From Gossypium raimondii (Eukaryota > Streptophyta > Magnoliopsida > Malvales > Malvaceae): DNA of 64,000 bases. The position numbers and the translations under genes were made by a program. The stretch spans positions 41,883,733 through 41,947,732 of the forward strand of contig NC_068571.1 of the NCBI RefSeq assembly GCF_025698545.1, written 5' to 3'. Within the stretch, counting starts at the first letter, position 1. Every line of letters begins with the position of its first letter. The notes below the pieces were generated by a model. It saw only the letters and a program-made list of their open reading frames with translations, was not told where the DNA came from and did no database searches. Of this stretch, positions 1 to 64,000 are shown piece by piece.

Positions 1-846
1 TAAAATTTAGAAAATATAATAACTAAAACAAATCAATTCAAAAATTTTATAAATTAAACTCATGCCTTAAGCATACAAGGCTAAAAAATCAGTTGAAATG
101 ATTAGTCAACGGATGAACTATGATGATAAATTTTGATTGAATCGCGTACATCAACTATAGATTGCATGATTCTTAATCATCAGTACAAACTGATGAGAAG
201 GTAACAGATGTCCAATATGTACTTAAAAATAATTATTCCAGATATTATTTTTAAAAACTCTACAAATGAATTAAGGATATAATTTGAACTAATGTCCCAA
301 GGTCAATTTAATTGACAACCATAAAAATCAAAATTAATGTGTTACAATAAAAAAATATTTTAATCATTTTTAAATATTTTAGAACTAAATAAAATTGACA
401 AAATTAAACTTAAAAGCAAAATTTTGATTTTTAAAAAAAATTGAAATATTAACCCAATAAAAAAGTATACAAATACCAACAAGTATTAAATGTAATGATA
501 AGAGATATTACACTATCAAAGAAATATTGCAAATTTGAACTTTAAAAACGATATTACAAGGAAAAATAACCATTAACTGGGAAAAAAAAAACACAAGATA
601 GTCCAACTTCCAACAACATTTCATTGATCAAATTATAAACCAAGAAAAGCAAGGAGAAGCAGGAGCCATATAAAAGCAGAGCTAAATTTGTGAATTCGAA
701 GCTTACAACACGTTAAGAAAATTTTGCAATATATTAACCAAACATTCCATAAACATAAATTTCAAAGTGCAAAAATCCTAATTATACAAACAAGCAATAT
801 GTCCTTCAAGCATCACTGTATTAAGTATAAAGTAATATTTCATAGA
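1..846. other. AT-rich 3' flank of ceQORH copy A
   Basis: No gene is visible. From about position 190 onward the sequence resembles, with many differences, the 3' flanks of copies B (from about 6785) and C (from about 11167). All share the 'aaggtaa(c/t)agat' start, an AT-rich middle and the 'catagattaaggctccacaatg' context at the stop codon. The older duplication that separated A from B/C therefore included this downstream flank. The short open frames here are antisense shadows of the last exon. Confidence 0.5.
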
Positions 847-3800
847 TTAAGGCTCCACAATGATCTTACCAGTGGCATGGCCATCAATGCTCTTAGCCCA
901 TGCTTCTTCAGCCTTACTTAAGGGATGCTTTGAATCAATTACCGTCTTAAGCTTCTTCTCTTTCACTAAGTTAATTAGATATTCGAGGTTCTCCTTCTTA
1001 GGTGACAATAGCAGTGGTACCAGGTTCTTCTTTGAGAAGGTAAGCTTTTTCATAGCAAAAGTTAGCAGAGCACTAGGACCTGGGGTTATATCGATTACCT
1101 TCCCGTTTGAACTTAGATTAGGTTCAAAGGTAGACCAAGGAATGCCCATTGCACAGTGGATCACTGCATCATATTTGCGACCCGAAGGGCTTTTTAGAGC
1201 TGCACCGTCGGGAGTTTTGTAGTCAAGAACCTCATCTGCTCCGAGGCTTTTGACGAAATCCAGATTGCGAGCCCCACAAGTGGCTGTCACATGGGTGTTT
1301 CCAAGCTTTGCTAGTTGAACTGCATATTGACCTACACCACCTGAAGCAGCAGTAATCAAGAGGTTTACTTGCTGGCCACTTCCATCAAGCTTGACCCCAG
1401 CCGACTGTGTGAGTGCCTGGTGAGCTGTAAGACCAGCAACAGGCAAACCTGCACCTTCAGCAGCTGATACTTCTGGTGGCCTTGCAACAGTCAGATTCTC
1501 CTTAGCCACAGCATATTCAGCTAGTCCACCTCCAGTCTATCATTGCAAATAATTCATAATAGAAGATAGCATAGCAATCGACATAACTGATTCATTGATA
1601 ATACGAATAGAAGATGAATTCACTGAACCACTGGCCTGCAGTAATGATATCTAGGTTTCTCTCAGCCAAATGGCCACATGATGAGACTAAAATCACTACC
1701 TCAGAAATGATATCCACATAGATAGTTTTTGCATTCTAAACACGATACGACTCGATATGAAAAGTAGCAGTAATAAGATCTGGGGTCTCAGGATAATCCT
1801 ATAGTTGTAATAAGGCCAGTGAAACATTGAATATACTATATTTCTCTAGCATCACTATCAATACAAGCAAAATAAAGAAAGCCAAAAGCTTTCAGGATTT
1901 CAAATTCTGGGGATGACAGCTTTAATTTACTTTGATTAATCTAATCAGGCAAGCAGGCCAATGCTAACCAGTTCTCATAACTAGAGCTAATCAAGATCAC
2001 TCATTGGAAGATCAACATGGTTTATTTAGAACAAAAAGTGTAGAACCAGTCCATAAAAATCCTTTTTATGGGGCTACAATTTACGTTGTTCTGTCATTGT
2101 TGGATTCTGAAGTTGATTTTTTGGCCATAAGAAGATCCATATTTTACCTCAAGAATTGTTGCCTAAAGTCCTACCAAGCTCGGTGCCCAATTAATTGCTT
2201 GAGCTAGTACCAAAAACACAAATATCATTAACAATTTTTCAAATTGTGATCTATTAAGCTAGTAAAATGCTGGTGATTCTTCCACTCTTCATGAAGAAAT
2301 CTCCTTTCTGATTGTTCTCAGAATGATTAATGACATGCCAGTTGAGAGCCTAAGGGCCAGAGCTTTTATGCTGATTATTTTTTCAGGTGGGGGGTGGGGG
2401 GTGGGGGGAAGGATTAAGAATGAGAATGAGAACTTACAAAATGATGGAGCATAGACACAACTTTATCCCCAGCTTTGTAATTTGTGACTCCCGGTCCAAC
2501 TTTTACGACTTCTCCCGCTACATCAGTAGCTGCACATGAAAAAAATATCTTTGACCAATGCTTAAAATGCGGCAATCCAAATATAGACAGAGAGAAAACT
2601 ACAAAGCTTACTGATGATGGGTTCTTTAATATAATTTGCAAATGGTATATAGGCAACTTTCGTTTGAGATATCAAATCTTCCATGACAATAGGATGCCAA
2701 AAATTAACATCAAATAACCATAACTGCTTAAACTAAGAGACCTACCAACCAGCCTATTATTATGTTGGTTAATTATAGAAAAAGATATGCCTTAACAAAT
2801 AGACAAATTCTGTCCTTTAATAAAAACTTGAGTTAACAAATGCACATTTCTTCCATCAATTGTTACTACTAAAGCAAACTTCACAATGTAAATCGAAGCA
2901 AATTAGATTCCAAGTTGAATACTGCTTGGGAATTTGACATGGTACTACAACAAACCCAGATATTGAAGACTGATGTAACTTGAGATACTTAACAGATAGT
3001 GTAAATTAAACACAAATACCACTAACCAAGTAAAAAAAAAGAGTCTCGATAATATTTCAAGACCAAAACAGTCGTGAAAGGATGACAAATAAACTACCAG
3101 GTATGTAGGGGAATTTTCTAGGTAAAAATGGGCGCAGCATCCCTTTCTGTATTTTCCAGTCAACCGGGTTTAGACTAGTTGCCTCCAGTTTAAGCAAAAT
3201 TTCACCTTTATTTGGAGTGGGGATCGGAACTTCAACATGCTGTAACAAGCACAAAAAAATTCAAAGCTGTTATGACATGAAGTCGCTGGCTATTAGTTTT
3301 TCAAGTTTATATCAAGCAAGTCCATATAAAAAATTTAAACACTCAACTTCACTGTCAAGTATCAGCCTCAGTCTCAGATCTCTTCAAATGAGCAAATCCT
3401 TAATTTACTCCCATTCCAGAAAATTCCACTATCCTACTGCCTCGCAGCACTCATTCAAATTATCTATATGCTTTCAATCACAAACTTAACAAATAAAATT
3501 TTGAATCCGACGATAAAATGGCTCAACATTTAACTATCAAGCCATCCTCTCAATCTCAGATCCTTTTTTTGAAATTTTAATTCCGAATAGCAAATCCCTA
3601 GTTCATTCCCGTTCCAGAAAATTCCACTTCCATAGTAACTCACGGCACTCACTGAAATCATCTTCATGCTTTTCAATCACAAATTTAACTGATAGTATTT
3701 TGAATCCAAAGAGCAAACTTAGATCAATATAAACACTATATTAACAACCTTAATTGAAATCTTCACTTAAAAAACGAATTAATATCTCAACTAAACAAAA

Positions 3801-3929
3801 TTATATATGCGACAAAACACTACGGAAAGCAAAATAAATCATCATAAGAAAGTAGATATTTACCTTCAAACCAGCAGCGCCTCCGCCGTAGCTGTTATAT
3901 TGTAAAGCATGCATAAGATTTTCAGCCAT
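847..3929 (-). CDS. CEQORH: Quinone-oxidoreductase homolog, copy A (ceQORH-like, MDR family)
   Basis: Four exons read on minus: 3929-3864, 3239-3098, 2529-2438 and 1536-847. They join in frame with GT-AG introns to give 329 aa, the length expected for the Arabidopsis ceQORH protein (At4g13010). The start is the ATG before AENLMHALQYNSYGGG; a second in-frame ATG lies three codons upstream. Residues 23-100 form the GroES-like fold, with VEVPIPTPNKGEIL and GDKVV. A Rossmann NADPH-binding segment carries AASGGVG at about residues 163-169. The C-terminus is GHATGKIIVEP. This family reduces quinones or reactive carbonyls with NADPH; the Arabidopsis and spinach proteins sit at the inner chloroplast envelope and lack a cleavable transit peptide. 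No catalytic-zinc motif is seen, as expected for QOR-type members. Copy A is the most diverged of the three. Its third intron is 901 bp, against about 150 bp in B and C. Confidence 0.9.
1605..2345. other. About 740 bp present only in intron 3 of copy A
   Basis: Intron 3 of copies B and C runs directly from 'ataatacga' to 'gagactacagggccgg'. In copy A the matching flanks, 'ataatacga' near 1600 and 'gagcctaagggccagag' near 2346, are separated by about 740 bp. No terminal repeats or clear target duplication are visible. It could be an insertion in A or a deletion inherited by B and C. Confidence 0.5.
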
Positions 3930-4375
3930 TTTTTTCATTAAAAGAGATAAAATCGAAGTTTTTTTTGTTTTTTTTTTTTTGAAGGAAAAATGAAGTTCAG
4001 AGAATGGCGGAGGATACCGTAGGTGGAGATTTGTATTGTTAACTGCTAGCCATAACCATTTAAACAAATGGGACCACATTGTTGAGTTGACGGATATACC
4101 CTCGATGATTTTGCAAGAAATCTCTCGAAATGTTTAATTTGGTAGGTTGGAAAATAATTATCTATTATCTGTTACCATATTTAAGTCTCTAATATACTAT
4201 AAACTCGGGAGTGGAGTTGATAAAGTTTTAGCTTGATGGATATAAACATTATTATTAATACAAGAGAATGTAAGTTCGAGTACGCTAACACACGTTATCC
4301 TCTTATTTATGGATTGAGGAAAGACTTAGGAGTGAATATATCATCTATCTATTTTTTATTACTCCACTATTTTAT

Positions 4376-5784
4376 GATAACATGTTAATTTGTATGACAT
4401 TTTGTCTTTAATTCAGTTTATTTCTGAATTGATCCTTGTTAAATTAGTGTTTTTATGTTTTAATCTTATCAGGGATGCAATTGGAACGCTAAGAGAAAAA
4501 AACGAGCAGAAAAGGACCAAATTAAAACACAATTAATGAAATGAGGCTGAATCAAAAATGTGGAGAAAGCCAATGGCTCATCAAATTTTTTTAACTTTGT
4601 AAAAGCCAAAAACAGAAAAAATCTTATTTTATTTTTTATTTAATTTTAATTATATGTTGAAGTAGTTAAAGCCAAAATTAATAAATACTATGGCTTTAAT
4701 GTACTTAGAAAAGACACATTTAATTTCACATTTTGATTTCAATTTGGAATTGAATAGAATTGTTTTCTTTTCTCAAATTTGGTGCGTAACATTCTGTTAA
4801 TTACTTCATTTCCAATTCTTTGTTCTTTCAAAATTTGTCTAATTGTCCTCCAAGTCCTTTCCTTTCCCAATTTCCACCATCTTTCATTCAAATCCAATCA
4901 TAGCCAACCAAAACATGATTAAATCCATGCTTCACTAAATTCCATCTTAGCTTTAGGTCGGTGTTCTTTCTGGTTGGGAATCGTGAGATACGTATCCGTA
5001 CTAAAAATCTTTCTAATCGGTATTCACATTTTTCCTAACTATCGGGATTGACAACTCATCCCTTAAAGTTAACTCGATTTCAAGTCAAAAAGTGCACGTT
5101 GGGTTGGAGTCATGTTTGCTGACAATTGGAGAAACGAGTCGGCCGTGCTGTATTCGAATCTTCGAGAACAAGTCAAGGAAGAAGTGATCGGGTTTAAACG
5201 ATCCACGCGGTTGAGGCCGTTAATTCGAGTTGGGTTCTTCAGAGCGCAAGGCCGCTGGAATCTTGAATCGGGAACACGTGTATTCGATTAGATAATCGGT
5301 AAGGGTTGGTTTGCAGGTCGTACCGGGACTAGCTACAATAGGAAGAATTGGTGGTTAGGATGTTCTTAACTGCTATAACCAGCTTATTATTTGGAGGAGA
5401 AAATTAATTTTCAATGATCGATTAAAAAATCCGGAGTCCACCGAGTCTAGGGCTAAGGCTTATTTATCTTTGATTACCAAATCCGAGTTTAATTTCTAAT
5501 TTAATTTCTAATTTATTTAATTTTTTATTTATGCTATTTCAATTATTTAGTTTCTAAACATTTCAAAACTCCCTGATTTATTTGTTTATTTTTCAGCTGG
5601 CCCGTTTGGAGTCGTGGGCATGACTTTTGCCACTACTTTCAATACGACAAAAATTATGATCACAAGTTAAATATGGAAGTTGATTATAACATCCAATCCT
5701 TGTAGACTCAGCCCTACTACCACTCTTTACTACTATTTAGAGTTATTTTGTAGGAATTATTTTTGATGGGTTCGACACCCATCA
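4376..5784 (+). repeat. Solo LTR, Athila-like, between ceQORH copies A and B
   Basis: The 1,409-bp segment begins TGATAACATG and ends GACACCCATCA. The same 3' end closes the Athila-like LTRs further along the window when those are read in their sense direction. An internal 'atcagggatgcaattgg' resembles their 'cctgtataaa/ggggtgcaattt' region. Flanks are 'tttta' (4371-4375) and 'attta' (5785-5789), four of five matching, consistent with an old 5-bp target duplication. There is no internal coding domain, so it is most simply a solo LTR left by recombination. Confidence 0.6.
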
Positions 5785-6083
5785 ATTTAAAGAGTGTATT
5801 TATCAAAATTTATTATTTTAATTAGTAATAGAAATAATTTTAAGGGTAATTTTATTTTTTTATATAAAATGTAGAAAAATAGATAGACATAATGAGACAT
5901 CAACGTAAAATATGATGTTTTTAATTTTCTAACTCCATTTTTGTTATCATATCAAATTTTTTCATTTTTTTAAATTTGTTACATGCATTTTCACCCATAT
6001 TATATGTGTGACAAAATTTAATAGTTTTTAATAGTTTAGATTAATTTTCATTATTAACTTTTGTACTAGGTATAAGTTGTGTG

Positions 6084-6524
6084 TTTAGTTTCTATACTTT
6101 AATTTAGTTAAATTTAAACATGTATTTTTCAAAATCTTAACTAAATGGTAACTATTAGATTTAATATGTTATACTATTTTCAAAATATTATGCAGCAAAT
6201 ATATTATGTACATGTTAACTTATTATTTTAACATGCTACTCACAAAAGAATCAATTCTTGGATTTAGCAGTTGTTATTTGTGTCAAGATTGAAATTTTGA
6301 ATTTTGAAAAATATAAGGATTAACAATAATCGAATAGGAGCTTATGGGCTAAATTTAAAACATTACGCAAAATATATAACTAATAGTAGATTTTAACCAA
6401 AACAAATTTAGTTGCTACCATTTGGGTTCTGGCTAAAGTTTTAAAACTTGGAAAGTACTTAAAATTGACCAATTCAAAAAGTTCATGGATTAAAATTTAC
6501 CAAATTGAAGTATAGAGATTAAGG
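6084..6524. repeat. MITE with long imperfect inverted ends
   Basis: The left arm ('ttagtttctatactttaatt...') matches the reverse complement of the right arm ('...aaattgaagtatagagattaa') over roughly 70-100 bp with mismatches, enclosing an AT-rich core with no coding potential. This fits a non-autonomous DNA transposon, but no target duplication was identified. Confidence 0.5.
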
Positions 6525-6610
6525 TGCGTTTACCTACAGTTAGTGTAAAAACAGCAGTAGTAGTAAGATTTGATACGGTAATATGAGACCAAAAAAAAGC
6601 CAAACGCACC
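6523..6610. repeat. Very short (88 bp) foldback element
   Basis: Perfect 9-bp inverted ends, GGTGCGTTT and AAACGCACC, bound an 88-bp segment. The size and ends resemble tiny hAT-type MITEs of plants. The flanking 8 bp match only partly, so the superfamily is uncertain. Confidence 0.4.
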
Positions 6611-6784
6611 GTACTAAAAAAAACTTCCATCCAAAAGGATCCTAAATCTATAACTTACGCATAATATATAGACTAATAATAGATTTAACCAATAAATTAT
6701 CATCGTGAAGGTTAAAGAAATCAAATTGAAAAGATAATTCAGTTGGTGTGATAAGCAAGATTCCCCTTCATCGGTTCAAACAGT

Positions 6785-9700
6785 AAAGAAGGTAATAGAT
6801 ATACAGATATGTTCGCAAGGTTTAGAAAAAATATTTCAAAGGAAAATTATTCCATACATTATTTGTGAAGTACGTTGAGGATATTATTTGGACTGATGAA
6901 TAAATTGATGTTATAAGTTAATCAAAGGTCAATATAATTGAAAATGATAAAAAAATAATGGGTAATTATTTGATACATCGCGAATGAAATTTTTATACTT
7001 TACAAGTGGGTTAAGGTGCGATAAGTGTCACACTTATTTATATAATTAATTTTTTTATTTTTACTACATCCTATAAAAATTAAAATCAATGTGTTACAAT
7101 AAATAATTGAAAAAGTAATTTAATAAATTTTAAATATTTTTAACAAAATATAATTCATAAAATATTTGCTCAATAAACTTTCAAATATAATATATAATAG
7201 ATATTATTAACAAGATATTTAATTTATAAGTAAAACTTTAATTTTAAAAATTTCAAAATATGCAACCAATGAAAAGCTATACAAATTTCAACAAGTATTT
7301 TTAATCTTAAAATCGACATTATTAGAAAAAAGGCTATTAACTCGAACATAAATTATAAAATAGACATGAAAAAAATACATATAAGTCCGAAGGAAAAGTA
7401 AGAAACACATAAAACAAGAGCTAAATTTGTGAAAACAAAGCTTATAACACATTAAGAAAATTTTGCAATGTCATCCAATGTGTATATTAACCATACATTT
7501 CATACACATAATTTTTAAAATACACAAATCCCAATTATACACACAAGCAGCATGACCTCCAACTCCAAGCATCACTGTAGTAAGTAAAAAGTAATATTTC
7601 ATAGATTAAGGCTCCACAATGATCTTACCAGTGGCATGCCCATCAATGCTCTTAGCCCATGCTTCCTCAGCCTTACTTAGGGGATACTTTGAATCGATTA
7701 CCGTCTTAAGCTTCCCGCCTTTCACTAAGTTAACCAGATAATCGAGGTTCTCCTTTTTAGGTGACAATTGCAGTGGTTCCAGCTTCTTCTTTGAGAAGGT
7801 AAGCTTTTTCACAGCACAAGTTAGGAAAGCACTAAGACCGGGGGTTATGTCGATTACCTTCCCGTTTGAACTTAGATTAGGTTCAAAGGTAGACCAAGGA
7901 ATACCAGAAGCACAGTGGATCACTACATTGTATTTGCGACCGGAAGGGCTTTTCAGAGCTGCACCGTCGGGAGTTTTGTAGTCAAGAACCTCGTCTGCTC
8001 CGAGGCTTTTGACAAAATCCAGATTACGAGCCCCACAAGTGGCTGTTACAAATGTGTTTCCAAGCTTTGCTAGTTGAACTGCGTAATGACCTACACCACC
8101 TGAAGCAGCAGTAATCAAGAGGTTTAATTGCTGGCCACTTCCGTCAAGCTTGACCCCAGCCCCATGGGTGACTGCTTGGTGAGCTGTGAGACCAGCCATG
8201 GGTAAACCAGCAGCTTCGGTAACTGATATTTCTGGTGGCCTTGCAACTGTCATATTCTCCTTAGCCACAGCATATTCAGCTAGTCCACCTCCAGTCTATC
8301 ATTGCATATATAATTCATATTAGAAGATGGCCATAGCAATCTACATAATTGATATTGATTCGTTTATAATACGAGACTACAGGGCCGGACTTTTTATGCT
8401 TTTTTTTTTTTTGGGGGCGGGCATTAAGAATGAGAATGAGAACTTACCAAATGATCAAGAAGAGATACAACTTTATCCCCAACTTTGTAATTTGTGACTC
8501 CTGGTCCAACCTTTACGACTTCTCCGGCTACATCACTTGCTGCACAAGAAAATAAAAATCTTTTACCGATGATTAAAATGCGGCGATCCAAATATCAACA
8601 GAGAGAAAACTACAAATCTTACTGAAGACAGGTTCTTTAATATGACTTGCAAATGGTATATAGCTAGACAACTTTCATTTGAGATATCAAATCTTCACGT
8701 TTTAAAAGCATTAGCTCTATGACAATAGGATGCCAAAAATTACCATCAAATAACCACAAGTGCTTAAACTAAGAGACCTACAAACCAGTCTATTATTTTT
8801 TTGGTTAATTATAAAAGAAGGATATGCCTTAACAACTAGACAAATTCTGTCCTTTAATGACAATAGACACATTTTTTCCCATCAATGGTTGCAACTAAAG
8901 CAAACTCCACAAATGTAAACCATCAGTTCAACCAGTCTGTACCGGTTCAAAGCCATTCTCCGGACCGGTACCTCTACTGGTCTGGTTCAAACATCGATAA
9001 AAAGTCTCGAGAATATATAAACTACCAGGTATGAAGGGGAATTTTCTAGGTAAAAGTGGGCGCAGCATCCCTTTCTGTATTTTCCAGTCAGCTGGGTTTA
9101 GACTAATTGCCTCCAGTTTAAGCAAAATTTCACCTTTATTTGGAGTTGGGATCGGAACTTCAACATGCTGTAAAAAGCACAAAAATTCACAGCGTTATAA
9201 AATCAAGTCCCTGCCGATTATTTTTTCCAGTTTATATCAAGCAGGTCTATATAAAAAATTTAAACACTTCACTGTAAAGTATCAACCTCTCCGTCTCAGC
9301 AAATCTTTAATTTACTTCAATTCCAGAAAATTCCACTATCCTAGTGCTTAGCGGCACTCATTCAAATTATCTATATGCTTTCAATCACAAATTTAACTAA
9401 TAAAAATTTGAATCCGACGATAAAATGGGTCAACACTTAACTTCTCCATCAAGTCAACCTCTCTCAATCTCAGATCCTTTTTGTGAAATTTTAATTCCGA
9501 ATACCAAATCCCTAGTTCATTTCCCTTCCAGAAAATTCCACTTCCTTAGTAGCTCACGGCACGCGTTGGAATCATCTTCATGCTTTCTTCAATCACAAAT
9601 TTAACTAATAGAATTTTGAATCCGAAGAACAAACTTAGATCAATATAAACACTAGATTAACAACCTTAATTAATTGAAATCTCCGCTTAAAAGACGAATT

Positions 9701-11166
9701 AATATCTCAACCAAACAAAATTATATGAAGAAAAACAGTACAAAAAAAGAAAAAGAAAAGCAAAATAAATCATCGTAATGAAGTAGATTTTTACCTTCAA
9801 AGCAGCAGCGCCTCCGCCATAGCTGTTATACTGTAAAGCATGCATAAGATTTTCAGCCATTTTTTTCACTAAAAGAGATCAAATCGAAGCTTTATGTTGA
9901 AGGAAAATTGAAGTTCAGAGAATGGGGTTTGGATACCGTAGGTGGGATTTGTATTATTTAGTTTTTGTCAGCCAAAGGTTTGAATTAATGTTTGAATGTT
10001 AAGGTGATAGGAGAAGTTGAATCTATGATAATCTATGATATGTAGTTCCTTTCCTGATAAAAATTTCTCAACCAAATGCTCAGTCAAAGTGTTTCTCCAA
10101 TCATGTGGTCTGTTTATAGGAGTCGAGCACACTTCATCTTTAACTGATTACCTTTTTAGAAGGAAAAGATTAATACTATTACCAATGATGAATATTATGA
10201 TTTTGAAAAAATTTATTGATTCGTTAAAATCCAACAACTTTGTTATTCTATACAAAATTGATCTCAATCATGGCAAACGTCAACTTGTCCGATGAGAAAC
10301 CATATTATACAAACCAAAATTGTATGCTTTTAATATGGTTATTGATCATACCATTCTGATTCTAAACCCGTATCAAATAGTTTATATTCGATTTGGGTCA
10401 AATTTTTAGTGTGTTTCAACTTGTTTTGGTTAATATTGACTTGTACTGATTGGTACAAAATTTTGGTAGGAGGGAGAAAAAAGCGAGCAATAGCCAGCCC
10501 GAAAGCTGGCATCGCCGTTGGGCAAAATAAAATATAAGAAGCAAATGACTTGAAGAAAAAAAACCATATGTGAAAAATATTTAAAAACATCAATAAACTC
10601 AAAATGGTACATCAAAAATGTCGATATCAATATGTACCTATACCAAGAAAGTGATACACTGAACTTTTTGCATCCTCTTACTTGTAAATGTGGCCATTTT
10701 CATTAATGAGAAAAGTAAATTATATCAATTGATTAGTTCAGGTTGGTATTAAATTGGGTAAATTTTGAGTTTGACTCATTTCAATTTTTGAGGTTGTTTA
10801 GGCTATTTTGAGTTTTGTAGTTTTGTATTCATGTCGTTTCGAAATCAAATTATTTTATAGTTAAATCTATTTGAGTCTAGATAATTTCAATTTGAATTAA
10901 ATAAATTTGAATCATTTAATATTTAGGTTAAATTTTAAATTTGACATGAGAAGATAACCACTTGTTTTCTTTGTTAGCGAAAATTTATATTTAGGAGAAC
11001 TAATATATAAAAATTTTATAGTTTTTAAAGAAAAATTATAATTTAGAAAAATACGAAACTCAAGAGGCATAAAAGGAACACATTTGAACATAACTTTTGG
11101 TTTTTAGACACAAAATTGTTAGTATTTTACGCAAAAAAAAAAATGCCAAAAACAAGCAGGCCATTA
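6785..11166. repeat. Tandem duplicated unit 1 (contains ceQORH copy B)
   Basis: This roughly 4.38-kb unit repeats, with small indels, as the segment that starts at 11167 and ends near 27045 once inserted transposons are discounted. The start 'aagaaggtaatagatatacag' (6785) equals 'aagaagataacaaatatacag' (11167). The end 'ttatttattaacctta' (about 11166) equals 'ttatttattaacctta' (about 27045). The coding exons, introns, promoter and about 1 kb of 5' spacer are all included. Confidence 0.8.
7606..9860 (-). CDS. CEQORH: Quinone-oxidoreductase homolog, copy B (ceQORH-like)
   Basis: The exons on minus are 9860-9795, 9167-9026, 8539-8448 and 8295-7606 (66, 142, 92 and 690 nt). They join in frame to 329 aa with GT-AG introns. 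Exon sizes are identical to copy A, and sequence is closest to copy C. AASGGVGHYAVQ marks the NADPH-binding fold; copy A has GVGQYAVQ. The GroES-like half ends in GDKVVSLLDHL. Copy B alone has FVTATCGARN where A and C have HVTATCGARN. Intron 2 holds a small 'accggttcaaagcca...gaccggtacc' insert that copy C shares and copy A lacks, so it entered before the B/C split. The promoter flank is shared with copy C. Function is as for copy A. There is no sign of pseudogenisation. Confidence 0.9.
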
Positions 11167-14100
11167 TTTATTAACCTTAAAGAAGATAACAAATATACAG
11201 ATATAATCGCAAGGTTTGGGAAAAATATTTCAAACGAAAATTATTCTATACATTGCTCCTAAAGGCTCCACATGCGTTGAGGATGTTATTTGAATTGATG
11301 AATAAATTGATTTTAGAAGGTAATCATACGTCAATACAATTGAAAATGATAAAAATCAATGGGTAATTATTTGATACATTGCCAAGTGGATTAATGATAC
11401 AATAAGTGTCACATTTATTTATATAATTATTTTTTAATTTTTTACTACATCCTTTAAAATCAAAATCAATGTGTTACAATAAATAATTGAAGATAGGATA
11501 AAAAAAAGTAATTTCATAAGTTTTAAATATTTTCTAACAAAATAAAATTCATAAAAATTTGCTCAATAAACTTTCAAATATTATATATAATAGATATTAT
11601 TCACAAGAATTTTAATTTATAAGCAAAACTTTAGTTATAAAAAATTTTTGAAATATGTATCCAATGAAAATCCATACAATTTTCAACAAGTATTTTTAAC
11701 CTTAAAATAGACATTATTATAAAAGACGGCAATCAACTCCAAACATAAATTATAAAATATACATGAAAAACACATATATAACTCCAAGTCCCAACTACAT
11801 TTCATTGCTCAAATTATCAACTAGAAAAAGTAAGGAAAAGTAGGAACCATATAAAAGAAGAGCTAAATTTATGAAAACAAACCTTATAACACATTAAGAA
11901 AATTTTTGCAATGTCATCCAACGTGTATATTAACCATACATTTCATACACATAATTTTCAAGATACACAAATCCTAATTATACACACAAGCAGCATGACC
12001 TCCAAGCATCACTGCAGTAAGTATAAAGTAATATTTCATAGATTAAGGCTCCACAATGATCTTACCAGTGGCATGACCATCCATGCTCTTAGCCCATGCT
12101 TCCTCAGCCTTACTTAAGGGATACGTTGAATCGATTACCGTCTTAAGCTTCCCGTCTTTCAATAAGTTAACCAGATAATCGAGGTTCTCCTTTTTAGGTG
12201 ACATAAAGAGTGGTACCAGCTTCTTCTTTGAGAAGGTAAGCTTTTTCATAGCACAAGTTAGAAAAGCACTAAGACCAGGGGTTATGTCGATTACCTTCCC
12301 GTTTGAACTTAGATTAGGTTCAAAGGTAGACCAAGGAATACCAGAAGCACAGTGGATCACTACATCGTATTTGCGACCGGAAGGGCTTTTCAGAGCTGCA
12401 CCGTCGGGAGTTTTGTAGTCAAGAACCTCATCTGCTCCAAGGCTTTTGACAAAATCCAGATTACGAGCCCCACAAGTGGCTGTTACATGTGTGTTTCCAA
12501 GCTTTGCTAGTTGAACTGCGTAATGACCTACACCACCTGAAGCAGCAGTAATCAAGAGGTTTAATTGCTGGCCACTTCCGTCAAGCTTGACCCCAGCCCC
12601 ATGGGTGACTGCTCGGTGAGCTGTGAGACCAGCCATGGGTAAACCAGCAGCTTCGGCAACTGATATTTCTGGTGGCCTTGCAACTGTCAGATTCTCCGTA
12701 GCCACAGCATATTCAGCTAGTCCACCAGTCTATCATTGCAAATATAATTCATATTAGAAGATGGCCATAGCAATCTACATAATTGATATTGATTCGTTTA
12801 TAATACGAGACTACAGGGCCGGACTTTTTATGCTTTTTTTTTTTTTTTTGGGGCGGGCGTTAAGAATGAGAATGAGAACTTACCAAATGATCAAGAAGAG
12901 ATACAACTTTATCCCCAACTTTGTAATTTGTGACTCCTGGTCCAACCTTTACGACTTCTCCGGCTACATCACTTGCTGCACAAGAAAATAAAAATCTTTA
13001 ATCGATGATTAAAATGCGGCAATCCAAATATCAACAGAGAGAAAACTGCAAAGCTTACTGAAGACAGGTTCTTTAATATAACTTGCTAATGGTATATAGC
13101 TAGACAACTTTCATTTGAGATATCAAATCTTCACGTTTTAAAAGCATTAGCTCTATGACAATAGGATGCCAAAAATTACCATCAAATAACCACAAGTGCT
13201 TAAACTAAGAGACCTACAAACCAGTCTATTATTTTGTTGGTTAGTTATAAAAGAAGGATATGCCTTAACAACTAGACAAATTCTGTCCTTTAATGACAAT
13301 AGACACATTTTTTCCCATCAATAGTTGCAACTAAAGCAAACTCCACAAATGTAAACCATTGGTTCAACCAGTCTGTACCGGTTCAAAGCCATTCTCCGGA
13401 CCGGTACCTCTACTGGTCTGGTTCAAACATCGATAAAAAGAAAGAGTCTCGAGAATATATAAACTACCAGGTATGTGGGGGAATTTTCTAGGTAAAAGTG
13501 GGCGCAGAATCCCTTTCTGTATTTTCCAGTCAATTGGGTTTAGACTAGTTGCCTCCAGCTTAAGCAAAATTTCACCTTTATTTGGAGTGGGGATCGGAAC
13601 TTCAACATGCTGTAAAAAGCACAAAAGAATTCAAAGCTGTTATGACATCAAGTCGCTGGCGATTATTTTTTCAAGTTTATATCAAGCAGTTCCATATAAA
13701 AAATTTAAACACTAAACTTCACTGTAAAGTATCAACCTCTCCGTCTCGGCAAATCCTTAATTTACTTCAATTCCAGAATATTCCACTATCCTAGTGCTTT
13801 GCGGCACTCATTCAAATTATCTATATGCTTTCAATCACAAATTTAACTAATAAAAATTTGAATCCGACTATAAAATGGGTCAACACTTAACTTCTCCATC
13901 AAGTCAACCTCTCAATCTCAGATCCTTTTTGTGAAAATTTTAATTCCGAATAGCAAATCCCTAGTTTATTTCCGTTCCAGAAAATTCCACTTCCTTAGTA
14001 ACTCACGGCACACACTGGAATCATCTTCATGCTTTCTTCAATCACAAATTTAACTAATAGAATTTTGAATCCGAAGAACAAACTTAGATCAATATAAACA

Positions 14101-15317
14101 CTAAATTAACAACCTTAATTGAAATCTCCACTTAAAGGACGAACTAATATCTCAACCAAACAAAATTATATGAAGAAAAACAGTACAAAAAAGAAGAAGA
14201 AAAAAAAAGCAAAATAAATCATCGTAATTAAGTAGATTTTTACCTTCAAAGCAGCAGCACCTCCGCCATAGCTGTTATATTGTAAAGCATGCATAAGATT
14301 TTCAGCCATTTTTTTCACTAAAAGAGATCGAATCGAAGCTCTCTTTTTTTAAGGAAAAATGAAGTTCAGAGGATGGCGTTTGGATACCGTAGTTGGGATT
14401 TGTATTATTTAGTTTTGTGATAGGAGAAGTTATTTATATTTTATAGTAACAATTTTGAATTTGAAGCTATGATAGTTGCTTTTCTGATAAGAAATTTCTC
14501 CAACCAAAGTGTTTCATGTGGTCTGTCTAGTCTTTTCTAGAAAGTGCTTCTATTATCAACAAAAGAAAATTAATTTCCTAAAATCAAACGACATTATTAT
14601 TCTATACAAGATTAATCTCAATTATGGTATACCTCAACTTGTCCAATGAGAAACCATATCACACAATCCAAAATTATATGTTTTTAATATGGTACTTGAT
14701 CATACCATTCCGCTTTGGTTAAATTTATGGAAATACTGGTTGGTACCAAATTTTAGTACTTTAACTAACATTTTAATTTTTCTATAATTATATTTAAAAT
14801 TAATAGTTTTAGATTAAATTATTGAACAAAATTAATAATTTTAAAACTTATATTTTATATAGATATTTTTACATATATATAATTATAATTTTTTAACCAA
14901 AACAATGCATAATTTAGTAAGAAACTAAAAATTAAACTATAAATATAAGTAAAAATATTTAAAAATATCAATAAACTTAAAATGATACATCGAAAACTGG
15001 CTATATCAATAATACTTGTACCAGAGAAAGCGATACACCGAACTTTTTCGTGCCTTACCATGCATCCTCCTACTTGTAAATGTGGCCATTTTCATTAATA
15101 AGAACAGCAAATTATTCCAATTCATAGGTTCAGGTAGGTATTAAATCGGGTCAATTTTGAGTTTGAATCATTTTAAATTTTGGATTGTTTAGGTTATTTT
15201 GAGTTTTATGGTTTTGTTTTCGTGTCATTGCAAGTTCAAATTATTTTGTATTTAAGTCTATTTGAGTTTAGATAATTTCGAATTTGAGTTGAATAAATTT
15301 TAGCCGTTAACTTTTAT
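11167..15317. repeat. Tandem duplicated unit 2 (contains ceQORH copy C), left part
   Basis: This segment is the second copy of the B unit. It is colinear from the 3' flank, through all four exons, into the 5' spacer; for example 'acttgtaaatgtggccattttcatta' occurs at both about 10679 and 15071. The copy is interrupted at 15318 by the nested LTR block. Recognisable pieces resume at 25889-25932 and again at about 26533-27045, ending next to the following gene. Confidence 0.8.
12043..14309 (-). CDS. CEQORH: Quinone-oxidoreductase homolog, copy C (ceQORH-like)
   Basis: The exons on minus are 14309-14244, 13609-13468, 12975-12884 and 12729-12043. The last is 687 nt instead of 690, because one Gly codon at the start of exon 4 (TGGGL in A and B, TGGL here) is missing. 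The reading frame is kept and the product is 328 aa. The AASGGVGHYAVQ dinucleotide-binding motif and the GKIIVEP C-terminus are intact. Few coding differences separate it from copy B, consistent with the younger duplication. The missing Gly is at the join between the GroES-like half and the Rossmann half. All splice sites are GT-AG, so it is probably functional. Confidence 0.9.
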
Positions 15318-15838
15318 TATAACGACCCGATAGTTAGAGGTGTCGAAAAGTATTAGGTATAATTTGAGTTGTGTAGTTAATTAGGTTTTGTTAAGCGAAT
15401 TTACTTGAATTAAAAGTATTAGATATAAGGACTAAATTATGTATAGGGTGAAAGTTAAATTATAGATTAAAGATTAATTAAAGGGCTAAAGAAGAAATTA
15501 TAGCTTATTCCATCAAGTTGACGGTTTTAGTAAATTATATATACAACTCATATGTGAAAATTTATTTTATATATTATAATAATAAAAGTTAAAATATGTT
15601 ATCTTAGTAATTAAGTAAATGTATATATGTATTATATAATAATAATAAATTAAAGTATAATAAAAATAATAGGTAATAAAATATAAAGCCATACGAAACT
15701 AACAAAGAAAAAGCAAGAAGAAAAGAAGGTTCAACGCACGGACTTAGGGACTTCTAGGGTTTAAAGTTTAATTGGTTAATTAATTTAGTTCATTTTCTTG
15801 TAATTTTTATGTTTTTGGAATTCCAGTACCTTGGGTTA

Positions 15839-17779
15839 TGATGGGTGTCGATTCCACCAATATAAACCTACGCCTAATTTGCAATTTAAGCAGTATAGGG
15901 AGTAGGGTCGATCCCTCAGAGACTGGGTTTACTGCAAATTGTTGCTCTCTTGACCAGATTTATGTCGGGCCAGTTGTCGTGCCCAAGAAGTTCGGGGGGA
16001 TAAAATTTGAAACCTGAAATAAATAAATAAAATGCGTAAAAAGTAAAAGCTGAAAATAAAATAATAAAAATCAGTTAAATAAATATGAAGAAAAATGAAA
16101 TAAACTAAGCTAAGTTTTAGGCATGGGTTTTTCTCGTCTTTGAACTGATCCTTGAAATTAGATGAACTCCTCTTTTCCAATAAGCTAGTTATAGCTACCA
16201 AGGACGCCTCGGACACTAACTCTTCATTGTGTAAATTAGTTATGGAACGTCCAATAACCCTTACCGATCGAACAACCAACGAAACGTTCGTGATTTAAAA
16301 CTCCGGCATCTTTGCGTTCTAGAAGAGCCTAGCTCGAACCAATGCCCTCAATCGCGTGGGACATTTAAATCCGGTTACTACTTCCCTTAACGGAACCAAA
16401 CAGCAATCCCCACTTGGCACGCCAATGTGTTCACAGAAAACCGATTAGACAATCGATCCTTTCGGAATTCCAACTGTACGTCTAACCACACTAACTCAAA
16501 CAACGTCTTTTTTGACTTAGTGTTGATTTGACTTTGTGAGTTGACGAAGTCATTGACTTAGTGTTGATTTGACTTTGTGAGTTGACGAAGTCATACTCTT
16601 AATCCGGATAAATAAAAGTACTGGATGTTGACACCATTTTTTTGATAAAAAGGGTGTCAACTTGGATTTTGAAAATGAAAACGATTATGGGAGTCGCCAC
16701 CAATCTTTTTTGATGAGGTGTGATCGGGTCACCTCGAAAAATGGTTATTTTTAATAATCAGTTTAAATTTATTAAAACAATTCTTTTGGTCTGCGAAATT
16801 CAGAAAAACAAGTTCGGGAGTCGGTTACGTATGAGGAAGGATTAGCACATTCGTAACGCCCAAAAATTGGTACCTAGTTGATTAATTAGTGTCTTAGTGT
16901 CGAAGATTGAAAACTTTGAAGAGTTTTTTAAAAATACGATCCTTAAAAAAACTCAAATAACATGGATTGAAATTTAAGATTCTCTTGTTTTGAAGGAATA
17001 TCACATCTAGCACGTTAAGACATGATACTTTAAACCATCGAAACCAAGAGCACCTTGGTGCGGCACTACAGGTAGGAGCGGCGATGGCAGCGGCTGTCAG
17101 AAGAGTTGGTGGCTGAGGCTAGGGATAAGGTGCGACAGCTAAGGTTTCTCTCTTTTTTTCTGAATATTGTTTAGGGTTGTATTAGGTTTAAGGTATTGGG
17201 CCTGGATTTGTTGGGCTTGATTGGGGTTGTGGTGTAATGGGTTTAGGTAGGTTTAGGTGGGTTTTTGGCTCGGGCAAAATGGGCTTGTACACTAGAATTT
17301 AGGAGTCAAATTGCTCGTGTTCGTAACTCACGGATCTTGACGAAGTTAACACAGGCCTAAAGCTGAAATGGATACTTAAAAAAAACTTGGTAATTAAAAA
17401 CTTGATTAATGATTTGATTCAGGACTTGATGAATAAATGAACAATGTAGCCCCCTATTTATACTAGTGGCTTTGCTAAATTAAGAGCCACTAGCCATAGA
17501 AATTTAAGGAAATAAAATATTCCATGATATAAAAATCTCTACATAATCTCCCACTAATTCAACATAAAATTTCAGCTAATTACATCTTGAAAAAATTCTG
17601 CTTTGGCTCGCCTTCTTTGCTCCTTTCTTCAATCTAGCCCAATTGTTTCTTTTTTCTTCTATTTAGCCCTAAATTGCACCCCTGTATAAAATTCAATATA
17701 AACATGGAAAAATCAGTGGTGCATTCTCATAAATTAACCAATTTAATTACATAAAATATGTAATTTTAGCATTTAATCA
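15839..17779 (-). repeat. Downstream (3') LTR of the Athila-like element, with insertion
   Basis: On the plus strand it starts TGATGGGTGTCGATTCCACC and ends CATTTAATCA. Without the inserted solo LTR it is about 1,270 bp, against 1,233 bp for the partner LTR. A 41-bp unit ('tgacttagtgttgatttg...gaagtcat') is tandemly doubled at about 16513-16594 here but single in the partner. Confidence 0.85.
16626..17291. repeat. 666-bp solo LTR inside the Athila-like LTR
   Basis: The segment begins TGTTGACACC and ends CTTGTACA. It is absent from the partner LTR, where 'aagtactagaattta' is uninterrupted at about 23053. Flanks are CTGGA (16621-16625) and CTAGA (17292-17296). The empty site in the partner LTR reads CTAGA, so this is a 5-bp target duplication with one later change. 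'gtcgccaccaatctttttt' and 'gggagtcggttacgtatgagg' are typical plant LTR sequence. There is no coding content. Confidence 0.85.
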
Positions 17780-19139
17780 AATCCCCCTACTTAGTTCATG
17801 CTAGTCCTCGAGCATTATACATGTATCTGCTAAAGGAAAAATTTCCCCCATAATAGGACTTGACCCCCATGGTTTACACAATTCAACAATTTAATCCTAA
17901 CACATTAGCATCTCAAATAGCCTAGCCTAAGAAGTAAGTAAATATATTTCAAAATTTATTAGAGCTTGATAGACCTACCCCTAATTTATTTTTATTTATA
18001 ATAATAATAATTTTTTGTGTACTTAGGACATTTTCGAATTTTTTGACGCGAGACATGATGACAACCCAAGCACCATGCTCCGATTACTCGATTCGGATGT
18101 CTCTAAGCGGGATATTTCGCCCTACTCGTGATAGCTTGTTAGCGGAGTGAGTGCAAAGAAATTGGACAGCCACACGAACTTTTTTATGTGAGATGTGATG
18201 ACAACCCAAGCACCACGTTCCGGTTACTCAGCCCGATGTACAACCCCAATTTTTCACTCTTAACATTCGTATCAGAGGAGTATTATTATTTACTTTTTCT
18301 TTTCTTTTTTTTTTTGAGAATGTAGAAGGGAAAGATTATTGACATGTGATATAAGATAAACAGTTAAGCAAATTCATAATTCCTAAATAAAAAAAAAATT
18401 CTTACCCACTAAGTCTAGGTCAAACCATAAGTGGTCCATCCCAATTTATTAAAAGAAAAATTTTACCTTTTACCGAAAACATGCAAAAATAGCGACGACA
18501 GATAAGCAAAATAGAACCGATATTTCTATTCCCCTCCCTCTACTTATTTTACATTGTCCCAATGTAATTATATTAAGGATAAAAAGTAAAAGTAAGTAGG
18601 TAAAGGAAGAAAAATGAACTCCCCATGTATTTCAACGTCGTGGAGGGTTCCCTCGTAGGTGTGTCCACGGTGTTAAATGGTGGGTAGGTGGATTGGGCCT
18701 TGGCTAAAATTAAAAGAATTTTGTGGGTTGACATGGGGGATTTAATTTTGTCTTGGAATGTCTCCCTGCAAAATAAAAATAAAAATAAAAATAAATAATA
18801 AGAAAAAATTAAAATTAAAATGTGTATTTTTTTATTTCTTGAATTTATTAGCTAAGCTATAAACTCGAGAAATAAATTATTAAAAACCAAGATTACGAGA
18901 TTTGGTAAAACAGTCGTGATAAATGCACCAAGTAAGTTTCCAGGAAAGAGAGGTGAGTCACAATGGACATTCTTAAGTACCAAGTCTTTCCTTAGACAGA
19001 ACTGATCATTGACATGCATTTTCATTTTTCGTTTTACCAAAAATTTTATTTGCATAAAGGGAAAATTTTGGGTTGCCTCCCAACAGCGCTTTGTTTAACG
19101 TCGTTAGCTCGACGACCTGTTATTCAAATTCTGGGCTCC
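17780..19139 (-). other. 3' untranslated part of the Athila-like element
   Basis: No open coding domain is visible between the RT break and the 3' LTR. 'caacccaagcaccatgctccg' (about 18064) and 'caacccaagcaccacgttccgg' (about 18202) form a repeat with spacing near 138 bp. 'gttgcctcccaacagcgctttg' near 19070 is typical of the region downstream of pol in this group, so the sequence jumps from mid-RT to post-pol DNA. The env-like frame of full Athila elements is not recognisable. Confidence 0.5.
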
Positions 19140-20680
19140 TCAAGAACAATTGTAGGTGTTGTCAGTCCCTTGGAAAAATCTTGAGTACCCATCGAGACAA
19201 CAATAATGGCTCTTACCTGCTAATCGCTCGAGCATTTGATCGATGAAGGGGAGTGGAAAATGATTTTTCCGAGTAGCCGCATTCAACTTTCTGTAATCGA
19301 TGCAAACCCTCCATCCATTCTGGACTCGGGTAGGGACTAGCTCTCCTGATGAGTTTTTCACCACTGTCACGCCAGTTTTCTCGAGCACGACGTGAACCAG
19401 GCTAACCCAATCACTGTCGGAGATCGGGTATATCATTCCAACATCTAGCAGTTTCTGGATCTCCTTCTTTACTACCTCCATCATGGGTGGATTAAGACGC
19501 CTTTGAGCATCTCTCTTTGGTTTCGTGTTATTTTTTATGGAAATTCTGTGCATACAAGTGGATGGACTTAGCCATTTTATGTCGGCTATTGTCCAACCAA
19601 TAGCTTCCTTATAATCCCTCAGAACTCGAACTAGACTTTCCTCCTCGTCTTTGGTTAGTTTGTTTGACACTATCACTGGTAAGGTGTCTTTTTCTCTCAA
19701 AAAGACGTACTTGAGGTGGTTCGGTAATGCTTTAAGCTCCAAGGTTGGTGACTGCAAAACCGAAGGCAACATTTTAGTTTAGAAAGGTAATAGTTCAAAT
19801 TGTTTACCTCGATTCGTCGACGATGGTTGCGTCTCCAAGTGTTTGACAATTTCTCACAACGGATCTCCTATAATTGATAATTCCTCGAGATGACTTAAAA
19901 CATCCATGTCAATGCTTCTATAAATGAAAGTTTCTAACTCATCAAAGTCATGATATTCGAGATAAGATTGAGTTAAACAATCTATACTATCGATACTAGA
20001 AATATTTAATAGTGAGTTAGGATGACTCATAGTTTCGTAAACATTGAATTCACGATTTCGCCATCAAACTCCATTGTCAGTGTTCCGCTCCGAACGTCAA
20101 TTTTTGCGCTTGCGGTACTTAGAAATAGCTTTCCAAGCAAAATGTCAGACAAATTAGTTGAGTTATCATCCTCCATATTAATAATGTAAAAATCTGCAAG
20201 GAAAACTAATTCGTTAACTTTAACAAGGACGTCTTCAAGCAACCCTTCGGGGTAGATGACTGACCTGTCCGCCAACTAGATTATTACTCCTGTCTTTTTC
20301 AAAGGACCCGCGTTAATCAACTTATAAATAAGATAATGCATAACATTAATGGAAATCCTTGAATCACACATGGCTTTCTTAATGCCTACATTACCTATCT
20401 CATAGGAAATAGCAAACATACATTGGTCTTTGTATTTGGGTGGAACTTTCTTTTGCAGTACTGCGGAGACATTTTCTCCTACATTTACTCTTTCGTTACC
20501 TATTAACCTCCTCTTACTAGTACACAGTTCCTTGAGGAATTTTACATAACAAGGGATTTGTTTGATAGCGTCGAGCAAAGGGATATTTACCTCCACATTC
20601 CTGAATGTTTTGAGGATTTCTTTTTCCTTCTTCTCTTTCTTATCCTTTGCGAGCCTCCCTGGAAAAGGAGGTGGCATCAC
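19140..20680 (-). pseudogene. Truncated protease-reverse transcriptase of the Athila-like element
   Basis: The protease region (20680-20027) has the surrounding Athila-type motifs ILLGKLFLSTA and LTMEFDGE. Where D-(L/T)-G-A-S should carry the catalytic aspartate it reads DSRIS, and a stop codon at 20276-20278 interrupts it. The RT part (19772-19140) has DIKWLSPS, CMHRI, RRLNPPM, GWRVCIDYRKLN and LPFIDQMLERLAGKS, and reaches CCLDGYSRFFQ (motif A with its aspartate). It then breaks into unrelated sequence before the YxDD box. RNase H and integrase are missing. The product is inactive. Confidence 0.8.
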
Positions 20681-21051
20681 AACTGGTTTATAAATTTCTG
20701 ATTCCAGTCTGGCTTTTGGATCAAAGATCTGCTTTTCCGTTCATTATCTTGCCCATGACTTTTGTCTGGAACTGTTTTCAAAACTTTTCCACTACGAAGA
20801 GTTATTGTACTTGCATTCTACCAAGGATTTGTCTCTGTCTAGGAAGGTAATTTACCTTGAGACTCCAAACGATTAACTGTCATTGAGAGTTTACTAACCT
20901 GATTAGTTAACTCTTGTATTGATGCATCTGTCCTTTGTTGGTATTTTGCAGCAGCGACGGCAAGTCTCTCCATAATAGCTTTTAAAGATGTGTTCGGCTT
21001 GGGTGGTGGTTGCGGTGGTTGCAAAGCTCTCGGTTGGTATGACGGATTATA

Positions 21052-22265
21052 TCAATGATTAGCTCTATAATTCAAGTTGGGATGATCCTTCCACCCGGGA
21101 TTGTAGGTGTTGGAGAAAGGATCATAGCGTCTTTGCGGAGGTCCCGGAAAGCCTTCGATAGTGTCAACATGTGCTGTTGAATTTTCGGTAAGGATTGGGC
21201 ACAAATCCGTCGGATGTTCAGATGTAGTACAAATTCCACACAGTTGGGTCAGATTCTTCTTTTCTGTAAGCATAGATTGAATAATGTTAGTGAGCTTATC
21301 CAATTTATCTTGTAAGGATGAAATGTTTACCCCATTAATCCGTCTTGTGGGTTCTAAATTCGACCGATACTGTTGAGAATTTGTCGCCATAGTGGATATC
21401 AGTTCTCTCGCCCTTTGTGGAGTCATATTGACAAGCGCCCCTCCATTAGCAGCGTCAATCATCTTCATTTCCATAAGGAGCAGACCCTCGTAGAAATACT
21501 GAAAAAGTGATTGTTCGGTCCAGTCGTGTTGAGGACAACTTGCACACAGTTTTTTTATCGCTCCCAATAGCCATAGAGTGATTCACTCTCTATTTGGTGA
21601 ATTCCCACTATGTCTCTCCTAAGTTTAGCTGCTTGCAATGCTGGGAAAAATCTGTCAAGAAAAACACGAGATAAGTCATCCCACGTTGTAATAGAACTGG
21701 GGGTAAGTAAAATAACCATTCTCTTGTTGTATCAACTAAAAAAAATGGAAAGACCCGAAGTTTAATTTCATCTTCGGTTACTCCCTGAGGTTTCATGCTT
21801 GAGCAGACCATGTGGAATTCTCTCAAGTGAGTGTGAGGATTTTCGTTCTTCAAGCCTCGAAAAGTGGGCAAAAGGTGGATCAGGCCTGACTTCAACTCGA
21901 ACGGGGTTTCTCCGGCTGGATAGTTGATGCATAACGGTGTTTGCTCGTTGGGAGTAGCGGCTAGTTGACGAATGGTTCGGTTCGCCATCCTTTCTAGTTC
22001 ACCGACTTCTGCTTCTTTTGTTTCAAAAAGTGGTTCGATCTCAGGTTCAACCACTCCGACTTGTTTTCCACGTCGAATTGCCTTTGCACGAATTGTTTGG
22101 CTCAACCTTTTGACGTCGGATTCTAGGATCCCTTGTCCTAGCTCAACTTCTGTTTTACTTGCACGTTTAAGAGCTTTTGTCTCTTTTCATCGTGCTTGTG
22201 TTGATTTCTCAATCTCTGGGTCGTATTCGAGATCTTCGGATGAAGATCTGGTCATGAAGATGATT
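21052..22265 (-). pseudogene. Gag of the Athila-like element, frameshifted
   Basis: The retrotransposon-gag domain is read at 22105-21608 (LPTFRGLKNENPHTHLREF, then TREWLFYLPP). It continues in another frame at 21567-21052 (LFQYFYEGLL, ANGGALVNMTPQRARELI). A zinc-binding-like CGICTTSEHPTDLCP follows. The frame change near 21600 and stops in the N-terminal part show decay. A further fragment at 21024-20839 (MERLAVAAAKYQQRTDASIQ, a likely coiled coil) is the gag-pro linker. Confidence 0.7.
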
Positions 22266-22287
22266 TAAACAATTGTGAGTGTTGCAG

Positions 22288-22305
22288 TCCTCGGCAACGA
22301 CGCCA
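22288..22305 (-). other. Primer-binding site of the Athila-like element
   Basis: Read on minus, this site gives TGGCGTCGTTGCCGAGGA, four bases from the LTR end. It differs at two positions from the TGGCGCCGTTGCCGGGGA sequence known from Athila-group elements and attributed to tRNA-Asp priming. It fixes the element's orientation. Confidence 0.7.
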
Positions 22306-22309
22306 AAAC

Positions 22310-23542
22310 TGATGGGTGCCGATTCCACCAATATAAACCAACGCTTAATTTGCAATTTAAGCAGTATAGGGAGTAGGGTCGATCCCTCAGAGACTGGGTT
22401 TACTGAAAATTGTTGCTCTCTTGACCAGATTTATGTCGGGCCAGTTGTCGTGCCCAAGAAGTTCGGGGGGATAAAATTTGACACCTGAAATAAATAAATA
22501 AAATGCGTAAAAAGTAAAAGATGGAAATAAAATAATAAAAAACAGTTAAATAAATCTGAAGAAAAATGAATTAAACTAAGCTCAGCTTTAGGCATGGGTT
22601 TTTCTCGTCTTTGAACCGATCTTCGAAATTAGATGAACTCTTCTTTTCCAATAAGCTAGTTATAGCTACCAAGGACGCCTCAGACACCAACTCTTCTTTG
22701 TGTAAATTAGTTATGAAACGTCCAATAACTAACCCTTACCGATCGAACAACCAATGAAACGTTCGTGATTTAGAACTCCGGCAGCTTTGCGTTCTAAAAG
22801 AGCCTAGCTCGAACCAATGCCCTTAACCACGTAGGACATCTAAATCCGGTTACTACTTCCTTTGACGGAACCAAGCAGCAATCCTCACTTGGCACGCTAA
22901 TGTGTTCACAGAAAACCGATTAGACAATCGATCCTTTCGGAATTTCAACTGTACGTCTAACCACACTAACTCAAACGACGTCTTTTTTGACTTAGTGTTG
23001 ATTTGACCTTGTGAGTTGACGAAGTCATACTCTTAATCCGGTGAAATAATAAGTACTAGAATTTAGGAGTCAAATTGCTCGGATTCGTAACTCACGGATC
23101 TTGACGAAGTTAACACCGGCCTAAAGTTGAAATGGATACTTAAAAAAACTCGGTAATTAAAAACTTGATTAATGACTTGATTCAAGACTTGATGAATAGG
23201 TGAACAATGTAACCCCCTATTTATTTTAGTGGCTTTGCTAAATTAAGAGCCACTAGCCATAGAAATTTAAGGAAATAAAATATTCCATGATATAAAAATC
23301 CCTACATAATCTCCCACTAAGTCAACATAAAATTTCAGCTAATTACATCTTGGAAAAATTCTGCTTTGGCCCGCCTTCTTTGCTCCTTTCTTCAATCTAG
23401 CCCAATTGTTTCCTTTTTCTTCTATTTAGCCCTAAATTGCACCCCTGTATAAAATTCAATATAAACATGGAAAAATCAGTGGTGCATTCTCATAAATTAA
23501 CCAATTTAATTACATAAAATATGTAATTTTAGCATTTAATCA
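22310..23542 (-). repeat. Upstream (5') LTR of the Athila-like element
   Basis: This 1,233-bp LTR has ends TGATGGGTGCC...TTTAATCA on plus. It matches the other LTR throughout, apart from scattered differences, the 41-bp duplication and the inserted solo LTR. GGTTA follows directly at 23543-23547. Confidence 0.88.
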
Positions 23543-25932
23543 GGTTACCTGACTCATGTCAAAATTTTAGCAATTATTAAGTTTTTAAATGTTGTTAATG
23601 TTGAATAGTTTTAGTATTAGGGATTAAATTAATAGATTTTAAGCTAGAAATGAAAAGGATTAAATTGTAAAATAAATTGTAAATTTTGAGTAATAGAGAC
23701 TAAATTGTAAAAATTTGAAATATAGGGTTTAAGTGAAAATAGGAGTTAAATTTAGTTTAAAATGAAATTTGTATAAAATGTAGAATTAATTGTAAAGAAT
23801 AAAAATTAGTCTCGGTTTAGGGACTAAATTAAAATTTAGGCCAATATTGAGTAAAATTTTAAATATTCAATATGAAATTGAATTGTGTTGTATTGATGAT
23901 TTTTAATTGTTTTAATTTCGTAGCTAGTGTCCTACCGGAATCCTCGACCAAAAAGGGAAAAGATAAAATCGAGGTCGAATAGCTTGGAATTTACGGTTTG
24001 TATTTCTATAATCTGAACCTAGTTACTAATTGTTGTATTTTGATTTAACGCATATGGTAAGTGGTTGAGGTGAGTATTTGGCACTTTGATATTGAATTAA
24101 ATTAAAGTTGATTGAAATGGATTGAATTGGTATATATATTATAAACGTATTGATTAATTGAATTGAAATGAATATATATGTGCAAATATGATAATTGGAT
24201 ATTGGACGTTGTATTAGGAAAGTGAATTGGAACCCTATTAACTGTATCGGACTGAGTCGGATATGGATGGCATGCCATAGGATAGGAAGAGTACAGGGAT
24301 TTCTTCGACTTCGAGTTGATTAGGCACTGGGTGCCAATTTTCTTTGGTTTAACCGATGAGACACTAGGTGTCAAATTTATATAGCGCTGGGCACAGTTCC
24401 TACTTTGCATTTATCCGAAAAGGCACTGGGTGTCAAACTGGTGTGTTGGTTGGATCCGTGTATCTGTCCGAGTCCGAGTCATGTTAATAGGAGTAATTAA
24501 ATAAAACTGTACTATGATTGATATTGGATGATATTGTATGAAAATTGAAAATAGGATAGTGATTTGAAACATGAAAATGAAAAATGCTGTGATTAAATGA
24601 GATACATGAGTTGTGTACTCATGAAGTAGATATAGAATGGATAATGCAATTGTTAAAATGAAATGTGAATCAAATTATGAAAAGCTATTTAAAAAGCAAG
24701 TATGAGAATTGGGATATTTGTGAAACAAATGAAATATGATAGCATGTGTAAGTTGAATATAGTATGAAATGATATGCTATTATGTATGAAATCAAAAGGG
24801 TTGGCATACTGTAGTTGTGATTTTTAAATATTAATACGTGTTTATATTTCAAATATACATTTGTAATCTCTTGTCTTTAAATATTCGAATTATAGAAATA
24901 TCACTGAGTTTTACTCAGCATACGGCTTTGTTTTTCCGTGCGCAGGTTAGATACTTCACTTTTGATCGCCGATTCAGCATCCAACTCTCGAACTCAAATA
25001 TGATGATATTTATCTTTTGTGTCGGCATGTACCTAAGACGTCTAAATGATAGTTATTTTGTGGATGGATTGTAAATGAGGTTATAAATGTAATGTTGGTT
25101 TGGTATATACATATAAACATGTGTTTGTGTTTGGAGTCATATTATGGCATGGTAAATTGAACCAAATCTAGATATGTGCATGTGAATTTAAATTAATGTT
25201 TTAGGTAGATTTGATTTAGGCCAAATTGATGAATTTGGACATATTTATAATTTTAATTTGGTTGATGTTTTGATGATATAAATGTGGTACCAATGAAGGT
25301 ACATTGGTTAGACACTTAGGATGATTGTTTTGACATGTTTTGAATGTGTTGATCGTGTTTTGAACAGGTTAAACGGATAGTTTTTGAATTGTTTAATGTC
25401 TAAGCTTGTAGTAAATGGTAAATTTGTTGTTTAAGGCACATTTTAGGTCCACACGGCTAGACACACGGGCGTGTGACTTGGCCGTGTGAAACACACGACT
25501 AACACACGGGCGTGCGAGGCCATTTCGAAAGGCACACGGCCTGGCACACTGGCGTGAGGTTTGGCCGTGTGACCCAAGTCAGAGAGTTACACGAGCTGGG
25601 ACACGGCCGTGTGTCCCTACTTTGAATGCCCACACGGCCGTGTGAACCCTGCGGTTAAAATTTTTCTAATTTTTTCTTAGAATTTTCAAATATTCCCGAT
25701 TTAGTCTCAAATCGTTCCTAAAGTGTTTTCAAACTCTCAAAGGCTTAATAAGGGACTCTACGCATGTTAACGATGAATCATTTTATGATTTTTGAAATGT
25801 TTGAAATGAATGGTTAAATTACGATTACTCGGTAATGCTCCGAAACCCTATTCTGGCGACAGATACGGGTTAGAGGTGTTACATTTATAGTCAAATCAAG
25901 TTCAGTCATAAATTTAAATTTGACATACCAAC

Positions 25933-26532
25933 TAGAGTTGTTCATGGGTCGAGCCGAGGCAAGATTTTAGACTTGTTTTCTAGGCCCAAGCTCGACCTGA
26001 CTTGAAAAATGAGCTTAAAATTTTACCCAAGTCTGACCCGAATAAAAATGTTAAAACCTGAGCGTAGCCTAGCCCAGCCTGCATGTATTAAATTTTCTAT
26101 ATTATTATTTTTATATAAAAACAAATTTAAAAAATATAATATATCAAATACACTAAAAATATTAAAATAAATGTTTCCCAACAAATTAAAAATAAATTAA
26201 AAAATATATATACTTAAATAACACTAAAATATGTACAACTTAGCAAGCAAATGCCTTTAAAATAGTAGCAAAATTAATAATAAAATAATAGTTATACAAC
26301 ATCCAAACAATAATAACAAAATAATAACATATAATAGTGAAATGGCAGCAAAACAACAACAGATTTTTTTTTTTACAAATTCGGGTTAAACCAGGCCCAG
26401 GTCAAAAAAGCTTATTCGAGTTATGATCTGTTTAGGAAAAAAAAACTTGTCTAAATCTATTTTTAAAGGCTATATTTTTACTTAAATCTTTTCACTTTTT
26501 GAACTAAATAACCTGATCTATGAATAGGTGTA
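25933..26532. mobile_element. Non-autonomous hAT-like element (MITE)
   Basis: The left end TAGAGTTGTTCATGGGTCGAG and the reverse-complemented right end TACACCTATTCATAGATCAGG are imperfect inverted repeats of the 'TAGGGGTGTTCATGG' hAT style. The 600-bp interior is AT-rich and non-coding. Flanks 'ataccaac' and 'ttgcaaac' share five of eight bases, possibly an old 8-bp target duplication. It interrupts a spacer that is continuous near 10950. Confidence 0.55.
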
Positions 26533-27058
26533 TTGCAAACACAAAACTTTAACGTTTAAATCGTTAGCGAAAATTTTATTGAGAGATTGAATCGATTTTC
26601 TGTCTGTTTGTCTTCTGCAGGAGCTGTTGGTTTGTGACTCAGATATTTTCAAAAGAATAATGTAGAAGAAGGCTGGGTTGCCATTTCTGTTTTCTTTTGA
26701 CGTTTAGGTTACTGTTTCTTTTACTATGGGCCTTTTAGTCTTTGCCTTTTGCGGTTGGCCCGTGCTTTGTTTTTAGGCTTTATTTGTTTAGACTTTTATC
26801 CTATTTATACAACCCAGTATTTTAATAAAAAAATTTATAAATTTTTAAAAGAAAAAATAATTTTTTCCACAATATTTTAAATATGAAATGTTAAAAAAAA
26901 TTAAAAATCGAGAACAATACGAAACTCGAGGCATAAAAGGCACACATTTTAACATAACTTTTGGTTTTTAGAGACAAAATCGTTACTATTTTATGCAAAA
27001 ATAAGTTGCCAAAAATAAGCGAGCCGTTATTTATTAACCTTATATTAGAATTTTAGAA

Positions 27059-27508
27059 TCAAGCATTTTCCGTAACATATCCCAAAGCTTGCATGCAATT
27101 GTTCCACAAATCCGTCACCACCGTCGATACCATCTCCGAAAACCCTTCGGCGATCTCTGGCAAACCCGTCAATAACTCCTGAAGCGACATTCGTGTCTTC
27201 TCGACGAGTATACCGACAGCTTCCCCAGAAACCGAAGCCGACGTAGTCACGGCATCGACAAAAGAATCGAAAACCGTAGAGATCAAAGACCCCATCAGCT
27301 CGACAATCATCTCGAAGAAGTACTCGAAACATACCTTGATCGCGTCCGCTAATTTCTCCAACGCCACTTGGAGGGCTTCGCCGGGTACCTTGAAAGCTTG
27401 GATCAACACCACGAGGACGTACGCAGTCGCGATGAAGATCGATCGGGTCACCAAGTTCGACAACGTGGTGACTAGGGAGAAAACGAATTTCAAAAGCAAA
27501 ACTAACAT
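27059..27508 (-). CDS. Small plant membrane-associated protein, function unknown
   Basis: This is a single-exon gene of 149 aa if the ATG before LVLLLKFVFSLVTTL is used; an upstream in-frame ATG at 27592 would add 28 poorly conserved-looking residues. One or two hydrophobic segments occupy about residues 2-37 (LLLKFVFSLV, FIATAYVLVVLIQAF). An amphipathic region (GEALQVALEKLADAIKV) follows, then a second hydrophobic stretch (FFEMIVELMGSLISTVF), and the protein ends in LWNNCMQALGYVTENA. I do not recognise a characterised family, although it has the look of a conserved short plant protein. A TATA-like run lies upstream at about 27700-27716. The stop codon is only about 15 bp from the end of the duplicated ceQORH unit. 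The coding sequence is GC-richer than its surroundings and unbroken, which supports a real gene. Confidence 0.6.
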   Translation of the reverse strand: MLVLLLKFVFSLVTTLSNLVTRSIFIATAYVLVVLIQAFKVPGEALQVALEKLADAIKVCFEYFFEMIVELMGSLISTVFDSFVDAVTTSASVSGEAVGILVEKTRMSLQELLTGLPEIAEGFSEMVSTVVTDLWNNCMQALGYVTENA

Positions 27509-27806
27509 ATTTTGGTATGTGTTATGAGAGCAACTAAGAAATGAATTTGAGCGTATTAAATGAAGAAGACGAAGATGTGAAGCAGATTTCAATGGAAGCT
27601 TTCAGTTGGTGAAGAAATTTCGAGGTGATGTAAAAGGGTGGTGGGATAGTGATTAAATTATAAACAGTTGAAAAATGGCGAGATGATTCGTTACAAGATT
27701 TATATATATATTATATGTGGAATTATGAATATGGAGTTGTTGTATTCACTTCTTGGAAATTCGGAGGAAACTAAATTGCGCATTTGAATAATTACTAATA
27801 TATATA

Positions 27807-28184
27807 GGTTAAAATATATCATAAGTCCTTGTACTTTTAATAAATTTAGAATTTAGTCTTTTACTTTTTATTTCTAGAAGTTTAGCCCTTTACTTTCCAG
27901 ATTTGAAAACTCAAGTCTCATTGTTAATGTTGTTATTCTTTTTTTTTTGTTAAATTTGTTGGTGTGACATTTTGAAATAATAAAAAACTCACTTGGTATT
28001 TGGTAATAATGTAATTTAAAAATGTTGTAATGAACCCGAATTTAATAAAATAATCTTAATAGCATCAACAGTTAGACTTGAATTTAAAATAAAAAAAGTA
28101 AAGGCACTAAATTTCTAGAAATAATAGTACAAAAACTAAATTCTAAATTTATGAAGAGTACATAAACTTATAGCATATTTTAAC
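27807..28184. repeat. Mutator-type MITE, family 1, copy 1
   Basis: Inverted ends are GGTTAAAATATATCATAAGTCC on the left and GTTAAAATATGCTATAAG on the reverse-complemented right, with an AT-rich non-coding core. Flanking 9-mers 'atatatata' and 'tatatgtag/atatgtaga' match at up to seven of nine positions. Two other copies, at 51198 and 55600, show the same ends and similarly decayed 9-bp duplications, which points to the Mutator superfamily. Confidence 0.6.
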
Positions 28185-28204
28185 TATATGTAGACTATAT
28201 TATT

Positions 28205-28468
28205 TTATATATAAGGGTTAACTGTAAAATTGACCTCAAATTACATGTTTTTTCTACTCAGATACTTAAAGGTTTTCCAAAACTACTAATTTAATTCATT
28301 TTACCCAAAAAGTGTACAACATTCAATAAGAACATGCCACATGTTATACATTTATTGATTGGTATCATGTTTTGGGATGAAATTAACAGTTGCGGAAAAA
28401 GCTTTTAAGTATCTAAATGAAAATGGTGGTATAGTTTGAGGGCTAATCTTGTATTTAAACCTATATAA
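28205..28468. repeat. MITE-like inverted repeat
   Basis: The left arm ('aaaattgacctcaaatta...cagatacttaaaggttttcc') pairs imperfectly with the right arm ('ggaaaaagcttttaagtatctaaatg...tttgagggctaatctt') over about 65 bp around a short AT-rich core. There is no coding content. Superfamily unknown. Confidence 0.45.
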
Positions 28469-28499
28469 TATTATATATAGATATTGACATCCTATCAGA

Positions 28500-30600
28500 A
28501 AAACACTTAGAGAGAAGAGTTGGTAAACTCTATTTTAATGAAAGCCGGTTGTTTTTATTTATGATTATTACAAAGAAAGCCATTTGTTTTCCTTTAGGTA
28601 GTTTTGAGTGTAATTAATATTTATTGCGCATTTTGATTTTAGTTAATTTTGGGTTAGTTTAAATAATTTAAATATTTAAATTTTTGTTATTTTAGGATTT
28701 AAGTCGTTAATTTTGTTATTATTAAATCGAATTAGGTTAAACTTGATATTGAACCGATTTTTCAAATTTAAAAGAAAAAACCGAAAGATTAATTAGAAGA
28801 TTGTATATTTAGATATAAAGTATAATTATGTACTTATAAGAAAGGTATGCAATTTTCTTAATCATGTTGAATCTCAACTTGATTGCATCATACAATTTGG
28901 AGGCTAATAAACTCAAACCCCAGTTCCAAAATCAACTGTGGGTAATAATAAATAAATCAGATTATTTTAAAATTGCAGGCTGATTCAATTGAAAACGATG
29001 GCGCAGGGTTACTAGGTGGGTTGCTTGGAAGTCAACCCATTTTTAAACCACGTTTCTAAGCATCGGTAACTTGAGGTTGCTTGAAGTAGATGTGCTCCCC
29101 ATCCAAGTTTCAAATTAGGGGTTTTAAACTTAATTTATTACCCCAAAAAAGATATGGGTCTTCAATCGAGTCAAAAAATTTTGAGTTAGTCGAGTTGGCG
29201 AATCTTATTTTAACAATCGAACTCAATTTGAATTTTTTTCGAATCGAATCGAATTAAGTAAACAAATTTCTAGTTAAGTCGAGCCGAGCTAATGAATCCT
29301 ATTGTTTATACTTGATGTTGCATTTATATGGACTAATTATTTAACTAGTAGGCGAAGTACAAAATTATTTAGCTACATAAGCAATATTATGGTTTTGCCT
29401 TTTAATTTTAGAAAAAATAAAAATTTATCAAAACGACGTAGTTTTACCTTTTCTTATTCGGATTTTCGGATAACTCTAATTGTGTAATTCATGTTCGAGT
29501 TGAACCGAAAAATTTAATTTTTTATTCGAGTTGACCAAATAACTTGATTAACTCAAGTAATTCGAACTATTTAATTTAAAATTTAAAATTTTTATCGAAT
29601 CTTTCGAATTGATTCAGATTTTGCTCACCCCTAATTAAATTTAGAATTAAATTGAGTCGAATTTCTATACTATGGTAAAGCTCTTTTGATAATATCTTTT
29701 CTATCCACGAGATTTAATTTTAAACCTTTATTTATTCGAAGGGTAATCAAGCTCCTTACTACTCAATCTGATGTTAGCAAAAATAGCTTTGGTAATTCCA
29801 TTATGACCCTAGAAAAATTGTGATAAACCCCTTGCTGCTTCTTATGCTTTTCTTTCTTTTGTTGGGTTAATTGCGGTAGACATCTCAATATGTGGTCTAA
29901 CCTTTAATTTGATCTATAAATTTCAAAATATTTTAATTGAGTCCTCAAAGTATTAGTAGTGTGTCAATTAAAATTTTCAATTAACCCAAAGTCAACATGG
30001 ATGTTAAATGCAAATCGGATATGATGTGAAATATTAATAAATTTTTAAACAAGTTTATGCTTATTACATTAATAACTTGGATTTGTTGCGTTCAAGAAAA
30101 TTAAATTTTATGAGATTTGTTTTTTGGGCTTAATTCATGATTTAGCTCTTGAATTATTTTCATTTTTTTTTATTTTGGTGCTTAAACTCTTTTTATGTCT
30201 ACTTTGATATTTAAATTATGTTTTCCCCTCTCCCCCCACAAAAGCTCTATGCCAACCAATAAGAACATGACACGTGGTAGATAATATCATTGGTTCATTT
30301 AATAAACGAACATCAACTGAACTATTTATGAATTGTTCATTCATAACTCTATCACCTTTAATATTTTTAAAATAAGCTGAAATAAAATGATAATTTAAAT
30401 ACTAAAATCGAAAAATGAGTATTAAAGTATAAAGCTTCATGACATATTTAAAATTTGATTTAAGAACTTTAGAAGTCTAATTTAAAATATGAGACCAATT
30501 AACCCAAAATAAATGCCAAGCCCATCCAAAAATTCTAGTCTAATTAAATCATCAACGTTAACCCTGGCCCATCCCACAAAGAATTGGTACAAATATTTTC
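28500..30600. other. AT-rich spacer with degenerate repeats
   Basis: No gene is recognised. The stretch at about 29115-29633 is rich in 'tcgagtt/cgaatcgaat' motifs and ends 'gctcacccctaa', like a degraded hAT-type MITE, but its left end is unclear. Segments around 29866-29990 and 30130-30505 have partial inverted symmetry typical of further MITE remnants. Confidence 0.35.
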
Positions 30601-30704
30601 CCTTCTAAGCTCGGATTTTCCCGCAACGAAATCGACGATCATTGTAAGCTTGTAACCAGTAAAAAGCTTCACAATTTGATTCATCCGTTAATCCCTGATC
30701 GAAA

Positions 30705-31868
30705 ATGCCTGCCCCCATTCATCGTTTGCTCCTCCCCGCTACTCAGAAAACCCTCAAAAACCTCATTTATTCACCGCTCCCAGCTGTTTCATCCCTCAAT
30801 TTCACGCACCCATCTCTATATCGCCGCCGCTTTTCGACGCCACCACTGTCCCCTCAACCCCCGGCCTCCCACTTCCTCCGACCCAGAACCCGAACTCCAC
30901 TCGAAACCCAATTTGAAACCTGGGTTCAAAAGCTTAAACCCGGTTTCACCCCTTCCGACGTCGAATCAGCTTTACGAGCCCAACGCGATGCCGATCTCGC
31001 CCTCGATATCTTCCGTTGGACGGCTTTACAACGTGGGTACAAACACACCGATACCACCTACCTCACCATGATTAAACTCCTCATCTCCGCCAAACGTTAC
31101 CGCCATGCCGAAACGTTGGTCGAGGAAGTTATAGCCGGTGCTTGCCCTATCAGCGTCCCTCTTTACAACGCCGTTATCCGTTTTTGCTGTGGTCGTAAGT
31201 TCCTTTTCAACCGAGCTTTTGATGTTTACAAGAAAATGCTGAAATCAGATGATTGTAAGCCCACACTTGAAACATTTGCTATGTTGTTTAATTCATTGCT
31301 TAGAAGATTCAATAGACAAACTGTTTGTTATGTGTATTTACACTCTGTTCGGTCTTTAGCTAAGCAAATGAAAGCTGTAGGGATTATTCCAGATACTTTC
31401 GTGTTGAATATGATAATTAAGGCTTATTCTAAGTGTTTAGATGTTGATGGAGCGATTCGGGTTTATCGCGAAATGGGGTTGTATGGATGTGAGCCAAATG
31501 CGTATACCTATGGTTATATTTTCAAGGGATTGTGTGAGAAAGGAAGGGTGTTGCAAGGGTTCGGGTTGTATAAGGAAATGAGGGAGAAAGGGTTGGTGCC
31601 GAAAGGGAGTGCTTATATGATTCTGATTTGTAGTCTTGCAATGGAGCAAAGGCTTGATGATGCCGTTGATGTTGTTTATGATATGTTGGAGAATTCGATG
31701 GCGCCGGATTTATTGACTTATAAGACAGTATTGGAAGAGTTGTGTAGGGGAGGGAAGAGTAATGATGCTTTTGAATTGCTCGAGGAGTGGAAGAAGAGGG
31801 ATTTGTCCATGGGCCAAAAGAATTATCGCATTTTGGTGAATTCCTTGCTTTGTAAGAATCGAGAATGA
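30705..31868 (+). CDS. Pentatricopeptide-repeat (PPR) protein, organelle-targeted, At3g25210-like
   Basis: This is an intronless gene of 387 aa. The N-terminal 60 residues are rich in Arg, Ser, Pro and Leu with almost no acidic residues, as in a mitochondrial or plastid targeting peptide. About five P-class repeats are visible, each ending in a V-P/E-P type turn. They lie near residues 151-187 (VPLYNAVIRF), 230-264 (DTFVLNMIIKAYSK), 265-299 (NAYTYGYIFKGLCEKG), 300-334 (GSAYMILICSLAM) and 335-370 (DLLTYKTVLEELCRGG). P-class PPR proteins bind organellar RNA in a sequence-specific manner. Overall size and order resemble the Arabidopsis At3g25210 type; that assignment is from memory and uncertain. 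The chosen ATG follows a GC-richer leader. An overlapping frame at 30676-31071 is rejected. The 3' end is repeated just downstream. Confidence 0.85.
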   Translation: MPAPIHRLLLPATQKTLKNLIYSPLPAVSSLNFTHPSLYRRRFSTPPLSPQPPASHFLRPRTRTPLETQFETWVQKLKPGFTPSDVESALRAQRDADLALDIFRWTALQRGYKHTDTTYLTMIKLLISAKRYRHAETLVEEVIAGACPISVPLYNAVIRFCCGRKFLFNRAFDVYKKMLKSDDCKPTLETFAMLFNSLLRRFNRQTVCYVYLHSVRSLAKQMKAVGIIPDTFVLNMIIKAYSKCLDVDGAIRVYREMGLYGCEPNAYTYGYIFKGLCEKGRVLQGFGLYKEMREKGLVPKGSAYMILICSLAMEQRLDDAVDVVYDMLENSMAPDLLTYKTVLEELCRGGKSNDAFELLEEWKKRDLSMGQKNYRILVNSLLCKNRE

Positions 31869-31904
31869 CTGGTCTCTATGGTCCAAAAACGAAGTAGTTC
31901 TTGT

Positions 31905-32205
31905 TTATATGATTCTGATTTGTAGCCTTGCAACGGGGCAAAGGCTTGATGATGCTATTGATGTTATTTATGATATGTTGGAACACTCAATGGCGCTGTA
32001 TTTATTGACTTATAAGGCCGTATTGGAAGAGTTGTGTAGTGAAGGGAAGAGTAATGATGCTTTTGAATTGCTCAAGGATCGGAAGAAGAGGGATTTGTCT
32101 ATGGCCAAAAGAATTACCGCATTTTGATGAATACCTTGCTTTGTAAGAATCAAGAATGAATTTTCTAGGCCAGTCTATATGATCTGGAAACGAAGTAGTT
32201 CTTGC
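31905..32205 (+). pseudogene. Tandem duplicate of the 3' end of the PPR gene
   Basis: The segment repeats 31613-31903 at an offset of 292 bp. It covers codons from about residue 303 to the stop plus some 3' UTR ('acgaagtagttcttg' ends both units). It has no start context of its own. Substitutions such as MAPD to MALY, and a one-base loss ('atggccaaaag' for 'atgggccaaaag'), break the frame near 32103. The intact upstream gene already ends with its own stop at 31868, so this copy lies in the 3' UTR or just beyond it. Confidence 0.8.
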
Positions 32206-33522
32206 TGCCAATCAATCCAAAGAGGGATGCCTAATTGATTCATGGACTTTTGAGGTCTACGTTAAAAGGGTGGGTTGACATTGCTCTTGCATATTATCAA
32301 CAATATGGCCTATTTGGTATTCCTCTATTCATTTCCGATAGGAACAAAATCGGGTTTCCATCGGTAAACAGGTCTGAAAAGGTCCAGTTTCCTTGCAACC
32401 AGCTTCGCCACCGGTCTTTATCATTACAATCATGGTTAGCCACGAGAAATCTCCAATGAAATTGAGAACAATAGAATGATAAAATGTCTTGCAGGTGTTT
32501 ATATATTTCTCAGACGTTTCAGCTTCAACGAAAATGGTGTAATTGCACACAGCTTGTATACCTTCAACATTTCCTATAATTTTGTTTTAATTTATGGTTG
32601 TGACCCTCGGAACGAGCATCTATGTTTTTGCTGCATTTGTGGCATATGCTCATTGAACATGAATAGGATGAATTGAATTGAACTCTTGAGCAGTTTTTTC
32701 AATCAAAGTGGTGAACAAAATTTATAACGAACTCAATTAAATAGTAAGAACCCGGAATATCATTTAGCTTCTAAAATGAGTTTCAGCTGTGCTTTGAAGG
32801 TGGCTCCGACTCCAACTCTGCCGATTCTTTTCGCAATTGGTAAGTACTATTTTGTATGCCATCAAAGTTTTCTTTCAATTTCACCATTTGCTGATCTTAT
32901 CAACTTCTACCATTTTGTTTCGTTACGTATATTCACCAGCGAATGCCGAGAAGTCAGCATTTTAAACAGTTCTACCTATTTTTTATTTTATGAATCATCA
33001 AAACCAGTTGATTTCTAATTCAACCTGCTCAGGTCTGATTCGGGTCCAACAATTTCGGGGCCCCGAGCAGGCTATAGAACAAAAGAAAAAAACTGGTTGG
33101 AGCTTGAGGGAAGTTTGTTCCTCATTTGAAAAAAAAAATCCTTTTATCTTACTTTGTTCACGATTTGTTGTTTATATTGAGGACTAAATGGGGTATTTTC
33201 CCAATTTTCTAATTCAAGTAAAAGAAAGAACATTTGAGGTACGTGGTACACACGTGCAAAAGAAATGAGTATGTTGTGGAAAAAGTAAGAAATATGAAGA
33301 TTTTTATTGGTTTAATTATGATTCTAGTCCTTCTATTATGCTATAATTGGGATTTAATCTTTTTTAGTTATTATTTTTATAATGGAAGGAATAGAGAGGA
33401 CTTCTACTTTAATTGGCATAGTATGGTCATATGATCTTATAAAGTTATTAGTAGATTCAAATTAGTAATACTATTAATTGCTACGGTTAAAATAATTATA
33501 TAAAATTTTTTAAATAAATTTA
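32206..33522. other. Downstream region of the PPR gene, no recognised gene
   Basis: Several short plus-strand frames (32235, 32476, 32776, 32990, 33234) are open, but none shows a recognisable domain, and they overlap one another. The 33234-33434 frame lies in repeat-like sequence ('gattctagtccttctattatgc'), typical of plant MITE ends. I see nothing firm here. Confidence 0.35.
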
Positions 33523-34205
33523 GGTTTTGGGCGACAACAAATTATTCAAATAGTTATCTAACTATTAAAATTTTGATTTTAGACACTCAAAATAAAAGTT
33601 TGTAATTTAAGTATTAATGTTAAGTAGTTTGGTCATTTGATCACTTTAATGGCAAGCTAACGTGGCGAATAATAAATTTAACCATTAACTTTTACATATT
33701 ATATTGATTAGTTATTATTTTAAAATTCAATTCTCAAAATTTACAAAATTTTAAAAAATTAAAATATATAAAAAACACATAAATATTTTAAAAAATATAT
33801 AATAATAAATTTAAATTTTATATTAATATTAATATTAAATAAAAAAGCCCTCCCTTCCCAGCACCTCTCCCCTTTTCACCGTCGGATCTCTCCCACCACG
33901 TCAATATTTATTTTTGAAAAAAATTATGTATTTTATATTTTTTTTGAAATTTTAGAATTATGATCAAGTTGAGAATATTTACAAATTTTGAGAGTTAGGC
34001 TTTTAAAATTATGATTAAATTGATATAATATGTAAAATTGAGGGCTAAATATGTTATTATACCAATTTATTTAACTGTCAGGTCAGCTTATCATTTGTAA
34101 ATTTAATGGAGTGATAAAAATGATTGTAGGTGTCTAAATTGCAACTTTTTTTGAGTCCCTAAAATGATTTTTTTATAATTGGATAATTATTTGTGTAGTT
34201 TACCC
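33523..34205. repeat. Long-TIR MITE
   Basis: The left arm ('gacaacaaattattcaaatagttatc...ttagacactcaaaat') and the reverse complement of the right arm ('actacacaaataattatcc...agggactcaaaaa') match imperfectly over about 120 bp. 'aaattta' occurs directly at both outer edges (33516-33522 and 34206-34212). The core is AT-rich and non-coding. Confidence 0.5.
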
Positions 34206-34498
34206 AAATTTATTGTTACTTTAGTTGAACGCAGTTGGATTTTCACATTGCTTTGATTGTATGATTGAATAACAATTAAGGAAAAGTAAAATTGTAAAAA
34301 AAAAGGTTACAAAATGTGTAAACATTTGAGATTTAATTTTTTAAATCAAGATTAAATTGACACAATATATAAATATTGAGGTTAAATTCATCACTATTAG
34401 TCGGGACAAAAATAATTAAATGGTTAGGTGATCCAAAAAAATACTAATAGTTAGGTAATTATTTTGTAACTTTTCATAGTTTGGTGATAAAAAAAGGC

Positions 34499-35053
34499 TT
34501 AATGACAAAATTGGCCACTAACGTTTACATGTTTTGTTAAAGTGATCCTAATTGTATTTTTGAGCCTTTTTTGATCATCAACCTTTGTTTTTTTTTTTCA
34601 AACTGCTTTTTCTTACAGATTTGATGAAAGTACCATTGAAAAAATTAATGGGGATGATGTGAAATATTTTAATGAGATGTAATTTATTAATTAGTAACCC
34701 AATAAGATAATTACATGTGAAAATAATAAAATAAATCATACATGAAAGTAAAAATAATAATTATTAATTTAAAGAAAATAAACGTATTTATCTAAAAAAG
34801 GTTTCAAAATGAATGCATACATTTGTTTACATGTAAATATTTTATAAGGTTATCTAAGTAATAAATTATATCTCATTAAAATATTTCACATATAAAATTC
34901 CACATTATCCTATTAACTTTTTAACTATACTTTCATCAAATCATTAAAAAATAATTTGAAAAAAATAAAGGTTGATGACCGAAAAAGGCTTAAAATACAA
35001 TAAGAACCATTTTGACAAAATATGTAAAGGTTGGTGGTCAAATTTATCATTAA
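34499..35053. repeat. Foldback MITE with about 95-bp inverted ends
   Basis: The left end 'ttaatgacaaaattggcc' and 'aacgtttacatgttttgtt' pair with 'aacaaaatatgtaaaggtt/ggtcaaatttatcattaa' on the right. The pairing continues inward through 'gagccttttttgatcatcaacctttg' against 'aaaggttgatgaccgaaaaaggctt'. The core has no coding frame. Confidence 0.6.
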
Positions 35054-35236
35054 TTTTAAAAAAACTTAGCTATAGTTTACCTTTTATTTATTAGCATGAC
35101 TTTTGATATAAGTTTAATTGCGGTTTACATCCTTAGATTTTGAATTAGTCTTTAAATTAAAAAAAAACTTAATTAAGTCCTCAAAATATTAGTGTCTTAT
35201 CGATTATGTAGTTCCATCCGTCTAACATCTGTTCAG

Positions 35237-35245
35237 TTGTCAAGT
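35237..35245 (+). repeat. 9-bp target-site duplication, left copy (TTGTCAAGT)
   Basis: It is identical to 42613-42621 on the other side of the Mutator-like element. A perfect 9-bp direct repeat is diagnostic of Mutator-superfamily insertion. Confidence 0.92.
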
Positions 35246-35365
35246 GGGTAATTTATCAATAAAAGCCTTTTTTTTTTTAAAATACCGAAATGGGCCCATT
35301 ATTTTATTATTTACCGGAATGGTCCATTTTCCGCGAAATCACGTCCACGTCAGCGCGATGTCAGG
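35246..35365 (+). repeat. Left terminal inverted repeat of the MULE
   Basis: The first about 115 bp match the reverse complement of 42500-42612 with a few mismatches and one short homopolymer indel. The match decays beyond the 'cgcgaaatcacgtccacgtcagc' motif, which is itself repeated internally. Confidence 0.88.
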
Positions 35366-35376
35366 GTACGCGTTAG

Positions 35377-35422
35377 GAAATCACGTCCACGTCAGCAACT
35401 CCGCTGACGTGGACGTGATTTC
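35377..35422. other. Perfect 20-bp hairpin in the MULE subterminal region
   Basis: The left arm GAAATCACGTCCACGTCAGC (35377-35396) and the right arm GCTGACGTGGACGTGATTTC (35403-35422) are exact reverse complements around a 6-nt loop. Each arm holds a TGACGT/ACGTCA bZIP-type core. It lies about 75 bp upstream of the TATA box of the plus-strand gene. It may be a transposase or host-factor binding site. Confidence 0.75.
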
Positions 35423-35495
35423 GGCCCGCGCGTGAACAGTACCCAACGGTCAAAAATTTGACCGTTGTCCCCCCCTGAACGGTAAAAAAAAAAAC

Positions 35496-35503
35496 TATAA
35501 ATA
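35496..35503 (+). promoter_or_regulatory. TATA box of the plus-strand MULE gene
   Basis: TATAAATA lies about 180 bp upstream of the predicted ATG (35680) and just inside the terminal repeat region. A leader rich in 'ctctc' follows, typical of plant 5' UTRs. Confidence 0.5.
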
Positions 35504-35679
35504 CCCCCACCCCTTTTTATTTTTTCACAAACAAATCCTCTCTCATATTTCCTCTCAATTTCCTTCCAAAATTCTCTCAAATCCATAATTAATTTCAATT
35601 TGCTCTCAATTTCCTTTTTTAAAATAATTTTAATTTTTTTATATTTTTATAGATCGTAAAAATTTGTACGATTTCATCA

Positions 35680-37838
35680 ATGGCCGGATCATTGACTCGT
35701 CTTGATAAGCATCACATATCGGTGGAACAAATGAAAATGGTAAGTGTTAAATTTAATTTTTAAATATTATTTAATTTTTTTTATTTATGCACTTTTAGAT
35801 AATTATTAATTTATTATTTGTTATAAAATTCTGTAGATCGGGTATCGGAATGCAATATCTGGAATATGCATGCTCCTCCATCACCGATGGTAGAGAACTA
35901 CCTGCGGTAAGCGGGTTTTTGGCACGTGGCGACGGTAGGCCGGGGATGCAAGTTGGACCCGAAATTGGTCAGTGCGTTGATCGAGAGGTGGAGCCCCGAG
36001 ACGCACACATTCCATCTTTCATGTGGAGAGTGCACTATCACTCTAGAAGATGTCCGTCTACAATTGGGATTGCCGGTGGACGGGTACCCAGTCACCGGGT
36101 CTACCCAATCTAGCAATTAGGAGGCGGTGTGCTACGAGCTTTTGGGCGCTATTCTGGAGAAAATGGAGGGAGGTAAGGTTGAGATGGGCTGGTTACATGA
36201 CACATTCCCTGATTCGGATGAAGATTCAACCGAAATTGAAAGAATCCGATATGATCAGGCATACATTCTTCCATTAATTGGAGTTTATCTGATGCTCGAC
36301 ACGTCACGGAGCAGTGTACATCTAAGATGGCTGCTGAAACTCGTTGATTTTAGAGCAGCCGGTGAATTGAGTTGGGGGTCTGCCGTCTTGGAAACATTAT
36401 ATCAGGAGATGTGCGGGGTGACGCGACAGAGGAGAGCAAACATCGGAGGTTGCCTGTCACTACTACAGTCATGGGCACGGTTTCGCTTTCCATTTCTACG
36501 TCCTCGAGTGAACCACTCATATACATTTCTACTTATAACGAGGTAAATTTTATATTACATTTTACAATTATTATGTAGATTTTTAAAAATAAAAGTATGC
36601 TAAAATTTTATTTAATTAGGTGGAACCATCCAGCAAGTTATGCTCGATTACTGTTCTCTCTTGAAGATATACAGCTTCTATTGGACCAACGGTCGGAAGC
36701 ACAAGTAAGTATTATTGCAAATAGATATTTCTATACATTCGCTAGTCGATTGATATTTAGTATTTAGTATTATATATATAACTAATATTTTTTTCATGTT
36801 CATATAGTTTCAATGGACACCATACGAGGATCCGGCAATTCGGGCAGTAATCCCTGAAGAGTTTTTACAAAATCCACAAGCTTGGCACGTGAAAGTCGTG
36901 TTGATCAACCACGCAACCGTGAAACCGCACCAGACAGACAGAGTGCTACAACAGTTTGGATGTAGACAACCGATTTCGGTGGATCCTGAGGTGTTTGACG
37001 ATCAACACAAAGTCGACCTTCGGCAATTAAATACGGATTGGACGAGATACTGGTCTGAGTACATGGAAATATGGAAAGATCAGTATGAATATCTACCTAC
37101 TCGGGAACTAATCATCGTTCCAGAGTTAGCGTGCGTTCCAGAATACATGCCATGGTTTAGAATCTATGGCAAGCCGTATTTACTGATGCCAGAGGAGAGG
37201 CAGCGGCAAATACGTGTCGAAAAGGAAAGGCGCGGGCCTCTAAATCCAAGACGACAATACGACGAAGGCAGCCCCTCAATGAGGCCCAGACATTCACCCG
37301 GCTCATCATCAGCGGCCATGCAATCACCAGGCCTAACGAAAGCACCGACGCAGCAGTTCAACCGATGATACCCACGCAACCGCCTTTTTAGATGATGCCA
37401 GGTGCGTTTCCTAGCCCTTATATGTACCCTAACCCTTATATGTATCCTTTTCCGGTCCTATGGCAGGTTGGAGCCAAATGCCCGGTTCAGCTCCATTTCC
37501 TGTTATACCGAGCGGACCGCCGATGTATAGGCCAGCAGCGCACGAGGGATCGCAAGGGGGGCCGTCGGGGAGCTCTCCTTTTTACCAATCCCCACCAACG
37601 TATGGGTTTCAAACACAGTCGCCGTTCCTGATGCAAACACCTCCACCTACACTATTCTTTGAAGGTGGATCATCGTCCCAAGTCCGACAACTAGATGTCT
37701 AACCGGAAGAACCAGAATCCCCACCGGAGGAACAACAACCGCCACCGGAAGCTAAAGAAAGGAGGAATCCAGCGCATAACAGTCGATGGCCGCCATGTGG
37801 CACTGAATCCCCGGGCATAGACATTGATTGCCGTATTT
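35680..37838 (+). pseudogene. Plant mobile domain (MAIN/MAIL1-like) protein of the MULE, decayed
   Basis: The predicted exons are 35680-35739, 35837-36542, 36620-36704 and 36808-37838, with GT-AG borders. The start is MAGSLTRLDKHH. The plant mobile domain follows: AGFWHVATVGRGCKLDPKLV, THTFHLSCGECTITLEDVRL and QLGLPVDGYPVTG. Next come the conserved stretches VCYELLGAILEKM, YILPLIGVYLML and ARFRFPFLRPR, then PEDPA-like FQWTPYEDPAIRA. A Pro/Met-rich tail (37370-37700) closes it. Stops at 35908 (TAA where Glu is likely) and 36118 (TAG where Trp is likely), a frame change near 37368, a stop near 37389 and another frame change near 37455 make it non-functional. In Arabidopsis the domain is found in MAIN and MAIL1, which act in transposon silencing and genome stability; related domains are carried by plant transposons. 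This copy is transposon-borne. Confidence 0.85.
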
Positions 37839-38029
37839 AAATTTATTTGTACAAATATTTTGAATATTTTGATATTATTTTATGTAAAAAAATAGAAATT
37901 TTTTGAGTTATTTTGATATTATTTGATGTAATAAAATAGAAGTTTATTTGATGTAATAAAATAGGAATTTTTTCGAGTTATTTTGATATTATTTGATGTA
38001 ATAAAATAGAAGTTTATTTGATATAATAA

Positions 38030-38720
38030 AAATCCTAACCTAATTTAACCTAAACCCCGACCTAATTTAATTAAAACCCTAAACCTTAACTTAAAAACCC
38101 TAAACCTTAACTTTAAAAACCCTAACCTAATTTAATACAAAACCTAACCTAATTTAATTAAAAACCCTAACCTAACCTAATTTAATACAAAACCTAACCT
38201 AATTTAATTAAAACCTAACATAATTTAATTAAAAACCTAACCTAACCTAATTTAATTAAAATCCTACCCTAACCTAATTTAATTATAAACCCTAACCTAA
38301 CCTAATTTAATTAAAAACCTAACCCTAACCTAATTTAATTAAAAGCCCTAAACCTTAACTTAAAAACCCTAAACCTTAACTTTAAAAACCTAACCTAATT
38401 TAATTAAAAACCCTAACCTAACCTAATTTAATTAAAAACCTAAATCTTAACTTAAAACCCTAAACCTTAACTTTAAAAACCCTAACCTAATTTAATTAAA
38501 AACCCTAACCTAACCTAATTTAATTAAAAACCCTAAACCTTAACTTTAAAAACCTAACCTAATTTAATTAAAAACCCTAAACTTTAACTTAAAACCCTAA
38601 ACCTTAACTTTAAAAACACTAACCTAATTTAATTAAAACCCTAACCCCTTAACTTAAAAACCCTAACCCTTAACTTTAAAACCCTACCCCTAACTTAATT
38701 TAATTAAAACCCTAAACTAA
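38030..38720. repeat. Telomere-like degenerate repeat tract inside the MULE
   Basis: About 690 bp consist of variants of 'aaccctaacctaatttaatt' and 'aaccctaaaccttaacttaaa'. Many contain CCCTAAA or CCTAACC cores, as in plant telomeres, alternating with AT spacers in units of about 20-40 bp. The tract fills the interval between the 3' ends of the two convergent genes. It is imperfect, so replication slippage of a short seed is likelier than a captured telomere. Confidence 0.75.
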
Positions 38721-38892
38721 ATTAATAATTTTATATTCACGTAATGTTAGATTTGGAAAAATGTTTTGACTGGTAGTAACAATTAATAATTTTATATAAT
38801 TTGATAATTTTACTAACCATTAATACAATTTTTTGAGTTAATACAATTTATCAATTAATAATTGCACAAAGTTAATTTTTTTACAATTACAT

Positions 38893-41822
38893 TCAACTAT
38901 TGCGATTAGGGCATGATCGACTTGTATGGCCTGGATTCCTTCACCATCCACACAACTTCGTTTGACTGGCTGTTTCTCGGATATCTATATTGTTACGTAT
39001 TCTAGTCGAGTAAGGTTGACCCTTTGGTTTGCGACGTAATTCTCTATCCGGTAACAGCTTAAAATGAGTAAGAAATACGGGCAGCCACTTACGTTCATCT
39101 GGACCGGTGGGAAAACGTGTCTCCAAATGTTGTACATATTTTCTAATTTGTACACTTCGTCCACATAACTCATCGGATCCAGACGGAGTTTCTGACAAGC
39201 TGCAATAACATGAGCGCATGGATAACGAAGTGCATCAAACATCCCACAGTCACAAGTCCTATTTCGCAAGTGTACACGATATTGCCCACCAACAACACCT
39301 TGGTGCGTTCTGTCAAACTCTGTCACGCGAAACCATAAATTGTCTCGATCGTGACACACTGTGTGCATGGTGTTTGCCCTTGCCTTGGCCTTGTTAATTT
39401 CTTGAACTATCTTACTGCACCATACATGGCCTCCCTGCATCTGGCCTGCATAACTTGCTGCTCGCTTTGGAAATATCGCCGCCAAATGAAAATATGTCTC
39501 TCGCACAACCGATGTTATCGGTAGATGGCGCGTTCCTTTAAGAACAAAATTTATGCATTCAGCCAGGTTCGACGTCATATGGCCATATCGTAGGTCAGCC
39601 GTATGCTTGTGCCCTTGTTCAAACGTATGTTACAAAGGTAGTCCGCCCCTTCTCCGTTAATTGAACGTAAAATTACCAACATCTCGTGAAAACGATTTTT
39701 ACTTATTTCATACCCTGCCAATATAAGATCATAGCGAATAATTTATACCACTTCTACTAATAAAACTAATTCAAATTGACAAACGAAATAACACAGATAT
39801 AAACTAAATACCCATGTTGGTCATTTGTTGTCGTTCGTTCTTAGATGGATATTGCCTGTAGTAGTTCGAAGCAACATGTCTTAGGCAATATGTATGGTGT
39901 GTGCGCTGCCATAAGCTTCCCTCTCGATCAAATGCAGCTAGTATACCGGCGCCCCGATCTGAAATAACACAGATATCAGGTTGGGGGCACACATGCCTCC
40001 TTAACCTAGAGAGAAAGAAATCTTAGTTATTAGACGACTCTCCCGGTGTTATTGTAAATGCAATTGGAAGAATTCTCCCGCCGCCATCCTATGCCACTGC
40101 AAGCAATAGCCGATGAGTATACCTACTGAACATGAAGGTACCGTCAATTTGTACCAACGGCTTGCAGTATGAAAATGCATCTCTGCATTGCTTAAAGGTC
40201 CAAAACAGGCGTTTGAACACTTGGCATCCACGTAGCAATCGACCATTGTAGTACGCATGTTCCGTTTCAAGGTTTGTGATGGCACCTGGGACGTATCTCT
40301 CTAGCACCTGACACCACTGCCATATTTCATTATATGAGGCGTTCCACCCACTATGCATCTTCTCTAACGCCTTTTGCTTAGCTATCCAAGCCTTGCGGTA
40401 AGAGGGCATTTACCCCATTTGGCTACGGATATTGGCAATTAACACCGGCACTGAAGTCCTAGGATCTGCTTTTATCTTGGGCAGTATCAAGCTAGCTAAC
40501 ATAGCTGAATCTATTTTGGGATGATCTTGTGAAACACCTATAAAGGGAGTACATTAAATAATGTAACATTGCATAATAAAAGTATTATTCAGATACCGTC
40601 AATATTGTACCTGCAGCACGTGTATGTGGACATTTGTACTTTTTTATCTCTCACAACCTTGTCATTTTCCTTAACGAGACATAGATTTTCCATGAACATG
40701 TGCCGTCTTGCACCGCATACTTCGCCTCAAACTTATCAGATTTTGATTTAACGACGTGGTAGTTAACGCCGTTTTTGATGCTATGTTGTTTCAAAGCACC
40801 AATAAAACTATCCTTGTTGGTAAACTGATTATCAACTTCAAGTTCACCGAAATCTACCCCCGAACTTGTACGATCACGCAACCGGTGTGGTAGATCTGGA
40901 AACTCTAACGCATCATCTACAGACAGATCGACATTATGCATGTGGGCTGGAGGTGAGTATGCTCTGAATCGTGGATTTTCTTCCTCATCTGAACTCCTTT
41001 CAGCATCTTCAGCTTCTGTTGGAATAGGCTCCGATTCAAAAAATAAGCCAACTTCTGCACCATCCGGCTCGGGCTCTCAAGGTGGATCCACATCGAAGTC
41101 ATCTTCTAACCCACAATCATCTGTAGTGTACGAGGTCCCCTCACCGGTTGACGTCGCAGGGAGTACATCATCCCTTCTTCTGGGCATTTGATAACGTCCC
41201 CAATTGGATTTAGATTGCCACCCACTAGAACTTGATGCCGCTCCCCAGTACGTATTTCTAGCATCAAACATCGAGCCACCGACGTACATGTCCTATCCAC
41301 AGACAGAGTGTCTTGCAGGGGATGGCATTCGACACCGCTACCGAACATGGGCTGTTCCGTATTTTGTAACCCGCTGACTGAGTGTCGGCCAGGGGTGGTG
41401 TATACATCTCGAGCACCGGTCGCAAGTACATCAGTTGGCGATGTAAATTGTACATATAACTCAATATAAGGTGCTCCACTAGCAAGATGAGCTTGCACCA
41501 TTGCCTCCAAGCTACGAGCACTTTTTATGTCGAATAAGTCATATGTCACCGGATCAACAGAAGAATAAAATCGATACGTGATAGGCAGAACTTTCATTGG
41601 CGTCGTTCCGAAAATTTTATGCCTAATTCTTTTACGAAGTTCTATCAAATCTATGTTCTGGTTAAAAACTAGTCGCACCATATTCTCCGACAAAAAAACA
41701 ACACCATTCTCGGTGTGGCAAACCTCACCATCGTAGTAAATAACAACACTAATACGTTCACTCATATTTGAAACTCTAACCTTCTTAGCCTCTCTAAATT
41801 GTTTCTGCTGTGACTTATGCAT
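38893..41822 (-). pseudogene. MURA-type MULE transposase, decayed
   Basis: Read on minus from the ATG at 41822. A PB1-like N-terminal domain (SERISVVIYYDGEVCHTENG, PITYRFYSS) comes first, then an acidic linker. The plant MuDR domain follows (about 40870-40650: ELEVDNQFTNKDSFIGALKQ, CSWKIYVSL). In the MULE transposase core, the first Asp is in VQIDGTFMF (codon 40145-40143), the second in CVISDRGAGIL (about 39970) and the probable Glu in SNLAECINFVLKG (about 39560). A SWIM zinc finger (CDCGMFDALRYPCAHVIAAC, about 39190-39250) and a C-terminal zinc knuckle end the protein. Introns interrupt it near 40610-40550 and 39823-39706. Stops include CGA to TGA at about 41074-41076, probable TGG to TGA near 40647 and CAG to TAG near 40089. 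Frame changes lie near 41295, 39620 and 39110. The catalytic residues remain readable, but the gene cannot give a full protein. Confidence 0.88.
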
Positions 41823-41865
41823 TCTGAGAACATTTTCTGCCTAATTTATAGCCTCAGCCCAAACA

Positions 41866-42365
41866 TGCTACTATAGCAAAAGCGCATCCACAAGGGCGCG
41901 ATTTCACAAATTCTTTTCAAATAGCATCCTGCTAGAAGCGATTTTATACTATTTGCTCAGAAACGTCAAAAAAATTTATTTTTTACATGACCTACTGTTG
42001 CAAAAGCGCGTCCACGAGGGCGCGATTTCACAAATTCTTTTCAAATAGCATCCTGCTAGAAGCGATTTTATACTATTTGCTCAGAAATGTCAAAAAAATT
42101 TATTTCTTTCGTGACCTACTGTAGCAAAAGCACGTCCACGAGGGCGCGATTTCACAAATTCTTCTCAAATAGCATCTGCTAGAAGCGATTTTATACTATT
42201 TGCTCAGAAACATAAAAAAGGTAATTATTTCTTCCGTGACCTACTGTAGCAAAAGCGCGTCCACGAGGGCGCGATTTCACAAATTCTTCTCAAATAGTAT
42301 CCTGCTAGAAGCGATTTTATACTATTTGATCAGAAATGTCAACTCGAAATTATTTCTTCCAGGAC
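41866..42365. repeat. Four tandem 124-bp subterminal repeats of the MULE
   Basis: Units start at 'gcaaaagcgc' near 41876, 42000, 42124 (gcaaaagcac) and 42249. Each has 'gcgtccac(g/a)agggcgcgatttcacaaattctt', 'agcatcctgctagaagcgattttatactatttg' and a variable AT part. The 'cgtccacg...gcgcgattt' core recurs in the terminal repeats, so these units may be clustered transposase-binding sites. They lie immediately upstream of the transposase gene. Confidence 0.85.
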
Positions 42366-42499
42366 CTAAACAGCCTGAACCCTAAACCCTAAAAGCCAAA
42401 AAAACATAACGTGGGAAAAACAACAAAATCGCGTCCACGTCGGTAGCGATGTCGAGTGCAGCGTTAGGAAATCGCGTCCATGTCGTGACGTACCACGAC

Positions 42500-42612
42500 A
42501 TCATACCGACGTGAACACGATTTCGCGGAAAATAGACCATTCCGGTAAATAATTAAATAATGGGCCCATTTCAGTAATTTTTAAAAAAATGGTTTTTATT
42601 GGTAAATTACCC
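42500..42612 (-). repeat. Right terminal inverted repeat of the MULE
   Basis: It is the reverse complement of the left end and closes in TTGGTAAATTACCC. Adjacent to it, 42427-42520 holds a second imperfect palindrome built from 'cgcgtccacgtcggtagcgatgtcg' and 'cgacatcataccgacgtgaacacg', the counterpart of the left-hand hairpin. Confidence 0.88.
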
Positions 42613-42621
42613 TTGTCAAGT
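42613..42621 (+). repeat. 9-bp target-site duplication, right copy (TTGTCAAGT)
   Basis: Exact repeat of 35237-35245. The DNA on both sides joins into one continuous AT-rich spacer when the element is removed. Confidence 0.92.
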
Positions 42622-42795
42622 GCTAGTAAATTTTCAGGGTCCAATCAATTTTTTATCTAAAAAAACAAATAGATTAAAATTTAAAGTTTGAGGACCAAAA
42701 TACTTCAAAAACAAATTAGAAGGGACTAAATTTAGCATTATGACTCATTATTAAAGTTAAAGACAGATGGCTAACGCCTAACGAGAAACCCTTGT

Positions 42796-42812
42796 TAGAA
42801 GCCTCTAGAACC
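42796..42812 (+). promoter_or_regulatory. Possible imperfect heat-shock element upstream of FKBP62
   Basis: 'aGAAgcCTCtaGAAc' has two correctly spaced GAA blocks with a middle CTC instead of TTC, about 180 bp before the start codon. Arabidopsis ROF1 is heat-inducible through Hsf factors, which makes the match plausible. A single imperfect site could be chance. Confidence 0.3.
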
Positions 42813-42979
42813 CACCGTCTTTTTCTTTCTTGGTCTTACCTTAGTCTCTTCCCTTCGCATCTCAAAGCTTCCCATTCACACTCGTTTCTTCGTTTTTGAC
42901 GAGCTAACTCACTCACTCAGTTACTGGTTTTCTCTTTGGCTCACTCGCTCGATCTCTCTCTAGATTTTTCCGATTACAA

Positions 42980-45900
42980 ATGGAGGATTTCGATATCCCG
43001 GCGGCGGAAGACATGATGAACGAAGATATGGATCTTCCCGACGAGAGTCCCATTCTGAAAGTCGGAGAAGAGAAGGAGATCGGAAATCAAGGCTTGAAGA
43101 AGAAGCTTGTTAAGGAAGGTGAAGGTTGGGAGTATCCTGAAATCGGAGACGAAGTTGAAGGTATGAATAAATTATACTAATAAAAAGCTAAGAAAATGCT
43201 TTTTTATTTTATTTTAAAAATCAAATTGTTTTGGATTCTGATTGTTTGTTAATTGTTGCAGTTCATTATACGGGGACGTTGCTGGATGGAACTCAGTTCG
43301 ATTCAAGCCGTGATAGAGGCACTCCTTTCAAGTTCACTCTCGGTCAAGGTAAACGAATATAAGTCTTATTTCTGTTTTTAAATTTTGTGTAATTAATTTA
43401 ATTTTCCGCTCTACATTGGATTTGATGGAAAAATGGCAAACTTAATCTTCTAAGTATAGTTTGATTTTAGTTTTTTTTAACCTATTAGTTAAGCTTGTTT
43501 TGTTTCTTCTATTTACAATTATGGAACTTATATTAAAAGTGCGATGAGGAGTTTTTGAGATAAAACTTTAGCGTTCCTGCTTGCAGCTTGTTTAAACTTA
43601 CAATGTGAATATATTTTTGAACTTGTTTTATTTGGAACTTAATGGAGGCATGTCTTTGAATCTTATTGATTTGTTTCTTGTTGATATTATGAGTTTTTTT
43701 TTTTTGGGGTCTTTTGATGATAATATTGAGGGGCAAGAACTCTGTAAGTTCGAGATGTATTTGATGTGTTATATGAATGTTTTATTGTTAAGTTCCAGCT
43801 TAGTATTGGACCTCTAGGTATCTTTTTGTTGAAGTGAAAAAATCTGGTGAAGTGGGGGTTTGCCTTAATATTGTATTTCGGCTTTCGTTTTAATGTTTGC
43901 AGGACAAGTTATTAAAGGATGGGATGAAGGTATTAAGACAATGAAGAAAGGTGAAAATGCCATCTTTACCATTCCCCCTGCACTTGCGTATGGCGAGTCT
44001 GGTTCACCACCAACCATTCCCCCTAATGCAACCCTCCAATTTGATGTTGAATTGTTATCTTGGACAAGTGTCAAGGATATTTGCAAAGATGGTGGGTTAT
44101 TTAAAAAGATACTTATTGAAGGTGACAAATGGGAGAATCCAAAGGACCTTGATGAAGTGCTCAGTATGTATCGTAATATGTTCTGTCTTCATTTAGTTAT
44201 TAATGATATTATAATCAAGAGGGGTGTCTATTTTGAGCTAGTGAGGTTTAATAATGGGTTTTTATCTTGAACGCAGTTAACTATGAAGCTAAGCTCGAGG
44301 ATGGCACAGTGGTGGCAAAAGCCGAAGGCGTAGAGTTCACTGTTAAGGATGGTTTGTATTATCTATGCTGTTGTTCTTCATCTTATTTCCCTCCTAGTAT
44401 GTCACCTGTAATTCTTAAAATACCCCTGTGATTGGTTCTTCCTCTATGAACAGGTCTATTCTGTCCTGCTTTGGCAAGGGCTGTTAAGACAATGAAGAAG
44501 GGGGAGAAGGTGCTTCTTACAGTGAAGCCACAGTGTAAGTTATTCTATCTATTCAATAACATGAATGTAAATATGTCGGTTCTTGTTTCTGATGTTTAAC
44601 CCTATTTTTACTATGATAAAGATGGTTTTGGTGAGAAGGGGAAGCCAGCCACTGGTGCTGAAGGTGCAGTGCCTCCAAATGCCACACTCTTGATTACTTT
44701 AGAGTTGGTTTCATGGAAAACTGTGACTGAAGTAACTGATGACAAGAAGGTTATAAAGAAGATCTTGAAGGAAGGAGAGGGATATGAGCGCCCAAATGAG
44801 GGGGCTGTTGTCCAAGGTTGGTGTTAAGTTATGAGAAGAAATTTCAACCTTCCCTATCCAAAACAATTTGATGTTGAATATGTATCTTTTATGCATCTTT
44901 TTGCAGTGAAATTGATTGGGAAACTGCAAGATGGTACCATATTCTTGAAGAAGGGCCACAATGAAGGAGAAGAATTGTTTGAGTTCAAGACAGATGATGG
45001 TAACAGATGGTCCTCCCCCCAAAAGACACACACTCTCTATTGACTTCATGATTTTAACTGAATTATGACTGCTTGAATTTTTGTTACAGAACAAGTCATT
45101 GAAGGTCTTGATAGAGCTGTGTTGAATATGAAAAAAGGCGAAGTAGCACTGTTGACTATTGCACCTGAGTATGCATTTGGGTCATCCGAGTCAAAGCAGG
45201 AGTTCGCTGTGGTACCGCCAAACTCTACTGTTTACTATGAAGTTGAGTTGGTATCATTTGTCAAGGTTAGTGGATCAGTATGCATGTTATGATTTAGTTT
45301 CTTTGTTGTGTACCTGCAAAATATTTTCTTGGAAATTTGTTACAAGTGGTTTCCATGAGCTGCTTTTTTTCAGGAAAAAGAATCATGGGATCTGAACACC
45401 CAAGAAAAAATTGAAGCTGCTGGTAAAAAGAAGGAAGAAGGAAATGTATTGTTCAAGGCTGGCAAATATGTGAGAGCTTCTAAGAGATATGAGAAGGTAT
45501 TTAGTGCAATGAACGTGTTCCCTTGTAAAAGTTTCAGTTTCTACTTTCAATATCCTGTCATTTATTGTTGTTTTTATGTGCAGGCTGTTAAGTATATTGA
45601 TTATGATACTTCCTTTAGTGAAGAGGAGAAAAAGCAGTCCAAGGCGTTGAAGGTTGCTTGCAATCTGAACGATGCTGCTTGCAAATTGAAACTAAAGGAC
45701 TACAAGCAGGCTGAGAAGTTGTGCACCAAGGTTAGAATCCTCTTCATGGCAACAATCATGATTTCTTGATAGATATCATAACGATGTTAACTGTTCCGTT
45801 TCATCCACGTGCAGGTTTTAGAATTAGAAAGTGCAAACGTGAAAGCACTGTATAGAAGGGCTCAAGCATACATCAATCTGGCAGATTTGGATTTGGCGGA

Positions 45901-46368
45901 GCTTGATATCAAGAAAGCTCTTGAGCTTGACCCCGATAATAGGTAATCGCCCAACAAGCTAATACACCCTTCTAGTGTCCCAAATCATGAACTCAACGTG
46001 CTTATTATTGTTTGATATCAGGGAGGTGAAGCTCGAATACAAAGCTTTGAAAGAGAAGATCAAGGAATATAACAAGAAGGAAGCCAAATTCTATGGCAAC
46101 ATGTTTGCCAAGATGAATAAAATGGATTCTGGTGATTCCAGTGTAAGTGTACAATTGCCCATATAATTGAAGAATCATTATTTGGAATGTTTGTACAGGC
46201 ATTGGACGTTGCCTATATAATTGAAGAACTATTATTTGGACTGTTTGTACAAGAATCTTTGATGGGTTTTTTTGTGATGATTCTTGCCGCTGATCTTGTC
46301 TTGATCTTATTGACCAGAAATCAGCTGCAAAGGAACCCGAACCAATGAGCATAGATAGCAAGGCATAG
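42980..46368 (+). CDS. FKBP62: FKBP-type peptidyl-prolyl isomerase with TPR, FKBP62/ROF1-like
   Basis: There are thirteen exons: 42980-43160, 43262-43348, 43903-44163, 44277-44351, 44454-44534, 44622-44816, 44907-44999, 45090-45265, 45374-45496, 45584-45730, 45815-45942, 46022-46142 and 46318-46368. All introns are GT-AG, and the joined frame gives 572 aa. Three FKBP domains lie at about residues 38-145, 155-262 and 270-382. The first keeps the active-site pattern ([33 protein letters not shown]). The second ([11 protein letters not shown]) and third (VIEGLDRAV) lack the key Trp, as is known for ROF1. A TPR region (about 395-510: [40 protein letters not shown]) should bind the HSP90 C-terminus. 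A Lys-rich helix and PMSIDSKA close it. In Arabidopsis, FKBP62 acts with HSP90.1 and HsfA2 in acquired thermotolerance. The MULE end lies 367 bp upstream. Confidence 0.93.
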
Positions 46369-48483
46369 GTGGAGATGAAGCAAAGCTTGGAGACCTTAAT
46401 CAATTAAAGTGAAGTTGATGATCCCTAGCCTTTTATGGTCTTTTAACTACGTTTGTTCTATTTGCAGGACAACTTATCTTTGACATAGAGAATTTGAGTT
46501 GTAATGGATTCGTTTCTATCTGAGGTTGGTTGACATTTAAAAAAAAAGAATTCTGTTTATTGGAGATCTATTTTCAATATAAGGGGTACTGTCCCAAAAG
46601 ATTGAAAACTTGTTGGTTGCTTTTGTGGTTGATATATTATTATGTTATAATAATGTATAATTGTAGCTTTAGGGAAGAACTGAGCTCAATTGGAGTTGGG
46701 AATCTGGGATGTGTTTTGGTAGGGTATAATGGTTGCTTTAGGAGTTGGTCAGAATAAATCTAGAGATTAAAAATTAGGTGTAAAAAGTGAAATTTCAGAA
46801 ACTACAGTTTTTTTAATTTAAGATTATTACACAATGAGCAAAAAAATCGTAAGGCGTGTATGATATTCAAACATGGAAAAATTGATTTGAATTGGTAAAT
46901 ATGGAGTGGAGGTTGGTCTTGAGCGGAGTTGATGTTAGTATAGAAATGGATGGGGCTCAAATAGAGACTTGAATTTTGAGTCTACAGTTGTTGAGGTCGG
47001 ATTTGTTGGAATGAAATCATGATGGATATCAAATCTTAGAATATTAGGGAATTAGTTGAGGTATCATTTTGGAATAGGTTAAATAAGTGATTTACTCAAT
47101 TTAATTGGATAAATCAGTTGGATGGGTTTGTGTTTCGAATTTCTTTTTTAGTATATCTCATATTATTAAAATAAATTATATGAGGTGCATGCATTATCTC
47201 ATATTTGTATTTAGTATCTGTATTTTAATTTGGTCATTATAAGTCTCTGTACTTTTAGAATTTAAAAATTTTAGTTCTAATCGAATAAAACTATTAAATT
47301 CATTAAATTTTGGTATTTTAAAATTTGATATATTATCATATGTCTTGTTTGTTGTTTTATATAATAATCACCAAAATTATTTGGTGAAAATTTTGATTCA
47401 AGTTTTTTATAAATTTAAAAATAGTCAGTAATGAGTCAATTGATGAACATGGATTAAAATTATAATTTTATTGATGATATAATTAAATTTATTGTCATTA
47501 AGTTAGACTAAAATTTTAAAATTAGAAAAATATAAAAATTAGAATATAGTAGTGAACTGCATGCAGAATTTAACGAGATATTTATTATAATCAAATGGTC
47601 ATTTTATGTACCAAAGAAAAATATTTTACCATTTGGTCTAATGTAGCGTTGCTGCTAAACATTTAATTCAAGCCAACAAGGCCACAAATTTTTATACCAA
47701 TTAATTAAGGGAGAAAATACTTATTTAACAAGTGTTTCAGATACTAGTGTTAAAACTTGATTTACGTGCGGTCGAATAAATTTATTTAGTACGATTGTGT
47801 GAATCAATTGAATTAAATTTTATATTTAAATTTACCGATTTTGAACCATAAAACCAAGATCTTAAAATTGAAACTGAAATCGAAATCGAAATTGAGCTTG
47901 TTTTATGGCAACCATGAAGAAGCTTTGAAATGCAGAAAAGCAAAACAACACATGCTTATAGTTGGAGAGCATGAAATAATGCAAGGTTGGTGAAACAAAT
48001 GATGAGGCAAAGGTGGTTTCTTCACACCCTGTTTTTATTTCTCTCCAAACCATATAATAAATGAATATAGACCAACCAAAGTTAAAACTAGTGCCCCAAT
48101 AAGGTTTCTAAAGGGTGATGAAATAGAGAGAAATGACTGTGTTACCTATCCTAATCATCATATATACATTTGTGCCCTACAATAGCAACCACTAAGGTTC
48201 AAATTCCATCCCTTCAAAGTATGGTTTATTATTTTGTTGTTGTGAATACTTGGATTGCTTTTAAATTTTTTTGGAGGGGTAATTGAGATTTTGGTTAGCA
48301 CATGGTTTTCAAGATTTTGATTAAGACTTGTTACCAATAAATTCCATTATTAAAAACCCTAAGGTCAATAGAAGCATAATCTTGTGAAGCAATACAGGGT
48401 TTTAAATATCAATATTGAGGTAAAAGTATCTTAAAATTTTCTGGGTTACAAGTTAGTTTGCATTTATTCCTTTTATTTAGAAA

Positions 48484-48731
48484 ATGGATAAATTAGTTCA
48501 TGTACATTAAATCAATGAGCAAATCAATTTCTTTTTTGTTAAAAATTTCATCTATTTGTATGATTAAAACTTAGCGTGGCTGATGAAATAATTAGATAGT
48601 GACATGGAACGTGTCATATGTACGTCATGTTGATGTACAAGAAATAGTTTTTACTAGTAGAAATCGATGAAATTTTCAAAAGAAGGATCAATTAGCTCTT
48701 TAATCTAATGTACAGGAATTAATTTACTCAT
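48484..48731. repeat. MITE with about 70-bp inverted ends
   Basis: The left arm ATGGATAAATTAGTTCATG, then 'tacattaaatcaatgagc', matches the reverse complement of the right arm ('ATGAGTAAATTAATTCCTG', then 'tacattagattaaagagc'). The match runs on to 'aaaatttcatc(t/g)at'. The core is 100 bp and non-coding. A related left arm without its partner begins near 52648. Confidence 0.6.
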
Positions 48732-51197
48732 TTTTTTAATAGAAATGATAAAATGCAATACAACAGGAACTTCTATAGTGCTTTTACCCAATATTAAAGA
48801 CACTTTTTGAAAGAAAATAATACTAATAATAATGGTAGTAATGGTCGTGGTACTTTGGTCGTAAAAACAACTCTCGAACAATTGAAAGCCAATTCAAACC
48901 GTAATTTTTAATTGATTTGGTTTGACAAAAATGACAAACTTACTGTTATCAAAATAGAACTATTTTCGTTTAACTTATAATTAATTTATATTTTAATAAT
49001 TTTTATAAAATAAAAATAAGGAAAATAACGTTGAAAAAGCATACATTTAAAAAAATAAAAACAAAAACAAAAACGGATGAATCAAACTGATTCATACCAA
49101 CGGAAGTTGTTCTAGTTCAGTTACTTTTTATATTCAAATCGTTTTTTTGGTAAATAAAGCAATTCTAATGTGATTACAAAGATATCAGTATATTACCAAG
49201 TGACTGGCCAATGTCTGATTTGAGTAAGTTTTTTATCGAAATCGAAATCTCTGTAAAAATTTACACCTCATTGCAATATAAACTTGGAAGTTTAGCTATA
49301 TGGTCAGCAAATTTGTTATGGCCCGTCGGAATATATCAAAAATGAACTCTTCAATCAAGACCCAAGAGTTGGTGAATCAGATGCAACTACGACATCCTAC
49401 TATTTGCAGCACCACTTGCTAGAATAGTTTTAACTACCAAAGCATTATCATGTAATCATAAATTATGGTTTAAACGTTAAAGTGTAGCGGAAAAGATTGA
49501 ACATAAATACCTCCGGCCATTGCTTGAACCAAATGTCAAAATCCGGACATTATAACACCACTGTCGAGCGCGTTAAATAATCGACGAGGACGTCGAATTT
49601 AGCTATACGAAAACAAGAAAATCCTCAAAGTCTTCTAAGCACTCGAAAACTTCACTAGATTAAATTGTTTTTAATACTGAGGGACCTTATACTTTGGGGT
49701 ATTTATAGTGATAGTTCCCATCAAAAACCACAAAAACATGTCCTACTATCACACATACACCCACTATCACACATACAAGATGTGGAAGTTGGGCAACAAA
49801 ACGTGGCAGCAAAAGTGGGGAAGCATTCCCACGAACCAAATGCATGTCCTACATATTACACTCCACCTTTAATTGTTTACAGTTAGAATCTCATGCTATC
49901 TTTAGACATTCTAAAATAACTTTAACCTCAATCTTGAACAACGATTCTTCTCCAATCCGCATAATGAATCAACTAATCCATTTAGTAGTGCCATTTATCA
50001 CATAATATTTGCTCAATGAGAATAGTACTCTTGTCTTTCTCTTTTTATTTGTTATTTTCCTAATTAATTTCAGAGTTATTTATATGATTTATATTTAGTA
50101 AACTTAAATATAATTTTTTTTCAATATGATCCATTTATCAAACCCTAAAAATATAACATAGCATTCCATTTATAATTTTGTAAGCAAGTGATCAATCTAT
50201 TGGTTCTCATTAGATGAAATTGAATGTAATTTGACCAATTTTATTGTTGTTTAGGTTTAATTGGAAATTGATTTTTTAAATTCACGAAAAGTGGTATACA
50301 ATTAGACTATTGAATTAAAATTAATAACCTAAATAAGATAATTATATAAAAATTGGATCATAGTTAAGCTTTATCAATTATGATTTGAAACCGACTTTAG
50401 AGAAAGGGATAAAGTAACATTCAATCTAAGCTTAACGACTAAATTGAGAACTTTTGTTAATTTTAAAATTAATGTGGAATAAAAAATTGAGTAATTTAAA
50501 CACTAAATGTTATTTTATCTTTAGATGAATTGAAAAATTGAAATGCCAACTAAGCTTCTTATATAGCAGCTCTGTCAAGGTTCGAACTCTAGCAGAATCA
50601 ATCAAACATAATAATTGACAAGATATATATAATTTTCTATATAAAACCTTGTTTGCTCTAAAGAAATTTGGATGGAAAAGGGTTAATTTCATAATGTATT
50701 TCAATTATTATTCGGATTTTCAATTATTTTTAAATTTTAAAATGGTTTAGTCAGATTCTCAATATATTCATATTGCACCAATTATATCATTTCATCGACT
50801 TAGATGTTAATCCAAGAGTTAAATGTCAATTTTATTTTATGTAATGTACGTGGACCAAATTATAAATATTTGTATACTTTATCACATAGATAACTCGGAT
50901 CTAGGTGTTATAAAAGATCCAAATAGTGTTAATAAATTTTAGGAAGGTTGTTTTTCTTTTAATAGGTTAAATTTAAAATTTTCATGTAGAAGATACACTT
51001 ATGGTTATAATTTGATTAACGTATTTCACATATGCTTTATTTGGATCTGAATCCACATTTAATGCCCAAACTAATAACTAGGCTACCTTAATGAACTAAT
51101 TAACGTGGTATTGATATTTGGAGGAGTCAATTAAAATATTCAAAATTAAAAGATTAATTTAAAATTGAATAATAGTTTATAACCAAAAACATTCTTG

Positions 51198-51559
51198 ATT
51201 AAAACGCGTCATAAGTCCCTATACTGTTCACAAATTGAGAATTTAGTCCTACTCTTTTATTTCCATGAATTTGTCACTCTATATTTCAGATTTCAAAATA
51301 CAAGTCTAATTGTTAACATTGCTAAAATTTTGGTTAATTCGAGTTGATTACAACGTTATTTTTTTTAATTACATGGCTACCAAGTAAGTATTTTTTTTGT
51401 TTTAAAACGTCACACCAACAAATTTAACAGAAAGTTAACAAATAATTGGACGTAAATTTTGAAATATGAAAAATAGATAGACTAATTTCTTGAAAAAAGA
51501 AGTATAAGAATCAAATTCCTAATTTATAAAGTGAATAGGGACTTGGGCATATTTTAACC
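51198..51559. repeat. Mutator-type MITE, family 1, copy 2
   Basis: The ends GATTAAAACGCGTCATAAGTCC and (reverse complement) GGTTAAAATATGCCCAAGTCC bound 362 bp of AT-rich DNA. Flanking 9-mers 'aacattctt' and 'aaaattctc' match at seven of nine positions, an old 9-bp target duplication. Confidence 0.65.
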
Positions 51560-54354
51560 AAAATTCTCTCAATTCAATCCCTAAGCACGTCGCTAAATGA
51601 TTGAATATAAACTTTTCAGCGACAAAAACTGTCACAATTAAAAAAAAAAACCCACACTCAATAGCATCTTTTCTGCTAATTAAACAAAATAATAGGCCCT
51701 TTGAATTAAAATATATAAAAAAAAGATTACAATTAAAGCTGCAATTTCAGAAATCTTTTTGTTTAACCCCAGAAACTGGAATTTTTTACTTACAGACCAC
51801 AATTTATAATTTAAAAGTTTGAGCATCTACTCCACTATGCTAAACGAACTTCAATTTTTATTAATAAAAAATAATATTGAATAAAGCACAGAAAGACGAA
51901 GATTCGTAATATAATTAGATTGGAGATTCACATAAGATAAATTTAAAAGGGTAGATAAACAATTAAACATATAGTAAAATTTCACTTTAGTGATGTAAAA
52001 ATAAAAAAAAAATTATGTTAAGTCCACTTAAATTTAATAAGATCATCAGTTAATATATTATAAATTATATATTGATATATAAAAAAATGTATAATTCAAT
52101 TTCACCTTCCCTACCAAAATTTATGGATTTCCCCTACAAATTGCGTGAGGTAAGTACCCAAGGGTGAAGATAGAAAATTGCTTAAACGGGGCCAAAAAAG
52201 TATAATAAAATTTTGGGGACCAAAATATAAATTTACCATTATATTAATTTGTAATTGCATAAATTTAAAGAAACTAAAAGGATAACTCTACCACGTTTTG
52301 GGGGGGACGTACCTGCCTTGCCTTCGCCTCTGTAGGTACTTAAAAGACTCAGATCTCAACTTTTTTCAATAATGCCCATACCTTATTAGCGTCACAACAC
52401 GTACAAAATAATACACATTCAAATAATTATAATTAAAATTAAAATTAATCATCATAAAGCACAATTGAATTGGTACTCGAAATATATTCATATCTAAACT
52501 TGGAGACATAGCTCAAACATAGAGGGGCTTAAATCACCACAAAGTTCGTAAGACCTCAATCTTCCCGTTAAACCAATACCGATAAAAGTATCATGGAGTC
52601 TCAATATTAGAAGTCGAATTATATTTTGTCTAACCTACTAAAAAAAAGGGTAAATTAACCCATGTGCATTAGATTAAATAGAAAATTAGTTTTTTCTATT
52701 AAAAATTTCATTAATCTGTAATGTTAAAAATTAATTCCTATACGACAACATGAGGCACACATAACACGCCACGTGTTATTGTTTGATTTGTTATTTGATT
52801 TAATCTATAAAAATTAATTAATTTATTTATTTAAGTGAAGAATAATAAAATATAATTTAACTCCTAATACAAACGCAATACATCTAAATACAAATTGAAA
52901 GTAAATTATGAAATATGAACCCTTTTAAACTAAACAAAATTGAATGATTTAGGGGACCAATGAGAATCTAACAACTGCCAACCTGGGATTCTTTTGATGC
53001 AGAAAAGGGGCAAAAAAAAAAAAGAAATTAAAAAGGGGTGGTTATAACTTCTAATCTTTTTTGCTTGTGGTTGACAGCCTTGACTTTAAATTTTTCTTTT
53101 TAATTATTTTTTCTGTCACAGTAAAAGGAGAAGAAAAAGGGGCAGAAGCTTCTTTTCTTTTTAATGTGAGTAGCAATCTTTAGGCAAAATTTACCATGGT
53201 TGTTAGAAATCAGTAGGTTATTTCAGTTTGGACATACAACTAATTTTTGAACAAATCGGAGATAAAAAAGGATTGATTTAGTTGAATTAATAATAATTTT
53301 TTAATTAAAATCGAACAGATGGTCTGACTACACTATTTATTCGGCTTCATAAAACCATGAATTTTAGGGTCCAACTTCTTTGTATCAATAAGTCTGTGGT
53401 AACTTTGATTTCAATACTTGTAGGTGTTTGTATGGTTTTGAAATTTGAAATGAAATTAAAATATTTCAAAGTAATGGAAAATTTTGAAATATGAGACTAA
53501 TAAAATGGTTTCGTTGAGCTGTCGAATCATAATTTCTAATGAAAATAAAATCGAAATATTATTCTCATTTAGTTGCGATGTGTACTTTCTTGAATTGGTA
53601 AAATTCTTGTTTTCATCCCTTTAGTATACTAAAATAAGAGATTTAATCTCAAAATTTTAATTTAGCATTATTAATTAGCTTCAATACCAATGATTTATCC
53701 CTTAAAATACCTTTTCTTTCAACTTATTGTGCGTGTGTTAAGAAGTTTTTTAGGAAAAATTGAACGGTATTAACTATTTAAATTAGTTAATGATATTATA
53801 AAATTAGATGATTAAATTGTAAAATTTCAAATTTAAACGACCAAAAACAGAAATTGACCTAACTTTTAAAAACTTCTTATAATCCACCTTCTAGAAATGA
53901 ATAACAGATTGGTCCTTTTTTTTTCTAAAATGGCAATGAGCATGGTTTGAGTTGACCCCCTCAAAAATCACCAAATCCTTTAATCACTCTAACAAATACA
54001 GCTGCTTAACACTAGTTTATTATGAGATCAAATCCCTCAAATTTGATGTGACTCCAAAGCAAATAATAATGTTTCAAATGTTAATGAAGAATGAAAAAGG
54101 CTAAAAATAAAATAAAAATTCTAATGATAGTAATTAGCATTAATTAATACTATTCTCTTACAAACAAGTGGTGCTGTTTGCTATGAAGACCATTTGCACC
54201 ATTAAATACCCAAATTTTATATTGAATAATTTGGCTTTAAAAAAACCCACAAAAAAAATGAAAATTAGAATACAAAATCATTCATGCAATGGGCCCATAT
54301 TAAATTTCTTTGTAATATATACAACATCACAGCCATTCTGGATTAAAATGGTTA

Positions 54355-57300
54355 TTAGAGCTCAACCTTCATCTGGGATACTTGATTTGAACCTGCATTA
54401 AAACAATCATAATTAATTCATTTTAATTTTTTAAATTTATTTCTTAGTCCTTATACATTTTTGAATTTTTTTTTACTTACCCTGGAATTCTGATTGTAAT
54501 GCCATTTCCCTGCTTTGATTTTGGCCTAACCCCATTTCAACTATGGTTTGAAGGTCACCTTCACAAAATGCTGGGTACTGCAAATATAAATTTAATATCA
54601 GGTAAAAGTTTTAGAGATTTAGAACTCTGAAATTGAAATAAAAAAATAAGTTTTTAAAACCGGATTGATGATTGAACCGATCAGATTACTAGTTTTCAAT
54701 TTGATCGGTTTAATCGGCTAATCCAATTTTAATTAAATAAATTATTAAAAAATCATAAATAGAAAAAATATTCTGGTTCAAAGCCAATTCAACCCTTTGT
54801 TCGGAATATGATATTAGTCTATCAAGCTCCAACAACCATGAATAAAAGGATAGGAATCGGGTTTTTTTTTTGTCACCCAACTATTCACTTTTGTCTTTTT
54901 CTTTGGTCTATCAGTTGGTTAACATAAAAATCAAAACACCAAAAAATTCAAGGGTGACAAAAAAGACAAAATTAAATAGTTGGGTAACAAAAAAATATAT
55001 AAATAGGTGACTACTAATGTAATTTATCCATAAAAATTTTTATGGGTTCACATATTTTTCGTAGACAATGAGTCCCAACTAAATTAATAATCGAACCAAA
55101 CTAGAACCCTAAACTGGAGACAAACTCTCTTAAAAAGAATTTTATTCACGCGACTCAAACTCAAAATCATCGTAAAATTGTAGAAAAAAGAAATTTACCT
55201 GAGGCATAGATGGAGTGAAATGGTGAATTTGGGGTAAATGGGTGTTGAGATTGGGATGTATTGAAGTGTCTAATTGGCCCACCAAGCATTGGGACATTGT
55301 CCCATTAGACATATTGGCATGATGATGATGTAGTGCTGGATTTTGCTGTTCAAATATGGCTGTTGCCGAGGAATCCATTGGGAATATTTGATGTGCCAAA
55401 CTATTGTTTGATTCAAACATCTACAAAACAACAAAAGAAGATACATACAAAGTAAATCCCAATTCAAAATATTTGAACCATTATATGTATTTATATAAAT
55501 TTGTCAAATTATATGGTTTTGGTTCTTCAACTACATCCAAATTTAAGATTTGGTCCTTTATTTTTATAATGTTATTAGTTAGATGGTTTACATAAATTAG
55601 GTTAAAATATGTCATAAGTCCTTATACTCTTTGTAAATTTGAAATTTAGTCATACTTTTAAATTTCAAATTTTAGATATAACTATTAACATTGTTAAAAT
55701 TATTTTGTTAAATTTATATTTACCATAATGCCTTCTTTTTAGTTACATTGCTACCAAAGGAATTTTTTATTTCAAAATTTCACACCAATAAATTTAACAA
55801 AAAAATTCACAGGATTAACAGTTGGACTCAATTTTAAAATTTAAAAAGTAAAGTGACTAAATTTCATGTTTGTGAAAATGAAAGGACCTATAACATATTT
55901 TAACCAATAAATTAATACCGTTAACATGAGTTTTTCTTAAAAAAAAACCATGTTAGTATGACGAGTTGGAAGAAAGGTTTTAAGAAGAAAAACTCCATGG
56001 GAGCATCTTAATCAGAATAGTTAATAATGTTAACTATTTGGATTAATTAACAACATTATAAAATAGAATAAATAATGTGGAATTAAATTATAGGACCAAA
56101 ATAAAAATTTGACCCTTTCAATTTCATGTGTATTTATTTAATGTAGTTGAATCTTTAGACTTACCTCCTTTGGCATTAAACCATCCATGTTAAAGTCCAG
56201 CCTGGTATTCACTGAAGCTAACTTCATTGAAAGGAACTGCCAATAAAAAATTATCATTAAACCATTAAAGTCAAAAAAATAAAAAGAGCTTAAATCCTAA
56301 GAAATTAAAGCACCACACGTTCATCAATAAATATGTTAAAAATAAAAATAAAAAATTTACCTCAACTTGACGTTGCAATGATTGAACATAATTTATAATT
56401 TCATCCAGCATTAAGGCTTTTCCAGTCACCTATACAAGTTGGAAAATTCAATATTTTAGGATTACAGCAATAATATTACCAAGTTGCTCTTTGGTCTAAT
56501 CCTAGTTTTAGCCCCTCTAATATGTTGAACTCTGGGATTTAACCCTTCTGTTTAATGTTGGCATAATTTGTCAGTAAGCCCTAATTGATGAGATCGTCAA
56601 TTTTTTTTTAAACTACGTGAAATTTTACATTGACAATCTCATCAATTTGAATCTACTAAATTATGTCAAATTAAAGTAAAAAAGATAAAATCTCAAATTT
56701 TATCGTAATATAGGGACTAAAAATAAAAATAGACCCTTTTTTCTTAGAACAAAGTACAAACCTTGTTGCAACCAGGGACAAGATTTTGCAGAAGCTTCAT
56801 TCTCTCACTGATTTTCTCTCTGCGGACCTAATCAAAATGATAGATAATATAAGAATCAATGATAAAAATGCAAAATTCCCAGTAATTTTTTTTTTTTAAA
56901 TTCTCACTCTTTCAGCTAAGCTATGGCTATCAGTAGCTTGGCCCCTTCTTGCTCTAACATGAATATAATCTTTGGGTGGCTCAGGTGGCTTTGTATTTCC
57001 TTTTGCATCATCCTCTGTTTTGATCGAATCATTTTGGTTTCCATTGCTCTCGGTTGATTTGCATCGTTTCTCATTTGATTCAGTCCCCTGGGGATAACAA
57101 AATTAGTTGATTAATGAATGTTTTTAGAACAAAATTTTGAATGAAAATCAAGTTTGATTTGATACCTTTGGAGCATTTGTTGATGGGGATGTTGAAATTT
57201 CATTTGTTTTTGCTTTGGGGACTGTTTTTCTTTTCCTTGAATTGGTACCTTTTGAAGGTTTCAAACTTGGGTCACCATTGGTAATGGAGGATTCTTCTTG

Positions 57301-57978
57301 AGAATGAGATAACTCGGATCGATCTTGTAATGGTTCAATTACCATTGCGTTCAATGAAGGACTGCTTGAAACACGGGGAATCTTGCGATTTGATGATAAT
57401 GGATTAGATCTGTAAGGGGAAAGGGAAGGAGAAGGGGAAGAAGTATCATTGAGTCCGAGTTGACTCGTTCTGCCATTAAAGCTTCGACTACCAAAACAAG
57501 AGAATTTCGCCGCTCGTTCTGCAAATCCAGGATCGGCTGAGAAATCAGTCACGCTTGCATTCATACCCATTGATTTCCCTAATCTGGGTAATTTCTCTTT
57601 CACTAAAGTATTCAATGGTAAGCTTAATTTAGGGGGAGAATTCAATGGAGTGCTGTAACAAGATGTGTTGGTGCTGTTAGCTATTAATGGTTGTGGAGAG
57701 ATCTCACCGGAGTTACCACCGATACTCCCTAATTTTCCGATCAATTCTCTGATCATAAAACTCTCGTTAGAGAGATTCGAATTCGATGCTACTGGAGAAG
57801 ACACCATTGAACTCAGTGCTGACTCAAATTGTAAACCGTAATCTGTTGAATTCAACTCAGTTGCTTGAATTTCCATGGGTGAAGATAAGGATTGCCAAGC
57901 TGTTGATAAGGGTGATGATAATGACTGCCCAAAGTCTAATGGCGGTCCCTGAGCACCAAGAAAAAACTGGTTTTCCAT
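54355..57978 (-). CDS. bHLH transcription factor, bHLH49/62/78 (CIB-related) type
   Basis: The eight exons on minus are 57978-57166, 57087-56908, 56827-56762, 56429-56361, 56236-56165, 55420-55199, 54577-54481 and 54392-54355. Borders are GT-AG, and the frame gives 518 aa. A Ser/Asn/Pro-rich N-terminal half contains the subgroup signature [20 protein letters not shown] (about residues 150-169) and a basic [12 protein letters not shown] stretch. The bHLH domain is at about 314-385: [39 protein letters not shown], then [21 protein letters not shown]326, E330 and R334 are the set expected for G-box (CACGTG) or E-box binding. The end is QMKVEL. Relatives dimerise and regulate cell elongation and light- or flowering-related genes; which ortholog this is cannot be decided here. 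The exon split of the bHLH domain matches the usual plant pattern. Confidence 0.92.
55600..55905. repeat. Mutator-type MITE, family 1, copy 3, in a bHLH intron
   Basis: Its ends are GGTTAAAATATGTCATAAGTCC and (reverse complement) GGTTAAAATATGTTATAGGTCC. The element is 306 bp. Flanking 9-mers 'cataaatta' and 'aataaatta' match at eight of nine. It lies in the intron between exons 5 and 6 of the bHLH gene and leaves the splice sites untouched. Confidence 0.75.
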
Positions 57979-58233
57979 TTTGAAAAAAAAAAAGAAAGTA
58001 TGTTAGCTCAATGTGAAAACCCAGATCAGGAACTGGTTTAATTCTAAAAAAGAAGGAAGACCCAGTTTGATAATGTAGCTTTGGTTTTTATATTTTCCAG
58101 GAAAATGAATGAATTATGGCATCAAAATGGTTGAAACTTTCGTAGAAAAATGTTTGGTGAAGAAAATGATAAGCAAGAAGAGAAAAAAAGTATAAGAGGG
58201 AAAGGGGATGTCTTAAGTTCAGCTGCAATGGAG

Positions 58234-58240
58234 TTATATA
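58234..58240 (-). promoter_or_regulatory. Likely TATA box of the bHLH gene
   Basis: TATATAA on minus lies about 255 bp upstream of the start codon, followed by a leader with 'aagaagagaaaaa'-type purine runs on plus. This gives a plausible 5' UTR of about 220 nt. No other TATA-like site is as well placed. Confidence 0.4.
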
Positions 58241-58259
58241 GATCTAAATAAATAGTTAA

Positions 58260-61200
58260 TATATATTTGGAATTTAGTATTATAATTTTAATTTTAAAAA
58301 AATAATTAATTTATTTTTCAATTATTTTATTAAATTCGGATCGATTATACAGTTACATGACTTTCAAATAAATATTTTATTTTATTTATTCTTTGTCAAA
58401 AGAAGAGAGAAAGTCGTGTATAACACGAACTCGTTGTCGTGTCCCTATGCCATGCACATCTTCTAATAAGAGAGGTACGATTTCACCTGGAGGTGCATAC
58501 CAACAAATTTAACAAAAATAATAATATTAACAATTATTACACCTTATTTTTTAAACTCAAAACATATAAGAGAGAGTTTTTTGTAAATAAAAGTAAGGGG
58601 TGGTCAACAGTAGCAGATCATGGACTAAGCTTTGGAGCGGGCTAATTAAAAATTATTAAAAATTTTGAGAAGTTAATGAGAACTTTTTAGAAAAATGAGG
58701 GTCTTAGTTAAAATTTTTTAGCCTTCGTGAGAATTTTCAAAAAATTGAAGCTATTAATGTCCGCTCTACTCGTCAACGGGACCTTGTCTCGCTCAAGGAA
58801 CTCTAAGATCTCGTGTTTGAATTTTGGATTTTTATTATTATTATAGTTAGATTGCTATTGATTTAATTATTCAGATCAGCACTTAAATAATTCCGATTAG
58901 AACAATTAATATAGTTATAACTTAAAAGGACTAAATTTCAAAAGTATCAAAGGTACATGAACTTAAAGCATATTTTTCATTTTTTAATTTTCAATTTTTA
59001 TGATGATGGTGCATGTTACTGTGGTTGTATTAATATTAAGCAAAGCAATTATTATTTAATTATTATAAAATATTGTTAGTGTTGTTTTGGCCGTAAATGA
59101 CGGAGGAGTGAACTGAGGGGTAATTGGCGGGCCTTAAACGCCAAAGCACCAAAATGTCGTCGTTTTCCTCTCTCTTGAAATTCTCAATGTCTCTCCAATC
59201 CAAACCCATGCTTCCATAACTTCTCTTGGAACTCCACCATGGTTTATTGGTTTTTACTTTTTACGGTCAACAAATGATTGTTTTAGATGGATTTTCATTT
59301 TTTTTCGAGAGAAGTCTATGAATTGTAATCCGTTTTGAGTTACCAGATCCTTCAGTGAAATGGGTATTATTCTTGATGGGATTTTGTTTCTAACATTGTG
59401 TCTTTAACGAGAGTCTGAGAGCTACCTTAAGTGATACCAAACTTGCACTCGAGCTTTACCATCGATTGCCAATTCTTCAGTTTCTTTGGTAGTTTGCCTA
59501 TTTAGGCACTCAACAAGATGTTCCGACTCTATGAACTTAATGTCTCCTTAGGCACTCAAACTTTTGGTAAAGTTGGCAAACAAAACTCTCCACAAAGGAA
59601 AAAATTGGACTTGTTGAAGGGTCGGAGATTACGAGCGAATAACACTTCATAAACTATTCTTGAAGGAGTTGAAAAGTCCTAAACGAGCTATTTTAACATA
59701 CTTAAGCAAGAGCCTTTGATCTAATCGATTAGATCAAATGAATCGTGATGACTAAAACGATTAAATTAACTAATAATATCTAGGACTTTCATTGTTAATT
59801 AAGAATATGTTAGGATTGAGTTTTAGCACAAATTCTAATACTAATAAAATCGTTTTTTATGAACAAAACATTATAGCTAATTGTTTGTGGCAAAGTTCTC
59901 AACATTAAAAATTTTACCTTATTACCAACATATATTGGGAGTAAAGGTAAAATAGATTGTAGGCAACTCAAGTTTGAATATTAGAGATGATATTATTCAA
60001 GGAAAACTATGAAGTCTAAAAGATTAATCTTTATGGATCGTAAAACGAATATAGAATATACATTGATCATGCCAAAGAAACTATTACCTTATTAATATGA
60101 AAAAATAACTATTAACGAAAATCAAATAGCATTATTTTTAGCTTTTAATAAAAGAGTAAAATGGAAAAGTTTGAAATTATAGTGGTTCGTGATAGTTTAT
60201 TTGAAAGGGGTAGGGGTGAAACTTGAAACTGATTGGAATCTAAGTTTTTGGGAAGATTGAATTTCAAGAGGAAGAATGGAGATAGCTTAGAGTGTGAAAA
60301 GAGAGAGAGTTGTTCTTTTATGATGTTTATGAGCTTAAAATAGGCAATTCTGAACATTCTGAGATGCCATGTGTTGTCATTGTATTAGTTTTATATTTGT
60401 TTTGTACTTTTTAGAGCCTAGTCGACCTAATTATATCTTACTCCGTAGGTATAGACTATCATGTTTAGACAATAGATAAGTGTGATTTAAAAGTAGTAGA
60501 CATTCTATCCATGTCAAGAGAGTAGTCCCCATGATATGTTCTCACGAGTTTTTGAGCTCATGGGGTCTTGACCTTACAAATGTCCTTAGTTTAGAAGATA
60601 ATTCTAATTTGTAGTGTTGATTATTGAAGTCGGCATGTTATGAGGCAAGCTCTCTAGATGTAGTTATAACACTTATAAACTTTAGTAATATTTAAAAAAA
60701 AACATTTGAACAAATTGAGTTTATTTATTTGATATTTAAGTCAAAAAAAACTTTTCTCTTTTTTCTCTAAGCCATTTGCCTTTTCTCTTTTGTTTTGTCC
60801 AATGATGGTAGTCAGTCGAATCTCCCTTCCACCAACTTTCTCTTTTTTTCTTTTTCTCATTCACTTCATGTACCTTCTCTCTTTTTAGTTTATAGATTTA
60901 TTTTGTGGGTATATCCTCTCAAAATGGAAACAAATTAAGACCTAACGAAGAGTTACCCACTTTTCAAGAAAAATTGTTGGTAGCTAGTGGATATAACAAC
61001 AACTTTCTAATAATAATAAATTATTTAACAAGTTAGTTTCGACATGTTTTGTGTAAAATTTTATATGGTTTTTTTGTTTGTTTTTCATTATTTAATAAGT
61101 CTTCACTTTTAGAAATTTTTGTTTGCTTTTACAGTATGTTTTTTAGTCTTGCTTATACATGTAATCTTACTTTTGCAAGTGATTTCAGGAATGGTTTTGT

Positions 61201-64000
61201 CATCATCCTTTCCAACTTGGTGAATGCTCGATTCTTTTATTGATTTTTGCTTGCTGCTTTGGACTATCCAGGGTTGATTTCCTTATTATATTAAGTACTT
61301 ACAGTCACTCCAGATATGTCATGCTTGAGTTTTAATAGAGCCAATGCTAAAGCTTGTCCTTCAATTACTACAATGAGCACTTAGGTTTTTCCAAATTATA
61401 TGATCCCATTCAAAACTTTATATTTAAGTAAAATTCAAAAAAAGGTTAAAAAATAAATAAATGATATAAAAATTTTAATCCAAAATTTTAGGATGCACGG
61501 TGATATCACCACTCATTAATATCCCTTTTGACTTTTGGGCAAAAAGAAATGGTTCATTGGATGTTAATTTTACCATCGATTTTGGTGATATGTAAGTATA
61601 ATAAATAAAATAAAATAAAAAGGTTTTTGTGGCTCTCTCACCCATGCTTCCTTGCTTTCTTTACAAAAATGATCAAATTTCACCTTAGTCACTCTAATAT
61701 GTTTTAATTTAATATTATATATGTACTTTAATTTTTAATATAATTTGACCCTTATATTTTTATAATGTTATTAATTAGTCCAAATAGTTAATTTCGTTAG
61801 CTTTTCAATTAAAACATTACGTGGTTATATAATTTGAATACTCTTAAAGCCTTAAAAATTGATACTGCGACTTCTAAGTTTACCTTCTTTTGCAATTTCA
61901 GAAAAATAGTTAAATTTTAGTTGTGGTCCCTCTATTATGCCTAAATTTGATATTTAACTAGTACACCCAAAATTAAAGATAATAATTTTTATCTTTTCTT
62001 ATCCTTTGAAATTACACTATTATTTTCATGTATCTCATTTTTCTCTCTCTATTATTGAATTGTTTTACAACAAATTGTAATGTTTTGATAATTGTGCCAA
62101 TTGCAAAACAAATTGAAAAGTTAAAAAGAGTGTAGATTATGTATAGAATGAATCATAATCAGCCCATAGATTTGTAAATTTCACCTTTTTTGTGAAAATT
62201 TTTCAAAATTCTCACTTTGGTGAAACAAGCTAAAATATTTTTACGTTTTGCAATTATCAATGGTTGGAGTCAACATAAGGGGTTCGTTGGGTTAATTTTA
62301 TTATTATTATCCTCATTTTTCAACCACTTCCACAAATAATAAAATATAAATTAAATAAATCTTCAAGTTTAGGGTAAGTCAATCATTGCATTAATTTCCC
62401 ATCCTTGCCGGTTAACTCGGCTTTGGTCGGGTTCACATATATACCATTTCATATATTTAATGCATTAACTTACTTAGCTCACTTTCTTAGAAATATAGTA
62501 AATACAATTTCCTATATAATAATTTTTATTATTATTTATTATTTTTGGGTAGTTGTGTCACAAGAAAAAAACAACAAACATTCGTTGTTTGTAGGCGATG
62601 AAGGACAAACTCCACCAACATAACAAAAATTTCAGCCTCAACTTCAATAGAACGTTATGACAAGTTGACAATTAGCTATATCACAACTCAAGCACGGCAT
62701 ATCAAGAGTGATTACAAGCACTTAATACGATAAAAAAATTAATCGCAGATGATCCAAAACAGTGGGTAAAAATCGACAAAAGAACCAAACATCTACCAAA
62801 TTGGAGAGGGTGGTGACAAAATCATCTATAAAACCACTTCTAGAAACAAGACTATCTGCATAAATTTAGTTTGAAGTACGTGATAATTTTTTGTATTCTT
62901 TATAAAATTTAATTTAATTACCGGGCAGCTCCAATAAATATCTTTAAAAAAATTACTCGAGAAATCAAAATATAAAAAGATTAATTTTAAAAGAAAAAGA
63001 ACTCAAATTTTATAATGAATTGTTGATCAATTTATAACCTATAGATGAAAGGAAGGTCTACATTGTGACGTGTCTAGGCATTCATAGGAAAATTGTTAAA
63101 TATCACTTTTGGTCCCTCTATTATGACTGAAATTAAAATTTAATCTTTATACTTAAATTCTACCGTAATTTGGTCCCTAATTTTTTAATAATATTTAGCC
63201 CAAATTGTTAATATTGTTGATTGATTAAATTTTTATTTAGATTTAAAAAACTATACTAGCAAAAATTATTTTAACATGATGAGTTGGAATAAATTTTTAA
63301 ATTTTATAAATTATACTAATGGTCAAATTTTAATTTTGGTCCCTATGCTGCACACAAATTTAAGATTTAATCTTTATATTTCAATTTTTAACATAATTAA
63401 GATTTAATCTTTATATGTCAATTTTTAACATAATTTGGTACCTCAACTTTTTCAACGTTATTGGTTAACCTAAAAACATTATTTCGATTAAAATGAGGAT
63501 GTACTTTCTAAGAGTTGTTACTTGTTAAATTCACATTCATTGCAATGTCTTTTCTTGTTACATGGTTATCGTGTGAGTATTTTATTTTAAATTTGAAATG
63601 CCACTCTAGCGAATTTAACAAAAAAATTTAATGGTGTTAAAATTAGACATGTATTTTTAAAATTTAAAAATAGAGGACTAAATTCTTAAAAGTAAAAATA
63701 TAAAGACTAACTTTTAAATACATGGAGAATAGAGAGACTTGAAGTATATTTTAACCTTAAAATTTTACTCTAAATGAAACAACTAATCCAAGGTGAAAGC
63801 TAGTAAGAAAGTATACTAGTTAATATAAAAGTAATGTGTACATAACTTCAAACACTAAATACCAACTCATGTCCACCTTAATGTTTTGTGTTGAAGAAAG
63901 GACTACGGCGGTACCATTAGCCACTTGGATGTAATTATTCAACCATTTTTGAGTTGTTGAATTGGTATATTAATTACTTCAATTATTGTTAACTCTTATT
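58260..64000. other. Intergenic region upstream of the bHLH gene, no gene recognised
   Basis: This is AT-rich DNA with many short frames lacking domains. Repeat-like stretches with 'ggtccctctattatgcc' and 'ggtccctatgctg' phrases, at about 61670-61970 and 63095-63760, resemble MITE arms and include 'gaagtatattttaacctt', the right end of MITE family 1. GC-richer patches at about 59080-59250 and 60360-60600 show no coding potential that I can identify. Confidence 0.4.

Follow-up and report, generated by a model that had tools for sequence, protein, structure and literature searches.

A decayed two-gene MULE of cotton pairs a MURA transposase gene with a plant-mobile-domain gene of predicted VANC21-like fold

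Results and Discussion

The DNA analyzed here, referred to as the window, is a stretch of 64,000 nt from Gossypium raimondii (GCF_025698545.1, NC_068571.1, 41,883,733-41,947,732, forward strand). An element within it is best explained as a two-gene MULE that was once autonomous and has since decayed; a plant-mobile-domain (PMD) gene and a MURA-type transposase gene lie in it on opposite strands with their 3' ends facing. Where examined, the PMD accompanies the transposase in this convergent manner, and predicted structures indicate that PMDs of this kind share the fold of VANC21, an Arabidopsis transposon protein that turns off host silencing. Our main reading, to which we assign a probability of about 0.45, is that the PMD protein acted as a VANC21-like anti-silencer in the once-autonomous element. 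The features of the window copy are as follows.

35237..35245, no strand: left copy of the target site duplication (TSD), TTGTCAAGT (0 mismatches, offset 0)
35246..35370, + strand: left terminal inverted repeat (TIR; two arm pairs)
35334..35423, no strand: left-end cluster of the 9-bp motif RCGTCCACG with perfect 20-22 nt inverted repeats (candidate protein-binding sites)
35496..35503, + strand: TATA-box-like TATAAATA upstream of the PMD gene (present in 15/16 copies)
35681..37827, + strand: PMD gene, broken in the window copy (exon limits by eye and family alignment, here and below)
about 35681-35739, + strand: PMD exon 1
35837-36542, + strand: PMD exon 2
36620-36704, + strand: PMD exon 3
36808-37827, + strand: PMD exon 4, with the proline-rich tail
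38024..38726, + strand: intergenic telomere-like tandem array of 22-28 bp units, e.g. CCTAACCTAATTTAATTAAAA, between the 3' ends
38905..41765, - strand: MURA-type transposase gene, broken in the window copy (limits approximate)
within 38905..41765, - strand: MURA N part, DBD_Tnp_Mut, MULE core, SWIM finger and C-terminal knuckle
41844..41850, - strand: TATA-box-like TATAAAT upstream of the MURA gene (present in 16/16 copies)
41868..42368, no strand: subterminal tandem repeat, 4 copies of 124 bp with RCGTCCACG-type motifs
42489..42612, - strand: right TIR (two arm pairs)
42613..42621, no strand: right copy of the TSD, TTGTCAAGT (0 mismatches, offset 0)

Boundaries and copies of the element

The initial annotation had described a bounded element of 7,367 bp (35246..42612) with inverted ends and a perfect 9-bp TSD, and this description stands. 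The outer inverted arms (35246-35275/42583-42612) are 30 nt long and 90% identical, the inner ones (35270-35370/42489-42589) 101 nt and 85%, so that the window element carries both the TIRs and the 9-bp TSD of a MULE. When the best 40 of 2208 first-look candidates were scored, the left TIR had at least 40 near-full-length matches in the genome at 89-100% identity, its own end counted (41 matches listed, one of 33 nt). For the right TIR, with the best 40 of 1566 candidates scored, at least 40 matches covered at least 101 of 120 bases, again counting its own end (41 listed, one of 33 nt). Both ends were detected in 18 of the 20 relatives that were fetched, no end pair being detected in L009 and L028. 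With the TSD scored as the best of 49 end offsets per copy, 12 of the 20 relatives had a perfect 9-bp TSD (in one of them, L026, a poly-T tract) and 5 had one with a single mismatch, while none was found for L011. The recurrence of both ends and of the perfect TSD in these relatives argues that the boundaries are not due to chance. The element family is common in cotton, and the window copy is a decayed member of it.

Two broken genes and their pairing

The PMD gene lies inside the TIRs and antisense to MURA. Its assignment in the initial annotation is borne out by PF10536, which matched two of the window copy's exons above the cut-off of 34.9 bits (71.6 and 37.3 bits). The splice columns are identical in 16/16 copies, except for the first acceptor (15/16); the first donor and both of the last acceptors show the full dinucleotide, the other three sites being one base off. 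For the transposase, the window pieces matched SWIM with 37.5 bits (cut-off 19.6) and DBD_Tnp_Mut with 24.5 bits, slightly below the cut-off of 25. PF10551, the MULE core, had no match among the window pieces; it was matched in the read-through of the relative L024 (46.6 bits, cut-off 27.6; SWIM 31.2 bits), and the proposed combination of MULE core and SWIM finger thus holds by way of this relative. In the window read-through, letters were putatively assigned as the D, D and E of the MULE transposase. The MURA homologues comprised 13 matches, 12 from Gossypium and one from Citrus. The window copy is not functional, since both of its genes are broken: by comparison with the family alignments, in-frame stops number 4 in the 600 codons of PMD and 7 in the 921 codons of MURA, and frame-shifting indels 3 and 4, respectively. 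These lesions had been missed in the initial annotation.

Pairing of PMDs with MULE transposases is already known (PMC6446971; PMC5418596). Among 20 sampled MURA loci outside the list of paired hits, PMD-gene DNA adjoined MURA in 20/20, so that transposase-only relatives, which would have spoken against the pairing, were not seen in this sample. The convergent layout is not universal, because in gene models P0123, P0132, P0160 and P0169 from Hibiscus and Senna the PMD and the transposase domains lie on the same strand.

Selection on the two genes

The initial annotation had proposed to test both genes for purifying selection, and between families such selection is clear: in the PMD, synonymous sites are near saturation and replacement sites are kept, which shows that the PMD is conserved between families. 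A second stretch of the transposase of the second family (L062) was less constrained than the PMD (pN 0.474-0.522, pS 0.662-0.773, 32-39% identity), although the alignment may be poor there. Among decayed copies of the window family the signal for the PMD was weak. Pairwise omega between the window and 6 copies ranged from 0.52 to 0.84. When N/S of variants found in at least 3 copies was compared with that of singletons (Fisher's test), MURA showed purifying selection (p = 0.0004), whereas selection was not significant for the PMD core (p = 0.09 and 0.19) and purifying selection was not detected for the PMD tail (p = 0.88). This within-family test is weakened by C-to-T decay and by shared stops.

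These data also bear on whether the PMD gene was captured from the host and travels as a passenger, in Pack-MULE style. MULEs are known to capture genes (PMC5418596), and L020, a 2.6-kb element with a perfect TSD, holds a PMD without MURA. However, the constant company of MURA in the sampled loci, the conservation between families and the fact that the PMD gene is open in the majority of copies make a passenger gene very improbable.

A predicted fold shared with VANC21

The initial annotation had suggested that the PMD gene may help the element to evade silencing. This is supported in part, by the fold match to VANC21 and by one-orientation repeats in non-coding DNA, but a shared fold by itself gives no function. 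Two predicted structures, made from relatives of the broken window protein, carried the VANC DNA-binding fold; their alignments have rows in common, identity to VANC21 in the structural alignments was 9-12%, and the second model reached a Foldseek E-value of 1.3e-2 only. The matched entry (9lnj) is a solved protein-DNA complex. VANC21 was not recovered when the PDB was searched by sequence profile (two irrelevant low-complexity hits, E up to 10), and the viral fold library gave no match at E 0.001. DUF1985 matched 43 of 75 relatives weakly (best E 6.8e-5); P0132 scored 33.8 bits, below the curated cut-off of 35.1, and P0001 had no match at E 0.1. Our literature search found no paper linking the PMD fold to VANC, and the paper behind 9lnj may itself link them.

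The fold match, the only clear structural one, is to an anti-silencing protein, which argues against the other role put forward in the initial annotation, a second transposition factor that aids insertion or excision as a counterpart of maize MURB. In favour of that role, the layout of two convergently transcribed genes is that of MuDR (PMC3440606), mudrB is apparently required for integration (PMC6446971), and since it is reported only in Zea (PMC3276141) its slot would be left to another protein elsewhere. The one-strand gene models that hold both domains also stand against such a counterpart, which we regard as unlikely.

Under the anti-silencing reading, the PMD protein, like VANC21, would bind a short motif repeated in its element's own non-coding DNA, candidate targets being the one-orientation array between the genes (38024-38726) and/or the RCGTCCACG sites that occur both at the ends and within the 124-bp repeats. 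Such binding would lift host silencing over the element and allow MURA to be made, and MURA would then move the element and its short gene-less relatives via their common ends.

Candidate binding sites

The intergenic array is present in most copies: AAACCCTAA occurs at least 4 times in 15/16 (mean 18.9) and is never reversed, and CCTAACCTA, a candidate binding motif, is repeated in one orientation in this non-coding tandem array, likewise in 15/16. Another array unit, TAATTTAAT, has 15 reversed occurrences in L014. L062, of the second family, has no such array between its genes, so that the array cannot be a general PMD site; L017 has lost it as well. The telomere-like boxes of the array might recruit host telobox-binding proteins and Polycomb, or the array might be a terminator separating the facing genes, as MuDR antisense RNA arises from termination failure between its genes (PMC3440606). 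The abundance and fixed orientation of AAACCCTAA would suit these possibilities, which are compatible with any role of the PMD; L017, without the array and yet with a perfect TSD, speaks against them, although its array may have been lost after insertion together with part of MURA. On balance we consider them somewhat improbable. L020 and L021 lack the RCGTCCACG motif, which was chosen by eye; the motif also occurs in gene-less short elements, a distribution that would fit a binding site of MURA no less well.

Relation to host MAIN/MAIL genes

By exon identity and intron position, the PMD of the cotton element groups with MAIN/MAIL (PMD-C) and not with PMD-B (clade names after PMC5418596); from sequence and exon structure, L056 and L061 appear to be MAIL-type and L053-L055 PMD-B. 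All but four of the best 120 matches to the PMD query were Gossypium gene models, two of the four being from Hibiscus. Some matches bear the name phosphatase 7 long form homolog or the name MAINTENANCE OF MERISTEMS-like, so that annotations of this type probably often stand for genes of transposons.

What the PMD does, and how MAIN/MAIL1 act, has been called unknown (PMC8616336; PMC5418596). MAIN and MAIL1 bind PP7L and silence transposons (PMC8616336; PMC7156037), and a transposon-borne PMD could mimic them and poison or hijack the complex, thereby blocking silencing in trans without binding element DNA. In seven copies of the window family, exon 2 of the PMD gene shows 37-39% identity to L056, that of the window copy shows 26-27% to three other host PMD genes, and one intron has the same place and phase in the MAIL-type gene (before VEWLPY and FQWTPY). 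Against such mimicry are the fold match, which points to a DNA-binding anti-silencer, the deep divergence of the transposon PMD from the host gene, and one intron per side that is not shared; we consider it unlikely. If the PMD is instead an anti-silencer, host MAIN/MAIL proteins would belong to the same DNA-binding fold, either as domesticated or as sister members. A still broader proposal, which we advance as doubtful, is that the whole plant mobile domain, in MULEs and in host MAIN/MAIL, has the VANC DNA-binding fold, the proteins of angiosperm MULEs being long-established, sequence-specific anti-silencers matched to the non-coding repeats of their own elements, and MAIN/MAIL1 their domesticated opposite.

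Comparison with known systems

The closest known elements are the PMD-bearing plant MULEs of groups 47-50 (MULE-Monocots, MDR, MUDRAVI2 and MUDR; Dupeyron 2019, PMC6446971), which as described there have, like the window element, a MURA with SWIM, a 9-bp TSD with inverted ends, and a PMD in most members, often antisense. A sequence from G. raimondii is among the MUDR group. Added here to that description are a copy census, a selection test, a fold and arrays. Maize MuDR (mudrA, mudrB) also has two convergent genes, TIRs, a 9-bp TSD and candidate end sites (PMC3276141; PMC3440606), but its second gene is mudrB and that of the cotton element a PMD. Host MAIN/MAIL genes (PMD-C) have the PMD and one intron in common with the element; their exons are open (read by eye) and one intron per side differs, whereas the window copy is broken. 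VANDAL21 of Arabidopsis likewise combines a MULE transposase with an accessory protein, VANC21, of the same predicted fold as the cotton PMD, and with one-orientation non-coding motif arrays whose number varies between copies. VANC21 and the cotton PMD are, however, only 9-12% identical, and anti-silencing is known for VANC21 and proposed for the PMD. VANDAL TIRs are given as absent or short and degenerate, yet tabulated as 46-174 bp for the group (PMC6446971); those of the cotton element are about 125 bp. Because the match is to a solved protein-DNA complex, PMD function becomes a matter for a binding experiment, and a long-mysterious domain gains a testable job. If our reading is correct, VANC-type anti-silencing would extend beyond VANDALs and be a trait that MULEs with a PMD have had for a long time.

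Structure and state of the element

Four sets of features in the window are relevant here:

35246-42612, MULE flanked by a perfect 9-bp duplication, its inverted arms 101 and 30 nt long
38024-38726, telomere-like array between the 3' ends of the two facing MULE genes
847-1536, 7606-8295 and 12043-12729, minus strand, tandem triplicate of near-alike reading frames, recognized by eye
19140-22186, minus strand, degraded retrotransposon in which pieces resemble gag and reverse transcriptase, recognized by eye

By eye, the triplicate resembles quinone oxidoreductase-like genes. The inverted ends, the perfect 9-bp duplication and the two convergent genes described in the initial annotation were all seen in the window. 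Pfam domain searches with window pieces placed a plant mobile domain (PMD) over two exons of the plus-strand gene, and in the minus-strand transposase gene (MURA) they matched SWIM, with DBD_Tnp_Mut just below the cut-off. The annotated combination of a MULE core with SWIM was borne out in the window for SWIM but not for the core, which had no match in any window piece. When the relative L024 was translated through its stops, written as X, it matched the core (PF10551), DBD_Tnp_Mut and SWIM, each above the cut-off.

Compared with the family alignment, the window PMD gene carries 4 stops and 3 frame-shifting indels, and the MURA gene 7 stops and 4 such indels; the window copy is dead. At least one PMD lesion was found in 21 of 21 copies compared (the window and 20 relatives) and at least three MURA lesions in all 18 that have MURA, these copies having been picked by likeness to the window, and intact copies may exist elsewhere. 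An ATG 367 bp downstream of the element's right end starts a short reading frame (42980-43180) that resembles the beginning of an FKBP-type host gene; this frame had no Pfam match.

The 750.8-Mb assembly (281 contigs, the window lying on contig C7) holds at least 150 matches each to the PMD piece (best 150 of 3472 first-look candidates scored) and the SWIM piece (best 150 of 3511), and at least 41 match rows for the left end (40 of 2208 scored). Of the 149 further PMD matches listed, the first 20 were fetched as relatives; 17 of these also have MURA sequence, including L017 with a MURA deletion, and three (L020, L021, L026) lack it. Four of the 39 other left-end matches listed (L029-L032) are short, at about 1.1-1.3 kb; they share the ends and contain neither gene. 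L029, L031 and L032 measure 1,060-1,097 bp, with perfect target duplications and end repeats of 318-338 bp; L030 has no matching duplication. These gene-less elements were probably moved by MURA in trans.

Pairing of the two genes

Of the 150 listed MURA matches, window included, 41 have a listed PMD match no more than 8 kb away, where 0.48 pairs of any kind were expected, and all 41 pairs are convergent. Because the PMD matches listed were the best 150 only, we sampled the 109 unpaired MURA matches, taking one in three of the first 60 and reading 1.4 kb at each of these 20 loci. PMD-gene DNA adjoins MURA in 20 of 20, convergent by strands; at L045 and L051 only the gene end falls inside the 1.4 kb, and a protein-level PMD match is absent. 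Transposase-only copies, whose existence would have spoken against the annotated pairing, were not found among these 20 loci, and the PMD gene is not unique to the window locus. Searching with Pfam models gave at least 12 PMD-MULE pairs among the matches listed (117 PMD and 150 MULE rows, second-exon PMD rows left out), 12 of 12 convergent. One such pair, L062, shows 45-53% identity to the window family in its SWIM part, has its two stop codons facing each other, at 605-607 and 819-821 of the stretch read, and by its sequence represents another family. The convergent layout is not universal, since in four Hibiscus and Senna gene models (P0123, P0132, P0160, P0169) PMD shares its strand with MULE transposase or SWIM domains. 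Across 16 copies, PMD distances correlate with MURA distances (Spearman 0.45, a value reached in 38 of 2000 permutations). That the PMD protein is a second transposition factor like MURB seems to us improbable, and we rank it third, after a VANC-like role and a MAIN/MAIL1 decoy.

Selection on both genes

In majority letters of 17-21 copies, open codons numbered 235/235, 28/28 and 344/348 in PMD exons 2-4 and 401/403, 249/269 and 276/277 in three MURA blocks that take in some non-coding letters at their margins. Between families, 28 comparisons of PMD exon 2, pairing 7 copies of the window family with L057-L060, gave pS of 0.714-0.822, near saturation, and pN of 0.340-0.405; the SWIM part against L062 gave 0.743-0.838 and 0.325-0.365 (7 comparisons), and another MURA stretch, of doubtful alignment, pN of 0.474-0.522. 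Constraint on PMD is therefore similar to that on the SWIM part, different second-family loci being used. Purifying selection on both genes, for which the annotation suggested a test, thus stands between families; within one family, MURA gives a significant signal and PMD does not.

Origin and host relatives

In PMD exon 2, the seven copies of the window family share 37-39% identity with a cotton MAIL-type gene (L056); the identity of the window exon to three host PMD genes with the domain in one open frame is 26-27%. The MAIL-type gene and the element PMD have one intron in common, alike in place and phase, and one unshared intron each. In a tree of 43 sequences rooted on the three one-frame host genes, the window family falls inside a 14-member Malvaceae clade (support 99), and the MAIL-type gene sits on a long branch in a clade of 30 (support 90), together with gene models bearing transposase domains. 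A PMD protein that acts as a decoy of MAIN/MAIL1 is an unlikely reading, ranked second. DUF7745 has weak matches in 11 of 75 PMD relatives (alignment A1); PMD, DUF1985 and DUF7745 may form one superfamily. Several Gossypium gene models (P0001, P0027, P0046, P0088 and others) are named phosphatase 7 long form homolog or MAINTENANCE OF MERISTEMS-like, and look like transposon PMD genes.

Published excerpts report that PMD, often antisense, is present in the majority of members in plant MULE groups 47-50, that the MUDR group includes G. raimondii by name, and that half of the VANDAL group has PMD and/or a DUF (PMC6446971), the last an earlier hint of PMD-VANC kinship. MULEs of grasses and Amborella are reported to have captured PMD-C, with anti-silencing suggested (PMC5418596), an idea that recurs in PMC8616336; in eudicots PMD-C is described as mainly genic (PMC7156037), which seems to misfit cotton. 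In tea, PMD genes hold 175 loci of phased small RNAs (PMC10673657), and an unpublished VANC21 crystal structure is mentioned (PMC8756742); related passages occur in PMC9289625, PMC11152179, PMC6419827 and PMC3276141. A link between the PMD fold and VANC was not found in the literature searched, a set with most subscription papers and the paper on the VANC21-DNA complex 9lnj outside its scope.

Non-coding repeats and the possible role of PMD

The paired convergent genes, the between-family conservation and the arrays are observed, and PMD is predicted to share its fold with VANC21. We favor a VANC-like role, at a probability of roughly 0.45: the PMD protein would bind DNA of its element and counter silencing, its putative target being one of two candidate repeats, the array or RCGTCCACG.

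The array is rich in AAACCCTAA in a single orientation, and we take it to be a telobox cluster on a transposon. In 15 of 16 copies CCTAACCTA is repeated 8-27 times, and it is reversed in none of the 16; L017 has lost the array. Another array unit, TAATTTAAT, has 15 reversed occurrences in one copy, L014, and the array is absent from the L062 stretch read. That the array is no PMD site but a cluster of boxes recruiting host proteins, or a terminator, is less likely than not, and would be compatible with a VANC-like, decoy or MURB-like role.

Each of 16 copies has 2-7 sites of RCGTCCACG, a motif picked after inspection of the sequences (shuffle mean no more than 0.10); the sites sit in the outermost 250 bp on the left or the outermost 800 bp on the right, with none between. 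The motif is absent from L020 and L021. Because three short gene-less elements also have it (2-4 each), it is a candidate MURA site, and by analogy with MuDR, which has a MURA site within its TIRs (PMC3440606), it may be one. The array resembles the targets of VANC21, described in PMC5735166 as a 9-base motif at high density and in the same orientation, within tandem repeats of non-coding DNA whose units are gained and lost.
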